Below are positions 1-64,000 of a DNA stretch of 64,000 nucleotides, piece after piece. The stretch is from Acidobacteriota bacterium. Its GTDB lineage: Bacteria; Acidobacteriota; Holophagae; Holophagales; Holophagaceae. Positions within the stretch are counted from its first letter, which is position 1, and each line of letters begins with the position of its first letter. The notes below the pieces were generated by a model that saw only the letters and a program-made list of their open reading frames with translations, ran no database searches and had not been told where the DNA came from. The stretch covers positions 186,001-250,000 of the forward strand of contig JACPUT010000006.1 in the NCBI GenBank assembly GCA_016192145.1, written 5' to 3'. Position numbers and translations under genes: made by a program.

Positions 1-1638
1 CCCCTGGGCCAGGGCATCGGCAACGCCGCGGGCATGGCCATCGCCGAGCGTTTTCTGGCGGCGAAGTTCAACAAGCCCGGCCATGACATCGTGAACCACC
101 GCACCTTCGCCTTCATCAGCGATGGCGACGTGATGGAGGGCGTGGGCATGGAGGGCGCCGCCATCGCGGGCCATCTGGGCCTGGAGAAGCTCGTCTGCCT
201 CTGGGATGACAACCACATCACCATCGAGGGCGATACGCACCTGGCCTTCACGGAAGACGTGCCCGCCCGCTTCACCGCCCTGGGCTGGCGCGTGATCACC
301 GTGGCCGATGGGGAGGATCTCGGTGCCCTGGAGCGTGCCTTCCAGGATGCCCTCAAGCCCTGCGGCAAGCCCACCCTCATCGCCTGCCGCACCATCATCG
401 GCTTCCCCGCCCCCACCCGGCAGGGCACGGCCAAGGCCCACGGCGAGCCCCTCGGCAAGGACGAGGTGGCCGCCACGAAGCAGATCCTGGGTTGGGACCC
501 CGAGTCCCAGTTCCACATCCCCACGGAAGCGGCCGCGAACTGGGGCGCCTGCGTCGCCAAGGGCGCTGAGGCCGAGACCAAGTGGCGCACGCAGTTCCAG
601 TCCTACGCCGCCGCCCACCCCTTGGAAGCCGCCGAGCTGGAACGTTGGATGAAGGGGGACTTGGGCCTGGATTGGCTCAACGCGCTGCCCAGTTTCACCG
701 CCGACGACAAGATGGCCACCCGGGAAGCCAGTGGCAAGGTGCTCAACGCCGTGGCCTCGCACCTGCCCTTCCTCCTGGGCGGCAGCGCGGACCTCGCGCC
801 CTCCAACAACACCCACCTCAAGGGCGAGGCCTCCTTCAGCGCCCGCGAGGTCGGCCGCAACTTCCACTGGGGCGTGCGCGAGCACGGCATGGGCGCCTGC
901 CTCAACGGCATGAGCCTCCACGGGGGCCTGCGCGTCTACGGCGCCACCTTCCTCCAGTTCGCGGACTACATGCGTAGCAGCATCCGCCTGGCCGCGCTCA
1001 TGAACCAGCCCGTGATCTACGTGTTCACCCACGACAGCATCGGCCTCGGCGAGGACGGCCCCACGCACCAGCCCGTGGAGCACGTCATGAGCCTCCGGCT
1101 CATTCCCAACCTCCAGGTGCTGCGCCCCGCCGACGCCCAGGAAACGGTGGAGGCCTGGAAGGCCGCCCTCCGGAAGACCGACGGCCCCACGGCCCTCATC
1201 CTCACCCGCCAGAAGCTCCCGAGCCTCAGCGTGGGCAAGGCCGAGGGGCTGCAGCAGGGCGCCTACGTCCTGCAGGAGGCCTCCGCCGAGCCCAAGCTCA
1301 TCCTCCTGGCCACGGGCTCTGAAGTGGCGCTGGCCGCGCAGGCCCGCACGGCTCTCGAAGCGGAAGGCATCCCCACCCGCCTCGTCTCCATGCCCTGCAT
1401 GGAGACCTTCGCCGCCCAGCCAAAATCGGTGCGCGACGCCGTGCTGCCCCCTTCCGTGAAGGCCCGCGTGGCCATCGAAGCGGGCCGCAGCCTGGGTTGG
1501 GAGCGCTGGACGGGCGATGAAGGCGCCATCGTGGGCCTGGATCACTTCGGCGCTTCGGCCCCGGCGGAGATCCTCTTCGAGAAGTTCGGCTTCAGCGTCG
1601 CCAACGTGGTGGCGAAGGCCAAGCTGATCCTGAAATGA
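1..1638 (+). CDS. tkt: Transketolase, 5' end outside window
   Basis: Thiamine-diphosphate enzyme of the non-oxidative pentose phosphate pathway that moves two-carbon units between ketose and aldose phosphates in the cytoplasm. The frame is open from base 1, and its first residues PLGQGIGNAAGMA are a conserved internal transketolase motif, so roughly the first 110 residues lie outside the window. Visible family motifs, in order, are SDGDVMEG (diphosphate/Mg binding), DDNHITIEG, GGSADLAPSNNT, REHGMGA, THDSIGLGEDGPTHQPVEH and, near the C terminus, DHFGASAP. The 545 residues present fit a full enzyme of about 660. The stop overlaps the start of a 58-residue membrane ORF. Confidence 0.97.
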   Translation, partial: PLGQGIGNAAGMAIAERFLAAKFNKPGHDIVNHRTFAFISDGDVMEGVGMEGAAIAGHLGLEKLVCLWDDNHITIEGDTHLAFTEDVPARFTALGWRVITVADGEDLGALERAFQDALKPCGKPTLIACRTIIGFPAPTRQGTAKAHGEPLGKDEVAATKQILGWDPESQFHIPTEAAANWGACVAKGAEAETKWRTQFQSYAAAHPLEAAELERWMKGDLGLDWLNALPSFTADDKMATREASGKVLNAVASHLPFLLGGSADLAPSNNTHLKGEASFSAREVGRNFHWGVREHGMGACLNGMSLHGGLRVYGATFLQFADYMRSSIRLAALMNQPVIYVFTHDSIGLGEDGPTHQPVEHVMSLRLIPNLQVLRPADAQETVEAWKAALRKTDGPTALILTRQKLPSLSVGKAEGLQQGAYVLQEASAEPKLILLATGSEVALAAQARTALEAEGIPTRLVSMPCMETFAAQPKSVRDAVLPPSVKARVAIEAGRSLGWERWTGDEGAIVGLDHFGASAPAEILFEKFGFSVANVVAKAKLILK

Positions 1639-1811
1639 GGCGGGCCTGGATCTTTGTTGCATTGACCCTAGGCTGGATGCTGATGGGTTGGGCCGTCACC
1701 ACGAATCATTGGGACTGGTGGAAGGGCTGGCGATTCGTGTTGGGGGTTCAGATGCCGAGCACTGTGTTCGCGGCATTGGCAGGGGCGGCGATGAGGCCCA
1801 AGAACCTCTAA
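1635..1811 (+). CDS. Small two-helix membrane protein, unknown
   Basis: A 58-codon ORF whose ATG overlaps the transketolase stop (ATGA), so translation is probably coupled. It ends 10 bases before a strong hairpin terminator, which fits a real second cistron. The product starts MRRAWIFVALTLGWMLMGWA (first membrane segment), has a short Trp-rich loop (NHWDWWKGW), and a second hydrophobic stretch (FVLGVQMPSTVFAALAGAA), then a short basic tail. I do not recognise the family. Position, coupling and the two hydrophobic segments support expression; the short length is the main reason for caution. Confidence 0.55.
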   Translation: MRRAWIFVALTLGWMLMGWAVTTNHWDWWKGWRFVLGVQMPSTVFAALAGAAMRPKNL

Positions 1812-1821
1812 TTGAACCTTC

Positions 1822-1858
1822 CCAAGAAAAGCCCCCGCTGAGCGGGGGCTTTTCTTGG
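1822..1858. terminator. Bidirectional terminator between tkt operon and gltA
   Basis: A perfect 18-bp inverted repeat (1822-1839 against 1841-1858). The inner part is CCCCCGC/GCGGGGG and the outer part gives AAAAG on one side and CTTTT on the other, so each strand ends the stem with a T run. It lies between two convergent genes and can serve both. Confidence 0.9.
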
Positions 1859-1869
1859 TTGGAGTTGGT

Positions 1870-3000
1870 TCAGCGGGCCTGAATCGCCACGTAATCCAGC
1901 TGCTCGGCGCCCGTGTACTCGGCGGCGGGGCGGATGATGCGGTTGTGGCCGTGTTGCTCGAGGATGTGGGCCGTCCAGCCGGCGATGCGGGACACGGCGA
2001 AGATGGGCGTGTACAGCTCGAAGGGGATGTTCATCTGGTAGTACATGGAGGCGCTGTAGAAGTCGACGTTGGGATACAGGGGCTTCTCCCCGGCGAGCAC
2101 GAGCTGCTCCAGTTTCACGCTCATGTCGAACCAGGTGCGGTTGCCGGTGGCGACGCCCACCTGTTCGCTGGTGGCCTGCAGGATCTTGGCGCGGGGGTCC
2201 TTGGTCTTGTAGACGCGGTGCCCGAAGCCCATGACCTTGCGCTTGGCGGCGCGGGCGGCCGTGAGCCAGGGCTCCACCTTGTCCAGGCTGCCGATCTCCA
2301 GCAGGGTGCGCATCACGCCCTCGTTGGCGCCGCCATGCAGGGGGCCCTTCAGGGCGCCGATGGCGCCCACCACGGCGGAGTGCATGTCCGACAGCGTGGA
2401 GGCGATCTCGCGGGCCGTGAAGGTGGAAGCGTTGAACTCGTGGTCGGCGTGGAGGATGAGGCCCATGTCCATGGCCTTCACGAACAGCTCCGGCTGCTCC
2501 TTGCCGAACATCATGTAGAGGAAGTTGGCGGCGTGGCCCAGGTCGGGACGGGGCGCGATGGGCTCGGCGCCGATGCTGATGCGGTAGATGGCGGCCACCA
2601 GCGTGGGGAACTGGGCCGTGAGGCGCAGGGCCTTGGCCACTTCGCTGGCGCGGCTGCAGTCGTCCCCATCCACCTCGAAGATGCCCATCATGCTCACGGC
2701 CGTGCGCAGGTGGTTCATGGGGTGGCCCTGGCGGGGCAGGGTCTTCAGCGTGTTGATGACGCCCACGGGCACCTGGCGGTGGAAGCGCAGTTCCGCGTCG
2801 AAGGCATCCAACTCGGCTTGAGTGGGGAGCTTCTCGTGCCACAGGAGGTAGACGGTCTCTTCGAAGCTGCCCTTCACGAGGTCGGCCACGTCATAGCCGC
2901 GGTAGACCAGGCGCCCGAGCTTGCCGTCGATGAAACAGATGGACGTGGTGCCCGCGACGATGTCCTCGAGCCCTTCCTTGAAGACCAGCTTGTCCGTCAT
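1870..3000 (-). CDS. gltA: Citrate synthase
   Basis: Condenses acetyl-CoA and oxaloacetate to citrate, the entry step of the TCA cycle. The length (376 residues) is that of the short bacterial citrate/2-methylcitrate synthase type. Visible active-site elements are ILHADHEFNAS (first histidine region), GPLHGGANEGVM, the family signature MGFGHRVYKTKDPRAKIL with the catalytic histidine, and NVDFYSASMYY with the catalytic aspartate. An in-frame ATG lies nine codons upstream (3027), but the start at 3000 has GAGG five bases before it and gives the usual N terminus MTDKLVFKEGLEDI. A 2-methylcitrate synthase role cannot be excluded, but no prp genes are nearby. Confidence 0.95.
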   Translation of the reverse strand: MTDKLVFKEGLEDIVAGTTSICFIDGKLGRLVYRGYDVADLVKGSFEETVYLLWHEKLPTQAELDAFDAELRFHRQVPVGVINTLKTLPRQGHPMNHLRTAVSMMGIFEVDGDDCSRASEVAKALRLTAQFPTLVAAIYRISIGAEPIAPRPDLGHAANFLYMMFGKEQPELFVKAMDMGLILHADHEFNASTFTAREIASTLSDMHSAVVGAIGALKGPLHGGANEGVMRTLLEIGSLDKVEPWLTAARAAKRKVMGFGHRVYKTKDPRAKILQATSEQVGVATGNRTWFDMSVKLEQLVLAGEKPLYPNVDFYSASMYYQMNIPFELYTPIFAVSRIAGWTAHILEQHGHNRIIRPAAEYTGAEQLDYVAIQAR

Positions 3001-3115
3001 ATCGACCTCGGATGCAAAGAATTCCAAAACCTCACTAGCTTATCCTTGAGACCGGCGGACCCGGAGTCCGGAATTCCCGCCTCACCACTGAACTTCGACC
3101 ACTCCTGGGGGATCC

Positions 3116-3601
3116 ATGAACTTCGTCAGCCTGGCCGCATGGGCGCAGACCGCTCCCCAGGACCACCGAAGCGGCCCCGATTGGGGTTTCGTGGCCGTGG
3201 TCGTGGGCCTCGTATTCGCCGCCATCCAGGCGCATCGCTTCTGGCGCCAGACCATCCGGCTGGAAGACCAGCTCGAAGCCCTGAAAAAGGACCTGGCCTT
3301 CTCCCTGGATCGATACCGGGAGGCCTTCAAATCCCTGGAGCATCCCGTGGCCTTCGTGGAACGCACCTCGGGGCTCGTGGCCGAGGCGAGTCCGGCCTGG
3401 CAGGGCCAGGGGTTGCCCGAAGTGGGCCGGCGCATCGGAGCGGGGGATGAGTCCCTCCAGCAGGCCTGGGCGGCGCTTCCGGCGCCCGCAGCGGATGGCA
3501 CGGTGGCGGGGCCCACGGACCTCACCTTGCAAGGGCGCGCCTTCGAGGCCCGGCCCCTCAGCGGCGCCAGCCTGGGTTTGATCCTCGTCCAGCCGAAATG
3601 A
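3116..3601 (+). CDS. Membrane-anchored coiled-coil protein with PAS-like tail
   Basis: A 161-residue protein with a short N-terminal segment, one membrane helix (about residues 24-40, FVAVVVGLVFAAIQAHRFW), a coiled-coil-like stretch (about 44-70) and a C-terminal part starting LEHPVAFVERTSGLVAEASP that resembles the first strands of a PAS fold. There is no kinase, cyclase or HTH output domain. GGGG lies just before the ATG. It is divergent from gltA and overlaps the next gene by ATGA, so the two are probably co-translated. The function is unknown; a membrane sensor fragment or accessory subunit is a guess. Confidence 0.6.
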   Translation: MNFVSLAAWAQTAPQDHRSGPDWGFVAVVVGLVFAAIQAHRFWRQTIRLEDQLEALKKDLAFSLDRYREAFKSLEHPVAFVERTSGLVAEASPAWQGQGLPEVGRRIGAGDESLQQAWAALPAPAADGTVAGPTDLTLQGRAFEARPLSGASLGLILVQPK

Positions 3602-4560
3602 ATCGGGCGCAGGCGGTCGCGGCTGGGCTCACCCTGGGCTTCATGGGGCTCGGGGCCCAGGAGACCCCCCGTTCCAACCGGGTGGCCTGGCTCGCGATCC
3701 TGCCGGAGCCCCTCCCGGATGGCCGGATGGGCTTCTCCCTCGAGGCCACCAGCCAGTTCCTGCGGCGAGATCGCAGCCTCACGGCGGATGGCCGCACGCG
3801 GGCCTACCTCGATGGCGAGGAGTGGCAGTTGACGGCGGATCTGCCCACCACCTTGGCGGGGGGCTTCCTGAACCTGCGCGCCCGGGTGGTGCGCCGCTCG
3901 GGCGGCATGGCGGATCAGGCCTTCGTCTCCTGGCACGCCCTCCTGGCCACGCCCACGGGGGGCCGCGAGCAGTTGCCCAAATATCAGATCCTGTATCGCC
4001 TGGAACGGGATGGCCGGGTGGTGGCCCAGCTGGATCGCCCACGCACCCAGGTGCTGGATCTGGATCTCGCGTGGGTCCGGCCCTTCGGCACTGAAGGCAG
4101 GGGGGGCCGGCTCGGCGTGTCCGCTCAGCTGCCCAACGGCAGGGCCGACGACTTCAGCGGCAGTGGGGGCACGGATCTCACCGTGGGTGGCGCGGCCTGG
4201 ACGACCTCGGGCGATTTCCGCTTCCACGGACAAGCGGAACACCTCTGGGTGGGGTTCCCTCAGGATTCAGAGTGGCGGTCGGTCATGGGCCGGCGCAGCT
4301 TGAACCGCGCCTGGGCGGGCCTGAGCTACCAGGGGCGGGGATTGGGGATCCTCTCAGGCCTGGGTCTGGATCTCAGCTGGGCCTGGATGGAGAGCCCCTA
4401 CCGCACCGGCCTCCCCCGCCTGGATCGCAGCGCCCTGCAGCAGCACTGGACCTTCAGCCACACGGCGCTGCCCCGCTGGCGCTTCGGGATCAGCGAGGAG
4501 GGCGGCAGCTACGTGGCCCCGGACATCACGGCCTTCCTAAGCTACCGCTTCGGCGAATGA
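3598..4560 (+). CDS. Outer-membrane beta-barrel-like protein (DUF3187-like)
   Basis: A 320-residue protein with an N-terminal signal-like segment ending GLGAQE. The rest is rich in alternating polar/aromatic strands (for example FRFHGQAEHLWVGF, LDLSWAWMESPY) and ends in FLSYRFGE with the near-terminal aromatic expected of an outer-membrane barrel. The internal pattern (plain strands separated by Asp/Gly turns, a conserved SLNRAWAGLSYQG region) recalls the DUF3187 family. This is from memory of the family and was not searched. It overlaps the upstream gene by four bases and is followed by lysS. Confidence 0.6.
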   Translation: MNRAQAVAAGLTLGFMGLGAQETPRSNRVAWLAILPEPLPDGRMGFSLEATSQFLRRDRSLTADGRTRAYLDGEEWQLTADLPTTLAGGFLNLRARVVRRSGGMADQAFVSWHALLATPTGGREQLPKYQILYRLERDGRVVAQLDRPRTQVLDLDLAWVRPFGTEGRGGRLGVSAQLPNGRADDFSGSGGTDLTVGGAAWTTSGDFRFHGQAEHLWVGFPQDSEWRSVMGRRSLNRAWAGLSYQGRGLGILSGLGLDLSWAWMESPYRTGLPRLDRSALQQHWTFSHTALPRWRFGISEEGGSYVAPDITAFLSYRFGE

Positions 4561-4641
4561 TCGTCGGCGAGGCGAGTCGGGCCCGGTAAACTAACCGTTT
4601 CGGGGCCGAGCGGCCCTGAGTCGTAGCCTTTGGAGTGCGCC

Positions 4642-6168
4642 ATGCAGGATAACCAGTACCGTGCGATCCGCCTTGAGAAGCTCGAGAAGCTGAAGGCCCT
4701 GGGCGTCGATCCCTATCCTGCCAAAGCCCACGTCACCACCCGCATCGAGGAGCTGGTGGCCGCCCACGCCGATACGACCGGCGAAGCCTTCGAAGCCCAG
4801 CCCGTGAAGGCCGCCGTCATGGGCCGCCTCACCGCCTACCGGGACAGCGGGAAGACCTGCTTCCTCAACCTCTCCGAGAACGGCGGCAAGCTGCAGGTGT
4901 ACCTGCGCAAGGACGGCCTCTCCGAGACCGATTGGGCCGTGGTGGGGCTCCTGGATCTGGGCGATTTCATCGCCGTCTCCGGCACCATGATGCGCACCCG
5001 CACCGGCGAGCTCACGCTCAAGGCCGAATCCGTGCAGTTCCTCACCAAGGCCCTGCTGCCCTTGCCGGAGAAGTGGCACGGCCTGCAGGACAAGGAGCAG
5101 CGCTACCGCCAGCGGTACCTGGATCTCATCTCCAACCCCGACGTGCTCACCACCATGCGCCAGCGCAGCCGCATGCTCTCCGCCGTGCGTCGCTTCATGG
5201 AAGGCCGGAACTTCCTGGAAGTGGAAACCCCCATGATGCAGCCCATTCCAGGCGGTGCCACGGCGCGGCCCTTCGTGACCCACCACAACGCCCTCGACAT
5301 GCCCCTCTACCTCCGCATCGCGCCGGAGCTGTACCTCAAGCGCCTCATCGTGGGCGGCTTCGAGAAGGTGTTCGAGATCAACCGCAACTTCCGCAATGAG
5401 GGCCTCAGCGTCCGCCACAACCCGGAATTCACGATGATGGAGAGCTACGCCGCCGGCGAGGACCTCCGCGACGTGATGGCCATGGTGGAGGACCTCTTCC
5501 ACATGGTGGCCACGGAAGTCTTCGGCGCCGAATCCCTGCCCTGGGGGGTGGACGAGGCCGGGGAGCCCAGGCTCATCAGTTACGCGAAGCCCTTCCGCCG
5601 CCTCACCATGCGGGATGCCATCGCCGAATTCGGCCACATCGACCGCGCCAAGCTGGAGGACCCCGCGGAGATCCGCAAGGTGGCCCAGGGCGCCCATCTG
5701 GAGGATACGAGCCGCAAGAGCCCCGGCGCCCTCATCGGCGAACTCTTCGAGCACTACGCCGAGAAGCAGCTCTGGCACCCCACCTTCATCACCGAACACC
5801 CCGTGGAGATGTCCCCGCTGACCAAGAGCCTGCCCGACGTGCCCGGCTACGTGGATCGCTTTGAGCTTTTCGTGGGCGGCATGGAGCTGGCCAACGCCTA
5901 CTCCGAACTCAACGATCCCATCGTGCAGTTGGAGCGCTTCCTGGATCAGGCCAAGGAGCGGGAGGGCGGCAACGACGAGGCCATGCACTTGGACGAGGAC
6001 TTCATCACCTCCCTGGAGCACGGCTTCCCCCCCAGTGGCGGCCTGGGCGTGGGTATGGATCGCATGGCCATGCTCATGACCAACAGCCCCAGCATCCGGG
6101 ACGTGGTGTTGTTCCCCCTCATGCGGCCCCTCAAAGTCGCCGAGGGAACGGAGGACGCCGAGGGCTGA
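4642..6168 (+). CDS. lysS: Lysyl-tRNA synthetase, class II
   Basis: Charges tRNA-Lys with lysine using ATP. The 508 residues match the family. The N-terminal anticodon-binding OB domain (about residues 55-165, with GRLTAYRDSGKTCFLNL) precedes the class II core: motif 1 around FLEVETPMMQPIPGGATARPF, motif 2 EVFEINRNFRNEGLSVRHNPEFTM (shown in part as FRNEGLSVRHNPEF), and motif 3 GLGVGMDRMAMLM. The ATG at 4642 has GGAG seven bases upstream; a TTG four codons earlier is less likely. It is followed by a repeat-armed hairpin and a convergent PilZ gene. Confidence 0.97.
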   Translation: MQDNQYRAIRLEKLEKLKALGVDPYPAKAHVTTRIEELVAAHADTTGEAFEAQPVKAAVMGRLTAYRDSGKTCFLNLSENGGKLQVYLRKDGLSETDWAVVGLLDLGDFIAVSGTMMRTRTGELTLKAESVQFLTKALLPLPEKWHGLQDKEQRYRQRYLDLISNPDVLTTMRQRSRMLSAVRRFMEGRNFLEVETPMMQPIPGGATARPFVTHHNALDMPLYLRIAPELYLKRLIVGGFEKVFEINRNFRNEGLSVRHNPEFTMMESYAAGEDLRDVMAMVEDLFHMVATEVFGAESLPWGVDEAGEPRLISYAKPFRRLTMRDAIAEFGHIDRAKLEDPAEIRKVAQGAHLEDTSRKSPGALIGELFEHYAEKQLWHPTFITEHPVEMSPLTKSLPDVPGYVDRFELFVGGMELANAYSELNDPIVQLERFLDQAKEREGGNDEAMHLDEDFITSLEHGFPPSGGLGVGMDRMAMLMTNSPSIRDVVLFPLMRPLKVAEGTEDAEG

Positions 6169-6176
6169 GGACTCGG

Positions 6177-6271
6177 GTCCTTAGTCCTTAGTCCTTGGTC
6201 CTTGGCTGAGTTCGACCCATGCCGAGAGCGTCGAATGGGTCGGGGTCAGCCAAGGACCAAGGACCAAGGAC
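6177..6271. repeat. Tandem-repeat-armed hairpin A (7-mer unit)
   Basis: The left arm (6177-6209) is successive copies of a 7-mer, GTCCTTA or GTCCTTG, ending GGCTGA. The right arm (6246-6271) is the reverse complement, starting TCAGCCAAGGACC. The inner 26 bp pair with one mismatch. The loop holds a second perfect hairpin, CGACCCAT (6213-6220) with ATGGGTCG (6235-6242). It lies between the convergent lysS and PilZ genes and could end transcription of both, although no T run follows the stem. Confidence 0.8.
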
Positions 6272-6284
6272 GAATTCCCAAGGA

Positions 6285-6659
6285 CTACTGCCCCTGCTTG
6301 GCCCATTCCTGGTCGAGCCAGCTCTGCAGGGCCATGCGGGCCACGGGATCCATCTCCATGAACTGGATGCCCATGCCCACCTGTTCCATGCGCTCGATGC
6401 CGGAGGTGCCGCCCAGGGTGTAGGCCACCTGGCATTGGATGAGGGCCTTCGGGAGGCCGGGGTGGAGCAGTTGCAGATCCACCAGGACCACGCCCCGCTC
6501 GAAGTGGCGGGCGTCCCGGAAGGGCACGAGGGTGAAGCAGCCGCCGTAGCTCAGGTTGAGGAGGGGGGTCTCCAGCGCACGTCCTTGCACCGTGAACCGG
6601 ATGGAAAAACCAGGGCCAAGGGCCAGGCGCCGGGCGTCCTTCCGTTGGTCGGTGCTCAT
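6285..6659 (-). CDS. PilZ-domain protein, probable c-di-GMP effector
   Basis: A single-domain 124-residue PilZ protein. The cyclic-di-GMP-binding signature is present in order: RKDARR near the N terminus (the RxxxR arm) and NLSYGG about 30 residues later (the [DN]xSxxG loop). Stand-alone PilZ proteins usually relay c-di-GMP to motility, pilus or exopolysaccharide machinery. No partner gene is adjacent, since the neighbours are lysS (convergent) and rplI (divergent), so the target cannot be named from context. Confidence 0.88.
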   Translation of the reverse strand: MSTDQRKDARRLALGPGFSIRFTVQGRALETPLLNLSYGGCFTLVPFRDARHFERGVVLVDLQLLHPGLPKALIQCQVAYTLGGTSGIERMEQVGMGIQFMEMDPVARMALQSWLDQEWAKQGQ

Positions 6660-6770
6660 GGGTGCTCCAATTTCAGGGCTATGGGATCGGTAGGAGACAG
6701 GATAGACTGGTTTTCCGCATTTTGCGGTCTAACCCAAGGGGGGACAGGGCGCCATTTCGATGATGGCCCT

Positions 6771-6789
6771 GGTGGCGAGGATCGCCACC
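6771..6789 (+). promoter_or_regulatory. Perfect short hairpin in rplI leader
   Basis: GGTGGCGA and TCGCCACC form a perfect 8-bp inverted repeat with a three-base loop, about 60 bases before rplI. There is no T run. It could be an RNA element or an operator; the sequence alone does not decide. Confidence 0.4.
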
Positions 6790-6847
6790 TAACCCGGGCG
6801 GGGAACGCGGACGATCCGCTGGCCGCACGCAACAACTGGAGATCCCC

Positions 6848-7294
6848 ATGGAAGTCCTCCTCATCGAGAACGTCAGCAAGCTCGGCATCCGCGGCGACGT
6901 GGTCAACGTCAAGGACGGCTACGCCCGCAACTTCCTCCTGCCCCGCAAGCTGGCCCTGCCCGTCACCGCCGGCAACAAGCGCCAGATCGAGCTGGAGAAG
7001 GAGCGCGCCCAGAAGCTCCGCGCCAAGGAGCTGGCCGAGGCCAACGAGCTGAAGGCGAAGCTCGAAGCCGTGAAGCTCGAGATCGGCAAGAAGGCCGGCG
7101 AGAGCGGCACCCTCTTCGGTTCCGTGACCAACGCCGACGTGGCCGAGATGCTGAAGGCCAAGGGCTTCACCATCGACCGCCACAGCATCGCCCTCCCCCA
7201 CGTGAAGGAAGCCGGTTCCTACACCGTGGAAGTGCGCGTCTACGCGGGCGTCCAGGCCAAGCTGACCCTCGAGGTCCAGGCCATCGCCGAGTAA
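6848..7294 (+). CDS. rplI: 50S ribosomal protein L9
   Basis: Component of the large ribosomal subunit that binds 23S rRNA. The 148-residue length and architecture are typical: the N-terminal globular domain with LGIRGDVVNVKDGYARNFLL, a long charged connecting helix (about residues 45-80), and a C-terminal domain containing GTLFGSVTNADVAEML. GGAG precedes the ATG. In many bacteria rplI follows rpsF and rpsR; here it stands alone between a PilZ gene and a DNA-bending protein gene and is closed by its own terminator. Confidence 0.97.
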   Translation: MEVLLIENVSKLGIRGDVVNVKDGYARNFLLPRKLALPVTAGNKRQIELEKERAQKLRAKELAEANELKAKLEAVKLEIGKKAGESGTLFGSVTNADVAEMLKAKGFTIDRHSIALPHVKEAGSYTVEVRVYAGVQAKLTLEVQAIAE

Positions 7295-7308
7295 CCCCTT
7301 TCCCGACC

Positions 7309-7340
7309 GCGCCCCAGCCCGGGGCGCGGCCGGGCCTTTT
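7309..7340 (+). terminator. Rho-independent terminator of rplI
   Basis: GCGCCCC (7309-7315) pairs with GGGGCGC (7321-7327), and the region ends in TTTT at 7337-7340. A second inverted repeat with GGGACG/CGTCCC ends follows at about 7345-7380, ahead of the HU gene. Confidence 0.7.
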
Positions 7341-7402
7341 CATCGGGACGCGGGTCGCTGCCCCCGCGTGGGGCGTCCCGTGCCCATCCCCAGGAGCCAT
7401 CC

Positions 7403-7702
7403 ATGACCAAGACCGCCTCCAAGCCGGACACCCTCTCCATCGCCGAGCTGGCCGCCAGCCTCGCCGAGGGCCAGGACCTTTCCAAGGCCCGCGCCAAGGC
7501 CATCATCGACACCCTGCGCGATCACGTCGTCGAGACCCTCCTCACCGGCAACCGCGTGAGCCTCTTCGGTCTGGGCACCTTCGAAGTGCGCGCCACCAAG
7601 GCCAAGATGGGCCGCAACCCCAAGACCGGCGAGAAGATCGAGATCCCCGCCGGCCGCAAGGTCGTCTTCAAGGTCGCCAAGGGCCTGAAGGACCAGATGT
7701 AA
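7403..7702 (+). CDS. hup: HU/IHF family DNA-binding protein
   Basis: A 99-residue nucleoid protein that bends DNA. The C-terminal DNA-binding arm and tail GRNPKTGEKIEIPAGRKVVF are diagnostic of the HU/IHF family, and FGLGTFEVR is the usual first strand before the arm. The N terminus carries about eight extra residues (MTKTASKPD) before the helical dimerisation part. HU and IHF subunits cannot be separated firmly by eye. AGGAG lies seven bases before the ATG. It has its own terminator. Confidence 0.95.
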   Translation: MTKTASKPDTLSIAELAASLAEGQDLSKARAKAIIDTLRDHVVETLLTGNRVSLFGLGTFEVRATKAKMGRNPKTGEKIEIPAGRKVVFKVAKGLKDQM

Positions 7703-7732
7703 GCCACCGCGGCCTTCGGGCACCAGGGAAGA

Positions 7733-7754
7733 GGCCGCCTCCGGGCGGCCTTTT
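7733..7754 (+). terminator. Rho-independent terminator of the HU gene
   Basis: GGCCGCC (7733-7739) pairs with GGCGGCC (7744-7750), followed directly by TTTT. Confidence 0.85.
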
Positions 7755-7757
7755 CAA

Positions 7758-8173
7758 TTCCCGGCATAGGCCGGCCGTTCGTGATCCGCGGGGTCTCCAT
7801 GCCGCCTTCGCGGGCATCGATCAAGTCGGAAGTTCCGAGCGGGCCGTGCCCTCCAATTGGCTGCCCGGGGGAGAATGTCTAATCCCCCACACCCAGCCAT
7901 CCCTTCGAGGGGCGGGCGGCTCGCGGCCCGGAGAGGGCGCCCCACCGCCCGCCCCTTGAAGCACGTCACCAGCGGTGGCGTGGGCCGCAGGCCGGATGGC
8001 TTCAGCGAAGGGGCCCATTCGCGAGGCGCGCAGCGCCCTTCGCGTTCCGCTTTTCAATGGCCGGGTCCTCCGGACGCTTTGATAACCTCGGCCCCCATCC
8101 CCCATTGATTTTGGTTACATCGGGCCCGGGGAATCCCGGCCCGGCCTAGAATGGAGCCTTACGCGGAGCCGCC
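7758..8173. other. 416-bp intergenic region without a supported gene
   Basis: GC-rich stretch between the HU terminator and the P5C dehydrogenase gene. Short open frames exist on both strands, but none has a convincing start or recognisable product. Near its end, GGGCC-CGGG/CCCGGCCC form a hairpin (8122-8142). I see no tRNA, known riboswitch or clear sigma-70 promoter; the promoter of the next gene must lie here. Confidence 0.5.
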
Positions 8174-9805
<1,632 letters not shown>

Positions 9806-9817
9806 AATCCCACCACT

Positions 9818-9887
9818 AAGGCACGAAAAGGGAACAAGGCCACGAAGAGAACTCTTCCTTCGTGGCCTTCCGCTTTTTTCGTGCCTT
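9818..9887. repeat. Tandem-repeat-armed hairpin B
   Basis: Each arm has two diverged copies of a 17-18-mer beginning AAGGC(C)ACGAA (left, 9818 onward). The right arm, ending CTTTTTTCGTGCCTT at 9887, is nearly the exact reverse complement, so the element folds into one long stem of about 33 bp. It lies 12 bases after the ALDH stop and includes a T run, so it can terminate transcription. Confidence 0.8.
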
Positions 9888-9961
9888 CGGGGTGATGTTT
9901 TCGGATTACTTTGTCTGAGCCATCGTTTGAGATACTGGCCTTACCGAATTCGAGGCATCCC

Positions 9962-11146
9962 ATGAGCTCCTCCAATCAGACGCCGCTCTTTCCCCTGCGG
10001 AAAGGTGTGCACACCCGGCAGGCCCACGTGGATCTGCCGGCGGGCACCTTCGAGGATGAGCATGGCCGCCAGGGTTTCTTCGGCCGGGTGAGCCACCTCT
10101 ACCACGTGAACCCGCCCACGAACTGGACCCGCATCGAGGGGCCCTGCATCCCGCACAGCTACAACTTGAACCAGCTCTTCCCGGGCATGGCCATGGAAGG
10201 GGACGAGGCCACCCAGGAGCAGCGCGAGGCCGCGATCCGCGCCTCCATGTTCGGCTCCCACGAAGACGCCTTCGGCCCCGTGTGCTTCCTCCACAACCAC
10301 GACGTGGCCCTCCACTTCGTCGCGCCCACGACCATGGACTTCTTCTATCGCAACGGCGATGGGGACGACGTCTACTACATCCACTTCGGCGGCGGCCGCC
10401 TGGAGACGGACTTCGGCGTCTTGGATTACCGCGAGGGCGACTACCTCGTGATCCCCCGGGGCACCACCTACCGCTTCCTGCCCGATGATTCCGTGCAACG
10501 CTACCTGCTCATCGAGAGCTTCAGCGAAGTCACCATCCCCGATCGCAATCAGCTGGGCCCCAACGCCATCTTCGATCCCGCCATGATCGACACTCCCGAG
10601 CCCGTGCCCTACGAGCGCGGCGAGGGCCGCGAGTGGGCCGTGCACATCAAGCGCGAGAACCAGATCACCAAGGTGTACTACCCCTTCAACCCCCTGGACG
10701 TGGTGGGCTGGAAGGGTGACCTCACCGTGTGGCGCATCAACATCATGGACATCCGCCCCGTGATCAGCCACCGCTACCACCTGCCGCCCTCGGCCCACAG
10801 CACCTTCCTGGCGCGGAACTTCGTCATCTGCTCCTTCGTGCCCCGGCCCTTCGAGGAAGAGGAGGGCGCCATGCGCGTGCCCTTCTACCACCGCAACATC
10901 GACTACGACGAGGTGCTCTTCTACTCCAAGGGCGAGTTCTTCAGCCGCGATGGCATCGGCGCGGGAATGCTCACCTGGCATCCCATCGGCATCCACCACG
11001 GGCCGCACCCCAGCGCCATCCCCAAGAGCCGCCTGAAGGACCGCACCAACGAGGTGGCCGTGATGGTGGACACCTACAACTACCTCAAGCCCACGCCGGC
11101 CGCCGGCCTCGTGGAGAACCTGAACTACTGGGCCAGCTGGAAGTAG
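9962..11146 (+). CDS. hmgA: Homogentisate 1,2-dioxygenase
   Basis: Non-haem Fe(II) cupin-fold enzyme that opens the ring of homogentisate in tyrosine/phenylalanine breakdown. At 394 residues it is the shorter bacterial form. N-terminal RKGVHTRQAHVDLP, central CFLHNHDVALHF and the C-terminal metal-site region (HRYHLPPSAHSTF, NIDYDEVLFY, WHPIGIHHGPHP) match the family. The ATG at 9962 has GAGG six bases upstream; a TTG 17 codons earlier lacks such support. The last enzyme of the pathway (fumarylacetoacetase-like) lies 12 kb away on the other strand, and maleylacetoacetate isomerase is not in the window. Confidence 0.92.
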   Translation: MSSSNQTPLFPLRKGVHTRQAHVDLPAGTFEDEHGRQGFFGRVSHLYHVNPPTNWTRIEGPCIPHSYNLNQLFPGMAMEGDEATQEQREAAIRASMFGSHEDAFGPVCFLHNHDVALHFVAPTTMDFFYRNGDGDDVYYIHFGGGRLETDFGVLDYREGDYLVIPRGTTYRFLPDDSVQRYLLIESFSEVTIPDRNQLGPNAIFDPAMIDTPEPVPYERGEGREWAVHIKRENQITKVYYPFNPLDVVGWKGDLTVWRINIMDIRPVISHRYHLPPSAHSTFLARNFVICSFVPRPFEEEEGAMRVPFYHRNIDYDEVLFYSKGEFFSRDGIGAGMLTWHPIGIHHGPHPSAIPKSRLKDRTNEVAVMVDTYNYLKPTPAAGLVENLNYWASWK

Positions 11147-11169
11147 AATTCCGCCGAGGAGGAACCCCC

Positions 11170-11544
11170 ATGAAATGGACCGTCCGCATCGTCCGCAGCC
11201 TGCTGGGGCTGCTGCTGCTCTTCGCCTCCATCACCTTCTTCCTCAAGCTCATCACCCCGCCGCCGGCCGTGGGGGCCATGAAGGCCTTCAACGAGGGACT
11301 GATGGCCAGCCGCTACCTGCTGCCCACGGCCAAGGTGGTGGAGCTCGTCTGCGGGCTCGCCTTCCTCTCGGGGCGCTTCGTGCCGCTGGCAACCGTGCTC
11401 ATCGCCCCCATCGCCATCAACATCCTCGGCATCCACCTCTTCCTGGCCCCGGAGGGGTTGCCCATGGCGATCTTCGTGGTGCTGGCCACCGTCTTCCTGG
11501 CCTGGCATCACCGGGAGAGCTACCGGCCCCTGTTCAAGGCTTAG
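11170..11544 (+). CDS. DoxX-like small membrane protein
   Basis: A 124-residue, four-helix membrane protein: helix 1 about residues 8-30 (SLLGLLLLFASITFFLKL), a loop with NEGLMASRYLLPTAK, then helices containing VVELVCGLAFLSG, TVLIAPIAINILGIHLFL and MAIFVVLATVFLAW. This layout is typical of the DoxX family. GAGGAGG lies seven bases before the ATG. It starts 23 bases after hmgA and may be co-transcribed. The substrate or role is unknown; links of DoxX proteins to respiratory quinone or redox complexes are family knowledge, not shown here. Confidence 0.82.
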   Translation: MKWTVRIVRSLLGLLLLFASITFFLKLITPPPAVGAMKAFNEGLMASRYLLPTAKVVELVCGLAFLSGRFVPLATVLIAPIAINILGIHLFLAPEGLPMAIFVVLATVFLAWHHRESYRPLFKA

Positions 11545-11606
11545 GGCCTATCCTCGCCCTGGAGGGTCTGGCGCAGGATAATGGCCCTTCAGGAGGATGG
11601 GGCAAC

Positions 11607-12473
11607 ATGGGTGCATTCGCGTACGCCGTCGGGGATATCTGGAACCGCCTTCCCTGGGCCAAGCTCCAGAAGCTGGGCCTCGTGATCCTCACCGGCCTGA
11701 TCATCCTCTGGGGGGTCAAGCTGGCGGCTGCGGCCGTCCGAAGGGCGGTGGACGATGGCAACGATTCGGTGACCTCCGAGGCCGAGCGCCGGGCGGATAC
11801 CCTCGCCTCCGTGCTCATGAACGCCGCCCGGGTGGTGGTGGGCATCTTTTTGGTGCTCTCCACCCTCTCGGAGTTCGGCGTCAACATCGGGCCCCTGCTG
11901 GCGGGCGCCTCCGTGGCCGGCGTGGCCCTGGGCTTCGGCTCTCAGGCCCTCGTGAAGGACGTCATCAGCGGCTTCTTCATGCTCATGGAAAACGCCTATG
12001 GCGTGGGCGACATCATCAGCGTGGACGACAAGCACGTGGGCACCGTGGAGCGGCTCACCTTGCGGGTGACCCAGCTACGGGATTCGGAAGGCAAGGCCCA
12101 CTTCCTGCCCAACGGCTCCATCACCCGCGTGGTGGTGCTCAGCAAGGAATTCGCCCGGGCCCTGGTGGACGTGGAGGTTGGCTACGACTCCGACCCGGAT
12201 AAGGTCTTCGAGGTGCTGAAGGCCGTCGGCCTCGCCCTCAAGGCGGACCTTCCCGAGGCCGTGCTGGAGGCCACGGAGGTGAAGGGCGTGGAGACGCTCG
12301 GTGCCAGCGGCTTCACCGTGCGCACCTTGACCAAGGTGGCCCCAGGCAAGCAGTGGGAGGTGGCCCGGGAGCTGCGGAAGCGGATCCTCCTGGGTTTCCG
12401 CGTGTCGGGCATCGAAATCCCCTTCCCCCAGCGGGTGGTGCACCACCGGGGCGGGGCTTCGGGGGATGAGTAG
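11607..12473 (+). CDS. Small-conductance mechanosensitive channel (MscS family)
   Basis: A 288-residue inner-membrane channel that opens under membrane tension to release solutes during osmotic down-shock. The pore-lining helix and the start of the beta domain are unmistakable: GPLLAGASVAGVALGFGSQ, then LVKDVISGFFMLMENAYGVG. Two more membrane helices precede it (about residues 20-45 and 75-100). The C-terminal cytosolic vestibule extends to FPQRVVHHRGG. AGGAGG lies ten bases before the ATG. It follows the DoxX gene by 62 bases. Confidence 0.93.
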   Translation: MGAFAYAVGDIWNRLPWAKLQKLGLVILTGLIILWGVKLAAAAVRRAVDDGNDSVTSEAERRADTLASVLMNAARVVVGIFLVLSTLSEFGVNIGPLLAGASVAGVALGFGSQALVKDVISGFFMLMENAYGVGDIISVDDKHVGTVERLTLRVTQLRDSEGKAHFLPNGSITRVVVLSKEFARALVDVEVGYDSDPDKVFEVLKAVGLALKADLPEAVLEATEVKGVETLGASGFTVRTLTKVAPGKQWEVARELRKRILLGFRVSGIEIPFPQRVVHHRGGASGDE

Positions 12474-12788
12474 GCCCCCGGGGCTGGGGCGAACCGGAGG
12501 AAAATCACGGCCATCGTGACGAACATCTGACGTTCTTTCGTCATCCTATGAGGGTCGCCCGCAAGGGTCGGCAAGGCCGGACGGGAAGAGCGGAAGCCCC
12601 ACGGCGCGGAGGGTCGCAAGACCCTCCGTTTTTTTTCCGATCCCTTACCTCGATCCGGGCGCCCCTGCACCAGGGTGCGCTGCCAACGAGCGGGGGGACC
12701 CGAGCCATCGCATCGCTCGGCCCTAAAAGCAGGCCCTGGCCTTCTTGGGGTAGGAGCCCTTGCCCCTGTAGGCCCCTAGGATAGGGAG
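12474..12788. other. Intergenic region with terminator, no gene seen
   Basis: Between the MscS gene and the hydrolase gene. It contains one strong terminator (12607-12636), preceded by about 130 bases that may form RNA structure, and about 150 GC-rich bases after it. I looked for tRNA and common riboswitch cores and saw none. Confidence 0.5.
12607..12636 (+). terminator. Strong Rho-independent terminator
   Basis: CGGAGGGT (12607-12614), loop CGCAAG, ACCCTCCG (12621-12628), then eight T. It lies 134 bases after the MscS stop, which is far for a simple 3' end. Confidence 0.92.
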
Positions 12789-13787
12789 ATGGACCCTCGA
12801 CGCCTCCTCGTGCTGATTTCTTTGTTAGGGATTGGCTGCACCCACGGGGCGCTCGCCCGGAGGCTGGTCACAGCCCCCAACCTCCAGAAGGCGCCGAACC
12901 CGGAATTTCGGAAGCTGACCGGGGACTTCATGCACGTCTCCGTGCCGGTAGGCCCGTCTGGGGGTGAACTGAAGGCTTTGATCGTGGAGCCGGGTGATTG
13001 GCATTTCCAGTATTCCTTCATGCCCCAGAAAACCCAGAAAGTGTTCACGGCCAACCTCCAAATGTCCTTCCGCAAACCCGAAGCGTTCAGGGCGGAGCCG
13101 AAGGGCACGGTGTTCCTGCTCCATGGGTTCGGGCAGCAGAAGGAGCATATGCTTCATTGGGCCCTCGCCCTGGCTCAGCAGGGCTATCGCTGCGTCCTGG
13201 TGGATCTCCGGGGCCATGGCGGATCCTCAGGGGGCTGGATCGGGTATGGCGCCTTCGAGGTGGGGGATCTGCGATCGCTCCTGGATGTCCTGGCGGCCCG
13301 CCAGCTGATCGCGGGCAGGATCGGTGTGCTGGGAGTTTCCCTGGGCGCCAGCGTGGCCCTCCAATGGGCCGGAGCCGATGACCGCCTCGCCACCGTGGTG
13401 GCACTGGAAGCCTTTGCGGATCCCCGGCGGGCCATGTCGACCATGGTTCATAACTTTCCCCCCTTCCGGCGAAAGCTCTGGTGGGCCTCGGAGGCCACCC
13501 TTGAGATCGCCCTGGATGAGGCGCCCAAGTACGCGGGGTTCCGGTGGGCGGATGTGGATGTACCCAAGTCCGTACAGGCCATCCCAGGCCCGATCCTCTT
13601 CATCCACGGGGCGGAGGACGCCATGGTCCCCTCTGAGCACAGCCAGGTCCTTTGCGCGGTATCCAAACCAGGCAGCCGGTTGCTCATCGTGCCGACTCAA
13701 GATCACATCACATTGGCCCTATGCCTCCAGCCGATTGACGCAACCGTGTTCGAGTGGATGGATCAGCACCTTGCCGTGAAGCCCTGA
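12789..13787 (+). CDS. Alpha/beta-hydrolase, probable lipoprotein
   Basis: A 332-residue serine hydrolase. The N terminus (RRLLVLISLLGIGCTHG) looks like a lipoprotein signal, suggesting an envelope location. The catalytic set is visible: the oxyanion region VFLLHGFGQQKEHM, DLRGHGGS, the nucleophile elbow GVSLGAS (Ser), the acid in FIHGAEDAMVP, and histidine in TQDHITLAL. It resembles CocE/BAAT-like or carboxylesterase hydrolases with a lid around residues 215-260. The substrate is not predictable. It is transcribed alone, toward a convergent flavin reductase gene. Confidence 0.82.
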   Translation: MDPRRLLVLISLLGIGCTHGALARRLVTAPNLQKAPNPEFRKLTGDFMHVSVPVGPSGGELKALIVEPGDWHFQYSFMPQKTQKVFTANLQMSFRKPEAFRAEPKGTVFLLHGFGQQKEHMLHWALALAQQGYRCVLVDLRGHGGSSGGWIGYGAFEVGDLRSLLDVLAARQLIAGRIGVLGVSLGASVALQWAGADDRLATVVALEAFADPRRAMSTMVHNFPPFRRKLWWASEATLEIALDEAPKYAGFRWADVDVPKSVQAIPGPILFIHGAEDAMVPSEHSQVLCAVSKPGSRLLIVPTQDHITLALCLQPIDATVFEWMDQHLAVKP

Positions 13788-13804
13788 CCTTGTGAATCAA
13801 GGTC
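13786..13804. terminator. Weak hairpin between convergent genes
   Basis: GACCTTG (13786-13792) and CAAGGTC (13798-13804) with a five-base loop, overlapping the hydrolase stop codon. No T run, so terminator function is uncertain. Confidence 0.4.
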
Positions 13805-13847
13805 GGGCGGGATGGAGGCCTCGGCTGAGTGCCGTGAACGGTCTGCT

Positions 13848-14705
13848 TTAACCCTTCACCCGGAGCCCCACCAAGCGCCAGGCCTCGCCGAGATCCTCGT
13901 TTCGAAGCGCCGCCTGGAGGGCTTTCTCCAGCCCCTCCGCATCCGTGGGATCCCCGGCCTTCGCGGCCATGGCGGAGAGGTCCGGCAGCTCCGCGCTGTT
14001 CGCCAATCGCCCGAGGTCATTGGCGGTGAGGAGGTGGCTCTGCTTCAGCACCGCCGGCAGGGCCTCCCAGCCGATGGGCTGGCCCGCGGGCTTGGCGATC
14101 TCGAAGAGGGCGTCGCCGAAGGCGCGGGTGTAGTAGGCCCCGCCATTGCGGCCCACCTGATCGAGGCGGGCGGGATCCGGCAGCTCGCCCTTCATGAGCG
14201 CCTCGTCGACGTGGAAGCAGAGCACCTCGCCGATGAGCATGAGGCCCGAGCCGGGGCCCGTGCCCAGCTCCACTTCGCGGTGCAGGCGGCACTCCATCTG
14301 GAAGGGGCTTTCCGCCACGAGCGCGGCCTTCACGAAGCGAGCCTCCAGGGGCGTGAACCCGGACTTCAGGAACTCATCCACCCCATCGCCGTACTCGGCG
14401 CTGGCCACGTTCATCTGCTGCACCATGGCGTGGCTCACGGTGGCGATGACGAACTCCTTCGTGGCGGTGGCGTTGAGGTAGGTGTGCTTCACCGTGCCAT
14501 CGCGCCCGCGGCGGTTGGGGGCGAAGGCCACCATGGGCGGGTTGGAGCCGAAGGCGTTGAAGAAGCTGAAGGGGGCCAGGTTCCGCACGCCCTTGGCGTC
14601 CACGGTGGAGGCGAAGGCGATGGGGCGGGGGGCCACGCCAGCGCAGAGCCAGGCGTTGGTCTGGATGGGATTCAGTTCGGCGGCGAGGACGGTCTTGAAG
14701 GTCAT
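13848..14705 (-). CDS. Flavin reductase-like FMN-binding protein
   Basis: A 285-residue protein with the split-barrel flavin reductase fold. The N-terminal half has the family hallmarks APRPIAFASTVDAKGVRNLA and PFSFFNAFGSNPPMVAF, followed by KEFVIATVSHAMVQQMN. Such proteins bind FMN and act as flavin reductases or small oxidoreductases; the exact substrate cannot be told. The C-terminal 90 residues extend beyond the usual domain (about 190-200 residues) with no recognised motif. The start has no strong ribosome-binding site. It is divergent from the response regulator. Confidence 0.82.
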   Translation of the reverse strand: MTFKTVLAAELNPIQTNAWLCAGVAPRPIAFASTVDAKGVRNLAPFSFFNAFGSNPPMVAFAPNRRGRDGTVKHTYLNATATKEFVIATVSHAMVQQMNVASAEYGDGVDEFLKSGFTPLEARFVKAALVAESPFQMECRLHREVELGTGPGSGLMLIGEVLCFHVDEALMKGELPDPARLDQVGRNGGAYYTRAFGDALFEIAKPAGQPIGWEALPAVLKQSHLLTANDLGRLANSAELPDLSAMAAKAGDPTDAEGLEKALQAALRNEDLGEAWRLVGLRVKG

Positions 14706-14853
14706 CTGAAAAGTGTACGCCCCGGGGCGGCGAGCTTTGAATTTGGTAAGAAACCGTTCGTGCCAGCTGCTGGCCCGAACCGGGGGCCCCCCCAACCTTC
14801 CTGTGCGGCCCTCGGAGACTTTGGTCACCGGGGATTCGATTACCATCGGGTTC

Positions 14854-15531
14854 ATGAGGTTGCTCATCGTAGAAGACAATGAGCGGGCCGCGAGGACCCT
14901 CGGGAGAGCGATGGCCGAGCACGGATTCACGGCCGAGATCGCGCCGGACGGGCTGAGTGGACTGGAATTGGCCCTGAGCGGAAAATTCGATGCCTTCCTC
15001 CTCGACGTGATGCTGCCCGGAATGGATGGCTTCGCCCTGTTGCAGGAGGCCCGGGCCGCGGGAGTGGAGACTCCGGTGATCTTCCTCACGGCCCGTGAAG
15101 CGCTGCCGGATCGCATCCGGGGGCTGGAATTGGGGAGGGGCGACTACCTGGTGAAACCCTTCGCTTTCTCCGAGCTGCTGCTGCGGTTGAACAACCTCAT
15201 CCATCGGGCTCCGACCTTCGAGGAGCGCGTCTATAAGCTGGGGGACTTGAGCCTCTTCACTCAGCAACGCAAGGTCTATCGCGGAGCGGCTCGGCTGGAC
15301 CTCACCCCCCAGGAATTCACCCTGTTGGAACTGCTCCTCCGCCATGGAGGGAAGGTGGTCACCCGGGCCCGCATCGCCGAGGAACTCTGGGAAATGGCCT
15401 TCGATGGGGATCCGAATCTGGTGGATGCGGCCGTGCGGCGGCTTCGGAGGAAGATGGACGACCCCTTTTCCCAGAAACTGATCCACACGAGGAGGGGCGT
15501 GGGTTATGTGGTCGAGCCGGCCGAGGGCTGA
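14854..15531 (+). CDS. OmpR-family response regulator
   Basis: A 225-residue two-domain regulator. The receiver domain (residues 1-120) has acidic residues E7-D8, the phosphorylation site D51 (in FLLDVMLPGMDG), the conserved Thr in FLTARE and Lys in YLVKPF. The usual GADDY before the Lys is GRGDY here. The C-terminal winged helix (about 130-222) has LTPQEFTLLELLLRHGG and the end VDAAVRRLRRKMD/HTRRGVGYVV. It overlaps its kinase gene by 26 bases. By analogy with CusR/PcoR it might sense metals or envelope stress. The electron-transfer locus begins 150 bases after the kinase, so regulation of that locus is possible but only inferred. Confidence 0.93.
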   Translation: MRLLIVEDNERAARTLGRAMAEHGFTAEIAPDGLSGLELALSGKFDAFLLDVMLPGMDGFALLQEARAAGVETPVIFLTAREALPDRIRGLELGRGDYLVKPFAFSELLLRLNNLIHRAPTFEERVYKLGDLSLFTQQRKVYRGAARLDLTPQEFTLLELLLRHGGKVVTRARIAEELWEMAFDGDPNLVDAAVRRLRRKMDDPFSQKLIHTRRGVGYVVEPAEG

Positions 15532-16879
15532 GCGGCTCTTCAAGAGCCTCACCCTCCGCCTGGCCCTGATCTTCGGGTTCCTGGGCTTCCTCGTCATCGG
15601 CGGAGTGGTGCTCTACACCTATTCTTCGGTGCGCCACGCCATCCACACCCAGGTGGACAAGGAGGTCGCGGTCACGGCGCGGGTGCTCCTGCACAGGCTC
15701 GAAGACGATGCGGAGGCCCCCAACAAGGAAATGCTGGACGTGGGGGAGCACCTTTCCGTGCGGATCCTCGATCCGGCTGGGGAGGTTCTCATCGCTACCC
15801 CATTCATGGACCGGCGGGTGCCCACGGGGGCCTTTCCTTCCGCGCCCAAGGAATGGGTTTGGGAGGATGAGCCGCAAGGCGGGGCGCCCTTCCGGTTGCT
15901 GACCCTTCCCTACCAAAAGGGCTACCTCCAGCTGGCGCGCGACACCTCGGCCGAGGTGTGGTTGATGCAGCGCCTCCGCACGGCCCTGCTCTGGGCCTTC
16001 GGCCTGGCGCCCGTGCTCACGGCCCTCGCGGGGTACGGCTTGGTCCGTGTGGGCCTTCGGCCCATCGATGAAGTGGCGGGGATCCTGGAGCGGGTGAGGC
16101 CCGAAACCCTCACCACGCGGATCAAGGGCGAGGCCTTGCCGACTGAACTGCTCCCCCTGGCGGGGGCCATCAATCGGGCCCTGGAGCGGCTGCAGTCCTC
16201 CTTCGCCCGCCTCTCGGAATTGAATGGGGATTTGGCCCATGAACTCCGGACGCCGATCCACTGCATCCGTCTTGAAGTCGAACAGATCCTCTCGAAGGGG
16301 AACCTTTCCGAGGCTGGGGAAGAGACCCATGCGGGGATCATGGAATCCCTGGAGCACCTGAGCCTGGTCATCGAGCAGATGCTGTTCCTCTCCCGCTTCG
16401 AGGACCCCTCCCAAGGTCTTGAGCGGAAGGATCTGGAGGCGAAGGACCTCTTGAGATCCGCCGTCGCCCCCTTCGAATCCTTCTCGGAGGAGAGCAAGGT
16501 CCATCTGCACTGGGAAGCCGAAGCGGGGCTCAGTCTCCGAGGAGATGGCGTGCTGCTGCGCCGCGCCCTGCACAACCTCCTGGCCAATGCGGTCCGGCAC
16601 GCGCCCCCGGGGACCAACGTCCATCTGCGCGCCCGGGCCGAGGGCGCCGAAGTGGTGCTGGAGGTGGAGGACGAAGGCGCGGGAATGCCCGCCGAACTGA
16701 TCGCGAAGATCGGCCGGCGTTTCCTCCGTTCGGATGCTTCCCGCAGCGCTCAGACAGGTGGGTCGGGGCTTGGCCTCGCCATCGTGCAGGGGATCGCGCG
16801 GGCCCATGGCGGCCGACTGGAAGTCGGCAGCTTCCCTGGGCAGGGCTGTGTGATCCAGGTCAAGCTTCCTCGAACCTGA
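15506..16879 (+). CDS. Sensor histidine kinase (CusS-like)
   Basis: A 457-residue inner-membrane kinase paired with the upstream regulator. Two membrane helices (about residues 17-40 and 160-180) enclose a periplasmic sensor of about 120 residues. A HAMP-like linker follows, then the dimerisation/phosphoacceptor helix with H245 in DLAHELRTPIH, the N box NLLANAVRHAPPGT, the G1 box VEDEGAGMP and the G2 box TGGSGLGLAIVQG. The closest familiar layout is the heavy-metal sensor kinases CusS/IrlS. It overlaps the regulator by 26 bases and precedes the cytochrome gene on the same strand. Confidence 0.92.
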   Translation: MWSSRPRAERLFKSLTLRLALIFGFLGFLVIGGVVLYTYSSVRHAIHTQVDKEVAVTARVLLHRLEDDAEAPNKEMLDVGEHLSVRILDPAGEVLIATPFMDRRVPTGAFPSAPKEWVWEDEPQGGAPFRLLTLPYQKGYLQLARDTSAEVWLMQRLRTALLWAFGLAPVLTALAGYGLVRVGLRPIDEVAGILERVRPETLTTRIKGEALPTELLPLAGAINRALERLQSSFARLSELNGDLAHELRTPIHCIRLEVEQILSKGNLSEAGEETHAGIMESLEHLSLVIEQMLFLSRFEDPSQGLERKDLEAKDLLRSAVAPFESFSEESKVHLHWEAEAGLSLRGDGVLLRRALHNLLANAVRHAPPGTNVHLRARAEGAEVVLEVEDEGAGMPAELIAKIGRRFLRSDASRSAQTGGSGLGLAIVQGIARAHGGRLEVGSFPGQGCVIQVKLPRT

Positions 16880-16893
16880 TCGTCCGATCAGGT
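16874..16893. promoter_or_regulatory. Perfect palindrome after the kinase gene
   Basis: ACCTGATC and GATCAGGT, an 8-bp perfect inverted repeat with loop GTCC, overlapping the kinase stop. A further CCGATCAG copy lies about 25 bases on (near 16907). It may be a short terminator or a regulator-binding site ahead of the cytochrome locus; the repeated half-site favours binding. Confidence 0.4.
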
Positions 16894-17026
16894 CGGGATC
16901 AGCGCCCGATCAGATTGGGGCCGTATTCCTTAGGGGCCGGGATGGCCCGCTGGGGGACGACCCGCACATGCGCTCTTCGCGCGGGAGGTTCCAGATGAAA
17001 CCAGTTTTGGCGAAAGGGGACACGCT

Positions 17027-17986
17027 ATGAAACTCGCAAAGCGAATTCTCGGATCGTGGCGCGCGATCCTCGGGATGGGCCTCCTGTTGGCCCTGGCGCC
17101 CACCGCTTGGGCCCAGGGAACCGCGGGCGCGAAGCCGGCCGAGACCCAGAAGGTCGGATCGGTGGATTGGGTCAAGGTCAATCCGGCCTTCGCCCAGGCG
17201 ACCTACGTCAAGGACAAGGCCGTCTGCGCGACCTGCCATGAAGACTCCATGAAGGCCTACGAGGGAACGATGCATGGGCGCCAGTTCATGCACGGTGGGA
17301 AGAACGCCCTCCAGTCCATGGATTGCGAATCCTGCCATGGTCCCCGCAGCAAGCACGCCGCGGACCCGGATGCCAGCCTGAAGATGTCCACCAAGCAGTA
17401 CACCCAGGCCTGCATGCAGTGCCATCAGGGGGGTGGGCGCATGCACTGGCAGAGCAGCCGGCACCAGGCGAGCGAGCTGGGTTGCACCTCCTGCCATACC
17501 GTGATGAAGCGCCAGAGCGACAAGGCCCTGCTGTCAAAGCCCAACGAAGCGGCCGTCTGCTACTCCTGCCACACGAACGTGAGGGGCGAGATGCAGAAGT
17601 CCTCCCACCACCCCGTGCGCGAGGGCAAGATGTCCTGCTCCAGCTGCCACAACACCCACGGCTCCACCGGGAAGAGCCTCCTGAAGGCCGCGACGGTCAA
17701 CGAGACCTGCTACACCTGCCACCAGGAGAAGCGGGGACCCTTCCTCTTCGAGCACGCCGCGGTGCGCGAGAACTGCGGCAACTGCCACAGCGCCCACGGC
17801 ACCAACAACCCGAGCCTGCTGGAGACCAAGGGATCCTTCCTGTGCCTCCAGTGCCATTCCTACGGGGGCCACATCAACCTCCCCCGCTACAACCGCACGA
17901 GCAACCCTTACGGCCAAGGCTGCGTGAACTGCCACACCACGCAGCACGGCTCCAACAGCCCGTCGGGCGCCAAGTTCACTCGATAG
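17027..17986 (+). CDS. Decaheme c-type cytochrome (DmsE/MtrA-like)
   Basis: A 319-residue periplasmic multiheme cytochrome with a cleavable signal peptide (about residues 1-30, LALAPTAWAQG). I count exactly ten CxxCH heme-binding motifs: CATCH, CESCH, CMQCH, CTSCH, CYSCH, CSSCH, CYTCH, CGNCH, CLQCH and CVNCH. Size, heme number and spacing match the DmsE/MtrA decaheme family, which plugs into an outer-membrane barrel to pass electrons across the outer membrane. AAGGGGA precedes the ATG. The MtrB-like barrel gene follows after 13 bases, so a two-gene conduit is well supported. The electron acceptor outside the cell is not shown by the sequence. Confidence 0.95.
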   Translation: MKLAKRILGSWRAILGMGLLLALAPTAWAQGTAGAKPAETQKVGSVDWVKVNPAFAQATYVKDKAVCATCHEDSMKAYEGTMHGRQFMHGGKNALQSMDCESCHGPRSKHAADPDASLKMSTKQYTQACMQCHQGGGRMHWQSSRHQASELGCTSCHTVMKRQSDKALLSKPNEAAVCYSCHTNVRGEMQKSSHHPVREGKMSCSSCHNTHGSTGKSLLKAATVNETCYTCHQEKRGPFLFEHAAVRENCGNCHSAHGTNNPSLLETKGSFLCLQCHSYGGHINLPRYNRTSNPYGQGCVNCHTTQHGSNSPSGAKFTR

Positions 17987-17999
17987 GGGAGGCCTGACC

Positions 18000-20516
18000 A
18001 TGAGCGCTAAATACGTAATCGGATCCCTCCTCGCGTTGGCCCCCATGCTGGCCTCCGCCCAGGACGCCAAGTCCACCGAGACCACGGGCGAATTCACCGT
18101 CGAAGGCCGCAAGGTCGACGTGGACCCCAAGTCCGCCAAGTACAACGAGTACAGCGACACCCGCAATGGCTTCCCGCACTACAAGGTGGGGCTCGAGTGG
18201 GTGGATGCGGAGAGCGGGAACTTCCTCGACCTGAAGGGGATGAACCTGCTTCGAGACGACCAGTCGGTCAGCCTGGGCTTCGGGAAGTTCGGCCTCTGGA
18301 GCCTCGTGGTGGATCGCAATGAGACCCCCCACAACCTCAGCTTCAAGGCCATGACCCCCTTCCGCAACCAGGGCCAGGGCCTGTACACGGTGGATTCCAC
18401 GGCCGGCATCCCAAACCAGCACCTGGCCGGCACCGCCGCCCAGATGCTGGCCAACGACGCGGCCACCGCGGCCTGGCTGCCCGGCCAGCTGCGGCCCACG
18501 AGCCTCGGCACCCAGCGGGACAAGACGGGGGCCACCTTCACGCTGACCCCCACCGAGCACCTCAAATTCCGCCTCGTCCTCTCGGATGAGCAGCGTTCGG
18601 GCACCAAGGTCGGATACGGATCCATCGGCGACCGGCCGCCCCGCACCCTCAACGTCCAATTGGCCGAGCCCCTGGACTTCTCCAGCCGGGAGCTGCGGCT
18701 GGAAGCGGAGTACAACCGTTCGCGCTACCAGGCCCAGCTGACCTACACGGTGTCCAAGTTCGAGAACAATATCGACGCCTTCCGCTGGCAGAACATCTAC
18801 ACGGATAACGTGGCCGGAACCACCTACGACCAGTGGACCTCGCATCGGGTCGCCACCTTTGGCCAAAAGCCCCTGTCCCCGGACAACCAGTACCAGAACG
18901 CGACCCTCTCCCTTGGCGTGAACCTGCCCCTGGCCAGCCGCCTCTCCATTTCAGCGGCCTTCGGCAAGATGGAACAGGACAAGGCCCTCCTGCCCTACGC
19001 CACCAGTGATTTCGGGAACACGGGCGGCGAAGATTTCAGCTCCGCGGAAGTGCTGCCTCGGCATTCGGCCAAGGCCGAGATCGCGACCAAGCGGATCAAC
19101 GTCGATTACAGCCTCACTCCGATCAGCCGCCTGAACCTTCGCGCCTACTTCCGCTACTACGACTTGGATAACAGGACGCCTACGAGCGCCTGGTGGTACG
19201 TCACCGACGACACCCTCCCCGGCAGCGCCACCGCCACGCTCCCCCTCGAACCCACGGAATTCAACAAGCGCCGCAACCTCGCCTTCGCTTACACCCAGAC
19301 CACCAAGGGCGTGGAGGCCTCCACCTACTTCGGCTTCTGGCGCACCTCCCTCGGGGTGAGCGTGGAGCAAGAGAACATGGACCGGGATTTCCGGGAAGCG
19401 GACACGGATGAGACCATCCTCAAGGCCACCCTCCGCACCCGCCCGACCAAGTGGTTGAGCCTGCGGGGCAAGATCCTGTTCGGGAACCGCGAGGGTTCCA
19501 AGTACGACTACAACGCCCCCGCGAGTTCGTACTGGTATGAACAGGCTGAACTCGCAGCGGGAGAACTCAACGCCAGCCCCCGGTTCAGCTTCATCAACCA
19601 TCCGGACATGCGCAAATTCGACGCCTCCGACCGCAAGCGCAATGAATGGGATCTCACGGCCGTTCTGGCACCGACGGACGCGCTCGATATCTCCCTCTCC
19701 TACCGCGATCGTCGGGATGACTTCGATTCCGACGTGAAGAGCATCCAACCCCTCCTCGGCAACACCTATGCCGCGACCGATGCCGATCGGAATTCCTTTA
19801 CGCCCGGCGATCAACTCGGTCTTCTGGAGAACAACACCCAGCGCTTCGCGGTGGACGTCTCCTACGCATGGAATGAACGGTTCGTGCTGAACGCCTTCGC
19901 GAGCCGGGAGAGCATCGAGGCCAGTCAGCGCGGCCTTGAATTCAATGAGAACAACAAGCTCAACCCGACTTTGGCCTCCCTGGGCACGAGTGAACTCGGG
20001 GCCTGGACCCGCGCTTCTTCTCAATGGATGGCGGTCACTGAAGACGAAACGGACACCTACGGCCTGGGAGCGACCTACCAGATCGTGCCCGGCAAGCTCA
20101 CCCTTTCCGCCGAGTACGCCTACTCGAACGGGACCGTGGACATCACCTACAGCGGTTTCGGCGCCGTCTCGGCCGTCAATCCGGCCAATCCCCTCGCGGA
20201 CATCTACCAATTCGCGTTCCGGACCCCGCCCACGGTGCGATCCAAGCAGACCTCCCTCAACGCAAAGCTCGCGTATCAGGTCAGCAAGCACCTGAGGGCC
20301 AGCCTCCACTACGCCTACGATCGATATGACGTCAGCGATTGGATGCAGGAAGCCAACACCCCTTGGGTCGAGTCCGTCGGCAGCCAATACTTCCTGCGCG
20401 ACACGTCCTCCGCGACTTCCAACCAGTGGGGCAACCGCCTGGTGAACCTGGGGAGCTACCTGGCTCCCACCTACGACGCGCACTACGTGGGGGTCAGCCT
20501 GTCCTACAAGTTCTAG
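18000..20516 (+). CDS. MtrB/PioB-family outer-membrane beta-barrel
   Basis: An 838-residue outer-membrane protein with a signal peptide (about 1-20, APMLASAQD). It consists mainly of amphipathic beta strands and ends in SLSYKF, an outer-membrane terminal Phe. In the MtrB/PioB family the barrel sheathes a decaheme cytochrome. It starts 13 bases after the decaheme gene, the classic partner arrangement. I see no cysteine in the protein; the CxxC found near the N terminus of Shewanella MtrB is absent. No outer-surface MtrC/OmcA-like cytochrome gene follows. The operon ends in a strong terminator. Confidence 0.93.
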   Translation: MSAKYVIGSLLALAPMLASAQDAKSTETTGEFTVEGRKVDVDPKSAKYNEYSDTRNGFPHYKVGLEWVDAESGNFLDLKGMNLLRDDQSVSLGFGKFGLWSLVVDRNETPHNLSFKAMTPFRNQGQGLYTVDSTAGIPNQHLAGTAAQMLANDAATAAWLPGQLRPTSLGTQRDKTGATFTLTPTEHLKFRLVLSDEQRSGTKVGYGSIGDRPPRTLNVQLAEPLDFSSRELRLEAEYNRSRYQAQLTYTVSKFENNIDAFRWQNIYTDNVAGTTYDQWTSHRVATFGQKPLSPDNQYQNATLSLGVNLPLASRLSISAAFGKMEQDKALLPYATSDFGNTGGEDFSSAEVLPRHSAKAEIATKRINVDYSLTPISRLNLRAYFRYYDLDNRTPTSAWWYVTDDTLPGSATATLPLEPTEFNKRRNLAFAYTQTTKGVEASTYFGFWRTSLGVSVEQENMDRDFREADTDETILKATLRTRPTKWLSLRGKILFGNREGSKYDYNAPASSYWYEQAELAAGELNASPRFSFINHPDMRKFDASDRKRNEWDLTAVLAPTDALDISLSYRDRRDDFDSDVKSIQPLLGNTYAATDADRNSFTPGDQLGLLENNTQRFAVDVSYAWNERFVLNAFASRESIEASQRGLEFNENNKLNPTLASLGTSELGAWTRASSQWMAVTEDETDTYGLGATYQIVPGKLTLSAEYAYSNGTVDITYSGFGAVSAVNPANPLADIYQFAFRTPPTVRSKQTSLNAKLAYQVSKHLRASLHYAYDRYDVSDWMQEANTPWVESVGSQYFLRDTSSATSNQWGNRLVNLGSYLAPTYDAHYVGVSLSYKF

Positions 20517-20537
20517 GACGGAGTTCAACGGACTCAC

Positions 20538-20569
20538 CAGCCCCCACGTCCAAGGCGTGGGGGCTGTTT
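20538..20569 (+). terminator. Rho-independent terminator after mtrB-like gene
   Basis: CAGCCCCCACG (20538-20548) pairs perfectly with CGTGGGGGCTG (20556-20566), followed by TTT. It separates the conduit genes from the membrane ferredoxin gene. Confidence 0.9.
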
Positions 20570-20608
20570 GTCCATTCCGGGAGCTTCCCGGAAGCTGATG
20601 GGGAACTT

Positions 20609-22021
20609 GTGAAAGACTCCCGCTTCATTCAAGGCAATCTCCTCTCCCTGGGACTGTCGCGCCGGGTGCTGGGATCTCCCTGGTTCCCCATCGCGTTTCA
20701 AGCTGCGTTCCTCCTCCTAGGCGCGGCGCTCGTTTGGAACGGGTGGGGAATCGGGGCCGGGCTTCAGGATCAGGACCTCAAAATCCTCCGCAAGACCAAC
20801 CTCACCGTGCTCGCGGTCTGGGGCTTGTGGTGGCCTGGGATGATCCTGATCGTTTTGGGTTTCGGACGCCTTTGGTGCACCGTCTGTCCCATGGAATTGG
20901 CGAGCCGCGTCGGGCGTTGGGCAGGGTTTCGCCTGGGAACCGCCCGCCTTCCCCTCGGCCGGTTCCTCCGGGCAGGCTGGTTCGTGTTCGGTGCGTATGT
21001 CGTCCTCCAGGTCCTGGTGGCGGGGCTCTCCTTGCACCGGATTCCCCATGGCACGGCCCTCCTAGTGCTCGCGTTGGGCGGGCTGGCCTTCGGTGCGGGG
21101 CTCGGGTTTGTTGAAGAGCGGGCCTTTTGCAAAACGCTCTGCCCTGCGGCGGGCCTACTCTCGGTTTATGGACGCCACGCGAGGCTCCAGCTGGGCAAGG
21201 TGGATGGCGGAACCTGTGAATCCTGCACCACGAAGGACTGTGTGAAGTTGGAAAACCGCGATCATTTCGATGCGCGCAGCTGCCCTAGCCTCCTCCGGCC
21301 CTTCGAGCGCCATCCGTCGGATGGGTGCGTCCTTTGTTTCCAATGCGCGAAAGCCTGCCCTCACGGCAACCTCGGATATGGGTCCCTTTCGGCGGAAGCC
21401 TCGAGCTACCACGCGCGGCCGCTTAAACCTTCGGAGGCCGCCTTCGTGCTGGTGGCGGCGGGGTTCGTATCCCACGAGGTGATGGGAGAGGTCCCCCTGC
21501 TGGACGCCCTCTTCCATTGGGCCCCCAGCCAACTGGCCCGCCTGCTCGCTCCGTTGGGATTCGGGTGGTGCGAGGCGCTATGGTTCCTGGCGTTGTTCCC
21601 GGCCCTGTTCTGGTCGATGGCGCTCCTCGTTGGCTGGGCCGCGGGGGAGGGGGGGCGAGTGGGCCCTCGGCTGTTGGTTATGGCAGGTGCCGCCGCGCCA
21701 GTGGTCGCCCTCGCTCATCTCGCGAAGGCATTGGCCAAAATCGGGAGTTGGGGTGGGTACCTCCCCATGGCCCTTCAGGACCCCACCGGCTTGGCCGCGA
21801 TGAGGTCCTTGGCCCGACATCACGTCGCCGATCCGGGCGTGTGGTGGGGCATTCCCGCCCTCGGGCGGGTGCTGTTCCTGGGAGTAGCGGCTTTGGCCCT
21901 CGGTTCCCTGAGGAGGCCTCGCAGACGCCTGGAAGGGGACTTCCTCCCAAGCCACCGGATCGGTTTCACCAGCGCGACCTTCCTTTACTTGGGGATCCTC
22001 TTCTCATGGCTATGGGTCTAG
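20609..22021 (+). CDS. NapH-like membrane iron-sulfur protein
   Basis: A 470-residue polytopic inner-membrane protein of the NapH/NosR/PceC-like 4Fe-4S group. It has a CxxxCP-type pair, LWCTVCPMELASR and FCKTLCPAAGLLS, after membrane helices, then ferredoxin-like cysteine clusters CESCTTKDC and CVLCFQCAKACPHG (two probable [4Fe-4S] sites), and at least five more helices. Such proteins pass electrons from the quinol pool to periplasmic partners. The chosen GTG at 20609 has GGGGA five bases upstream; starting further upstream would run into the mtrB-like gene and its terminator. It could be the inner-membrane entry for the adjacent conduit (inference). Confidence 0.85.
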   Translation: MKDSRFIQGNLLSLGLSRRVLGSPWFPIAFQAAFLLLGAALVWNGWGIGAGLQDQDLKILRKTNLTVLAVWGLWWPGMILIVLGFGRLWCTVCPMELASRVGRWAGFRLGTARLPLGRFLRAGWFVFGAYVVLQVLVAGLSLHRIPHGTALLVLALGGLAFGAGLGFVEERAFCKTLCPAAGLLSVYGRHARLQLGKVDGGTCESCTTKDCVKLENRDHFDARSCPSLLRPFERHPSDGCVLCFQCAKACPHGNLGYGSLSAEASSYHARPLKPSEAAFVLVAAGFVSHEVMGEVPLLDALFHWAPSQLARLLAPLGFGWCEALWFLALFPALFWSMALLVGWAAGEGGRVGPRLLVMAGAAAPVVALAHLAKALAKIGSWGGYLPMALQDPTGLAAMRSLARHHVADPGVWWGIPALGRVLFLGVAALALGSLRRPRRRLEGDFLPSHRIGFTSATFLYLGILFSWLWV

Positions 22022-22076
22022 CCGTGGGATGTTCCAATGCCTCACCCCGCTCCAGCATGAATTCGCGGAGGTTGCC

Positions 22077-22382
22077 ATGTCGGCCAGCGTGTTGAACATG
22101 TGCGTTGGGATCATCGGCCTTCTGGAAGCGGCGGCCTCGGGGCCGCGGACCACGGCGGAGATGCTTCAGGCCCTCGGCGCCCTGGGCCTGGAAGTCACCG
22201 GGCCGGAGCTCTATCCCTGGCTCCGCCGACTGACGGAGGATGGGTTGCTAACCCCTTCACTCTGCATCGACACTTCCGGGGCCCAGGTCCGGCATTACTG
22301 GATCAGCCGTGAGGGTGCCCGGCAATTGGAGCAGGCGCTGCCGGCCCTCAGAGGGTTGCTCGAGCATGGCCCCCAAGGCTGA
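22077..22382 (+). CDS. PadR-like winged-helix regulator
   Basis: A 101-residue, single-domain DNA-binding protein. The layout fits PadR regulators: an N-terminal helix with IIGLLEAAASGPRTTAEML, the recognition region GPELYPWLRRLTEDGLL (compare the PadR 'LYP.L.RLE..GL' pattern), a wing with QVRHYWISREGAR and a C-terminal helix. The ATG at 22077 has GGAGG six bases before it; an ATG 16 codons earlier has no such site. It starts 55 bases after the iron-sulfur protein and may be co-transcribed, hinting that it controls this locus. Confidence 0.72.
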   Translation: MSASVLNMCVGIIGLLEAAASGPRTTAEMLQALGALGLEVTGPELYPWLRRLTEDGLLTPSLCIDTSGAQVRHYWISREGARQLEQALPALRGLLEHGPQG

Positions 22383-22474
22383 AGCCACCTCTTTGCCTCC
22401 GCGGTTCCGAGGGAGGATCAGACCTCCTGGAATTGGAGCGGCTCAAGCGGACGACGCGCCGGAAGATCGAACGG

Positions 22475-22573
22475 ATGGAGGAGGTGGACCCGAACCTGCC
22501 GGGCGCGCGGGGCGATCCCAGCTCCCTGGCGAGCGCGCTGATGAACCTGTGCGTTGACGCCCGGGATGCAAGC
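22475..22573 (+). pseudogene. Relic of a histidine-kinase ATPase domain
   Basis: In one frame this stretch reads MEEVDPNLPGARGDPSSLAS followed by ALMNLCVDARDAS. That is the N-box region of hybrid histidine kinases (typically 'GDP..L..AL.NLC.NARDAM'). The frame has no plausible start, no upstream dimerisation domain and no downstream G boxes, and runs into the antisense FKBP gene. I read it as a remnant of a lost kinase gene. Confidence 0.6.
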
Positions 22574-22603
22574 CCGAGCGTCCTCGTGGGGTCGAGTCCT
22601 TCC

Positions 22604-22999
22604 CTACTTGACGCCCAGCAGCTCCACTTCGAACAGGAGGGTGGCCCCGGGGGGGATCACGCCGCCGGCGCCCCGCTCGCCATAGCCGAGGTGGGGGGGG
22701 ATCGTGAGCTTGCGCTTGCCGCCCACCTTCATGCCCGCCACGCCCTGATCCCAGCCCGCGATGACCTGCCCGGCGCCGAGGTGGAAGGCGAAGGGTTCCT
22801 GCCGATCCACGGAGGAGTCGAACTTGCGGCCGTCCGTGAGCCAGCCGGTGTAGTGGACGGTCACCTTCTGGCCGGACTGGGCCTCGAGGCCGTCGCCGAG
22901 GTGGAGTTCTTCGATCTGGAGCTGGGTCATGGCGGGGGTCCTATCTCGGTGGCAGGCGATGGGAGTGAGGAGGAAGGGCAGCAGCAGGAGGCGCCGCAT
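22604..22999 (-). CDS. FKBP-type peptidyl-prolyl isomerase
   Basis: A 131-residue prolyl isomerase with one FKBP domain (about residues 26-131): [18 protein letters not shown], the active-site segment [40 protein letters not shown] and the terminal [11 protein letters not shown]. The N-terminal 20 residues ([17 protein letters not shown]) look like a secretion or lipoprotein signal, suggesting a periplasmic enzyme; a cytoplasmic product from the internal Met 24 is the alternative. Its ATG overlaps the stop of the upstream hydrolase gene (TGATG), so it is translationally coupled. Confidence 0.92.
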
Positions 23000-24000
23000 C
23001 AGGCCAGCTTGCCGGCGTGGTCCATGAGACGGGGGCCGACGCTCACGAGCTCGGCGGGCACGGCGGGCCCTTCCACCCTCACGATGCGGTGGGCCAGGGT
23101 GCCCAGGCCTTCGACGGTCATCACCACCTCGTCGCCCTCGTGGAGCCAGAGGTTCTCCACCACCTTGGAGCCGTTCAGCTCCAGGAGGCAGCCCGTCCCC
23201 ACGGTGCCGCTGCCGATGACCTCGCCGGGGTTCACCTGGATGCCGTAGGCCGTGCGCTGCAGGATCTGGGCGAAGGTCCAGTTCATGGAATTGGCGTTGC
23301 CATCGCTGAGCAGCTTGCCGTTCACGGTGGCCGTCATGCGGGCGTTGAGCACCTCGCCCTGGGGTGTCAGTTCGAGGGGCAGCTCATCCTTGGTGACGAG
23401 CCAGGGGCCCAGGGAGGTGGCGAAGTCCTTGCCCTTGCAGGGGCCCAGGGAGAGCTTCATCTCCTCCATCTGGAGCATGCGGGCGCTCCAGTCGTTCATC
23501 ACCATGTAGCCGAAGATGGCCTCGTCGGCCTCCTTCAGGCTGGGGTTGCAGAGCGCGCGGCCCGTGACGATGGCGACCTCGAGCTCGTAATCGAGGCGCG
23601 TGAGGTGGTGCTCCTGGACTTCCAGGACGCCCGGCCCCGTGACGGCCTGGTGGTTGGTGAAGTAGGCCACGGGGAAGAGGTCGAACTCGGGGATCATCTC
23701 CAGGCCCCGGTTGCGGCGGGCGGTCATCACGTGCTGGCGGAAGGCGTAGCCGTCGCGCATGGACACGGGGCGGGGCACGGGGGCCAGCAGGGTCACCGAA
23801 GCCATGGGCACCTGGGCGGCGGCCGGGGCGGCGGCCTCCAGGGCCCGGGCCAGGGGCATGAGCTCATCCTGGCGGCGGATGAGGGTGAGCATGTCCACCG
23901 CGAGGCGGGTCTCCGCCGCATGGAAGTCGAGGATGGCCCCGGAAGGCAGCACGCACCCGATGCGTTCGGATCCATCGCGCAGGAAGGTCACCAGCTTCAT
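22999..24000 (-). CDS. Fumarylacetoacetate hydrolase family protein
   Basis: A 333-residue FAH-family enzyme, probably fumarylacetoacetase, the last step of tyrosine degradation. The metal-binding and active-site pattern is present: [12 protein letters not shown] with catalytic His, the acidic ligand in [36 protein letters not shown] (general base region) and [12 protein letters not shown]. The start at 24000 has AGAGGGG before it. hmgA of the same pathway is elsewhere in the window, supporting a tyrosine-pathway role. FAH-family hydrolases with other substrates remain possible. A terminator lies only 34 bases upstream. Confidence 0.88.
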
Positions 24001-24034
24001 GTCAAACCCCTCTTGGACCCTCCAGTTTACCCAA

Positions 24035-24065
24035 CAAAAGGCGCCCGAAAGCAGGGCGCCTTTTG
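24035..24065. terminator. Terminator-like hairpin just upstream of FAH gene
   Basis: CAAAAGGCGCCC (24035-24046) pairs perfectly with GGGCGCCTTTTG (24054-24065), giving T runs on both strands. It separates the FAH-FKBP pair from whatever is transcribed from further upstream on the minus strand. Confidence 0.85.
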
Positions 24066-24129
24066 TTCGCAAGGGTAAGCCGGGATAGGAACGCGCTTTT
24101 CCCGGGTGTCCTTGTCTTTATTCGTTCGC

Positions 24130-24161
24130 AAAAAAGCGCCCTCCTTTTGGGGCGCTTTTTT
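24130..24161. terminator. Bidirectional terminator of the TonB receptor gene
   Basis: AAAAAAGCGCCC (24130-24141) pairs with GGGCGCTTTTTT (24150-24161). On the minus strand it follows the receptor stop by 33 bases and ends in six T. Confidence 0.9.
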
Positions 24162-24194
24162 GGGGTGCCGAACGCGGGTTGAGTTCGTCGTCCC

Positions 24195-27100
24195 TCAGAA
24201 CGTGAAGCGGGCGCCGAACTGCACCTGGCGGTTGAAGTCGATGCTGCTCTGCACGATGGGCTGGCCGAAGGTGGGGGAGTTCTGGAAGTTGGAGATGGAC
24301 GTCTGGTTGTAGTGGTTGAAGACGTTGAAGACGTCCAGGATGATTTCCAGGCCCTGCTTCTGGTTGAAGCGGAAGGTGCGGCTCACGCGGAAGTCGGCGT
24401 TCCGGTAGGTGGGCAGGGTGTGGCCATTGCGGGCCTCACCGAGGGGGCGATCCGCCGGAGGGGCGCCGCCATCGAAGTTGCCGTAGGGGCGGGCGCCCGC
24501 TCCGGCGACGGCGGGGTTGGAGATGCCGTAGTCGTTATCGGTGCCGGTGTAGATGGTGTAGGGGCGGCCGGAGGCGATGCGGCCGATGAGGGAGAAGATC
24601 CAGTCCTTGCTCCAGGCGTGGTTGAAACCCTTGGTGTTGTACACGACGCTGGCGAGCACGCGATGGCGCTGGTCCTGGTTGGAGGTGGCCATCTCGGCGG
24701 CGGGATCGAAGGTGTTGGCGGCGCTCACGTCCGTCACCCAGTCGGTGTAGTTGTCCTCGGTCTTGCTCCAGGTGTAGCTGAAGGAGAGCGAGAGCCGGTC
24801 CTGCATCTGCCAGGCGGTGCCGAGGCTCACGGAGGTGTGCTTGCTCTCGCCGGTGCCATCGTAGCGGTGGACGGCGGAGTAGCGGGAGTCCACGCGGCGG
24901 GTGTAGAGGTTGGTGGCGGATTCGGGATTGTTGTAGTTGGCGTACCCCACGGCGAAGTTGGCCTGGGTGTTGGGCACGGCGGCGTTGATGTCGCGGACGT
25001 TGAGGAAGTTCTCACCGCGCACGTGCACCGCATCCAAGGTGAAGCGCAGGTTCGGGCGGGGCGTCAGCTCCAGGCCGAGGTTGGCCTGCTTGGTGAGGGG
25101 CATCTCGTATTTGCCGGGGAGGAGGATGCCCTTCTTGTTGGCGGAAGTGGGGACCTGCGAATAGTTCTGGTACCGGTGGTTCGGGAGGTTCCAGCTGTAG
25201 ATGGAGGCAGGCCCGTATCCGGCGACGGTATCCGAGATGGTCTGCACCACCGTGATGAGGTCCGTGCCGTTGTTGAGGAACACGGCGGAGTAGGGGCCCA
25301 GCTGCGTGCGGCCGCTGAAGTGGCCATAGCCGCCGTAGAGACGGGCGGAGGGGCCCACCTGCCAGTTGAAGGCGAGGCGGGGGCTCACGCGGGAGCTGCT
25401 CCAGTCGCGCTGGGTCTTGAAATTGGGGGCGGCGGCGTAGGTCTGGCCCGTGGCGCCCGTGGCGCCGCTGGAACCGGGGAGGGCGCTCAGGGTGAAGGCG
25501 ACCCCCTGGGCGGCGCCGCCCTGCTCAAGCGCGGCGTAGTCGGGCGCGTTCTTGAACTCGGGGAGCACTTCCTTGTCGTAGCGCACGCCGAGCTTCAGGG
25601 AGAAGCTGGGCGTGATCTGCCAGTCGTCCTGGATGAAGGCGCTGTAGTACTTGGCGTGGTAGTTCAGGTAGTAGTCGCCGAAGCCCTGGAGGAAGGCCGC
25701 GGGCGCGCCGGCCAGGAAGGCCGTGCGGGCATTGGGGATGGCGGCGTTGAGGGCCTGGAAGCGGTACACGCCGCCGAACTGGAGGGGCAGGGTGCCTTCC
25801 AGCTTGGTGTCCATCAGATCGAGGCCCGTCTTCAGCGTGTGGTTGCCCATGAAGAAGGTGGCGGATTCCACGAGCTGGGTGCTCTTCTCGTTGCGGATCT
25901 GGGGCAGGAAGCGCTGGGTGCCGAGGGTGGCATAGCCGGCGATGTTCAGGGAGGGGTTCCCGGTGGTATCGAGGCTCAGCAGGCTGTGGTCGCGGTTGCT
26001 GAACAGCATGCGGAAATCGTTCACGAAGGTGGAGGAGGCCGTCCACACGTTGCCGAAGCTGATGGAGCTGTCCTTGATCTCGCGGGCGCCGCCGGCGCTG
26101 CGATCGGTCTGGCCGCTCCAGGGCAGCTGGTTCTCGTTGGTCTCCTTGGCGTTGCTGTAGCGGAGGTTCCAGCGGCTGTTGTCGGACTGCACCCAGTCCA
26201 GCTTCACGATGCCGGTGGTGTAGTTCTCGTTGTAGGGGTTCGCGCCGTTGTTCACCACGATGCTACCCACGCCGGGCCGGGTGGTGGCCGCGGTGATCGC
26301 GTTCAGGAAGACCGTGTCGCCCGGGGCGATCTGGATGTTGTTGCTGTCGTCCCGGTTGAAGCGCTCCACGGAGACGAAGTAGAAGAGCTTGTCCTTGACG
26401 AGCGGGCCGCCGACGGTGGCGCCGAACTGGGACTGCTTGAAGTCGGATTCGATGTTGCCGGCCAGGGGCCGCTTGGCCTCCATGGAGCTGTTGCGGAAGA
26501 AGTAGAAGGCGCTGCCGCTGAAATCGTTGCCGCCACTCTTGGTGACGATGTTCAGGGTGCCGCCCGCGGCCCGGCCGTACTCGGCGGAGAAGCCGTTGGC
26601 CACCACCACGAATTCCTGGATGGCATCCTGGCTGAAGGTGGTGCGGGTGGAGCCGACGCTGATGTCGTTGTTGTCGAGGCCGTCCACCATGATGTTGTTG
26701 GAGCGGGCGTTCTGGCCGGAGAAGGAGAGGCCCGAGCTGGAGGCGGCGCCGCCCTGGCTCGTGGGGCCGTTGTCCTTGGCCACCTGGGGGGTGGTGAGGG
26801 AGAAGGCCGTGAAGTCGCGGCGGTTGATGGGGAGGTTGGTGATGAAGTTGTTGTCGATGGTGGCGCTCACCGTGGTGCGGGTGGGGTCGACGACGGTGGC
26901 CTCACCGGTGATCTCCACGATGGCTTGGGCTTCCACGGGGCTCAGGTCCACGGGCAGATCCGTGGTCTGGCCCAGGCGGAGCTGGAGGCCGCTGATCTTC
27001 TTGGAGCTCATGCCCTTGGCTTCCACCAGGAGGGTGTAGGAGCCGGGAGGCAGCAGGCGGAAGGCGAAGGCGCCGTTGCCATCGGTGCTGATGGTGCGGC

Positions 27101-27281
27101 TTTGGTTGGTGCTGTCCTGGGTGAGGCGCACGCTGGCTCCGGGTACCAAGGTGCCACTGGCCAGGCGGACGGTGCCCTTCAGGTCGGAGGTGGTGACGCC
27201 CGTGCTCTGGGCCGCGAGGCTCAGGCTGATGGACGAAAGGGCGAGCAGCCCGAGGGATCGCGATGAAGCGCGGAAAGCCAT
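24195..27281 (-). CDS. Oar-like TonB-dependent receptor
   Basis: A 1028-residue outer-membrane receptor. After a signal peptide (about 1-24, SISLSLAAQ) comes a carboxypeptidase-regulatory-like Ig fold (about 30-115, LKGTVRLASGTLVPGASVRL and TDGNGAFAFRLLPPGSYTLL). A plug domain follows (about 120-260, with INRRDFTAFSLTTPQV, NNIMVDGLDNNDIS, FSAEYGRAAGGTLNIVTKSG), then a long beta-barrel ending VQFGARFTF. This order is typical of the Oar/OmpA-related receptors abundant in Acidobacteriota. The ligand is unknown; no transport or polysaccharide-utilisation genes adjoin it. It is a single-gene unit with its own terminator. Confidence 0.93.
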   Translation of the reverse strand: MAFRASSRSLGLLALSSISLSLAAQSTGVTTSDLKGTVRLASGTLVPGASVRLTQDSTNQSRTISTDGNGAFAFRLLPPGSYTLLVEAKGMSSKKISGLQLRLGQTTDLPVDLSPVEAQAIVEITGEATVVDPTRTTVSATIDNNFITNLPINRRDFTAFSLTTPQVAKDNGPTSQGGAASSSGLSFSGQNARSNNIMVDGLDNNDISVGSTRTTFSQDAIQEFVVVANGFSAEYGRAAGGTLNIVTKSGGNDFSGSAFYFFRNSSMEAKRPLAGNIESDFKQSQFGATVGGPLVKDKLFYFVSVERFNRDDSNNIQIAPGDTVFLNAITAATTRPGVGSIVVNNGANPYNENYTTGIVKLDWVQSDNSRWNLRYSNAKETNENQLPWSGQTDRSAGGAREIKDSSISFGNVWTASSTFVNDFRMLFSNRDHSLLSLDTTGNPSLNIAGYATLGTQRFLPQIRNEKSTQLVESATFFMGNHTLKTGLDLMDTKLEGTLPLQFGGVYRFQALNAAIPNARTAFLAGAPAAFLQGFGDYYLNYHAKYYSAFIQDDWQITPSFSLKLGVRYDKEVLPEFKNAPDYAALEQGGAAQGVAFTLSALPGSSGATGATGQTYAAAPNFKTQRDWSSSRVSPRLAFNWQVGPSARLYGGYGHFSGRTQLGPYSAVFLNNGTDLITVVQTISDTVAGYGPASIYSWNLPNHRYQNYSQVPTSANKKGILLPGKYEMPLTKQANLGLELTPRPNLRFTLDAVHVRGENFLNVRDINAAVPNTQANFAVGYANYNNPESATNLYTRRVDSRYSAVHRYDGTGESKHTSVSLGTAWQMQDRLSLSFSYTWSKTEDNYTDWVTDVSAANTFDPAAEMATSNQDQRHRVLASVVYNTKGFNHAWSKDWIFSLIGRIASGRPYTIYTGTDNDYGISNPAVAGAGARPYGNFDGGAPPADRPLGEARNGHTLPTYRNADFRVSRTFRFNQKQGLEIILDVFNVFNHYNQTSISNFQNSPTFGQPIVQSSIDFNRQVQFGARFTF

Positions 27282-27443
27282 AGTGGGGCTCCGTGGTTTG
27301 AAGTTGGCGGAACAGGAGTGGAAGTGGATCGAGGTTAGTGGGAATCGAGAGGCTCCGCAAGGATTCCAAGCGGGCGGCTAGCTACCCAAGGTCAGGAATT
27401 CCAGGGGCTTGGCGTGGGTTCTAATGAGTCGAAGGGGGGCTCC

Positions 27444-28250
27444 ATGACCGCGCTCAAGCATGCCGTCGTGCTCATCACGGGAGCGGCCAGTGGCATCGGG
27501 CGTCTCATGGCCCTGGAAGCCGCCTCTCGTGGGGCGCGCCTCGCGCTCCTGGACCGGGACGCCGAGGGGCTGGAGCGGGTGAGGGCGGAAGTGGAAGGCC
27601 TGGGCCAGGTGGCGAAAACCTTTCCCTGCGACCTCCGGGATCGTCTTGCGATCCAGGCAAGCTTGGCCGAGGTGGAAGCCGCGTTCGGGGCCCTGGACGT
27701 GCTCATCAACAACGCGGGCGTGGTGGGGGGCAAGCCCCTGCTGGAGGCCTCCGACGCGTCCATCGAGCTCACCTTCCAGGTGAACGCCCTGGCGCCGATC
27801 TGGACCACCCGCGCGGCACTGCCCGGCATGATCGCCCGGGGCCGCGGCCACATCGTCACCCTCGCCTCCGCGGGCGGCCTCGTGGGCACCACGCGGCTGG
27901 TGGATTACTGCGCGTCCAAGTTCGCGGCGGTGGGATTCGATGACGCCCTGCGGGCCGAATTCCGCCGGCTCGGCCTGCCCGTGCGCACCACGGTGGTCTG
28001 TCCCTTCTACATCCACACGGGGATGTTCGAAGGCGTGAAGACCCGGTTGCCGTGGTTGCTTCCGATCCTCCGCCCCGAGGATGTGGCCGCCCGCGTGATC
28101 CGGGCCATTGAACGGGATCAACCTCGGCTGCTGATGCCCTGGGCCGTGCATCTCGTGAATCCCCTGCGGCTGTTGCCGGTGGCGTGGTTCGACGCGCTGA
28201 TGAGCTGGCTGGGGGTGAGCGCCAGCATGGATGATTTTAGGGGCCGTTGA
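27444..28250 (+). CDS. Short-chain dehydrogenase/reductase (SDR16C-like)
   Basis: A 268-residue Rossmann-fold oxidoreductase. It has the classical SDR motifs: cofactor loop TGAASGIG, D in LLDRD (suggesting NAD), NNAG, catalytic Ser in VTLASAGG and YCASK. The C-terminal part VVCPFYIHTGMFEGVKTRLP and PEDVAARVIRAI resembles the SDR16C group (17-beta-HSD11/RDH10-like enzymes acting on steroids, retinol or lipid alcohols). A second hydrophobic stretch near the C terminus (PLRLLPVAWFDALMSWLG) suggests membrane association. GGGGGG lies a few bases before the ATG. The substrate is unproven. Confidence 0.88.
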   Translation: MTALKHAVVLITGAASGIGRLMALEAASRGARLALLDRDAEGLERVRAEVEGLGQVAKTFPCDLRDRLAIQASLAEVEAAFGALDVLINNAGVVGGKPLLEASDASIELTFQVNALAPIWTTRAALPGMIARGRGHIVTLASAGGLVGTTRLVDYCASKFAAVGFDDALRAEFRRLGLPVRTTVVCPFYIHTGMFEGVKTRLPWLLPILRPEDVAARVIRAIERDQPRLLMPWAVHLVNPLRLLPVAWFDALMSWLGVSASMDDFRGR

Positions 28251-28290
28251 GTGCACCAGTGCGCAGCGATGGTGCACTCCTACGGCCCCT
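28239..28290 (+). terminator. Long two-part hairpin over the SDR stop codon
   Basis: AGGGGCCGT (28239-28247) and AGTGCACCA (28250-28258) pair with TGGTGCACT (28270-28278) and ACGGCCCCT (28282-28290), with small internal bulges. The stem includes the stop codon of the SDR gene. No T run follows directly. Confidence 0.6.
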
Positions 28291-28303
28291 TATGCCGCGG
28301 GCG

Positions 28304-28382
28304 CTGGGTCGGAGGCATTCGACCCGTTTGGCCGCAGCGGCGCAAGGGGCGCTGACAGCCAAGGCGACGGAGCCGAACCCAG
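28304..28382. repeat. Nested inverted-repeat block
   Basis: CTGGGTCGG (28304-28312) pairs, with one bulge, with CCGAACCCAG (28373-28382). Inside lie GGGTCG/CGACCC (28306-28311 with 28320-28325), an alternative partner for the first arm, and GCCGC-A-GCGGC (28331-28341). The two possible pairings of the left arm make this a candidate for alternative folding. No protein is encoded here. Confidence 0.5.
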
Positions 28383-28395
28383 GATTTTAAAGGCC

Positions 28396-28471
28396 AACCG
28401 GTGATGAACAGTGATGAACGGTGATGGTGTGTCGAGGTGCCATCACCGTTCATCACTGTTCATCACTGGTT
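28396..28471. repeat. Tandem-repeat-armed hairpin C (GTGATGAAC unit)
   Basis: The left arm (28396-28426) has three copies of a 10-mer GTGATGAACA or GTGATGAACG (the last partial), preceded by AACCG. The right arm (28441-28471) is its reverse complement with one mismatch, giving a 31-bp stem and a 14-base loop. A T-rich stretch follows on the plus strand. It lies between the convergent SDR and bioA genes. The same unit occurs at 63135-63204. Confidence 0.85.
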
Positions 28472-28509
28472 TTCTTTTTCATTAATGGCTGGCGACTTCT
28501 TTCGGGGCG

Positions 28510-29880
28510 TTAAAGGCCCTCCAGCAGCTCCATGATCACCTCGCCTGCGGCTTCGATGCGCGCGGGCGGCGTGCTGAGCGGCGGCAGCAGGTAGAGGCAG
28601 TCCCCCATGGGGCGCAGCAGCAGGCCGTGTGTCAGGGCCTGCCGATGCAGGCGCCAACCCACGCGCGCCTCCACCGGGTGGGGCTCCCCGGTGGCGGGAT
28701 CCACGAACTGGCAGGCGCCGATGGCCCCGAGGACCCGGGCCCGGCGAACCGCGGGGTGCGAGGCGAGCCGCCCGAACACGGTCGAGAGCGTGGCCGAGAG
28801 CGCCTGGCTCCGGGCGATCACCGGCTCTTCATCGAAGAGGGCGAGGCTGGCGTTGGCCACGGCGCAGGCGGTGGGATTCGCCGTGTAGCTGTGGCCGTGG
28901 AGGAAGGCGCGGCCCGAGGCCCAATCGCCGAGGAAGCACTCGTAGATCGCTTCGGTGGTCCAGGTGAGGGAGAGGGGCAGCGTGCCCCCCGTGAGGCCCT
29001 TGGAGAGGCAGAGGAGATCCGGCTGGATGCCGGCGTGTTCCAGGGCGAGAAAGGTGCCCGTGCGGCCGAAGCCCGTGGCCACTTCATCGAGGATGAGCAG
29101 CACGCCATGGGCGTCGCACTGGGTGCGGATTTCCTGGAGCAGCTCCGGTGGCCACATGCGCATGCCCCCGGCGCACTGGATGAGGGGCTCCGCGATGAAG
29201 GCGGCGAGGTGTTCGCCGTGGCGCTGGAAGAAGCGCCGAACCTCGGCGCGGGCGGCGTCCAGTTGGGCGGGCCACTGCGAAAGGTCGGCGTTCAATTCCC
29301 GGCGCGGGTCTTCGGGCACTTCGAGGCGATCGCAGGCGAGCAGCAGGGGGCGGAAGAGGCCCGTGAACCAGTTGTCGAGTTCGCCCACGCCCACGGCGCC
29401 GAGCGTGTCCCCGTGGTAACCGCCGCGCAGGGCCCCGAAGCGGAGGCGACCCTTCTGGCCGCGCTGCAGTTGGCATTGGAAGGCCATCTTGAGGGCCACC
29501 TCCACGGCGGTGCTGCCGTTGTCGCTGAAGAAGCAGCGGGTGAGGTTGGCGGGCAGCCGCGGCTTCAGGCGGGCGATGAGTTCCAGGGCGGGCTCGTGGG
29601 TGAAACCGGCGAACATCACGTGATCCAGACTGGACATCTGCCGCTCGGCGGCGGTCACCAACTTGGGGTGGCCATGGCCGTGGAGACAGGTCCACCAACT
29701 GCTGATGCCATCCAGGATGCGGCTGCCATCGGCCAACAGCAGATCCGACCCCTCGGCGCCGATGACGGGGGCCGGCGGCGTGGCCATGGCCTCCTGCATC
29801 TGGGTGAAGGGGTGCCAGGCATGGGCCAGATCGAAGGCGCTGCGGTCGGACCAGTCGGGGGGCAGCGGCGAGGCGGTCAT
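28510..29880 (-). CDS. bioA: Adenosylmethionine-8-amino-7-oxononanoate aminotransferase
   Basis: PLP enzyme of biotin synthesis that converts KAPA to DAPA with S-adenosylmethionine as amino donor. The 456 residues fit. Motifs: HAWHPFTQMQ and LDGISSWWTCLHGH near the N terminus (BioA-type), FFSDNGSTAVEVALKMA, RGGYHGDTLGA, ILDEVATGFGRTG and LCLSKGLTGGTLPLS with the PLP lysine. It is the last gene of bioF-bioD-bioA, and its ATG overlaps the bioD stop (ATGA). The open frame continues upstream into bioD, but the ATG at 29880 matches the family N terminus. Confidence 0.96.
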   Translation of the reverse strand: MTASPLPPDWSDRSAFDLAHAWHPFTQMQEAMATPPAPVIGAEGSDLLLADGSRILDGISSWWTCLHGHGHPKLVTAAERQMSSLDHVMFAGFTHEPALELIARLKPRLPANLTRCFFSDNGSTAVEVALKMAFQCQLQRGQKGRLRFGALRGGYHGDTLGAVGVGELDNWFTGLFRPLLLACDRLEVPEDPRRELNADLSQWPAQLDAARAEVRRFFQRHGEHLAAFIAEPLIQCAGGMRMWPPELLQEIRTQCDAHGVLLILDEVATGFGRTGTFLALEHAGIQPDLLCLSKGLTGGTLPLSLTWTTEAIYECFLGDWASGRAFLHGHSYTANPTACAVANASLALFDEEPVIARSQALSATLSTVFGRLASHPAVRRARVLGAIGACQFVDPATGEPHPVEARVGWRLHRQALTHGLLLRPMGDCLYLLPPLSTPPARIEAAGEVIMELLEGL

Positions 29881-30503
29881 GAGGGGGTTCTTTCGAGGAG
29901 GTGGACCGGGAAGGGAAGGCGCTCCGCGAGGATGGCCGCGTTCTCGGGGGCGGCCGCGAAGCTGTCGTCGGCACCGGGATTCACGATCAGGGCCTCCACC
30001 CGCCAGCCGCGCAGCATCAGGGCCTCGGCGCTGAGCAGGCTGTGGTTCAGGGTTCCGAGGCCGCCCCGGGCCACGAGGACGCAGGGCCAGCCCAGCTCCG
30101 TGGCCCAGCTTAGGAAGTGGTGGCGTTCCCACAGAGGCACCATGAGGCCGCCGACGCCCTCGAGCAGGAGGCGGCCCTTCCAGGGGCGGCGCGTCCATTC
30201 CAGGGCGGCCCGGAGGTCGATCATGCGGCCCTCCGCCTTTGCCGCTGCGAGCGGCGCGAGGGGGGCTTGGAGGATGGTGTGGCTCTCCACAGCGATGTTC
30301 GGCCCGGCCACCACCTGGGCATCGGCCCCAGGATCCTCCAGGGAAACGACGCCGCTTTGGAAGGGCTTCCGGTAGGTGACGGGGCCGGCCTTCGCCCATT
30401 CGCGGGCGAGCCCGGCGGCGACAAAGGTCTTCCCGACGTTCGTATCCGTGCCCAGCACCCAGAGGGGGGAAGGCAGGCGCCCGGCCAGCTCGGCCAGCGT
30501 CAC
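29877..30503 (-). CDS. bioD: Dethiobiotin synthetase
   Basis: ATP-dependent ligase that closes the ureido ring from DAPA and CO2. It is 208 residues with LWVLGTDTNVGKTFVAAGLA (P-loop GTDTxVGKT), YRKPFQSG, and LLEGVGGLMVPL, all diagnostic. It starts with GTG, which overlaps the bioF stop (GTGA), and GGGGGAG lies five bases upstream. It is flanked by bioF and bioA with four-base overlaps on both sides, so the three are one translationally coupled unit. Confidence 0.95.
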   Translation of the reverse strand: MTLAELAGRLPSPLWVLGTDTNVGKTFVAAGLAREWAKAGPVTYRKPFQSGVVSLEDPGADAQVVAGPNIAVESHTILQAPLAPLAAAKAEGRMIDLRAALEWTRRPWKGRLLLEGVGGLMVPLWERHHFLSWATELGWPCVLVARGGLGTLNHSLLSAEALMLRGWRVEALIVNPGADDSFAAAPENAAILAERLPFPVHLLERTPS

Positions 30504-31681
30504 GGGGTCTCCCCCGCCAGCGCGGCGCGCCGCTCCAGGGTGAGTTCGCGGAGGGGATCCTGGAGGGCCTGGATGAGGGAATCCAGTTCCAGCTCGTGCA
30601 GGTGGGCGCCGGTGGTGAAGCGGATGCGGGCGCTGCCGGCGGGCACGGTGGGCGGGCGCACGGCGCGGGCATCGAAGCCCCGGGCCTGCAGCTCGCGCGC
30701 GGCCTGCATGGCGCGCTCGGGCTCACCGAGCACCCAGGGAACGATGGCGCTGGGCTGGTCAGGCTGGCCCAGCACCTTCCGGAGCTTGGATGCGAAACCC
30801 AGGGCCCGCTCGGCGCGGTGGCGTTTGGTGCGGGCGAGGCGCGTGGCCTCCAGGCTGGCGCCCACGGCCGCAGGGGGCAGGGCCGTGCTGAAGATGAAGC
30901 CCCGGGCCGTGTTGATGAGGTGGTTCCGCATGGGCACCGTGGTGCACATGAAGGCCCCGAAGCTGCCCAGGGATTTGCCGAGGGTGCCCATGAGGAGGGG
31001 CACGCGGCCCTTGACGCCCTGCAGTTCCGCCAACCCCGCGCCGGTGGGGCCCAGGAGCCCCGTGGCGTGGGCCTCGTCCACCATCAGCAGTGCGCCATGG
31101 CGCTCGCACAGTTCAACCAGGGTGGGAAGGTTCGCGGCGTCGCCATCCATGCTGAAGATGGAATCCGTCACCACCAGCGCCAGGGCCGAGGCCCGGGCCG
31201 TGGACCGCCAGGCCTGGAGGCGGGAGGCGAGATCCTCGAGGTCGAGGTGGCGGTAGATCTGCACCTCGGCGCCGGCCACCTTGGCCATGCGGCAGCCATC
31301 CACCAGGGAGGCGTGGTTCAGGGCGTCGCTGAAGATGATGTCGCCGGCCTGGGCCAGGGCGGGGATCACCGTGGCGTTGAGCTGGTAGCCCGTGTTGAAG
31401 AGGAGGCAGGCCTCGGTGCCCTTCCAGGCCGCGAGGTCCGATTCCAGCTCCTCATGGAGGGGGGTGGTGCCCCGGAGGAGGCGGGCCGCGCCGGCGCCCG
31501 CCCCGAAGCGGCGGGCGGCCTCGGCGGCGGCTTCGGCCACGGAGCTTTCCAAGCGGAGCCCAAGGTAGTCGTTGGAACAGAGGTCGATGCCCCGGGGCTC
31601 GCGGATGCGGCGGGCAAGACCCGCCTCCTCCCGGGCGTCGGCGAGGGCTTGGATTCGGGCTTCCCAGGGGTGTGGCAGCAA
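30500..31681 (-). CDS. bioF: 8-amino-7-oxononanoate synthase
   Basis: PLP enzyme that joins pimeloyl-ACP/CoA and alanine to give KAPA, the first biotin-ring step. Motifs: LCSNDYLGL, GAGAARLLRGTTPLHEELE, DEAHATGLLGPTGAG and MGTLGKSLGSFGAF with the PLP lysine. The open frame extends upstream over the divergent gene. I place the start at a TTG (31681) that follows GGAAGG and gives LLPHPWEARIQALADARE, close to the usual N terminus (393 residues). A TTG ten codons upstream is the alternative. It leads the bioF-D-A operon; bioB and bioC are not in the window. Confidence 0.92.
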   Translation of the reverse strand: MLPHPWEARIQALADAREEAGLARRIREPRGIDLCSNDYLGLRLESSVAEAAAEAARRFGAGAGAARLLRGTTPLHEELESDLAAWKGTEACLLFNTGYQLNATVIPALAQAGDIIFSDALNHASLVDGCRMAKVAGAEVQIYRHLDLEDLASRLQAWRSTARASALALVVTDSIFSMDGDAANLPTLVELCERHGALLMVDEAHATGLLGPTGAGLAELQGVKGRVPLLMGTLGKSLGSFGAFMCTTVPMRNHLINTARGFIFSTALPPAAVGASLEATRLARTKRHRAERALGFASKLRKVLGQPDQPSAIVPWVLGEPERAMQAARELQARGFDARAVRPPTVPAGSARIRFTTGAHLHELELDSLIQALQDPLRELTLERRAALAGETP

Positions 31682-31753
31682 GGAACCTTCCGGGGTGAGG
31701 GTGCAGTTCAAATGATAGGATCGAGCCTTGGGGCCGGTCTGCCCCTGGAGTCC

Positions 31754-32446
31754 ATGATGGATCACCTTCAGCCTTCCTGGCAGCACGCGGAATCGGGCAC
31801 CGAGGCCCGGATCCGGTTCGTGCGGTCCGTATATGCCTGGCTCATGGCCGGGTTCCTGGTGGCGTGCCTGGGGGCCCTCGCCTCCCTGCTCACGGTTTCG
31901 GTCTGGGTTCCCCTCCTCAGGGCCGGAGGGCAGTTCTTCATGATCGTCCTCTGCATCGCCCAGTTCGGGGCCCTCTGGTTCGCCGGGAAGAAGGCCCATG
32001 AAAAGGGCATCAACGTCTTCGCTTACGGGCTGGCGACGGGCATCTCCGGCTACATCGCCGGGATGGTGTCCATCATGGTCGCCTCCCAGTCGGGCATCGG
32101 CATCGTGATGCAGGCCCTGGGGCTGACGGCCCTGGCCTTCCTCGTCCTCACGACCATCGCCTTCGTCACCAAGAAGGATTTCAGCTTCCTGGGCAGCTTC
32201 GTCATGGTGGGCCTCGTCATCGCCATCGTGGGCAGCCTGATCGCCATGATCTTCCACCTGCCGGCCTTCAGCGTGGCGATCTCCTGCATCGTCGTGATCG
32301 CCTGCTCGGCCAAGATCCTCTGGGATACGAGCGCCATGCTACGCACCGCGGACTACAGCAACCCCGTGGGCTTCGCGCTGTCCCTCTTCGTGAGCCTCTA
32401 CAACATCTTCATCTCCCTCCTGAACATCCTCGGCCGTCGCCGGTAG
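31754..32446 (+). CDS. Bax inhibitor-1/YccA family membrane protein
   Basis: A 230-residue protein with about seven membrane helices starting at residue 26 (VYAWLMAGFLVACLGALASL). It contains the family-typical FAYGLATGISGYIAGM, TALAFLVLTTIAFVTKKDFSFLG (seen in parts) and the C-terminal acidic-site region AKILWDTSAMLRTA, where the conserved Asp lies. BI-1 proteins are calcium-leak or stress-modulating membrane proteins; the bacterial role is not well defined. GGAG precedes a pair of ATG codons. It is divergent from bioF and followed by the parvulin genes after 20 bases. Confidence 0.9.
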   Translation: MMDHLQPSWQHAESGTEARIRFVRSVYAWLMAGFLVACLGALASLLTVSVWVPLLRAGGQFFMIVLCIAQFGALWFAGKKAHEKGINVFAYGLATGISGYIAGMVSIMVASQSGIGIVMQALGLTALAFLVLTTIAFVTKKDFSFLGSFVMVGLVIAIVGSLIAMIFHLPAFSVAISCIVVIACSAKILWDTSAMLRTADYSNPVGFALSLFVSLYNIFISLLNILGRRR

Positions 32447-32466
32447 TCGTGAAAGACAGGTCCCGC

Positions 32467-33522
32467 ATGCGCATCACCACCCTCCTTCCCCTCCTGGCCC
32501 TCGGCCTCTCCGCCCAGACCCCCGCGCCCAAGGCCACGCCTGCGGTGCTGAAGGGGACTGATGCGAAGAAGGCTCCCGCCGCCGTCCTGGCCCGCATCGG
32601 TGGGCAGGTCCTCACGGATGCCGACGTGGACGCGCTGCTGGAGAGCATGCCCGCCCAGCAGAAGATGCAGTTCCAGCTCAGCCCCGAAGGCCGCCCCCGC
32701 CTCGTGCAGCAGCTCACCGAGATGATGCTGCTGGCGGGCAAGGCCCGGAAGCTGGGCCTGGACAAGTCACCCGTGTTCAAGGCGAACCTCCGCCGCACGT
32801 CGGATGCCCTGCTCTCCCAGGAGCTCATGAAGCAGTACCAGGCTGACCTTCAGGAGAAGGTGAAGGTCAGCGACGAGCAGGTGAAGGCCTATTTCGAGTC
32901 GCACAAGGATCAGTTCAAGAAGGGCGAGACCTTCGATGCCCGGCACATCCTCGTGGGCAAGCGCGCCGAGGGCGCCGAGAAAGAGCGCACCGACGAGGAA
33001 CTCGATGCCCGCGTGAAGGAACTGCAGGCCGAACTCGCCGCCGGCAAGCCCTTCGAGGAGCTGGTGGACAAGTACACGGATGATCCGGGCAGCAAGGCCC
33101 AGAAGGGGCTTTACACGGGCATCGGGTTGGGCAAGTTCGTGCCCGAGTTCGAGAAGGCGGCTCTCACCCAGGAGATCGGCAAAGTGGGCGAGCCCGTGAA
33201 GACCGCCTACGGATTCCACTTGATCCGCGTGGAAAAGCGCACGCCCGCCGCGGAAGCCTCCTTCGAGGAGGTGAAGGCCCAGGTTCAGCAGGCCGCCCAG
33301 ACCGAACGGCAGACCCAGGTGTGGGAGGAATTCCTCGCTGGGCTCAAAAAGGATGTCCCCTACGAGGTGTCGGCGAAGCTCCCCGGGAAGGCCGGTGCCC
33401 AGCCCGCCGTCAAGGGCGTTCCCGGCGGCGTGATGTCTGGAACCCCTAAAGTCGCCTCCCCTGCCAAGCCCGCCGCCAAGGCGAAGGTCGAGCCCAAGAA
33501 GGCCGCCGAGGCCTCCAAGTGA
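32467..33522 (+). CDS. Periplasmic parvulin-type peptidyl-prolyl isomerase (SurA/PpiC-like)
   Basis: A 351-residue secreted chaperone/isomerase. It has a signal peptide (about 1-19, LLALGLSAQ), an N-terminal helical chaperone domain (about 40-140) and a rotamase domain (about 155-270) with FDARHILVG, KPFEELVDKYTDD and TAYGFHLIRVEKR. The C-terminal 60 residues are rich in Lys, Ala and Pro. It probably helps fold outer-membrane proteins. The next gene is a paralogue and overlaps it by GTGA. Confidence 0.9.
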   Translation: MRITTLLPLLALGLSAQTPAPKATPAVLKGTDAKKAPAAVLARIGGQVLTDADVDALLESMPAQQKMQFQLSPEGRPRLVQQLTEMMLLAGKARKLGLDKSPVFKANLRRTSDALLSQELMKQYQADLQEKVKVSDEQVKAYFESHKDQFKKGETFDARHILVGKRAEGAEKERTDEELDARVKELQAELAAGKPFEELVDKYTDDPGSKAQKGLYTGIGLGKFVPEFEKAALTQEIGKVGEPVKTAYGFHLIRVEKRTPAAEASFEEVKAQVQQAAQTERQTQVWEEFLAGLKKDVPYEVSAKLPGKAGAQPAVKGVPGGVMSGTPKVASPAKPAAKAKVEPKKAAEASK

Positions 33523-34583
33523 TCCGCACCCGCATCCTGCCGATCTGCCTCAGCGCCTGCGCCCTCTTGACCGTGGGCTGCAAAAAGAAGCCGAAGGCCA
33601 GCGCCGTGGCTGCCACCGAAGCCGCAGCCGTGGCCGCGGCACCCGCCAAAACGGGGAACCGCCGGGTGGAGGAGGTGTTGGTGGTGGTCAACGCCCACAT
33701 CATCACCCGCCGGGGCTTCCAGCAGTCCGTGGAGCAGGAACATGCCGCGCTTTATCGGCAGTTCACCGGCGCCGAACTGGATGAAAAGCTGAAGGCCGCC
33801 CGCGAGAAGACCCTCCAGGGCCTCATCGATTCCTCGCTCATCCAGGACAAGGCCGCCGAGCTGGGCATCGTGATCCCCGAGTCCTACCTCCGCGGGAACG
33901 TGGAGCAGATCAAGAAGGAGAACAACTTCACCTCCGACGCCGACCTCGAGCGGGCCCTCAAGGCCTCGCTGGGCATCACGCTGCAGGAGTGGATGAAGCG
34001 GCAGAAGGAGCAGGTGCTTCGTGACGAGGTGCTGCGCTCCGAGATCTTCCGCAAGATCGCCATCGAAGATCAGGAAATCCGCGCCTACTACGAAGACCAC
34101 AAGGACGAGTACAAGCTGCCCAGCCGCTTCCGCATCCGGGAGCTGGTGATCCCCAAGGGCGGCACCGAAGCCGAAGTGGCCGAGTCCAAGGCCAAGGTCG
34201 CCCGGCTTCAGGCGGAACTGAAGGGTGGGGCCTCCTTCGAGGAGCTGGCCAAGGCCCACAGCGCTTCTCCCAGCAAGGACACCGGCGGCGATCTGGGCTG
34301 GATGGCCCGGGGCCTGTTGCGGGCCAACCTGGAAGAGGCCGCGCTCAAGCTCCAGGCGGGTGGGGTGAGCCAGCCCGTGGAGACGGACAAGGATTTGATT
34401 CTCGTCCAGATGGTGGCCAACGAGGACAACCGCAGCCAGCCCTTCGAGGAAGTGAAGGGGAAGCTGCTGGAGAAGCTCCAGGAGCCCAAGGCCCAGAACG
34501 CCATCGAGCAGTTCCTGAGCAACCTCCGCATCCGGGCCAACATCCGTTACATGGTGCCGAAGGAAGACATCCTGAAGGGTTAG
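33519..34583 (+). CDS. Second SurA/PpiC-like parvulin, probable lipoprotein
   Basis: A 354-residue paralogue of the upstream gene. It starts with a GTG that overlaps the upstream stop. The N terminus (LSACALLTVGCKKK) has a lipoprotein-like cysteine followed by lysines and an Ala-rich tether. The chaperone part (about 50-170, VEEVLVVVNAHIITRRGF is the SurA-type start) precedes a parvulin domain (about 185-290) with FRIRELVIPKGG, FEELAKAHSASPS, GGDLGWMARG and ETDKDLILVQMV. Two adjacent isomerases, one soluble and one lipid-anchored, suggest a division of labour in envelope protein folding (inference). Confidence 0.9.
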   Translation: MIRTRILPICLSACALLTVGCKKKPKASAVAATEAAAVAAAPAKTGNRRVEEVLVVVNAHIITRRGFQQSVEQEHAALYRQFTGAELDEKLKAAREKTLQGLIDSSLIQDKAAELGIVIPESYLRGNVEQIKKENNFTSDADLERALKASLGITLQEWMKRQKEQVLRDEVLRSEIFRKIAIEDQEIRAYYEDHKDEYKLPSRFRIRELVIPKGGTEAEVAESKAKVARLQAELKGGASFEELAKAHSASPSKDTGGDLGWMARGLLRANLEEAALKLQAGGVSQPVETDKDLILVQMVANEDNRSQPFEEVKGKLLEKLQEPKAQNAIEQFLSNLRIRANIRYMVPKEDILKG

Positions 34584-34592
34584 AATGAAGCC

Positions 34593-34913
34593 ATGCGCCT
34601 CGATGCTTACCTGAAAAAGAGCCTTCTCATCAAACGGCGGGAGCTGGCCAATCAGTTGTGCGACGAGGGCATGGTGCGGGTGAACGGCGTTCCCCGGAAA
34701 GCCAGCCATGAAGTGCGCGAGGGCGACGAGCTGGAGTTCCCACTCTTCGCGAAGGTCCTACGGGTGAAGATCCTGGCGGTGCCCGAGGGCAATGTCTCCC
34801 GCGCGGAGCAGTGGTCCCTCTTCGAGGTGCTCGAAGAGAAACGCGTGCCCGTGGAATTGGCCTACGGCGAGGACGCGAACCTCGTCCCCCAGAAGACGCC
34901 CCGGAGCCACTGA
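34593..34913 (+). CDS. S4-domain RNA-binding protein (RqcP/Hsp15-like)
   Basis: A 106-residue protein whose first 60 residues form an S4 RNA-binding domain: MRLDAYLKKSLLIKRRELAN, EGMVRVNGVPRKASHEV and REGDELEFPL. Stand-alone S4 proteins of this size include Hsp15 and RqcP, which act on stalled 50S subunits with nascent chains. Its stop overlaps the start of the next gene (TGATG). The specific role is inferred from the family. Confidence 0.85.
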   Translation: MRLDAYLKKSLLIKRRELANQLCDEGMVRVNGVPRKASHEVREGDELEFPLFAKVLRVKILAVPEGNVSRAEQWSLFEVLEEKRVPVELAYGEDANLVPQKTPRSH

Positions 34914-35887
34914 TGGCCGATCAGCCGCTGATCCGCGCCCTGAGGGAGGGCGAGCCCTTCCATGGCCATCTGCTGGCCCTGGAAACGGCCTGGAAGGTGA
35001 GCCTCAAAGGCTCCGAGTATCTGGAACTGAAGGTGGGGGACGCCAGCGGCGAGCTCAAGGCCTTCCTTTGGGATGTCCGCGCGGTGGAGGGTGATCCTGA
35101 ACGGGTGAAGGCGGATGCCTTCCTCTTCCTCAAAGGCACGGCCAGCGCCTACAACGGCCGCCTCCAGTTGAAATTGGACAAGGTCCGGCTCGCCTCCGAC
35201 GCCGAGGTGGGGGATCTCGCCCGCTTCTTCCCCGTCAGCGCGCGCCCGGTCCCGGAAATGCTGGCGGAGCTGGATGCGTGGATCGCCTCCGTGAAGGACC
35301 CCTGGATCCGGCGCCTGCTGGAGCGGCTGCTCGTGGAGGACGAGGCGCGCCGGGCCGCTTTCGCCAAGGCCCCGGCGGCCAAGAGCATGCACCACGCCTA
35401 CCTGGGCGGCCTCCTGGAGCACAGCCTGTCCATCATGGGCATGGCCGAGCGGGCCTGCGGCCACTACCGGGATCTGAACCGCGATCTGGTGCTGGCGGGT
35501 GTCTTCCTCCATGACCTGGGCAAGACGGAGGAGCTCAGCTACGACCGGGGCTTCGGGTACACGGACGAGGGCAACCTCCTGGGCCACATCAGCATGGAAT
35601 CCCAGTGGATCCAGCGGATCATCGAGGATCTGGAGGGTTTTCCCGGCGCCTTGCGCCTGCACATCCTCCACATCGTCCTGAGCCACCATGGGCGCCTGGA
35701 CTACGGCAGCCCCGTGCTTCCCCGGACCCCCGAAGCGATGCTCGTCCATTACCTGGACGATCTGGACGGGAAGCTGGAAGTGATGTTCCGGACGCTGCGG
35801 GACGATGCGGGGGAAGGGAACTGGACTCCCTTCAACCGCGCCCTGGAGCGCCCCTTCTACAAGGTGCGGTGGCCCCAGGCTGATTGA
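34913..35887 (+). CDS. YhaM-like 3'-5' exoribonuclease (OB fold plus HD domain)
   Basis: A 324-residue protein. The N-terminal OB-fold part (about 15-105, LELKVGDASGELKAFLWD) is followed by an HD phosphohydrolase domain (about 150-300) with HHAYLGGLLEHSLSIM, the HD pair in GVFLHDLGKTEEL, LLGHISMESQWIQ, and HIVLSHHGRLDYGSPVLPRT followed by PEAMLVHYLDDLDGK. This arrangement is that of YhaM/CBF1 3'-5' exoribonucleases. It is translationally coupled to the S4 gene, making an RNA-handling pair. Confidence 0.9.
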   Translation: MADQPLIRALREGEPFHGHLLALETAWKVSLKGSEYLELKVGDASGELKAFLWDVRAVEGDPERVKADAFLFLKGTASAYNGRLQLKLDKVRLASDAEVGDLARFFPVSARPVPEMLAELDAWIASVKDPWIRRLLERLLVEDEARRAAFAKAPAAKSMHHAYLGGLLEHSLSIMGMAERACGHYRDLNRDLVLAGVFLHDLGKTEELSYDRGFGYTDEGNLLGHISMESQWIQRIIEDLEGFPGALRLHILHIVLSHHGRLDYGSPVLPRTPEAMLVHYLDDLDGKLEVMFRTLRDDAGEGNWTPFNRALERPFYKVRWPQAD

Positions 35888-36028
35888 CTAGAATTGGTCG
35901 CTTAGAAGGCAATCTGTCCAAATCTGGTCGATCCTTGAGGGACCCTTCGGATGCCCCGGCAGCGGAGGCCCACCGGTAAAGTTGGTCCAGCCAGAGCTTT
36001 AGGCGAAAGTTTTCCGGCGGGAAATGCC

Positions 36029-36043
36029 TGGCACGGGTTTGGC
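36029..36043 (+). promoter_or_regulatory. Sigma-54-like -24/-12 promoter
   Basis: TGGCACGGGTTTGGC. The GG (36030-36031) and GC (36042-36043) dinucleotides are exactly ten bases apart, as sigma-54 requires, and only one base departs from TGGCAC-N5-TTGC. The predicted start (about 36055) leaves a 19-base leader with GAGG before the ATG at 36074. Confidence 0.55.
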
Positions 36044-36073
36044 CCTTAGGGGTCTCCCACCCGAGGTGTTCCC

Positions 36074-36553
36074 ATGAAGCTCTCCCGCAAAGCCAAGCGC
36101 TATGACGATGCCATCCTTCCGGGCGAGTTTCCGGGCTACGAAGCCTTCGATCAGGCCGGTGGCGATGACATCCTCCACGCTGACCTCAAGCGCACGGGGC
36201 GGGGAGTGGAAGTGGCCCAGGTGGTGCTGGAGCGCCATGCGCCCCGCAAGCTCAGCTTCGCCAAGCTGAAGAGCAAGGCCGAGGCCCTCACGGAGCAGAT
36301 CAGCTACTTGAAGGAGCGCCTGGAGATCGTGGACCACGACCGCCGCGGCATGTACATCCAGCTGCGCAGCCTGCCCCCCTACAAGGACGACCACCAGATC
36401 CAGTTCAACGAGATCAGCATTGGCAAGAACCGCATCGTCGTGAAGCGCATCGCCTTTTTCCGCAAAGAAGAGGTCAAGCAGCAGGTGCCGCTGAATCTTT
36501 CCGAGCAGGAATTGGCTCGCCTCCTGTCCGACATTCGACAGGCGATCGCCTGA
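36074..36553 (+). CDS. Conserved-looking hypothetical protein with coiled coil
   Basis: A 159-residue soluble protein I do not recognise. It starts MKLSRKAKRYDDAILPGEFP, has an amphipathic coiled-coil-like helix about residues 60-90 (FAKLKSKAEALTEQISYLKE), then a segment with strand-like alternation (QIQFNEISIGKNRIVVKRIA) and a C-terminal helix. It has no signal peptide or membrane segment. GAGG precedes the ATG. It is preceded by a sigma-54-like promoter and followed by a terminator, so it is probably a single-gene unit under regulated expression. Confidence 0.65.
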   Translation: MKLSRKAKRYDDAILPGEFPGYEAFDQAGGDDILHADLKRTGRGVEVAQVVLERHAPRKLSFAKLKSKAEALTEQISYLKERLEIVDHDRRGMYIQLRSLPPYKDDHQIQFNEISIGKNRIVVKRIAFFRKEEVKQQVPLNLSEQELARLLSDIRQAIA

Positions 36554-36574
36554 AGGGTGCAGCAGGGTTGAAGC

Positions 36575-36599
36575 GGGGGCGCCCAGGGGGGCGCCCTTT
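36575..36599 (+). terminator. GC-rich terminator
   Basis: GGGCGCCC (36577-36584) pairs with GGGCGCCC (36589-36596), the motif being self-complementary, followed by TTT. It lies 22 bases after the upstream stop. Confidence 0.75.
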
Positions 36600-36604
36600 G
36601 CGTT

Positions 36605-36729
36605 GAGGCTGGAGACTGGAGGCCAGAGGCTGGAAATGGCACGGGCGCCCCTGGGGCGCCCGTGTTGATCCAGGCGCGGCCCGGAGGGCCGCCTCCAATT
36701 TGGCCCCCAGTCTCCGGTCTCCAGCCTCA
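36605..36729. repeat. Tandem-repeat-armed hairpin D (GGCTGGAGACTGGAG unit)
   Basis: The left arm (36605-36633) is built of GAGGCTGGAGACTGGAGGC and a partial second copy. The right arm (about 36706-36729) carries the reverse complement (CTCCGGTCTCCAGCCTC). Between the arms are two perfect hairpins: CACGGGCGCCCC/GGGGCGCCCGTG (36640-36664) and GCGGCCC/GGGCCGC (36676-36692). It sits between two convergent genes. A related unit occurs at 59145-59186. Confidence 0.75.
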
Positions 36730-36735
36730 GGCCTC

Positions 36736-38103
36736 CTACGCGAAGGCCCCCCAGCCACCGCTTTCGGGTCGGGAGGGGGCTTCGGGCAGGTCGTTTTCCT
36801 TGAAGAGGAAGTGGCTGGCATTCCAGGAACCGCAGGATTCGCAGCGATCCTGGAAATCCGTGGAGCGGTGCCCGCAGACGCCGCACTCGAAGCGTTGCTT
36901 GAGGATGCCGAGATTTCGGAGGAGTTGGCGGTACTCGTTGAGGGCGGCCTCGTTGCGGCCGCGGCGGGCGTGGATCTTGGCCATGAAAAAGTACAGGATG
37001 GGGCTGTAGACCACCTGGCTGCGCACCTCCTGGAACTGCTCCAGGGCCCGATCCAGGATCTCCAGCCGGTACAGCATCTTGCCCAGGAAGAACTTGGCGG
37101 TGGTGGCGTGCTGGGTGGTGGCGGCCACCCGTTCGAGGACGGCCAGGCCCTCCTCGGGCTTGCCCAGCTGGATGAAGTAGTCCTCGATTTCCTGGAGGAA
37201 GGTGCCCTCGGCCGTGGCCCGGAATCCCTCCAACCAGATTTCGACACCCTGTTGTTCCTGGTCCTGAAGGATCATGGCCCGGCCCAGGGCCAGGTAGGCG
37301 GGCACGAAGGCCGGGTCGTCCTTGATGACCTGTTGAAAGGACTGGGAGGCTTCCTTGAACTGGTCCTCTTCGGCCCTTTGGACTCCCAGCTGGTAGAGGA
37401 GGGCCACGCCCTGGGCCTTCTCGGGCAGGCCCACCTCGGCCGGGAACTGCCCCACCAGCTTCCGGTGGGTCTCCAGCGCTTCGGCCCAGCGGTGGCTTTC
37501 CATGTGGAAGGCGCGCAGCCGTCGCAGCGCGCGCAAGGACCGCTTGGGTTCGTCGGCCGCGAGCTTCTTGAGGACATTGGCGGCGCTTTCGGAATCGCGG
37601 GAGGCCTGCAGGGCCTCGGCCAGGGCATAGCGGACCTCATCCCAATCGGGGAGCTGCTTGGTGAGTTTTTCCAGGCCCCGCACGGCGGCGAGGTTCTCGC
37701 CCGCCTTCATGAGGCACTCGGCCAGCAGGAGCTGGGCTTCACCATGATCGGCCCGCTGCTCCAGGATCCCCTCCAGCAGGGGTCGGGCCTCCCGGTGCAG
37801 GCCGTGGGACATCAGGTCGCGGGCCTCCCGCACGCGCTCGGAGAGCCGCATGCCGAGGCGGTTGGCGGCGGAGGAGTTGAGGCCCTGGATGGCGCGGTAG
37901 ATCTCGATGACCGCCGTCCAGACGAGGTTCAACAGGAAGCCCAGGGCGAAGACGCCAAGCACCACCCACCACACCTTGGCCCGATAGGTGTCCGTGAGGA
38001 TCAGCTGGGCGTTCAGGAGCTCGTGGTTCGAGTAATACAGGTTGGCCAGCGCCGCCATGACGAACAGGGCCAACAGGACGAAGAAGACATGGATGAACTT
38101 CAT
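36736..38103 (-). CDS. LapA-LapB fusion: membrane TPR protein with rubredoxin-like zinc tail
   Basis: A 455-residue protein. The N terminus (about 1-75) has two membrane helices, FFVLLALFVMAALANLYYSN and VWWVVLGVFALGFLLNLVW, with the layout of LapA (DUF1049). The rest (about 85-410) is TPR repeats as in LapB/YciM. The last 50 residues carry CGVCG and CESCG, the metal-binding rubredoxin-type module of LapB. In E. coli LapA and LapB are separate and control lipopolysaccharide synthesis through LpxC turnover. Here one chain seems to do both jobs. The start at 38103 has AGGGG before it. The uracil-DNA glycosylase gene precedes it. Confidence 0.8.
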   Translation of the reverse strand: MKFIHVFFVLLALFVMAALANLYYSNHELLNAQLILTDTYRAKVWWVVLGVFALGFLLNLVWTAVIEIYRAIQGLNSSAANRLGMRLSERVREARDLMSHGLHREARPLLEGILEQRADHGEAQLLLAECLMKAGENLAAVRGLEKLTKQLPDWDEVRYALAEALQASRDSESAANVLKKLAADEPKRSLRALRRLRAFHMESHRWAEALETHRKLVGQFPAEVGLPEKAQGVALLYQLGVQRAEEDQFKEASQSFQQVIKDDPAFVPAYLALGRAMILQDQEQQGVEIWLEGFRATAEGTFLQEIEDYFIQLGKPEEGLAVLERVAATTQHATTAKFFLGKMLYRLEILDRALEQFQEVRSQVVYSPILYFFMAKIHARRGRNEAALNEYRQLLRNLGILKQRFECGVCGHRSTDFQDRCESCGSWNASHFLFKENDLPEAPSRPESGGWGAFA

Positions 38104-38138
38104 GGACGCCCCTGAGTTGGTTTCCATCATTCCATGGT

Positions 38139-38975
38139 TTAGGTGGGATCGGCGTCCTGCTCAGTCCAGGCCTTGGCTGCTTTAAGGTCCTCCCACACGG
38201 CCTTGCGGACTTCGGCCGTGTACTGCCGCAGGACGTAGGCGGGATGGAAGGTGGGCATCACGGGGATGCTGCGGCCTGCGATCTCCACGCGCTTCCACTG
38301 GCCGCGCACCTTGGTGATGCCCTCGGCCACGCCCACCAGTTCTCGCAGGGGCGTGGCGCCGAGGGTCACGATGACCTTGGGCTGGACGAGTTCGATCTGG
38401 CGGCGCAGGTAGCCCAGGCAAGCGGCGGCTTCCTCGCCCGTGGGGGTGCGGTTGTCCGGGGGCCGGCACTTTACGATGTTGGCGATGTAGACCTGCTCCC
38501 GCGTGAGCCCGATGGCGCCGATCATCTTGTCCAGCAGCTCCCCGGCCTTGCCCACGAAGGGTCGGCCCTGGAGATCCTCGTCGCGGCCGGGGCCCTCCCC
38601 CACGAACATCAACGGGGCCCGGGGATCGCCCTCGCCGAACACGAAGCGCAGGCGACTGGGTCCCAGCGGGCACTTGAGGCAGCCCTGGATGGCCTGCTCC
38701 AGTTCCTGGAGCGTGGCGGCGCCGGCCACGGCGGCTTCGGTGGGGCAGCCCATGGGATCCGAGGGGGGCGCATAATAGGCCGGGACGGGGCGTTCCGGAG
38801 TCGCCACCCGGGCGGGCGGCTTCGCAGGGGCGGGCAGAGCTGGGCGCGGGGGCGGCGCGGCCGTGACCGGAGGTGGGGCAGGGAGGTCGACGAACGGAGC
38901 TTCCGGGCGGAGGAGCCCCATCACCCCCAGATCCGCGAGGGTGTCCTTCCAGGCCATGAGTTCGTCGCGGTCCAC
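38139..38975 (-). CDS. Uracil-DNA glycosylase, type 4 (iron-sulfur)
   Basis: Removes uracil from DNA, starting base-excision repair. The catalytic domain (last 190 residues) has CLKCPLG, the motif GEGPGRDEDLQGRPFVG, NIVKCRPPDNRTP and the later MPTFHPAYVLR. The four cysteines (two in CLKC, one in VKCRPP, one in AAACLGYL) fit the [4Fe-4S] cluster of type 4/5 enzymes, and GEGPG favours type 4. The N-terminal 85 residues are a Pro/Ala-rich linker typical of these longer forms. I chose a GTG start (38975, giving VDRDELMAWK); 39017 and the ATG at 38957 are alternatives. Confidence 0.92.
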   Translation of the reverse strand: MDRDELMAWKDTLADLGVMGLLRPEAPFVDLPAPPPVTAAPPPRPALPAPAKPPARVATPERPVPAYYAPPSDPMGCPTEAAVAGAATLQELEQAIQGCLKCPLGPSRLRFVFGEGDPRAPLMFVGEGPGRDEDLQGRPFVGKAGELLDKMIGAIGLTREQVYIANIVKCRPPDNRTPTGEEAAACLGYLRRQIELVQPKVIVTLGATPLRELVGVAEGITKVRGQWKRVEIAGRSIPVMPTFHPAYVLRQYTAEVRKAVWEDLKAAKAWTEQDADPT

Positions 38976-39079
38976 GCCCCCAGTGTACTGGCCCCTCGAT
39001 CCGCCGCCCCATCCCACCGGGCTAAACCGTCCCAGGGAACCTGGCGTCCCCTTGGTGCATCCTTAGGTCTGGAGACGTC

Positions 39080-39610
39080 ATGGCCCCAACGGCCCCCCTT
39101 GAATCCGAAACCCCATTTGGTGCCCAGCCGGCCTACGTCCAGGCCTTCTCCGAGCTCTATCCCCGACTGGTGAGCTATGCCCGGCGCTATGGCGCCACCT
39201 TCGCCGAGGATATCGCCCAGGAGGCCTTCGTCATCCTCATGCAGCGCGTGGAGCCCGTGGACCATCCCACGGCTTTCCTCTACGGCACCGTGCGCACCTT
39301 GGCGCTCACGGAGCGTCGGCCCATGAAGAACCAGAACCTCAGCCTCGAAGCGGTGATCGAACCCGGCTCCAACGGGGGAGCCTACGATTCCCTGCTCAAC
39401 GCCGAAGTGCGGGCCCGCATGAAGACCCTGAACCCCACCTTCCGCGAGGCCCTGTGGCTCTTCGTGGTGGAGGGCCTCTCCATCCGGGAGATCGCCGATA
39501 TCCTGGGCATCCCCGAAGCCACCGTGAAGACCCGCATCCACCGGGCCAAGGCCCAGTTGAAAGAACAACTCAATCCCGATACCCCTGGGGGCGTGCATGT
39601 CATGGTCTGA
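39080..39610 (+). CDS. ECF-type RNA polymerase sigma factor
   Basis: A 176-residue sigma factor with region 2 (about 22-80, FSELYPRLVSYARRYGATFAE and AQEAFVILMQRV) and region 4 (about 115-165, FREALWLFVVEGLSIREIAD then ILGIPEATVKTRIHRAKAQL). The lack of regions 1 and 3 marks it as group 4 (ECF). Its stop overlaps the next gene, which encodes a membrane protein, an arrangement common for sigma/anti-sigma pairs. Its target promoters are unknown. Confidence 0.9.
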   Translation: MAPTAPLESETPFGAQPAYVQAFSELYPRLVSYARRYGATFAEDIAQEAFVILMQRVEPVDHPTAFLYGTVRTLALTERRPMKNQNLSLEAVIEPGSNGGAYDSLLNAEVRARMKTLNPTFREALWLFVVEGLSIREIADILGIPEATVKTRIHRAKAQLKEQLNPDTPGGVHVMV

Positions 39611-40103
39611 CCCTTCCCGCCGCTTCGAACCCGCCGAGGACCTCCAGCTCCGGGCGGAGATGAGCGAGCTTCTGGGCTTCGAGCCGGCCCCCCGTTCGGA
39701 GACCGAGCCTACGAATGAGCTCGTCGCCCTGGCCGAGGAACTCCGCAAGGAGGCCCTCCGCCGCAAGCGCCTTGAACGCCGCCGCCCCTCCTGGGGGATG
39801 CTCGCCGCCGCTGTGCTCCCCCTCGCCGTGGCCGCGGCGGGCCTGGGGGTGTGGGGCCAGGGCAATCGAGCCAAGGCGGAGGCGCTCGCCACCGCCGCCG
39901 CCCAGAAGACCCAGGAACTGGAACAGAAGCTCCAAGCCCACAAGACCGAACTGGCCCAGGAACGGGCCACCCGGGAACAGCTCACCAAGGTCCTGGCCCA
40001 GGCGGATCGCAAGGGCCGGAAGTCCCCCTACCTGGTGATCCCCGCGGATCCCGTCCAGGGCCCGGGCCAGGATCAACTGCGCGTGAACGCGAAGCCCAGG
40101 TAG
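39597..40103 (+). CDS. Putative anti-sigma factor (single-pass membrane, coiled coil)
   Basis: A 168-residue protein overlapping the sigma gene by 14 bases. The N-terminal cytoplasmic half (about 1-60) is acidic and helical, one membrane helix follows (about 68-85, MLAAAVLPLAVAAAGLGVW), then a coiled coil (about 92-130, QKTQELEQKLQAHKTELAQE) and a short tail. No zinc-finger HxxxCxxC motif is present, so if it is an anti-sigma factor it is not of the ZAS type. The role is inferred from gene order. Confidence 0.6.
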   Translation: MSWSDPSRRFEPAEDLQLRAEMSELLGFEPAPRSETEPTNELVALAEELRKEALRRKRLERRRPSWGMLAAAVLPLAVAAAGLGVWGQGNRAKAEALATAAAQKTQELEQKLQAHKTELAQERATREQLTKVLAQADRKGRKSPYLVIPADPVQGPGQDQLRVNAKPR

Positions 40104-40174
40104 GGTCATCTGGGCAATAAAGACCAGGTTTCACCCTGGCCCGGGCTTTGCCGATAGAGGGTCCAGGTGAAGCC

Positions 40175-40462
40175 ATGGCCTCCTCCCCCGTTCTCGTCAT
40201 CATCCTGCTGCTCTGTGCCCTCTGCGCGATCCTCGCGGGGATGTCGGTCTTCGCCAACCAGAAGCCTCCCGACCCCCGCATGAATCTCGTGATCAACGAG
40301 ATGGAGGAGTTGAAGGGCCTCGTGAGCCAGCTTCAGAAGTCCGTCATGGCCATGGAGCGGAAGATGGAGAAGGAGACCCGCGATGCCCGGACGGAGCAAC
40401 GCGAGGTCATGGAGAAGATGGGCGAGACGCTCGATAAGAAATTGAAGGAACTCGTGGGGTAG
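40175..40462 (+). CDS. Small membrane protein with coiled-coil tail
   Basis: A 95-residue protein: an N-terminal membrane helix (LVIILLLCALCAILAGMSVF, about 6-25) and a charged helical tail (ELKGLVSQLQKSVMAMERKM and onward). AGGTGA precedes the ATG by five bases. It follows the sigma-factor pair by 71 bases on the same strand. I do not recognise the family. Confidence 0.6.
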   Translation: MASSPVLVIILLLCALCAILAGMSVFANQKPPDPRMNLVINEMEELKGLVSQLQKSVMAMERKMEKETRDARTEQREVMEKMGETLDKKLKELVG

Positions 40463-40470
40463 ACGGTTGT

Positions 40471-40586
40471 GGGCTGTGGGCTCTAGCTGATTCCGCCTGC
40501 GCCTGAGGGGACGGCTGGGTCGGCGCAAGCTAGAGCCCAGAGCCTATAGCCCAACGCCCAAAGCCCAAAGCCCAAAGCCCAAAGCC
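40471..40586. repeat. Tandem-repeat-armed hairpin E (GCCCAAA unit)
   Basis: TGGGCTCTAGCT (40477-40488) pairs perfectly with AGCTAGAGCCCA (40528-40539). TGCGCC/GGCGCA (40498-40503 with 40522-40527) nests directly inside. The right side continues into AGAGCCTATAGCCC and then 4.4 exact copies of the 7-mer GCCCAAA (40556-40586). The left side has only two GGGCT copies, so the right arm is expanded. It lies between two convergent genes, five bases from the stop of the 40592 gene. Confidence 0.75.
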
Positions 40587-40591
40587 ATGCC

Positions 40592-42520
40592 TCATCCCAC
40601 CTGCGAGTGCCCCGGCGTCCACCCGCGCTCGTTGAGCAGTTTCACGCCCTGGATGCGGGTGAGGCGGAAGCTCATCTCCTCCTGGTGGAGGTGGCAGAAG
40701 GCGATGAGGTGATCTCCCTGGATCTCGCGGGGGGTCGTGCGCCGCAGCTGGGTGCGGTGCGCGGCAGGGGGGAGGTAGGTGAGCTCGCACATGAGGTTGT
40801 GGCCGGCGGCGTATTCGAGGATCCGCATGGTCTCCTCGGCAGGCTGATCGTCGTGGCCCAGGTGCAGCATGGGGATGCGGCGGGAGACGCGCTGGAAGCG
40901 GACGGGATCCTCATCGTGGAGCCGCTGCAGGCCATTGCGCACCATCTGGCGGATGGGATCCAGGTGGGCGGCCATGCCCTTCTCCTCGACGAAGGCCAGC
41001 GCGGCCAGGGCCCAGAGGTAGAGGTCCTCATCCTGATCCAGGCTGAGCGCGAGGAACTTGCCGGGCCGGGGCAGGTAGCCCGCGGCCTTCAGCAGGGCCT
41101 GGGCATTGCCCTCGCCGTGGATCTCCAGCACGGTATCGGAGATGGGCTTGAGGCCCAAGGGGGCCAGCTCGGGGCGGAGGCGCAGCTCGTCGGCGAGCTG
41201 CTTGTCCCGGGTTCGCACGAGGTGCACTCCCTGGGCCAGTTCCACTTCGCCCACGCGCCGCTCGATCTCCTCCAGCAAGTGCACGAGGGGCTGCGGCATG
41301 CTGGAGAAGGCGCCGGGGTGGGCGCCCAGGCGGGCGCGGATCTCCTCCATGGTCACGCCCAGATCCAGGGCGCGCACGAGGCTTTCGTGGCTCACGCGGA
41401 AGGTGGCCATGGTATCGAGCGCTTCCACTTCCGCCACCTGCGCCAGCTGCAGCAGGCGATGGGGATTCTGGAGCAGGGGCGTCAACAGCTCCAGCGTGGG
41501 TTGGATGATGAGGGGATGGCCGGGCTCCAGGCTCGTCCAGTGGGCCTCGGTGCCCTTGAGATCCCGCAGCAGGTATTCGTGGGCGAGGGACTCGCCGTGG
41601 GGGGTCAGGGTGATGTGATCCGCGGAGGTATCCAGGGCCACGAGCCCCATGCGGCCCAGGAAGGGGAGGAACACCTCGCGGGTGCGGTCCTCCTCCAGGG
41701 GGTGCAGCGTCTTGAGGAAGGCGAGGAAGGGGCCCACGGCGAGGGTCTGGCCGCGGCGCTCCAGCAGGTGTTGCATGAGGAAGTGGCGATCCTCGGCCGG
41801 GGGCATGCCCCACACCTTCAAATCGTGTTCCAGCAGGCTGGCGAAGGCGCGCTCGGCCACCCAGCGGGGGGGATGGGCGGTGACGGCCGGGAGCAGCGTC
41901 TCCACGCGCCCTTCCGTCTTCCATAGGAGGCCCAGGCGGTGCAGGAGGGTGAAGAGCAGGGTGGCGTCCGACTCGTCCTGCAGCAGGGCATTGCGGGCCA
42001 TGAGCTGCTGCAATTCCTTCTTGGCGGGCAGGCCCCCCTTGAGAACGCGGATGCCGCCCACGCAGCGCAGCAGCACTGAGGAGAGGGCGAGGCTGAAGCG
42101 GTAGGGCTCCGCGGCGCGCAGCTTCACGCCCTCAGGGGCGGTGAAGCTCAGGGCCGTGTCGTCGAAGTCCTCCAGGGCGTCCGAGATGCGCTCCGCCACG
42201 GTGTAAGCCTCGAAGGCCGCGGAGGTGGGCAGGATCAAGCCGAGATCCAGGAGCTCGCGGGCGACCTCCGCGGCCGGCTGCTTCCCATCCTGGGAAAGAT
42301 GTTTGAGGGCCACCAGGGCTTCGCTGCGGAGATCGGCCAGGGTATCCGTGAGGTGCCGGTTGTCCTCCAGGTGGAACACCATGGTCTTCAGGAGGCGTTT
42401 GCGGCCTTCGGCCTCATCATCCCAGCGCAGGGGGATCGGCAGCTTGCGCCGCTCGCAGATGGTGCGCAGCTGGTCGTCGCTGCAGTGGGAGAGGAGCTGG
42501 AAGTGGGGTTGCCCGGTCAT
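40592..42520 (-). CDS. Helicase-C3/WYL-like domain protein (XPB-associated type)
   Basis: A 642-residue protein. The middle (about 320-480) matches my memory of the XPB/Ssl2-like 'helicase_C_3' domain: HPLIIQPTLELLTPLLQNPH, FRVSHESLVRALDLGVTMEE and the segment ending LKPISDTVLEIHGEGNAQ. The last 80 residues look like a WYL-type fold (ILEYAAGHNLMCELTYLPPA, TPREIQGDHLIAFCHLHQEE, FRLTRIQGVKLL). No Walker motifs are present, so it is not itself a helicase. Proteins of this kind neighbour XPB helicases in actinobacteria, and an XPB-type helicase is encoded 4.5 kb away here. The start is uncertain (ATG 42520 or TTG 42568). Confidence 0.7.
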   Translation of the reverse strand: MTGQPHFQLLSHCSDDQLRTICERRKLPIPLRWDDEAEGRKRLLKTMVFHLEDNRHLTDTLADLRSEALVALKHLSQDGKQPAAEVARELLDLGLILPTSAAFEAYTVAERISDALEDFDDTALSFTAPEGVKLRAAEPYRFSLALSSVLLRCVGGIRVLKGGLPAKKELQQLMARNALLQDESDATLLFTLLHRLGLLWKTEGRVETLLPAVTAHPPRWVAERAFASLLEHDLKVWGMPPAEDRHFLMQHLLERRGQTLAVGPFLAFLKTLHPLEEDRTREVFLPFLGRMGLVALDTSADHITLTPHGESLAHEYLLRDLKGTEAHWTSLEPGHPLIIQPTLELLTPLLQNPHRLLQLAQVAEVEALDTMATFRVSHESLVRALDLGVTMEEIRARLGAHPGAFSSMPQPLVHLLEEIERRVGEVELAQGVHLVRTRDKQLADELRLRPELAPLGLKPISDTVLEIHGEGNAQALLKAAGYLPRPGKFLALSLDQDEDLYLWALAALAFVEEKGMAAHLDPIRQMVRNGLQRLHDEDPVRFQRVSRRIPMLHLGHDDQPAEETMRILEYAAGHNLMCELTYLPPAAHRTQLRRTTPREIQGDHLIAFCHLHQEEMSFRLTRIQGVKLLNERGWTPGHSQVG

Positions 42521-42606
42521 GCGATCCGTCGTCTGGGTAATGCACCAGTCTGGCACGGAGTCATCCAACGGTCAGCGGGAAAGCCCTTCAGGTGGCCCCG
42601 ACGCGA

Positions 42607-42632
42607 GAACGCCCGGCCGGAGCCGGGCGTTC
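42607..42632 (-). terminator. Terminator of the cohesin/dockerin operon
   Basis: GAACGCCCGGC (42607-42617) pairs perfectly with GCCGGGCGTTC (42622-42632), 17 bases beyond the stop of the 42649 gene. Confidence 0.7.
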
Positions 42633-42648
42633 AGGGGATAAATCGACT

Positions 42649-43230
42649 TTAGTTGGCGGCGAGGGTCCCGAAGGTCAGGGTGATGTTCGCGATCGTGCCA
42701 TCCGACTGGAGCACTTGGGCTTTGGTCTGGGCCAGGGCCGCGGTGCCCGTGGGGGCGGCGGCCTTGAGGTCCACCGCGAAGCGGGCCAGGACGCCGTTGA
42801 GGGCCACGGAAGATCCGAGCCCCTTCTGTCCCAGGCCACCCACGAGGGCGTTGCCCGTGACCTTGCCCTTGAGGGCCAGGGGAGCGGTGCCGAGGGTGAG
42901 CACGGTGCCGTTCTGGATGAACTCCGCATCGCCGGTGGCGACCTTCGTCCAGGTGAGGCGGGTGGCATCGGCCGTGAGGCTGAAGGCCAGGCCCGCGCCA
43001 TTGGGGGCGCCGGAGCCGACCACGTCGAGGACGAGGTGGGTGGAGGTGCTCAGGCCCGCGTTCTTCTTCACCTGGTAGGTGCCGGTGCTGGGATCGGTGT
43101 AGGCCAGGGAGGTGGCCGCAGGGGGCGTCGGCGGGGTGGGGTTGCCGCCACCCCCGCCCCCGCCACAGGCGAGGGAGAGGACGAGGGCGGTGCCGGCGAA
43201 GAGTGCGGAAAGGGAGGTGCGTAGGGTCAT
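42649..43230 (-). CDS. Lipoprotein with cohesin-like domain
   Basis: A 193-residue protein. The N terminus (ALFAGTALVLSLACGGGGGG) is a lipoprotein signal with a Gly-run tether. The remainder (about 40-193) is a beta-rich domain: LAYTDPSTGTYQVKKNAG, THLVLDVVGSG, AGLAFSLTADATRLTWTKV, and near the end GVLARFAVDLKAAAP and ANITLTFGTL. The order and the 'FSL..D...L.W..V..G' pattern recall type I cohesin-like folds. It is the second gene after a secreted protein that ends in a dockerin-like repeat pair, 14 bases apart. A cell-surface cohesin-dockerin pair is therefore plausible, but the fold call is from pattern only. Confidence 0.6.
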   Translation of the reverse strand: MTLRTSLSALFAGTALVLSLACGGGGGGGNPTPPTPPAATSLAYTDPSTGTYQVKKNAGLSTSTHLVLDVVGSGAPNGAGLAFSLTADATRLTWTKVATGDAEFIQNGTVLTLGTAPLALKGKVTGNALVGGLGQKGLGSSVALNGVLARFAVDLKAAAPTGTAALAQTKAQVLQSDGTIANITLTFGTLAAN

Positions 43231-43244
43231 GGGTGGATCCTTCC

Positions 43245-46200
43245 TCAGAGAGCGTTCAACAGAAGGGTGAGGTCGGCATCGTTGATCTGACCGTCGGAAT
43301 TGAAGTCGGCCTTGGAGAGGTCGGCGGGGGTGGTGCTGCTGAAGAGTTTTAGGAACTCAAGCAGGTCATAGACGTCCGTGGCGGCATCCCCATTGATGTT
43401 GAGGCTGGGGCCGGCGTTCACGAAGGGCTTGATGGAGAGCACACCGCATTGGAATGAGCCCGTATCCCCGGCGCCCAGATCCTGGAAGCGCACCTTCCAG
43501 GTTCCGTTGGCCGTCTTGCCATTGAAGGCGGAGAGGGGGCTGGAGGGCTTGAAGGTGCCGACCAGGGGCAGGTTGGCCGTGGTCTGGGTCTGGATGGTGG
43601 CGGTGCCGGCATCCGCGAACACGGTATAGGTGCCGCAGCTGGTGCCGAAGGCGGGGGTGGAACCGTCCGTCTTGCCGATGTTGCCGCCGTTGATCAGGCG
43701 GGCCAGAGTCACGGTGCTGTTATCGGGGGCCACCAAGGTGACATCCAGATCGCCCACCCAGGTGTGGGTGAGGTAGAGGGAGAAGGTAACTTCGCCCACG
43801 TTGCCGGTGATGCCGCTGACGACGAAGGGAACCTCGACGGCAGCCGCAGGGCTGTCGGGAATGAAGGTGACGGTGGTGCTGTTGGTCGTTGTGGCGGTAC
43901 CCAGGCCCATGACGGTCAGGGTGGCGGCGTTGGAGGCCACCATCCCGGCCTTGCCCGTTACTTCGCAGACGAAGCTGGCACCGGTGTCGGCGAGCGCGAG
44001 GGTCGGAGTGGTGTAGGAGGCGGCCGTGGCGCCGGGGATGGCCGTGCCGTTCTTCTTCCACTGGTACGTGAGCGGGCCGGTACCGGTGGCGCCCACGGTG
44101 AAGGTGGCGGTCTGTCCGATGGCGGCCGTCACATTGGAAGGCTGCGTGGGGAAGGTTACCGGGGTGGGGGTGGCGATTACGATGTTGGCCACGGCCATCT
44201 GGGCAGGCACCGCGACGTTGGTGGCAGTCACGGTGTAGGCCCCGGGGGTGGCGCCGGTGGTATTCAAAACGCCCGTGCTGGGGTTGATGGTGGCGCCAGT
44301 GACCGTGGAGGTGTAGGTCACCGTGCCACCGCCATTCACCGTACCGGCGAAGGTGGCGGTATCGCCCACGTAGAGAAGGGCCGAGTTAGGGGTGATGTTG
44401 ACGGTGCCAGCCACGGGGACGTTGGCCATTTCCCAGACACCACGGCCCCAGGTGGAGACGCGGATGAAGGAACTGTCGGGGGCGACGTAGATATCGCTCA
44501 CGCGTCCCTGGGGGAGGCCCGTGCCGAAGAGGGTCCAGCTCGTCCCGCCGGTGGTTGTGCGGTACACGCCCAACCAGGTGGCGGCGTAAACGGTGTTCCC
44601 CGTTCCATCCCCGAGGTCGACGGCCAGCTTGGTCACGGGGACATCCGGCAGGCCGCTGTCGGCGCGGGTCCAGGTAGTGCCTCCGTCACCGCTGCGGGTG
44701 ACGTGGGAGGCCCCGGCCGTGGTCGTTTCGGAGCAGACATAGAGGATCTTGTCCGTGGCCCAGGCGGCATTCGCATTGAATCCGTACCAGCCGGCGGAGA
44801 GGCCGTTGCTCCCGTTGCTGCCCAGGAAGGGGTCAGTCCAGGTCTGGCCGCCGTTGGTGGTGATGGGCAGGTAGCCACCGGCCCCGGCCACGGCGATTCG
44901 ACCGAGATCGGAGGGATGGACGCCGATGCCGTGGGAGACGGCACGCACGCCGTGACCCGCCCCGATGCCGCCGGTGCCGGCGGTGCCGATGGTGACCCAG
45001 CCCGTGGCGTTGCTCTGGTAGATCTTGCCGACGGCGGTGGTGGAGTAGGTGAAGAAGGCGGTTCCGCTGGGATCGGCCTGTTCAGTGGGCGTGATGATGG
45101 GGGTGACGAAGTTGAAATTGGCGCTCGTCCGGGCCGGAAGGCCCGTCACGAAGGAGGACCAGTTGCTCTGCGTGACCGGGGGGTTCGTGGTGGAACGCTG
45201 GATGGCGTTGTAGACGTAGGAGGACATGCTGTAGCCGGAGCCGGGGGCCCAACCCACGCCGAAGCCGTCACCACCGCGGATCTGGTTGAAGGTGCTGTTG
45301 GGGGTGGGGCTGGTCACACGGGTGCGGGTGCCATTGTCCTGCAGGCCGATGAGCGCGCTGCCGGTGACCTTGGGGTTCACCGCCAGACCGTAGATCAGGT
45401 GGGTGGCGAGGCCCTTGTTCTTGGTGTCATCCCAAGTGGTGCCACCGTCGGTGCTCGTGAAGAGACCGCCATCAGTGCCGAAGAAGAGGCGATTGGTTCC
45501 ACCGGCGTTGCTGAAGGCGGCGGAGTGGAAGTCGGCGTGGATGTAGGGCTTGCCGCCCTGGGCCAGCCAGTCGCTGAGGATCGCCCAGGTGGCGCCGCCA
45601 TCGGTGGTCTTGGCGCCGGCGAGCTGGCCACCGAGGTAAACCGTGTTGCGGGTCGCGTCGCTGCCGTCCACGAGGATCATGTGGTTGTAGAAGGCCTGCC
45701 CGGCCATGAGGTCCATGTCCGTCTGGTCGCCCGTGGCGCCCGTGGGAGTCTTGCTCCCGATGTTCAGGGCCGTCCAGGCCTGGCCGCCATTGGTGCTGCG
45801 GAAGAGGTCCAGCTGGGCATTGCTGTTCGTATTCGCGGCGAAGCAGTAGACGATCGCGTCACCCGGGGCGCCGATGCCGAGCGTGGCGCGGCCGATGCCC
45901 GCGATGGGCGTGGTGATGGGGTTCCAGGTGGCGCCCAGATCCGTCGAGATGTAGAGTGCGCCGGCTCCACTCGTCACGGTGCTGGCGAGCCAGCCCACGG
46001 AGGTCTTCACGATCGTCCACACAGCCTTGCCGGCAAGGGTTGCGACAGGGGCGAAGGAGGTGCCGCCATTGGTGCTGCGGAAGAGGCCCGCGTTGGTGCC
46101 CACGAGGATGATGTCGTCGGCGTCCGTGGAACCCGCGCTGGTGTCCACCTGGAGGCTGTGGATCTTGGTGGCGCCGGTCAGGAAGACGGCGGAACCCCAG

Positions 46201-46865
46201 GTCCCGGCGTCATTGGTGGATTTGCAGACGAAGCCACCCACACCGCCATCGAAGGAATCGCCAGCGCCGTAGTAGAGGACCGAAGCCGTCCGCCCGAATG
46301 CAGCGCTGCCGCCGGCGGTGCTGCCGACGAAGTCGGTGGTGGGGGTCCACGTCGGCGTGGCGGTGGTGAAGTTCGTCGTCTTCCAGAGACCGCCACCGGC
46401 GTTGAGGAAGTAGACGGTGTTGGCATCGGTGGGGTGGGGCAGGATGGTGCGGGCGCGGCCGCTATCCACCTTCGTGAGCTGGATTCCGTTCTGCGTGAAG
46501 TCTGAGCTGGTGGGCCCCAGGTTCACCCAAGTTCCAGGCACCACGGCGGCGGGCAGTTCCCGGCCTTCACGGGGGAATAGGAACGGGTACTTGGCGCGTT
46601 CTTTGGCGGACTCGGAGACGAGTCGCTCGTAGAAATCCTGACCGAGCTCACCGCCCATGCGCTCCAGGAACCACTGGTGGCGAAGCCAGGCCTCATCGAT
46701 GACCTTCTCGTCGCCATTTCGCGTGAAGCGCTTGTAGTTCAGCTTGTAGGCCGCGGAGGGATCGGGTTGGGCCTGATGAGCCCCTTCCTGGGCCATGAGG
46801 CCGGGACCGGTGGCCAAGGCCAGGGCGAGCATGGACAGCCCCATGGGGCGGTGGGTGAAATTCAT
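43245..46865 (-). CDS. Secreted BNR/sortilin-like propeller protein with P-domain and dockerin
   Basis: A 1206-residue exported protein. A signal peptide (about 1-25, ALATGPGLMAQ) and a 100-residue helical pro-region come first. A large beta-propeller region follows (about 110-815) with many Asp-box/BNR motifs (STNGGTSF, STDLGATW, TTDGGATW, STDGGTTWD, SGDGGTTW). Next are a bacterial Ig-like segment (about 825-900), an Ig domain (about 905-990, TYQWKKNGTAIPG), a proprotein-convertase P-domain (about 1005-1148, THTWVGDLDVTLVAPD) and a dockerin-like pair of EF-hand loops (NGDAATDVYDLLEFL and DFNSDGQINDADL). The propellers resemble sortilin/xyloglucanase-type modules; enzymatic activity is unproven. 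It leads a two-gene operon. Confidence 0.82.
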   Translation of the reverse strand: MNFTHRPMGLSMLALALATGPGLMAQEGAHQAQPDPSAAYKLNYKRFTRNGDEKVIDEAWLRHQWFLERMGGELGQDFYERLVSESAKERAKYPFLFPREGRELPAAVVPGTWVNLGPTSSDFTQNGIQLTKVDSGRARTILPHPTDANTVYFLNAGGGLWKTTNFTTATPTWTPTTDFVGSTAGGSAAFGRTASVLYYGAGDSFDGGVGGFVCKSTNDAGTWGSAVFLTGATKIHSLQVDTSAGSTDADDIILVGTNAGLFRSTNGGTSFAPVATLAGKAVWTIVKTSVGWLASTVTSGAGALYISTDLGATWNPITTPIAGIGRATLGIGAPGDAIVYCFAANTNSNAQLDLFRSTNGGQAWTALNIGSKTPTGATGDQTDMDLMAGQAFYNHMILVDGSDATRNTVYLGGQLAGAKTTDGGATWAILSDWLAQGGKPYIHADFHSAAFSNAGGTNRLFFGTDGGLFTSTDGGTTWDDTKNKGLATHLIYGLAVNPKVTGSALIGLQDNGTRTRVTSPTPNSTFNQIRGGDGFGVGWAPGSGYSMSSYVYNAIQRSTTNPPVTQSNWSSFVTGLPARTSANFNFVTPIITPTEQADPSGTAFFTYSTTAVGKIYQSNATGWVTIGTAGTGGIGAGHGVRAVSHGIGVHPSDLGRIAVAGAGGYLPITTNGGQTWTDPFLGSNGSNGLSAGWYGFNANAAWATDKILYVCSETTTAGASHVTRSGDGGTTWTRADSGLPDVPVTKLAVDLGDGTGNTVYAATWLGVYRTTTGGTSWTLFGTGLPQGRVSDIYVAPDSSFIRVSTWGRGVWEMANVPVAGTVNITPNSALLYVGDTATFAGTVNGGGTVTYTSTVTGATINPSTGVLNTTGATPGAYTVTATNVAVPAQMAVANIVIATPTPVTFPTQPSNVTAAIGQTATFTVGATGTGPLTYQWKKNGTAIPGATAASYTTPTLALADTGASFVCEVTGKAGMVASNAATLTVMGLGTATTTNSTTVTFIPDSPAAAVEVPFVVSGITGNVGEVTFSLYLTHTWVGDLDVTLVAPDNSTVTLARLINGGNIGKTDGSTPAFGTSCGTYTVFADAGTATIQTQTTANLPLVGTFKPSSPLSAFNGKTANGTWKVRFQDLGAGDTGSFQCGVLSIKPFVNAGPSLNINGDAATDVYDLLEFLKLFSSTTPADLSKADFNSDGQINDADLTLLLNAL

Positions 46866-47083
46866 GAGGCACCTCAGAACCGTCTCATCGGTCGACTTGG
46901 GCCGGAGCGGGAGGGTAATTGTATTGGAAGTGTCACTGGGTGGACTCCTTACAATCCCTTCACAAACCTTGCCTTTGATCGCGAGGCTGGGCCTTCGGAG
47001 CAGGGTTCCAGGGGGGGCCGGCAGGGCACCCTTCGTTGACCCCCTTTCGGAAGCCCCGTAACCTCGAAGGTTTAGGCGTCCCC

Positions 47084-48829
47084 TTGATCGCGATCCGTCC
47101 CGAGAACCCCCTCATCGTCCAGTCGGACCGCACCTTGCTGCTCGAGGTGGCCCATCCGGACTTCGAGGTGGTTCGGGATGAATTGGCCCGGTTCGCGGAG
47201 CTGGTGAAGAGCCCCGAGCACATCCACACCTACCGGATCACCCCCTTGAGCCTGTGGAACGCCTCCGCCTCGGGCGTCACCTGCGCCGAGATGCTGGAGA
47301 CCCTGGACCGCTGGTCCAAGTACCCCGTGCCCCAGAACCTCCTCCAGGAAATCGAGGATCACGGCACCCGCTACGGCAAGCTCAAACTCGTGGCCCACGA
47401 GGATGGGCGCCTCGCCCTGGAGATGGACGACAAGACCCTCTTCTGGGAGATCAGCAACCAGAAGAGCCTCGCGGGCATGCTGGGCGAACCCTACCGGGAT
47501 GAAAAGGGCATCTACCTCCACACGGGCATGCGGGGCGAGGTGAAGCTGCAACTGATCCGCCTGGGCCACCCCGTGCAGGACATGGCCGGCTACAAACCCG
47601 GCGACCCCCTGGAGTTCTCCCTCCGGAGCATTCGCGCCAGCGGCAAGCCCTTCGGCCTGCGCCCCTACCAGCAGGCCGCCGCGGACGTCTTCCACGCGGG
47701 CGGTGGGCCCGATGGCGGCGCCGGCGTGCTCGTATTGCCCTGCGGGGCCGGCAAGACCGTCATCGGCATCGGCTGCATGGAGAAGCTCCAGACCCACACC
47801 CTCGTGCTCACCACCAACGGCACCGCCGTGAAGCAGTGGAAGCAGGAGGTGCTGGACAAGACGACGCTGACTGAGGACCAGGTGGGCCTCTACATGGGCG
47901 ACGTGAAGGAGATCAAGCCCGTCACCATCGCCACCTACCAGATCCTCACCTACCGCAAGGACAAGGGCGCCCCCTTCGAGCACTTCAAGATCTTCGAGGC
48001 GGCCAACTGGGGCCTCGTGATCTACGACGAGGTGCACATGCTCCCCGCCCCCATCTTCCGGGCCGTGGCGGAGCTGCAGGCCAAGCGGCGCCTGGGCCTC
48101 ACCGCCACCCTCGTGCGCGAGGACGGCAAGGAGGAGGACGTCTTCTCCCTCATCGGCCCCAAGCGCGTGGACGTGCCCTGGAAGATGCTCGAGAAGGAGG
48201 GTTTCATCGCCACGGCCCACTGCCTCGAGATCCGCGTGCCCCTGCCCACGGACGAGCGCATGGCCTACGCCGTGGCCGACCAGCGCCAGCGCTTCCGCCT
48301 CGCCTCCGAGAACTCCATGAAGCTGGCCGTGGTGGACGAGCTGCTGGCGGGCCACCCCGAGGATGGCATCCTCATCATCGGCCAGTACCTCGAGCAGCTC
48401 CGCATCCTCGGTGAGCGCTTGGGCGCGCCCGTCCTCACGGGGCAGACGCCGGAGAAGGAACGCGAGGAGCTCTTCCGCAAGTTCCGCGTCGGCGAGATCC
48501 GCATCCTCATCGTGAGCAAGGTGGCCAACTTCGCCATCGACCTGCCCGATGCCTCCGTCGCCATCCAGGTGAGCGGAACCTTCGGCAGCCGCCAGGAGGA
48601 AGCCCAGCGACTGGGCCGCGTCCTCCGCCCCAAGGGCGACCGCAACGTCAGCTATTTCTACAGCCTCATCAGCAAGGACAGCACCGAGCAGGAGTTCGCC
48701 CGCAACCGCCAGCTGTTCCTCACCGAGCAGGGCTACCGCTACCTCATCGAGAGCCGCCACTTCGAAAGCCATGGCGCCCTCAGCGAGCCCAAGGTGTGGC
48801 GGCAGCTGCTGGTGGAAACGGGAATGTAG
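47084..48829 (+). CDS. XPB/ERCC3-type DNA helicase
   Basis: A 581-residue superfamily 2 helicase. The N-terminal domain (about 1-190) resembles the bacterial XPB 'helicase_C_3' part. Helicase motifs are Walker A LPCGAGKTVIGIG, the DEVH box LVIYDEVHMLPAP, LTATLVREDGKEED (containing the XPB-specific RED motif), and motif VI QEEAQRLGRVLRP. In archaea and eukaryotes XPB acts in nucleotide-excision repair and promoter opening; the bacterial role is less clear. The start is taken as TTG 47084 because it gives the usual IAIRPENPLIVQSDRTLLLE; TTG 47036 is also open. The last 104 bases are duplicated downstream. Confidence 0.92.
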   Translation: MIAIRPENPLIVQSDRTLLLEVAHPDFEVVRDELARFAELVKSPEHIHTYRITPLSLWNASASGVTCAEMLETLDRWSKYPVPQNLLQEIEDHGTRYGKLKLVAHEDGRLALEMDDKTLFWEISNQKSLAGMLGEPYRDEKGIYLHTGMRGEVKLQLIRLGHPVQDMAGYKPGDPLEFSLRSIRASGKPFGLRPYQQAAADVFHAGGGPDGGAGVLVLPCGAGKTVIGIGCMEKLQTHTLVLTTNGTAVKQWKQEVLDKTTLTEDQVGLYMGDVKEIKPVTIATYQILTYRKDKGAPFEHFKIFEAANWGLVIYDEVHMLPAPIFRAVAELQAKRRLGLTATLVREDGKEEDVFSLIGPKRVDVPWKMLEKEGFIATAHCLEIRVPLPTDERMAYAVADQRQRFRLASENSMKLAVVDELLAGHPEDGILIIGQYLEQLRILGERLGAPVLTGQTPEKEREELFRKFRVGEIRILIVSKVANFAIDLPDASVAIQVSGTFGSRQEEAQRLGRVLRPKGDRNVSYFYSLISKDSTEQEFARNRQLFLTEQGYRYLIESRHFESHGALSEPKVWRQLLVETGM

Positions 48830-48867
48830 CCTCCCTGCTCGGGAGGAACGCTGACCACCCCCGGATC

Positions 48868-48888
48868 GCACCGTGCCCCGCACGGTGC
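48868..48888 (+). terminator. Perfect hairpin between the duplicated segments
   Basis: GCACCGTG (48868-48875), loop CCCCG, CACGGTGC (48881-48888). There is no T run. It lies 38 bases after the helicase stop. Confidence 0.45.
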
Positions 48889-48930
48889 TCCCGCTCCCGC
48901 CCTTCGGGCGATCGCGGACGGGGCCCCGTT

Positions 48931-49056
48931 CTCACCGAGCAGGGCTACCGCTACCTCATCGAGAGCCGCCACTTCGAAAGCCATGGCGCCCTCAGCGAGC
49001 CCAAGGTGTGGCGGCAGCTGCTGGCGGAAACCGGCGGGGCTTCGGCGCGCCCCTAG
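48931..49056 (+). pseudogene. Duplicated 3' fragment of the XPB helicase gene
   Basis: Bases 48931-49034 repeat 48719-48822 with only two differences (102 of 104). The copy reads in frame as the helicase C terminus (LTEQGYRYLIESRHFESHGA and onward), then diverges to ETGGASARP and a stop. It lacks a start, Walker motifs and everything upstream. It is a dead fragment, left by a tandem duplication or by recombination between two gene copies. It overlaps the stop of the antisense pgpA gene. Confidence 0.85.
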
Positions 49057-49607
49057 ATCCTTCCAAGCAGGGGCAGCAGCAGGGCGGTTCCCACGGCGGC
49101 GTAGATGCCGGCCACTACGTCGTCCATCACGATGCCTCGGCCCGTGGGGAGGGACTGGAGGTCGTGGATCACCCCGGGCTTCCATACATCGAAGAGGCGG
49201 AAGAGAAGGAAGGGCGCCAGGGCGCGGACATCGAGGAGGGGCATGGGTCCCTTGAAGGGCACCAGCAGCCACAGGGGGATCAATGCGATCCACATGCCCG
49301 CCCATTCGTCCGCGACGATGTAGGAGGGATCCTTGTCACCGGTCTCGGCGACGACCGCATCGGACGCCCGGATGGCGATCCAGGTCAGCCCCATGGCGGG
49401 GAGGATGCCGTACCAGAGCCAACCCTCGAGTGGGCCGCCGCCGGGGAGGCGGAACGTGGCCCGGCGGAGGGCCAACCAAGCGAGCGTGGCGGCCAGGCTC
49501 CCCCACGTCCCCGGCGCCGGCCTCAGATAGCCACTGCCGAAGCCCGTGGCCACCCACCATGCCCAGCGGGGGGCCTTGGGCCCCCGGGCTGCGTTGGCGT
49601 CGGCCAT
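49053..49607 (-). CDS. pgpA: Phosphatidylglycerophosphatase A
   Basis: A 184-residue membrane phosphatase that makes phosphatidylglycerol from its phosphate. The family signatures are clear: ATGFGSGYLRPAPGTWGSLA near the N terminus, DPSYIVADEWAGMWIAL in the middle, FRLFDVWKPGVI and GRGIVMDDVVAGIYAA near the end. Four hydrophobic segments fit a polytopic protein. Its start overlaps the stop of the upstream secreted-protein gene. Confidence 0.95.
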   Translation of the reverse strand: MADANAARGPKAPRWAWWVATGFGSGYLRPAPGTWGSLAATLAWLALRRATFRLPGGGPLEGWLWYGILPAMGLTWIAIRASDAVVAETGDKDPSYIVADEWAGMWIALIPLWLLVPFKGPMPLLDVRALAPFLLFRLFDVWKPGVIHDLQSLPTGRGIVMDDVVAGIYAAVGTALLLPLLGRI

Positions 49608-50080
49608 CAGTTCTGGTCCTCACCCGGCTGGGGGCGGCCCGCGGGGATCAGCTGCTCGCTGAGGGGCGCCACCGCGTAGCCCATGCGGCGGGTGCCGACC
49701 CACACCTCCACCACGAGTCGCTCTTCGGCCTTGGGGGCTCCGGGCCATTCGCCCTGAATGCTCCACGTGTGCTTGGCGGACTCCGTGACTTTCACGTCGA
49801 GCCGGCCCCGGCCGCCGCGCACGAAGCGCAGGTTGGCACCCCGCTCCAGGGCGGGCAGATCCGCGACGGCCATGCGCCATGCGCGCAGCTCGGCCTTGGC
49901 ACCGGCCTTGAGGCCTTCGGCGGCCACCTCCGCGTGCAGGCGCGCCGGAGGCAGGGCGCCCTTGGGCTCCACGCCGGCACCCCAGGTGACGGAGGCTCGG
50001 GTGATCTTCACGGGCACGGGCTTCCCCTTGGGAGCGGCCAGCATGGGCAGGGTGGCGAGGAGGAGGATGAGGGATCGCAT
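49607..50080 (-). CDS. Secreted hypothetical protein
   Basis: A 157-residue protein with an N-terminal signal peptide (MRSLILLLATLPMLAAPKGK). The rest alternates strand-like segments (VKITRASVTWGAGVEPKG, LRFVRGGRGRLDVKVTES, HTWSIQGEW, RLVVEVWVGTRRMGY) and looks like a small periplasmic beta-sandwich. I do not recognise the family. Its stop overlaps the pgpA start, so the two are coupled. Confidence 0.6.
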   Translation of the reverse strand: MRSLILLLATLPMLAAPKGKPVPVKITRASVTWGAGVEPKGALPPARLHAEVAAEGLKAGAKAELRAWRMAVADLPALERGANLRFVRGGRGRLDVKVTESAKHTWSIQGEWPGAPKAEERLVVEVWVGTRRMGYAVAPLSEQLIPAGRPQPGEDQN

Positions 50081-50106
50081 GACTGAATCCTACTCCTGAA
50101 CAGCCC

Positions 50107-50667
50107 TCAATCCAGGTTCAGTCGAAGGCCCAGCTGCAGGCTCAACTCCCAGCTCGGGGGCGGAGCGGGCGTGGCGGCGCGCTTCCATAGGGGGACGGCG
50201 AGCTGGATGCGGGTGAAGGGCACGAAGCGATCGTTGCCGCGGAGCAGATAGGCGGCATCCCAGGGGAAGAGGGGCACGAGGATGCCCCGGAATCCGAGAC
50301 CCGCCCGGGCCCAGGCTCGGCCGAAGGTGACGGATCCGCGTGGGCCCTCCAGGCGTTCGACTCTGGCTTCGAGGCCGAGGAGGGCGTGACCGTCGAAGCG
50401 TTCGCTCCACCAGGCTTGCTGGAGCCCAACTCCCAGCAGGTCGCGCTTCGTGGCATCCACCGTCAGGCGGGCGTAGCTGACGGTGAGCTGGGTGGGTAAG
50501 CGCCCCGGCTCGCCGAGGTCCCAGGCCAGCTGGAGGCCAGGGCCCGCGGCTTCGCGGCCGGAAGGTAGGGCGGGTCGCTGTTGGGCGAAGCTGGCACCGA
50601 TCTCGAGCCCCTGAGCCCGGGCGAGGGTGCCCATCACCAGCATCCCCAGAATGGTGAGCTTAGACAT
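50107..50667 (-). CDS. Probable outer-membrane protein, unknown
   Basis: A 186-residue protein with a signal peptide (LTILGMLVMGTLARAQG). It is beta-strand rich (LQLAWDLGEPGRL, LTVSYARLTV, VGLQQAWWSERFDGHALLGL, WARAGLGFRG) and ends LQLGLRLNLD, suggesting a small barrel. It overlaps the end of the ABC permease gene by eight bases, with GGAGG before the start, so it belongs to that operon. It may be the outer-membrane or scaffold component of the exporter, but this is inference only. Confidence 0.6.
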   Translation of the reverse strand: MSKLTILGMLVMGTLARAQGLEIGASFAQQRPALPSGREAAGPGLQLAWDLGEPGRLPTQLTVSYARLTVDATKRDLLGVGLQQAWWSERFDGHALLGLEARVERLEGPRGSVTFGRAWARAGLGFRGILVPLFPWDAAYLLRGNDRFVPFTRIQLAVPLWKRAATPAPPPSWELSLQLGLRLNLD

Positions 50668-51904
50668 GGCGCAGGGCCTCCACCACCCGCAGTCGCGCGG
50701 CCTTGAGGCCCGGGAGGAGGGCGCTGAGCTGCAGGGTGGTCTGGAGGAAGAGGAAGGCGGCCACGTACACCATGGGCACGAAGTGGATGAAGAGCTCATA
50801 GCCGTGGCTCGTGCCGGGAGGGGCGGGCATCTGATAGTGCAGGGCGTTCATGCCCGCGCGGAAGAGGAGGGTGAACACGAAACCTGTGAGGCTCCCCGCG
50901 AGGCCCAGGAAGGCGCCCTCCCATTGCAGGAGCGCCACCAACTGGCGGGCCTGGAGGCCCGTGGCGCGCAGCACGCCGAACTCGCGGATGCGCTCCATGA
51001 CGCTCATGAGCAGGGTGTTGGCCGTGGCGAGGAAGACCACGAGGAAGAGGACGAGGCCCATGAAACCGAAGATGGCGAAGTAGAGCATGCGCACCTGCTG
51101 GTAGAAGGCGGCCAGCTGGTGCCAGGGGTGGGCCTCCGTTCCGGGCAGCTCCCGGGCGAAGCGCTCGGCCATGGCATCGGCCCGCTGGGGCTGCTTGAGC
51201 ACCACGCTGAGCCGGCTGCGGGCGCCTTCGGCCTGGAGCAGGAGCTCGGCGGTGTCGAGGCTCACGGTGAGGGCCCGGTCGTTGAGCTCCCGCAGTCCCA
51301 AATCCTGGAGGCCCACGACTTCCACATCCACCGCGTTGAGAGAACCCGCCTTGGTGGTGGACATGAGCGTGAGGGAGGTGCCCACGGTGGCGCCGAGGCT
51401 CTTGGCCAGGCCGATGCCGAGGATGACTTCGCGGGCCTCCGGCTGGGCGGAGAGCCACCGGGAGCCGGCGCCGCCGGGGGCCTTGGAGCCCTCCTTCACG
51501 CGGTCGGCCACGGCCATGTGGGCGGCCTCGCGGGTGGGATCCACGGCGCTCCCGAGGAACGCGACGCTCTTGGGCCCGCTGCTGAGAAGGCCCATGAACT
51601 GGATGCGGGGCAGCACCTCGGCCACCTCGGGATCCTGGCGCAACTTCGCGGCCAGGGTCTCGCCGCCTTCCAGGGCCTTTTCGAGACTGCCCTCTTCGCC
51701 CCCTTCGAGACCGCCCGTGGGCAGGATCTGGACGTGTCCAAGCCCGCCCCGGATGGCGCCGTCGGAAAGGCCCTGGAAGGTCTGGGCCATGAAGCCACCG
51801 GCGAGGCTCAGGGCCGTGAAGCTGGCCACGAGCACGAGGAGGGTGAGCAGGCTGCGGCGGCGCTGGCGCAGGAGGTTGCGGAGGGCGAGGCGGGCGAGGA
51901 TCAC
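50660..51904 (-). CDS. ABC transporter permease (MacB/LolC-like, FtsX fold)
   Basis: A 414-residue inner-membrane protein with one N-terminal membrane helix (about 18-40, SLLTLLVLVASFTALSLAGG), a periplasmic domain of about 220 residues, and three C-terminal helices (ILYF region about 270, LAGSLTGFVFTLLF, VAAFLFLQTTLQLSALLPG). That is the type VII ABC (MacB/LolCDE) layout. The conserved coupling segment is VMERIREFGVLRATGLQARQ. It starts with GTG overlapping the ATPase stop (GTGA). It is likely a lipoprotein or envelope-lipid transporter; the substrate is unknown. Confidence 0.9.
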   Translation of the reverse strand: MILARLALRNLLRQRRRSLLTLLVLVASFTALSLAGGFMAQTFQGLSDGAIRGGLGHVQILPTGGLEGGEEGSLEKALEGGETLAAKLRQDPEVAEVLPRIQFMGLLSSGPKSVAFLGSAVDPTREAAHMAVADRVKEGSKAPGGAGSRWLSAQPEAREVILGIGLAKSLGATVGTSLTLMSTTKAGSLNAVDVEVVGLQDLGLRELNDRALTVSLDTAELLLQAEGARSRLSVVLKQPQRADAMAERFARELPGTEAHPWHQLAAFYQQVRMLYFAIFGFMGLVLFLVVFLATANTLLMSVMERIREFGVLRATGLQARQLVALLQWEGAFLGLAGSLTGFVFTLLFRAGMNALHYQMPAPPGTSHGYELFIHFVPMVYVAAFLFLQTTLQLSALLPGLKAARLRVVEALRHV

Positions 51905-52578
51905 GGGCGCACCTCCAACGCCACGAGGCGTCCATCCACGAGCCGCGCTACGCGATCGGCCCGCCCGATCACCATCGGATCGTGGCTGGCCACGAGGAAG
52001 GCAACGCCGCGCTCCTTGGCGAGGCGGTGCACGAGGTCCATGAGGGGCGCGCCGTGGGCCTGGTCGAGGCTGGCGGTGGGCTCGTCGGCGAGCACCACGG
52101 CGGGGCGGCCGGCGAGGGCCCGGGCGATGGCCACCCGCTGCTGTTGGCCGCCGCTCAGCTCCGTGGGGCGGTGGTGCAGGCGGGGCGTGAGGTCCACGGA
52201 GGCCAGGGCCGCTTCCGCTTGGTGGCGGGCTTCCTCGGTGGAGAGCCCGCGGAGCTGCAGGGGCAGCATCACGTTCTCCAGGGCCGTGAACACGGGCAGG
52301 AGGTTGTGGGCCTGGAACACGAAGCCGAGGCGGTTCAAGCGCAGCTCCGTGCGGGCCCGCTCGGGGAGGGTGGAGACGGCCACGCCCTCCAGGCGCACCT
52401 CGCCGCCATCGGCCTCATCCAGCAGGCCGGCGATCTGCAGCAGCGTCGTCTTGCCGGAACCGGAGGGGCCCGCGAGCACCGTCATCTGGCCCGAAGGCAC
52501 GTCCAGGCTCACGTCGAAGACGCCGGCCTTTTCCCCGCCGGCCTCGTAGGTCCGGGTGATGTTCAAGAGCTGGAGCAT
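51901..52578 (-). CDS. ABC transporter ATP-binding protein (LolD/MacB type)
   Basis: A 225-residue nucleotide-binding subunit: Walker A GPSGSGKTTLL (about 37-47), Q-loop FVFQAHNLLPVFTALENV, signature LSGGQQQRVAIARAL, Walker B VVLADEPTASLD and H-loop FLVASHDP. The sequence around the signature is typical of LolD/FtsE/MacB-type ATPases that pair with FtsX-fold permeases, and the permease gene directly overlaps it. The substrate is not predictable. Confidence 0.94.
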   Translation of the reverse strand: MLQLLNITRTYEAGGEKAGVFDVSLDVPSGQMTVLAGPSGSGKTTLLQIAGLLDEADGGEVRLEGVAVSTLPERARTELRLNRLGFVFQAHNLLPVFTALENVMLPLQLRGLSTEEARHQAEAALASVDLTPRLHHRPTELSGGQQQRVAIARALAGRPAVVLADEPTASLDQAHGAPLMDLVHRLAKERGVAFLVASHDPMVIGRADRVARLVDGRLVALEVRP

Positions 52579-52601
52579 CCTCCCAGATTAGCGGAGGGGG
52601 A

Positions 52602-53126
52602 TCAGCGATGCTCCCGCCCTTCATGCTCTCGGGCCTCCTCGGGCTCGCGGGGCTCTGGGGCCGGGGAGCTTTGGGGATTCGCAGGCCCGGCCACGCCACC
52701 CTGGCCGTAGACGAGCTGCCCACCCGCCTCACCCACCCGATAACCCAGGCCCAGGACGAGGAGGCTGCCGGCGAAGCTCGCGCCCATGAGCCCACGGGAA
52801 GCGCCTGGGCGCCGGGCGAAGGCCCCGGCCGCCACCAGCGCCAGAACTCCGCCAGCGCCCACCAGGAAGAGGTTGGCGGCACGCTCGTGAGCCTCGAGGG
52901 CGGCTTCCGGCACCCGCCCTTCGACCCGGGACTCATCCCGCTCGCCGCTCCAGCGGGCGGCGAACCCGCCTCCGAGGAGGATTCCCTGAAGGGCCAAAGC
53001 AAGGAACCAGGCCCGCTGGGGAAGCCACAGCTTGCGGATGGCGAAACCCAGTCCCAGGAGGATCAGGGGCATCACCACCGCGAGGGCGATGGGCAGGTGG
53101 ACGAGTTTGGGATGAAGGGGAAGCAT
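52602..53126 (-). CDS. DUF2231-like membrane protein
   Basis: A 174-residue protein with four membrane helices (ALAVVMPLILLGLGFAI, AWFLALALQGILLGGGFA, LFLVGAGGVLALVAAGAF, GASFAGSLLVLGLGYRVG). It starts MLPLHPKLVHLPIAL; the HPxxVHxPIAL motif is characteristic of DUF2231 proteins, proposed to bind heme or metal by its histidines. The end is a charged, Glu/Pro-rich tail. GAGGAG lies six bases before the ATG. It precedes the ABC ATPase gene by 23 bases, so it may be first in that operon. Confidence 0.82.
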   Translation of the reverse strand: MLPLHPKLVHLPIALAVVMPLILLGLGFAIRKLWLPQRAWFLALALQGILLGGGFAARWSGERDESRVEGRVPEAALEAHERAANLFLVGAGGVLALVAAGAFARRPGASRGLMGASFAGSLLVLGLGYRVGEAGGQLVYGQGGVAGPANPQSSPAPEPREPEEAREHEGREHR

Positions 53127-53208
53127 GGGGACTCCTCGTAGGGTTCGACTGAACGATGGGGGCTTGGCGTGCCCATGGCCATCCGCCGAATGTGATAGCC
53201 TCCGCCCC

Positions 53209-53493
53209 ATGCCGTTACGCACGTCGGATCCGCTGGATGTGGCATGGGAGCGCAGGCGCTTCGCCCTCTTCGGCGGGCTCTTCATCGGCATCGCCCTGCT
53301 GGTGGGGTTGGATCTGGGGGCCGATGCCCGGGTGGGCAGCACCCCTCGGCACCTCCTGATGGAGGGGGGCATATTCCTACTCGCCACGGTGCGTCAGCAG
53401 GCCCGCAACCTCTACAAGAAGGCGGGGCTGTCAGGCCGCCATGATCTGGCGGCCTTCTTCCTGGAGGATCTGCTCACGCCTCGTAAGGGCTAA
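53209..53493 (+). pseudogene. Internally deleted membrane-LuxR regulator
   Basis: A 94-codon frame. The N-terminal half has one clear membrane helix (RRFALFGGLFIGIALLVGLD) and the start of a second (HLLMEGGIFLLA). It then runs straight into TVRQQARNLYKKAGLSGRHD and LAAFFLEDLL, the recognition helix and end of a LuxR-type HTH, without the first HTH helices or any linker. I infer that a stretch of roughly 80 codons between the second helix and the HTH was lost in frame. No good ribosome-binding site precedes the ATG. It overlaps rimO tail-to-tail by four bases. A short working protein cannot be ruled out. Confidence 0.55.
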
Positions 53494-54863
53494 TGCTTCG
53501 CTTTGAACTCGGCCTCGTAGGCGGCCGTGCTGGCCTCGGTGCCGCCTTCGGTGATCTCGCCCACGAGGTCGTAGGCGTGGGCTTGGGTGATGCGCACGCG
53601 CTGGATGGTGTTGGGCCGGGGCTGGCCGTCCACGATGAGCACGTTGCCGTCGATCTCCGGGGCCTGGCCCTGGTGGCGGCCTTTGGCGATGAGATCCGTC
53701 TCCTCATGGGCGCCCTCCACGAGCACTTCGATGATCTGGCCCACCTTCTCCTGGTTCTTCTCCCGGGCGATCTTCTGCTGGAGTTCCAGGAGCTTCTTCT
53801 TGCGGGCCTCCTTGGTGCGCTTCGGGATGGGGTCGCCCTGGTCGAAGGCCGGGGTGCCCTCCTCGGGGCTGTAGGTGAAGACGCCCACGTGGTCGAAGCG
53901 GGCCTCCTGGATGAAGGCTTTCAGCTCGCCAAACGCCGCCTCATCCTCCCCGGGGAAACCCACGATGAAGTTGGAGCGGATGTGGATACCGGGGATGATC
54001 GTGCGCACCTTGTCGAGCAGCTTCATGAAGCTGGCGCGGGAGCCGCCCCGGGCCATCGCCTTGAGGAGGCCCTGATCCGCGTGCTGCAGGGGCATGTCCA
54101 GGTACTTGGCGCAGTTCGCCGTCTCGGCGATGGCGCGCATCATCCCCTCGCTGAGGCGGTTGGGGTAGGCGTAGTGGACGCGGGTCCACTTCAGGCCCTC
54201 CACCTCGCCCAGGGCGCGGATGAGCTTGCCCAGGGCCTCGGGATCGCCGAAGTCGCGGCCGTAGTCGGTGGTGTCCTGGCCCACGAGGCTGATCTCGAGG
54301 ACCCCCTGGCTGACAAGCTGCCGGGCCTCCGCGACGACGCTTTCGATGCTGCGGCTGCGCTGGGCGCCCCGGAGCTTGGGGATGATGCAGAAGGCGCAGG
54401 AGTGATCGCAACCCTCGCTGATCTTCAGGTAGGCGCTGGCCTTGGGGGTGGTGAGCAGGCGGGGGCTGGCCTCGTCGTAGAGGTAATCGGGGTCGCGGAC
54501 GAGATCCTCCCAACCGGCGCCGCCGATGACCTCGGCGATCTGCTCCACGTCCCGGGTGCCCAGGCAGGCGTCGATCTCGGGCATGCCCTGGATGAGCTCA
54601 TCCCGGTAGCGCTCCACCAGGCAGCCCGCCACGATGAGCTTCTTGCAGACGCCCTTCTCCTTCATGGAGGCGGCTTCCAGGATGGCCTCGATGGATTCCT
54701 GCTTGGCAGCGTCGATGAACCCGCAGGTGTTCACGACGATGACCTCGGCCTCCTCCCGAAGGGGGGTGAGCTGGAAGCCTTTCAGGCGCAGGTGCCCCAG
54801 CATGACCTCGCTATCCACGAGGTTCTTGGGGCAGCCCAATGACATGAATCCGACCTTGGTCAC
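53490..54863 (-). CDS. rimO: Ribosomal protein S12 methylthiotransferase
   Basis: Radical-SAM enzyme that methylthiolates Asp88 of ribosomal protein S12. It has an N-terminal UPF0004 domain (KVGFMSLGCPKNLVDSE, VNTCGFIDAAKQES, with three cluster cysteines) and the radical-SAM CxxxCxxC in KISEGCDHSCAFCIIPKLRG. SNFIVGFPGEDEA and a C-terminal TRAM domain follow. RimO rather than MiaB is supported by GCPKNLVDSE and by GCDHSCAFCIIP. The GTG at 54863 follows GGAG by five bases and gives the usual MTKVGF start; the ATG at 54896 has no such site. Confidence 0.94.
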   Translation of the reverse strand: MTKVGFMSLGCPKNLVDSEVMLGHLRLKGFQLTPLREEAEVIVVNTCGFIDAAKQESIEAILEAASMKEKGVCKKLIVAGCLVERYRDELIQGMPEIDACLGTRDVEQIAEVIGGAGWEDLVRDPDYLYDEASPRLLTTPKASAYLKISEGCDHSCAFCIIPKLRGAQRSRSIESVVAEARQLVSQGVLEISLVGQDTTDYGRDFGDPEALGKLIRALGEVEGLKWTRVHYAYPNRLSEGMMRAIAETANCAKYLDMPLQHADQGLLKAMARGGSRASFMKLLDKVRTIIPGIHIRSNFIVGFPGEDEAAFGELKAFIQEARFDHVGVFTYSPEEGTPAFDQGDPIPKRTKEARKKKLLELQQKIAREKNQEKVGQIIEVLVEGAHEETDLIAKGRHQGQAPEIDGNVLIVDGQPRPNTIQRVRITQAHAYDLVGEITEGGTEASTAAYEAEFKAKH

Positions 54864-54962
54864 GACGACTCCGGCCCCGGGTGTGGGGAACCTCATAGAT
54901 TAACGCGGAGCGTCGATAAAGGGAGCAGGCGATATGCTAGACTCCACCCCCGGAAACCCCAC

Positions 54963-56612
54963 ATGCGAATGATCCTTCAGGTCGATGGCGCCAACCACAA
55001 GGTGGATCTCACCGAGGAAGGCGTGACGATCGGCCGCGGTGACCAGGCCACCATCCGCATCCTGGCCAACGCCGTGTCCCGGGTCCACGCCCGCTTCTTC
55101 ATGCGGGACGGGGCCCCCCATGTCCTCGATCTCAAGTCGTTGAACGGGACGACCTTGAATGGCGCTCCGGTGACCGAGCCCAGGCCCTTCGCCCAGGGCG
55201 ACACCATCCTGCTAGGCGAGGTGATGGTCAAGTGGGTGTCGGACAAGGAGCCCACCGTTCCGGCCAAGGCCCTGAACATGACGGTGTCCCCCAAGTCCGT
55301 TTCCAGTCGCATCTCCTTGGAAGATCGGGCCTTCGATGCCTCGGGCTCCATCGTGGTTCCCCACGCCAGCATCGAGAAGCTGCTGGAGCAGGCCAAGGAG
55401 CAGCCGGCCAAGGATGCCGGGCTCCTCTTCCAGCGCCTGGCGACCATGGCAGGCACCCTGCTTCGGGCTTCCACGCTGCAGGAACTGCTGGCCAGTGTCA
55501 TGGAACTGGTGACCAGCGAGATCCCCTGCCAGCGAGGCTTCATCCTGCTCACGGGGCCGGATGGGGAGCTCATCCCGGAGTACCTGTGGGAGGAGAACCC
55601 GGAAGCCTCGCACCCCCCCATCAGCCGCACCATCGCCCACACCGCCATGAAGGATCGGGTGGCCATCCTCACCACCGATGCCCGCCTGGACCCCCGGTTC
55701 AGCGCCGGGGAGAGCATCAAGATCCACGGCATCACGTCGGCCCTCTGCGCGCCCCTCGTGGTGGAGGATCAGGCCCTGGGCGTGATCTACCTGGAGACGA
55801 GCCTCAGCAAGGGCGGCTTCAAGCGGGAGGATGAGCACCTCCTCAGCGCCATGGCCAACTTCGCGGCCGTGGGCATCCAGCGCGAGCGCGATACCCGCTT
55901 CCGCAACCGGCTGGAGCGCTACCACAGCCCCCAGGTGGTGGAGCAGATCCTGAAGAGCAGCCAAAGCAAGGAGGCGCCAGCCCTTTCGGCCAAACGCTGC
56001 GAGATCAGCGTGCTCTTCGCCGACATCAGCGGCTTCACGCGGATGAGCGAGGGCATGGAACCCCTGAAGCTGGCCGCCATCCTCAACCGCACCTTCGAGG
56101 CCCTGACGGAGCAGATCTTCAGCCGCGGCGGCACGCTGGATAAGTACATCGGCGACGCCATCATGGCCTTCTTCGGGGCCCCCAACCCCGATCCGGACCA
56201 CGCCCAGAACGCCGTGGACGCCGCCATCGCCATGCAGGAGACCATCTTCTTCCTCAACCAGAACCGCCCCGAGGGCTACCCGGAGCTGCAGATGCGCATC
56301 GGCATCAACAGCGGCGAGGCCTTCGCCGGCGACATCGGCTGCGAGAAGCGCATGGACTACACGGTGATGGGCTCCACGGTGAATTTGGCCTCCCGCCTGG
56401 AGAGCGGCGTGGCGAAATCGGGCCAGATCGTGGTGGGTCCCCGCACGGCCACCATCCTCGGCTCGGAATACGATCTTGTGCCGAGGAAGCCCGTGTCCCT
56501 GAAGGGCTTCGAGAACGAGCTCACGCCCTACGAAGTGCACTGGGCCGAGCATGACTCACCCACCATGGAACACGACGTGCCCACGGCGGTGCATCAGATC
56601 GCGGACGCCTGA
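54963..56612 (+). CDS. FHA-GAF-adenylate/guanylate cyclase
   Basis: A 549-residue soluble signalling protein. An FHA phosphothreonine-binding domain (about 1-95, VTIGRGDQATIRI, SRVHARF, LKSLNGTTLNG) is followed by a GAF domain (about 155-320, LQELLASVMELV, ALCAPLVVEDQALGVIYLE) and a class III cyclase domain (about 345-525, ISVLFADISGFTRMSEG, GGTLDKYIGDAIMAFFGAP, RIGINSGEAFAGDIG, DYTVMGSTVNLASRLE). Both metal-binding aspartates (FADISG and YIGDAI) are present, so it is probably active. Whether it makes cAMP or cGMP is unresolved. It is closed by a strong terminator; another FHA protein is encoded 400 bases on. Confidence 0.93.
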   Translation: MRMILQVDGANHKVDLTEEGVTIGRGDQATIRILANAVSRVHARFFMRDGAPHVLDLKSLNGTTLNGAPVTEPRPFAQGDTILLGEVMVKWVSDKEPTVPAKALNMTVSPKSVSSRISLEDRAFDASGSIVVPHASIEKLLEQAKEQPAKDAGLLFQRLATMAGTLLRASTLQELLASVMELVTSEIPCQRGFILLTGPDGELIPEYLWEENPEASHPPISRTIAHTAMKDRVAILTTDARLDPRFSAGESIKIHGITSALCAPLVVEDQALGVIYLETSLSKGGFKREDEHLLSAMANFAAVGIQRERDTRFRNRLERYHSPQVVEQILKSSQSKEAPALSAKRCEISVLFADISGFTRMSEGMEPLKLAAILNRTFEALTEQIFSRGGTLDKYIGDAIMAFFGAPNPDPDHAQNAVDAAIAMQETIFFLNQNRPEGYPELQMRIGINSGEAFAGDIGCEKRMDYTVMGSTVNLASRLESGVAKSGQIVVGPRTATILGSEYDLVPRKPVSLKGFENELTPYEVHWAEHDSPTMEHDVPTAVHQIADA

Positions 56613-56647
56613 ATGGAAACGGAGGCCGTGAGGCCTCCGTTTCCATT
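56612..56647. terminator. Bidirectional terminator after the cyclase gene
   Basis: AATGGAAACGGAGGCC (56612-56627), loop GTGA, GGCCTCCGTTTCCATT (56632-56647): a perfect 16-bp stem between two convergent genes. Confidence 0.88.
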
Positions 56648-56661
56648 CAATGCCCTGGGGT

Positions 56662-56937
56662 TCAGCTCCGATCGCGCAGGGCCGGCCAGTCGCCGAAGGC
56701 GAGGATGCACAAGACGATGATCATGCCCACGCCGGGGATGAGGCAGAGCAGGGCCAGGGCTCCGTTGTGGCCCGCCTTGGTGAAGATCCGCCAGAAGCAG
56801 AAGACCGGGAAGACCATCAAGAGCAGGGCGAAGAGGATGAAGCCCATGCAGCCGAGGCCCATGAGCCCGGCGGCCGCGGCGGCGGCTTCTTCGTTGTGGC
56901 CCTGGAGGAGGGTCATGAGGGGGAGGAGGGCGGTCAT
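56662..56937 (-). CDS. Small hydrophobic membrane protein
   Basis: A 91-residue protein with an Ala-rich N terminus (GHNEEAAAAAAGLMG), one helix (MGFILFALLLMVFPVFCFW), a polar turn RIFTKAGHNGAL and a second helix (ALLCLIPGVGMIIVLCILAF) before GDWPAL. The 'W.IF.KAG..G' turn between two helices resembles small DUF5684-type membrane proteins. GGAG precedes the ATG. It lies between hairpins and downstream of the FHA-RDD gene on the same strand. The function is unknown. Confidence 0.7.
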   Translation of the reverse strand: MTALLPLMTLLQGHNEEAAAAAAGLMGLGCMGFILFALLLMVFPVFCFWRIFTKAGHNGALALLCLIPGVGMIIVLCILAFGDWPALRDRS

Positions 56938-56966
56938 GGGTGCTCCGATGAGGTGGGGTGAATGGA

Positions 56967-56994
56967 AACGGCGCCCATGGGTTCGGGCGCCGTT
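56967..56994. terminator. Hairpin between FHA-RDD gene and small membrane protein gene
   Basis: AACGGCGCCC (56967-56976) pairs with GGGCGCCGTT (56985-56994). It is preceded by AATGGA, as in the cyclase terminator 350 bases away. Confidence 0.7.
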
Positions 56995-57011
56995 GCAGGT
57001 GGGGATAGCGC

Positions 57012-58091
57012 CTAGCGGTCGACCTTGATGACGGTGGTCTTGGAGAAGAGGCAGGGCAGGCTCCGGCGTTCCGACCCCAGGATCATCAGGTAGGGAAGGC
57101 CCAGGAGCATGCCGTTCACCCAGTAGCCCACGAAGCGGAGCACCACCTGGGAGATCTCGAGGGGAGCGGCGGGATTGGCATCGGATACGACCCGCAGCTT
57201 CATGACCTTCTTGCCGATGGTGGCGTGGGTCGTCATGAGGCACCACCCATGGAACACCAACATTGCGATGCCGAGGAAGGGAGCGAGGAAGCACCCGAGC
57301 ACGGGGATGAGCATCACCACCATGTAGACCACCATGCCGATCACGCCATCGATGAGGATAGCCAGCAGGCGGGTGAGGAAGTCGCCGCGCTCACCGGTGG
57401 GGATGGCGGTATCCGGCACGGACGGGAGGAAGCCCTGCAGGAATTCAGGCACGGGGCTGGGGCCGCCGGAGGTCCCGTGATTCGTGAAGTGCCCGAAGCC
57501 CGGGGCCGTGCCCGGATCGTTGGCGCTGGGGGCGATGGGGGCGGGGGCCGCGGAGGGAAGGGGGGGCGCCGGCATGGGGACGGGAGGCATGGGCGCGGGC
57601 GCCGGAGGCACGGGAGCCAAGGCGATGGGGGCGGCCTCGGTGGGGACCACCGGATTGGGACCCGTGGGCTGCTTCTCCGGCGCGGCGGGTTCGGCGGGGG
57701 TGCCGCCGGCGTGGATGGCGGCCATCTGCTCGGGGCTCATGCGCACGGTGCCCAGGGGATTGGAAGGCACGGGAATCTGAATGGCCACGGTGGCGCCCTG
57801 CTCGTCGGCGGGGCTGGAGTAGGTCATCTGGATCTGGCCCAAGGTGATGCGATCGCCATCCCGCAGCGGGCTGCTCTGCACCCGGGAGCCGTTCAGCAGC
57901 ACGCCATTGCTGCTTTGGAGATCCTGGATCTCGTAGCCGTTGCCCACCTTGCGGAGCACGCAGTGGTGCCTGGAAATGCTGGGGTCAGGCAGCCGGAGCG
58001 TGTTATCCAGCTCCCGGCCGATGTGCACTTCAGCGTCCAGCATTTCGAACTCGCGGACGCCGGAACTCTCGTGAACCAGCAGTTTGGCCAT
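57012..58091 (-). CDS. FHA-RDD membrane protein
   Basis: A 359-residue protein. An N-terminal FHA domain (about 1-95, VHIGRELDNTLRLPDPSISR, HHCVLRK, LQSSNGVLLNGSRV) is followed by a long Pro/Ala-rich linker (about 120-205) and a C-terminal RDD membrane domain (about 230-355). The latter has ERGDFLTRLLAILIDG, helices around VVYMVVMLIPVLGCFLAPFL and the conserved HATIGKKVMKLRVVS. FHA domains bind phosphothreonine, so this may bring a phosphoprotein to the membrane. It is convergent with the cyclase gene (also FHA) and divergent from the MglA-like GTPase gene. Confidence 0.88.
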   Translation of the reverse strand: MAKLLVHESSGVREFEMLDAEVHIGRELDNTLRLPDPSISRHHCVLRKVGNGYEIQDLQSSNGVLLNGSRVQSSPLRDGDRITLGQIQMTYSSPADEQGATVAIQIPVPSNPLGTVRMSPEQMAAIHAGGTPAEPAAPEKQPTGPNPVVPTEAAPIALAPVPPAPAPMPPVPMPAPPLPSAAPAPIAPSANDPGTAPGFGHFTNHGTSGGPSPVPEFLQGFLPSVPDTAIPTGERGDFLTRLLAILIDGVIGMVVYMVVMLIPVLGCFLAPFLGIAMLVFHGWCLMTTHATIGKKVMKLRVVSDANPAAPLEISQVVLRFVGYWVNGMLLGLPYLMILGSERRSLPCLFSKTTVIKVDR

Positions 58092-58264
58092 CGCTTACCT
58101 CGGTTGGGTTGACGCAGGCAGTCTAAGCGGAGTCACGGAAGATTCCAAGGAATTGGCGGCGGGTCCGGGGCCGAGGGCCAGGCGGCTTGACCTTGCCAAG
58201 TGGATGAGCCTGCTTGACCTCCCATCCCGAGGGGTGCAGGCTGACACGAGGAACCGGAGGCGGC

Positions 58265-59146
58265 ATGGTGCTTTTCAACGCGGCCACGAAGGAGTTGACG
58301 GCGAAAATCGTCTACTACGGGCCGGGTCTGTGCGGGAAGACGACGAATCTCCAGCACATCTACGACACGATGCCTCAGGACGGGCGGGGCAAGATGCTGA
58401 GCCTCGCCACCCAGACGGACCGCACGCTCTTCTTCGACTTCCTGCCCATCGAGCTGGGCACGATCCGGGGCATGAAGACCCGCATCCAGCTCTACACGGT
58501 GCCCGGCCAGGTCTTTTACGACGCCACCCGCAAGCTGGTGCTGCGCGGGGCCGACGCCGTGGTGTTCGTGGCGGATTCCCAGGCGCCCGCCCTGGAGTCC
58601 AACAAGGAGAGCTTTCAAAACCTCATCGATAACCTCAAGGATCAGGGCGCGGAGCTGGCGAAGACCCCCCACGTCATCCAGTGGAACAAGCGGGATACGC
58701 CCAACGCGCTGCCCGTGGCCACCCTGAACCAGGAGATCAACCGCTTCGGCGTCCCCACCTTCGAGGCCTGCGCCATGAAGGGCGAGGGCGTGAAGGAGAC
58801 CTTGAGCGGCGTGGCCAAGCTCGTGCTCAAGAGCCTGGCGGACAAGTACGGTGGCGGCGTGGTGGAAACCCCCATGCCGGCGGCCCTGACCCCCAAGGCT
58901 CCGCCCCTTCCGGCCGCCCCGCCCCCCATCGCCCACCCGGCCACCAAGCCCCTGGAAGTCGAGGAACTGGGTGTGCCCGACATGCTGGAGGAGATCGAGG
59001 AGCTGCCTTCCGAGGGCGCCCGAAAGACCTACCAGACCCAGCACCTGCCCCACAATTCCGTGGTGGAAGTGCCCGTGGTGCTGGACCGGAGCCTCTTCAG
59101 CGGGGAAGGCCCCGTCGAGATCAAGCTGAAGCTGTACTTGAAGTAG
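58265..59146 (+). CDS. MglA-like Ras-type GTPase with C-terminal extension
   Basis: A 293-residue small GTPase of the MglA group, which sets cell polarity and drives motility in myxobacteria. G motifs: P-loop YYGPGLCGKTTNLQ, the switch region LFFDFLPIELG, YTVPGQVFYDATRKLVLRGA, and NKRD for guanine specificity. MglA is usually about 195 residues; here about 95 more follow, a Pro-rich linker and an end domain (HNSVVEVPVVLDRSLFSGEG). GGAGG lies four bases before the ATG. No mglB (Roadblock) gene is adjacent. Confidence 0.9.
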   Translation: MVLFNAATKELTAKIVYYGPGLCGKTTNLQHIYDTMPQDGRGKMLSLATQTDRTLFFDFLPIELGTIRGMKTRIQLYTVPGQVFYDATRKLVLRGADAVVFVADSQAPALESNKESFQNLIDNLKDQGAELAKTPHVIQWNKRDTPNALPVATLNQEINRFGVPTFEACAMKGEGVKETLSGVAKLVLKSLADKYGGGVVETPMPAALTPKAPPLPAAPPPIAHPATKPLEVEELGVPDMLEEIEELPSEGARKTYQTQHLPHNSVVEVPVVLDRSLFSGEGPVEIKLKLYLK

Positions 59147-59186
59147 GCCGGAGGCTTCAGGCCGGAGACTGGAGGAGAAGCTCCGG
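59145..59186. repeat. Tandem-repeat-armed hairpin F (short form)
   Basis: Two direct copies of AGGCCGGAG (59145 and 59159), the second continuing ACTGGAGGAGAAG, then CTCCGG (59181-59186). CCGGAG at 59162-59167 pairs with it. It resembles one arm of the element at 36605-36729 with a much reduced partner arm. It lies between the GTPase gene and gltX. Confidence 0.5.
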
Positions 59187-59225
59187 GCGGGAACGGGCAT
59201 ACTGGAGCATTCGCCTGGAATGCCC

Positions 59226-60701
59226 ATGACCCGCCCCGTCGTCACCCGCTTCGCCCCCTCGCCCACTGGCATGCTCCACATCGGGGGCGTGCGCACGGCC
59301 CTGTTCTGCTGGCTCTTCGCTAAGAAGCATGGCGGCCGCTTCATCCTGCGCATCGAGGACACGGACCTCAGCCGCAGCACCGACGACAACATCCGCATCA
59401 TCGAAGAGGGCATGGCCTGGTGCGGCCTCGAGTGGGATGAGGGGCCGGTGGTCGGAGACCCCTCGAAGTGGGTGGGACCCCATGGCCCCTACCGTCAGAT
59501 GCAGCGCATGGACAGGTACCGCGCCAAGGTCCAGGAGCTGCTGGACCAGGACCTCGCCTACCGCTGCCGCTGCTCCCGGGAAGAGCTGGAGTCGCGCCGT
59601 TCCGCCGTGGAGGCCGCCGGCAAGGTGTTCCAGTACAACCGGGGCCTGGACGCCGGCAAGGGCTGCGCCGCCAAGCACCATGACGCCTCGGAATCCGCCG
59701 CCATCCGTTTCCGCATGCCCGAGGGCGGCGATATCGTCCTCCACGACCTCATCAAGGGCGAGATCCGCTTCCCCGCGGACAGCCTCGACGACTGGATCAT
59801 CGCTCGCTCCTCGGAGACTCCCGGCGAGATCGGCGTGCCCACCTACAACTTCTGCGTGGTGGTGGATGACACCCACATGGAGGTGAGCCACGTCATCCGG
59901 GGCGACGACCACGTGAACAACACGCCCAAGCAGATCCCCCTCTTCGCCGCCTTCGGCTTTCCGCTGCCCGCCTTCGCCCACGTGCCCATGATCCTCGGCA
60001 AGGATGGCGCGAAGCTCAGCAAGCGCCACGGCGCCACCAGCATCACCGAGTACCAGGCCATGGGCTTCCTGCCTTCCGCCGTGCGCCTCGCCCTGGCCCG
60101 CCTCTCCTGGACGCCCAAGCAGGATGGCAAGGCCGCGGAGACCGCCGAGGAGGAGATCCTCACGGACGCCGACATGATCCGCCTCTTCGACCTGGCCGAC
60201 GTGCAGAAAAGCGCCGCCCGCTTCGACATGGACAAGCTCTCATGGATGAACCAGAAGCTGATTCAGCGAGCTTCATGGCGCGAGTTGGAGCACCACCTCA
60301 GGCCCTTCGTGCCTGAGGTGGTGTGGGATGAAAAGAGCGATGAGTGGAAGGCCACGGCCATCACCGCCACCCAGAAGGGCAAGAGCCTCGTGGAGATGGC
60401 GGAGTCCCTCCGCTTCGCCTTCGAACGCCCCGAGACCTTCGATGAGGCCGCCGCCGCCAAGTTCATCACCGATGCCGTGAAGCCCGCCCTGCGGGAGGTC
60501 CTCGCCCTCGAGGACTATTCCCACGACGCCCTCAAGGCCGCCTTCGACGGGATCATGGAAAGACACGGCCTCAAGCTCAAGGACGTGGCCCAGGCCCTGC
60601 GCGTGGCCCTCTGTGGCAGGCCCGTGAGCCCCATGATCTTCGAGACGATGTACCTCGTCGGCCGCGACGAAGTTCGCACGCGCGTGGAGAAGTGGCTGTG
60701 A
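59226..60701 (+). CDS. gltX: Glutamyl-tRNA synthetase
   Basis: Class I synthetase charging tRNA-Glu. It is 491 residues with RFAPSPTGMLHIGGVRTALF (HIGH motif), FILRIEDTDLSRS, the Cys-containing insert YRCRCSREELE, HVIRGDDHVNNTPKQ, and GKDGAKLSKRHGATSI (KMSKS region KLSKRHG). The C-terminal anticodon-binding half is complete. ATG codons at 59220 and 59226 are both possible. A separate glnS lies 0.7 kb downstream, so this enzyme need not misacylate tRNA-Gln, although gatCAB is outside the view. Confidence 0.95.
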   Translation: MTRPVVTRFAPSPTGMLHIGGVRTALFCWLFAKKHGGRFILRIEDTDLSRSTDDNIRIIEEGMAWCGLEWDEGPVVGDPSKWVGPHGPYRQMQRMDRYRAKVQELLDQDLAYRCRCSREELESRRSAVEAAGKVFQYNRGLDAGKGCAAKHHDASESAAIRFRMPEGGDIVLHDLIKGEIRFPADSLDDWIIARSSETPGEIGVPTYNFCVVVDDTHMEVSHVIRGDDHVNNTPKQIPLFAAFGFPLPAFAHVPMILGKDGAKLSKRHGATSITEYQAMGFLPSAVRLALARLSWTPKQDGKAAETAEEEILTDADMIRLFDLADVQKSAARFDMDKLSWMNQKLIQRASWRELEHHLRPFVPEVVWDEKSDEWKATAITATQKGKSLVEMAESLRFAFERPETFDEAAAAKFITDAVKPALREVLALEDYSHDALKAAFDGIMERHGLKLKDVAQALRVALCGRPVSPMIFETMYLVGRDEVRTRVEKWL

Positions 60702-61045
60702 TGAACCTCGAGGAATTCACCCACATCACCCTCACGGTGGTGGAGGAGCAGAAGGATGAGTCCTATGCCCCGACGCTGATCGTGGGCGATGAGGTGCGCA
60801 TCATCAACGGCATCCCCGAGGGCCTGGACCACCGCTTGGCCATCCAGGATGTGGTCCGCCGCTTGGGCCTTGGGGATTACGAATTCCTCTTCGGCGTCCG
60901 CACGGGCCCCCACGAAGTCACCACGGGCCACCACACGCCTTTGGGCATCCAGATCCAGCGCATCACGGAGTTGGGGAAGGGGTACTCGATCTCGGAGGTC
61001 GAGGAATGCCCTTGGTGGGACCTGCATGTGGGCGGAGATCAGTAA
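60701..61045 (+). CDS. Hypothetical protein coupled to gltX
   Basis: A 114-residue acidic protein whose ATG overlaps the gltX stop (TGATG). It starts MNLEEFTHITLTVVEEQKDE and continues with strand/helix alternation (YAPTLIVGDEVRIINGIPEG, HRLAIQDVVRRLGLGDYEFL) and a His/Thr segment (TGPHEVTTGHHTPLG). No signal or membrane segment. I do not recognise it. Coupling suggests it is expressed with gltX. Confidence 0.6.
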   Translation: MNLEEFTHITLTVVEEQKDESYAPTLIVGDEVRIINGIPEGLDHRLAIQDVVRRLGLGDYEFLFGVRTGPHEVTTGHHTPLGIQIQRITELGKGYSISEVEECPWWDLHVGGDQ

Positions 61046-61051
61046 TTCGCC

Positions 61052-61165
61052 ATGAGCCTTCCCTTCGAGGAACTGACCAACCGGGTGTTGGAGGCGGCCT
61101 ACCAAGTCAGCAACGAACTTGGCATCGGGTTCCTCGAGTCGGTGTCGGTTCGACAACCGGTTTGA
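61052..61165 (+). pseudogene. Truncated GxxExxY-family gene
   Basis: A 37-codon frame reading MSLPFEELTNRVLEAAYQVS then NELGIGFLESV, the conserved N terminus of GxxExxY proteins (TIGR04256-type, normally about 120-130 residues, 'G.GFLESVYE'). Right after LESV the homology stops (SVRQPV, stop at 61165), and six bases later the repeat-armed hairpin at 61171 begins. The gene seems to have been cut there. The ATG follows the previous stop by six bases. Confidence 0.75.
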
Positions 61166-61170
61166 ATGAA

Positions 61171-61393
61171 TTAACAGGGATGAAGGGGATGAAGGGGATG
61201 GGTTTCCGGGATGCCGCGCCGACCCACTCTAGGGCCTGGGGAAGGGCTCAGCGGGCGGCCCAGGGCGCCTTCCAAGGGCGCCTCAGGCCGCCCGCTGAAC
61301 CGCCGTCGCTCTGCGACGGCGCCGCGCCAGGCGCGGCCCCAGGCCCTGGCCGTACCCTGCTTTTATCCCCTTCATCCCCTTCATCCCTGTTAA
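61171..61393. repeat. Tandem-repeat-armed element G, cloverleaf-like
   Basis: The outer arms are perfect 29-bp reverse complements: 61171-61199 (TTAACAGGGATGAAGGGGAT, then further GATGAAGGG units) and 61365-61393. Inside, AGGGCCTGGGG (61231-61241) pairs with CCCCAGGCCCT (61337-61347). That stem encloses three hairpins: TCAGCGGGCGGCC/GGCCGCCCGCTGA (61248-61260 with 61286-61298), CGCCGTCGC/GCGACGGCG (61301-61309 with 61313-61321) and CCGCGC/GCGCGG (61322-61327 with 61331-61336). The whole folds as a four-way junction on a long repeat stem. No protein is encoded inside. It separates the broken GxxExxY gene from glnS. Confidence 0.85.
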
Positions 61394-61414
61394 ATAAATC
61401 TTTTGGGCTTTCCC

Positions 61415-63106
61415 ATGTCCGACGCCGAATCCAAGTCCCTGAACTTCCTCGAGGAAATCGTCGAGGGGGACCTCCAGTCCGGCAAGCACGGCGGGCGGGT
61501 GCTCACGCGGTTTCCCCCGGAGCCCAACGGCTACCTGCATATCGGCCACGCCAAGAGCATCTGCCTCAACTTCGGCCTTGGCCTGAAGTACGGCGGCGGC
61601 ACCAACCTGCGCTTCGACGATACGAACCCCACCAAGGAGGAGCAGGAGTACGTGGATTCCATCGAGGCCGACGTGCACTGGCTCGGATTTGAATGGAAGG
61701 CCCGCTACTTCGCCTCCGACTACTTCCAGAAGCTCTACGACTTCGCCGAATACCTCATCACCCAGGGCAAGGCCTATGTCTGCGACCTCACGGACGAGCA
61801 GACCCGGGAGTACCGCGGCAACTTCCACACCCCGGGGAAGCCGAGCCCCTTTCGGGATCGCAGCGTGGCGGAGAACCTGGATCTCTTCCACCGCATGAAG
61901 GCCGGTGAGTTCGCCGATGGCACCCGCGTGCTGCGCGCCAAGATCGACGTGAACGCCGGGAACATGAACCTGCGCGATCCGCTCATGTACCGCATCCGCC
62001 ACGCCCATCACCACCGCACGGGCGATGCCTGGTGCATCTACCCCATGTACGACTTCGCCCACCCCGTGAGCGACGCCATCGAGGGCATCACGCACTCCAT
62101 CTGCACCCTGGAATTCGAGGACCACAAACCCCTCTACGACTGGTTCCTGGAGCAGGATGTCGAGGCCAAGTTCTTCCAGAAGCCCCTGCCGCGCCAGTAC
62201 GAGTTCGCCCGCCTCAACGTCACCACCACCATGATGAGCAAGCGGCGCCTGCTGCTCCTCGTGGAGGAAGGCCACGTGACGGGCTGGGATGATCCCCGCA
62301 TGCCCACCCTCTCCGGCCTGCGCCGCCGCGGCGTCACCCCCGAGGCCGTGCGCGCCTTCGCGGAGCGCGTGGGCGTGGCCCGGCGCGACGCCACCGTGGA
62401 CATGGGCCTGCTGGACCTCAGCATCCGCGAGGATCTCGAGGCTCGCTGCGACCGCCGCATGGCCGTGATCCGCCCGTTGAAGGTCACGGTGACGAATCTC
62501 GCCGAGGGCGAAATTCACTGGATCGAGCTGCCCAACCATCCCGATGCCGGCCGCGGCACCCGCAAGGTGCCCTTCGGCCGCGAGCTGTACGTCGACCGCG
62601 AGGACTTCATGGAGGTCCCCGCCAAGAAGTGGTTCCGCCTGGCCCCGGGTGCCGAGGTGCGACTCCGCGGTGCCTGCTACCTCCGCTGCGAGAAGGTGGT
62701 GAAGGATGCGTCGGGCGAGGTCGTCGAGCTCCGCTGCACCTGGGACCCCGCCACCCTGGGGGGCGAGGCCCCCGACGGCCGCAAGGTGAAGGGCACCCTC
62801 CACTGGGTGAGCGCCACTCACGCCGTGCGTGCCGAAGTGCGCCTCTACGATCGCCTCTTCACCGTGGACGATCCCATGGATGTGCCCGAAGGCGGCGACT
62901 GGCGGGGAACCCTGAACCCGGCCTCACTGGACGTGGTGCAGGCCGCCCTGGAACCCAGCCTCGGCGAGGCCAAGGCGGGCGAGCGCTTCCAGTTCGAGCG
63001 CACGGGCTACTTCGCCGTGGATGCCGATTCGAAGCCGGGGGCCTTGGTGTTCAACCGCACCGTGGGGCTCAAGGACAGTTGGGCCAAGGTGGAAGCCAAG
63101 GCCTGA
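61415..63106 (+). CDS. glnS: Glutaminyl-tRNA synthetase
   Basis: Class I synthetase charging tRNA-Gln directly. The 563 residues match the enzyme. Motifs: RFPPEPNGYLHIGHAKSICL (HIGH), LRFDDTNPTKEEQEYVDSIE, MYDFAHPVSDAIEGITHSIC, VTTTMMSKRRLLLLV (KMSKS form MMSKR) and the two C-terminal beta-barrel domains (KVPFGRELYVDREDF). The ATG at 61415 has only a weak ribosome-binding site, and the element G right arm lies 21 bases upstream, so its structure may affect translation. GlnRS is scattered in bacteria. Confidence 0.96.
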   Translation: MSDAESKSLNFLEEIVEGDLQSGKHGGRVLTRFPPEPNGYLHIGHAKSICLNFGLGLKYGGGTNLRFDDTNPTKEEQEYVDSIEADVHWLGFEWKARYFASDYFQKLYDFAEYLITQGKAYVCDLTDEQTREYRGNFHTPGKPSPFRDRSVAENLDLFHRMKAGEFADGTRVLRAKIDVNAGNMNLRDPLMYRIRHAHHHRTGDAWCIYPMYDFAHPVSDAIEGITHSICTLEFEDHKPLYDWFLEQDVEAKFFQKPLPRQYEFARLNVTTTMMSKRRLLLLVEEGHVTGWDDPRMPTLSGLRRRGVTPEAVRAFAERVGVARRDATVDMGLLDLSIREDLEARCDRRMAVIRPLKVTVTNLAEGEIHWIELPNHPDAGRGTRKVPFGRELYVDREDFMEVPAKKWFRLAPGAEVRLRGACYLRCEKVVKDASGEVVELRCTWDPATLGGEAPDGRKVKGTLHWVSATHAVRAEVRLYDRLFTVDDPMDVPEGGDWRGTLNPASLDVVQAALEPSLGEAKAGERFQFERTGYFAVDADSKPGALVFNRTVGLKDSWAKVEAKA

Positions 63107-63134
63107 TCCTGCTGCCTTCGAACCGAAAATACTT

Positions 63135-63214
63135 AACCAGTGATGAACAGTGATGGGCCTCGGAATGCCGGCTTTTATCACCGTTCATCACTGTTCATCA
63201 CCGGCTGATTTTTT
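63135..63214. repeat. Tandem-repeat-armed hairpin H (GTGATGAAC unit)
   Basis: The left arm (63135-63155) has two GTGATGAACA units after AACCA. The right side has three reverse-complement units (about 63176-63204), so it is longer. The core pair CATCACTGTTCATCAC (within 63186-63204) matches the left arm exactly, and seven T follow. The unit is the same as at 28396-28471. It lies between the convergent glnS and ERCC4 nuclease genes. Confidence 0.85.
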
Positions 63215-63259
63215 TCTTTGGCCAATCCCCGCTGCTTCTACCGTCCCACCTTCCACGGC

Positions 63260-63937
63260 TTAGGCGCCCTCAGCCGTATAGGGAATCGCCTCCTCGTTCA
63301 CGGCCCATCTGATCTTTCCGGCCTTCCGCGGACCGATGCCCACGACATCTCGAAGGGTCGCTTCTGGAGCTTGGAGGACGTTTCCCACGGTGCCGAATCG
63401 ATCCAAGAGCCGAAGGGCCAGGTTGGGTCCCACACCGGGAAGGCCCTGGAGGATATGCGATTGCAGGCCCCGCTTCGACCCCCTCCGGAGACCGGGGCGG
63501 TAGATGAATCCATGAACAGCCGCAGCCAGCTGCCGCCCAGCAAAGACCATCAACTGGGCCGTTTCCTCCCCATCTCTGGCTCGTAGGAGCGGCACGCCCC
63601 ACAAAAGGGAAGTGGTGATGAGGGCGCCTTGGATGGCCTGACGCGAAAAGCGGCGTCCCTGCAGGTCAGCGGCGGTCCCTTCCAGGAGCAGGAGGGAGGG
63701 TACACGGGAGGTGGCGAGCCTCCGGGCCTGCCGAAAGAGTCGGCCATCTTCGATGGACTGCAGCAGATCGGGAAGGGTCTTCCGCTCCACAAGGAGCCGA
63801 CCTCCTACGAGATAGTCCCCAACTTGGAGCCGACGAAAGCTGCAAGCTACGCCCGGGGCTGCCTCCAACGCAATCGCTGCACAGCATCCCCGTTCCCGAT
63901 CATCGATGGTGATATGAAGGGGCGAAGGCGAATCCAT
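63260..63937 (-). CDS. ERCC4/XPF-type nuclease
   Basis: A 225-residue structure-specific DNA nuclease. The ERCC4 nuclease domain (about 5-140) has ITIDDRERG (D/E site), FRRLQVGDYLVGGRLLVERK and the catalytic ERKxxxD in VERKTLPDLL. The C-terminal part (about 155-220) is a tandem helix-hairpin-helix: LQGLPGVGPNLALRLLDRFG and LRDVVGIGPRKAGKIR. XPF/Mus81 proteins cut branched or flap DNA as dimers. No helicase domain is fused to it. AGGAGGG precedes the ATG. Together with the XPB helicase it gives this genome archaeal/eukaryal-style repair parts. Confidence 0.9.
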   Translation of the reverse strand: MDSPSPLHITIDDRERGCCAAIALEAAPGVACSFRRLQVGDYLVGGRLLVERKTLPDLLQSIEDGRLFRQARRLATSRVPSLLLLEGTAADLQGRRFSRQAIQGALITTSLLWGVPLLRARDGEETAQLMVFAGRQLAAAVHGFIYRPGLRRGSKRGLQSHILQGLPGVGPNLALRLLDRFGTVGNVLQAPEATLRDVVGIGPRKAGKIRWAVNEEAIPYTAEGA

Positions 63938-64000
63938 GGACCCTCCTGAACTGGGGCCCAGCTTAGCCGACCGCCCAAATTCTTCGGATGGTTTTCCATC

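Follow-up and report, generated by a model that had tools for sequence, protein, structure and literature searches.

The palindrome upstream of glnS in an Acidobacteriota genome is probably the remnant of a nuclease gene and its own repeats

What is a large, perfect palindrome doing directly in front of glnS? The window analyzed here, 64,000 nucleotides of a contig from an Acidobacteriota bacterium (G000; GCA_016192145.1, JACPUT010000006.1, positions 186,001 to 250,000), carries such an element (Table 1). Its outer arms are exact reverse complements over 29 bp, as the initial annotation reported, and they form the single perfect inverted repeat of that length with a reach of up to 300 bp in the window; in Markov shuffles, inverted repeats of even 12-14 bp seldom arise. 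The interior stem closing over three hairpins, also described there, was recovered by RNA folding at -171.6 kcal/mol, compared to -106.1 +/- 5.2 kcal/mol in dinucleotide shuffles (z = -12.7), along with an additional side hairpin. In the computed fold, the junction hairpins have stems of 13 + 9 bp (stacked), 8-9 bp and 7 bp. Between the right arm and the glnS ATG (61415) lie 21 bases, again in agreement with that annotation, and its suggestion of a four-way junction made by design, possibly a DNA cruciform, is supported in that the palindrome appears to be deliberate, conserved and able to extrude. The annotation overlooked that the arms are iterated repeats of an adjoining gene remnant.

Table 1. 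Coordinates of the palindrome, its neighbors and related repeats (positions in the window unless another contig is named)
Feature	Position	Strand	Description or basis
Upstream ORF, function not assigned	60692..61045	+	also 5' of glnS in G011, G014, G019
5' remnant of GxxExxY (PF13366/TIGR04256) gene, MSLPFEELTNRVLEAAYQVSNELGIGFLESV	61052..61144	+	profile matches
3' remnant, RFDNRFE-stop	61146..61169	+	sequence reading and alignment to the intact G001 and G011 genes
Left arm	61171..61199	+	TTAAC plus iterons AGGGATGAA/GGGGATGAA/GGGGAT; exact reverse complement of right arm
GC-rich hairpin loop, 165 nt	61200..61364	.	folds, second copy, conserved stem columns
Side hairpin within loop	61200-61226		
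Four-way junction, closing stem	61229-61241/61337-61348		about 11-12 bp
Three junction hairpins	about 61245-61301, 61301-61321, 61320-61337		
Right arm, inverted copy of left arm	61365..61393	-	reverse-complement identity
glnS, host gene 3' of palindrome	61415..63106	+	TIGR00440, 689 bits
Gene-free GTGATGAACA hairpin	63125..63216	.	just past glnS stop
Second gene-free GTGATGAACA hairpin	28389..28478	.	
Further iterated palindrome	6181-6274		unit AGTCCTTGGTCCTTGG
Further iterated palindrome	9804-9901		unit CACGAAGGC..
Further iterated palindrome	36604-36729		unit CTGGAGACTGGAG
Further iterated palindrome	40465-40551		unit GGGCTGTGGGCT
Intact GxxExxY gene	G011:C26		iteron AGGGATGAAG

The palindrome begins one base past the stop codon of this remnant, which belongs to the GxxExxY family (TIGR04256 / PF13366), as do five intact genes elsewhere in the genome. 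Its 5' part matches Pfam PF13366 at 22.0 bits, a score equal to the cut-off, and TIGR04256 at 21.1 bits, below the cut-off. The two halves meet at a GTCGGT/GTCGGT junction, where an internal deletion with a frameshift has removed the middle of the protein. The order of genes at this locus, gltX-ORF-[unit]-glnS, is conserved, and what occupies the unit position varies. An intact GxxExxY gene, with a short-loop hairpin of the same arms behind it, is present in G001, a member of the same genus, and in G011; G019 has the hairpin but no gene, G014 has neither, and the genome studied here has a deleted gene and an enlarged hairpin. Among the glnS loci of the family that were read, the arms are present at just four, each of which has or had a GxxExxY gene, or has the hairpin alone; other family members, complete genomes among them, have no palindrome at this place. 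From the comparison of these orthologous loci we conclude that the cloverleaf arose within the loop of a GxxExxY unit's 3' hairpin, by insertion or by expansion of that loop.

A second full copy of the cloverleaf, the sole other one in this genome, lies 36 kb away beside a serine/threonine-kinase-like gene (G000:C7:283295-283517) and is 89% identical, interior included. The two copies have the same ends in unrelated contexts. Because the hairpin together with its insert occurs at a second genomic place, it probably moved or was copied as one unit. Nine of the 25 differences between the copies fall in paired columns, compared to about 20 expected (hypergeometric p = 4e-7). Three of the changed pairs are still standard in the second copy and six are broken. 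The initial annotation named uncompensated stem breaks in homologues as an outcome that would refute the structure; in part this outcome does occur, with breaks at two outer-arm pairs, one of them at the arm's very end, and at a few others, while the core stems are intact. There are no compensatory double changes. The cloverleaf is thus a real and conserved structure for which the covariation evidence is modest, since the genome has just two copies. Several further hairpins in this genome share the arms of the glnS palindrome and differ from it in their interiors. TTAA stands at both ends of the window copy, and we dropped it as a candidate target duplication when it proved not to be retained in the second copy.

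The arrangement of a GxxExxY gene with inverted repeats is not peculiar to this locus. All five intact genes in this genome are bracketed by or lie beside inverted repeats of 9-10-nt iterons, and most have iterons of their own that differ from gene to gene. In a survey of 77 GxxExxY loci from many bacterial phyla and Methanosarcinales, inverted-repeat flanks were found at 53 of 77 loci with a score >=13 and at 48 of 77 with a score >=15; control regions shifted outward by 350 bp gave 1 of 69 and 0 of 69, and mismatched pairs of flanks gave rates of 12% and 8%, at the same two scores. The arms consist of 2-4 tandem iterons, as in AACCGCAGATGAACGCAGATGAACGCAGAT, ACCACGAAGGACACGAAGG and GACAGGATTAACAGGAT, and their outer end is frequently TTAAC, AACC or TAGCC. 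These data show a GxxExxY unit, a small PD-(D/E)XK nuclease gene that lies between inverted repeats or beside a hairpin, with 9-10-nt iterons particular to the gene, and the association of gene and repeat is well supported. The window has both components, a GxxExxY gene, truncated, and beside it a palindrome with iteron inverted repeats. Against the reading that we favor below, about 30% of the sampled genes show no inverted repeat, and plasmid-borne genes show one in 1 of 5 cases. GxxExxY was found on 8 of 72,556 plasmids, a near absence that is unlike most transposons and also counts against that reading; given this and the lack of any PADLOC or PHROGs match, we rejected phage, plasmid or defense cargo. 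Two of the plasmid genes lie co-directionally between their neighbors, fabD and fabG in Sphingomonas (L372) and radA and a gene for an FAD protein in Bacteroides (L370). At another locus (L276, G019:C249), the gene lies between direct repeats, each about 75 bp long, that contain a hairpin arm and the gene end.

The GxxExxY protein has about 125 amino acids, and its AlphaFold model adopts a PD-(D/E)XK fold (pLDDT 90.7); the catalytic E, D and E-x-K are invariant in the alignment used. The best Foldseek matches are DNA exonucleases (lambda and LHK-Exo) and SSO0001, a Cas4 nuclease; a Holliday-junction resolvase ranks lower, and a search by sequence gave no credible relative of solved structure. 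The closer two proteins are in identity, the more alike their iterons (Mantel rho 0.31, null sd 0.049). The correlation exceeds all permutations and persists after removal of GC content and control flanks (partial Mantel 0.32; null sd 0.047, null maximum 0.158) and in a broad set (0.35; null maximum 0.29). This co-variation supports the view that each nuclease may recognize its own iterons, as a duplex or as an extruded or single-stranded hairpin. By analogy with the RAYT transposases, which spread REPINs (PMC8049555), we infer that the nuclease would catalyze movement of the repeats, cutting at its own iterons so that hairpins are copied or spread. Alternatively, recognition could lead to hairpins being maintained. 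At the glnS locus, the gene lost its middle and left its 3' hairpin, whose loop carries the GC-rich four-way-junction insert.

Iterons without a gene are dispersed through several genomes. By pattern search, the window iteron has 9 copies in this genome, 40 in G001, 65 in G011 and 15 in G019, compared to 0-1 in most of the 60 genomes and 0 for the reversed-pattern control. Proteins at least 69% identical to the cognate GxxExxY protein occur solely in G001, G011 and G019, in addition to the remnant in this genome, so that a cognate gene is present, or once was, in four of the six genomes with >=9 copies, compared to 0 of the 54 others (Fisher p about 3e-5, uncorrected for kinship). Two genomes count against the nuclease-driven reading, as G013 and G031 contain 19-20 copies without a close cognate protein. 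Congeners differ: G011 has 65 copies and three congeners have 0; G031 has 20 and six congeners have 0. A second iteron, GTGATGAACA, has 143 matches in this genome, 0 in the control and <=28 in relatives. Its cognate gene is intact (G000:C4:130061-130399), and its copies form hairpins of a regular kind, each some 85 bp long; the window contains two. A protein in G003 is 70% identical to this cognate and is unaccompanied by GTGATGAACA iterons, which again counts against that reading. Gene-free hairpins lie dispersed, chiefly in genomes with a cognate gene, present or past, in either orientation and as inverted doublets with a variable spacer. G011 and G001 also contain inside-out hairpins, ATCCCCTTCATCCCTGTT-nAAAAGCTTTTn-AACAGGGATGAAGGGGAT, whose 14-nt center hardly varies (L261-L275, L280), and those of G011 frequently adjoin a GGTGGCGCGAAGCGCCCTC hairpin.

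A complete unit, gene and repeats, is precisely present or absent at one orthologous site upstream of dxr among seven congeners. G004 and G031 have the unit, and the other five have a 0-1-nt junction. G021, 97% identical to G004 in the dxr upstream flank, lacks the unit, and the more distant G031 has it, so that the pattern could reflect gain or loss. The protein at the G031 site (L220) carries E-x-R instead of the catalytic E-x-K, a sign of decay; the G004 motif is intact. Neither the dxr empty site nor the two cloverleaf copies show a clear target-site duplication. We did not count G006 as evidence for mobility, because the near-identical GxxExxY fragments there, more than 30 in number (L099-L118), are part of a larger repeated element in which an inverted-repeat-bracketed unit is carried along.

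The position of the palindrome, 21 bases from the glnS start and stably folded, invites the reading of the initial annotation that it is a regulatory RNA or attenuator of glnS. We rejected an attenuator or riboswitch and consider any such role very improbable, given that the palindrome is missing before glnS in most genomes of the family, that a copy lies beside an unrelated gene, and that Rfam covariance models gave zero matches across the whole window. Of greater weight, if still unlikely, is that the units are old and vertically inherited, their hairpins serving the host as 3'-end terminators or mRNA stabilizers, with the GxxExxY protein keeping or repairing palindromes without spreading them. 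Hairpins in the window lie close behind stop codons (about 13 nt past the stop at 6168 and 19 nt past glnS), and several have a T-rich right flank. Moreover, units in different genera share a site and their arms have changed together (L076 vs L096, L085 vs L095), which suggests a long vertical stay. Vertical residence is hard to square with the patchy copy numbers among congeners, the exact empty sites at dxr and the same-ended cloverleaf copies in unrelated contexts.

We find it improbable that the system acts on RNA, with the 5' and 3' arms of a GxxExxY transcript pairing and the protein processing its own mRNA. The arms do bracket the reading frame closely, and tRNA-splicing endonucleases are among the weaker Foldseek matches; the top structural matches, however, are to DNA exonucleases and SSO0001, and the gene-free hairpins are dispersed in both orientations. 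Least credible of all is that a RAYT (Y1) transposase moves these repeats as it does ordinary REPINs. The dispersed hairpin doublets resemble REPINs, but the iterons are tied to GxxExxY genes, and PF01797 has no match in G000, G001 or G019, whereas E. coli and other controls were positive. For this genome, which is 98% complete, the lack of a Y1 transposase contradicts RAYT-driven REPINs. We favor a system of gene and repeats that resembles REPIN-RAYT and is driven by an unrelated nuclease. Jointly with this nuclease-driven reading, we think it probable that the palindrome in the window is what remains of a GxxExxY unit, a dead copy whose loop has grown into a cloverleaf, and not a control element of glnS.

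The likeness to REPIN-RAYT systems (PMC8049555) lies in one gene with its own repeat type, in scattered non-autonomous hairpin doublets that are built from this repeat and vary in spacer, and perhaps in higher copy numbers in gene-bearing genomes, here with G013, G031 and the G003 protein as exceptions. The differences are the enzyme, an HUH Y1 transposase (PF01797) there and a PD-(D/E)XK nuclease (PF13366) here, the arms of 2-4 tandem 9-10-nt iterons, and the presence of several genes with different iterons in one genome. The GxxExxY system falls outside the REPIN-RAYT family because the defining Y1 transposase is missing. Like the MITEs of DNA transposons, the elements are short and non-coding, with terminal inverted repeats, a structured interior and several copies, and the dxr site shows the precise presence or absence that is typical of transposons; unlike them, they have no transposase with matching ends in sight and no clear target-site duplication, and their partner is a nuclease of about 125 amino acids. 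The multicopy nucleotide sequences of Geobacter (PMC2700814, PMC2996986) are also palindromic or tandem-repeat intergenic families with many members per genome and, in the parts of those papers drawn on here, are described without a linked gene. In the open literature, with preprints excluded and few subscription papers covered, we found no description of the function of the GxxExxY family or of its flanking iterons, and the widespread gene-repeat unit is apparently undescribed so far.

We consider the chances about even that GxxExxY nucleases and their gene-specific palindromes make up a class of minimal selfish or domesticated elements, present in both Bacteria and Archaea, whose PD-(D/E)XK enzyme recognizes and spreads its own palindromes as an independent counterpart of REPIN-RAYT. 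Many bacterial genomes contain families of short intergenic repeats, most of which lack an explanation. Tying a repeat type to a specific nuclease gene provides a testable function for both, and the target sequence of a GxxExxY protein could be read from the DNA adjoining its own gene. If the nuclease does spread palindromes, the REPIN-RAYT arrangement would have been invented independently with a different chemistry. The family would then supply sequence-specific nucleases whose targets are documented by their own loci, and it would explain many intergenic repeats, CGCAGATGAACGCAGAT, CACGAAGGACACGAAGG and AACAGGATGAACAGGATG among them.
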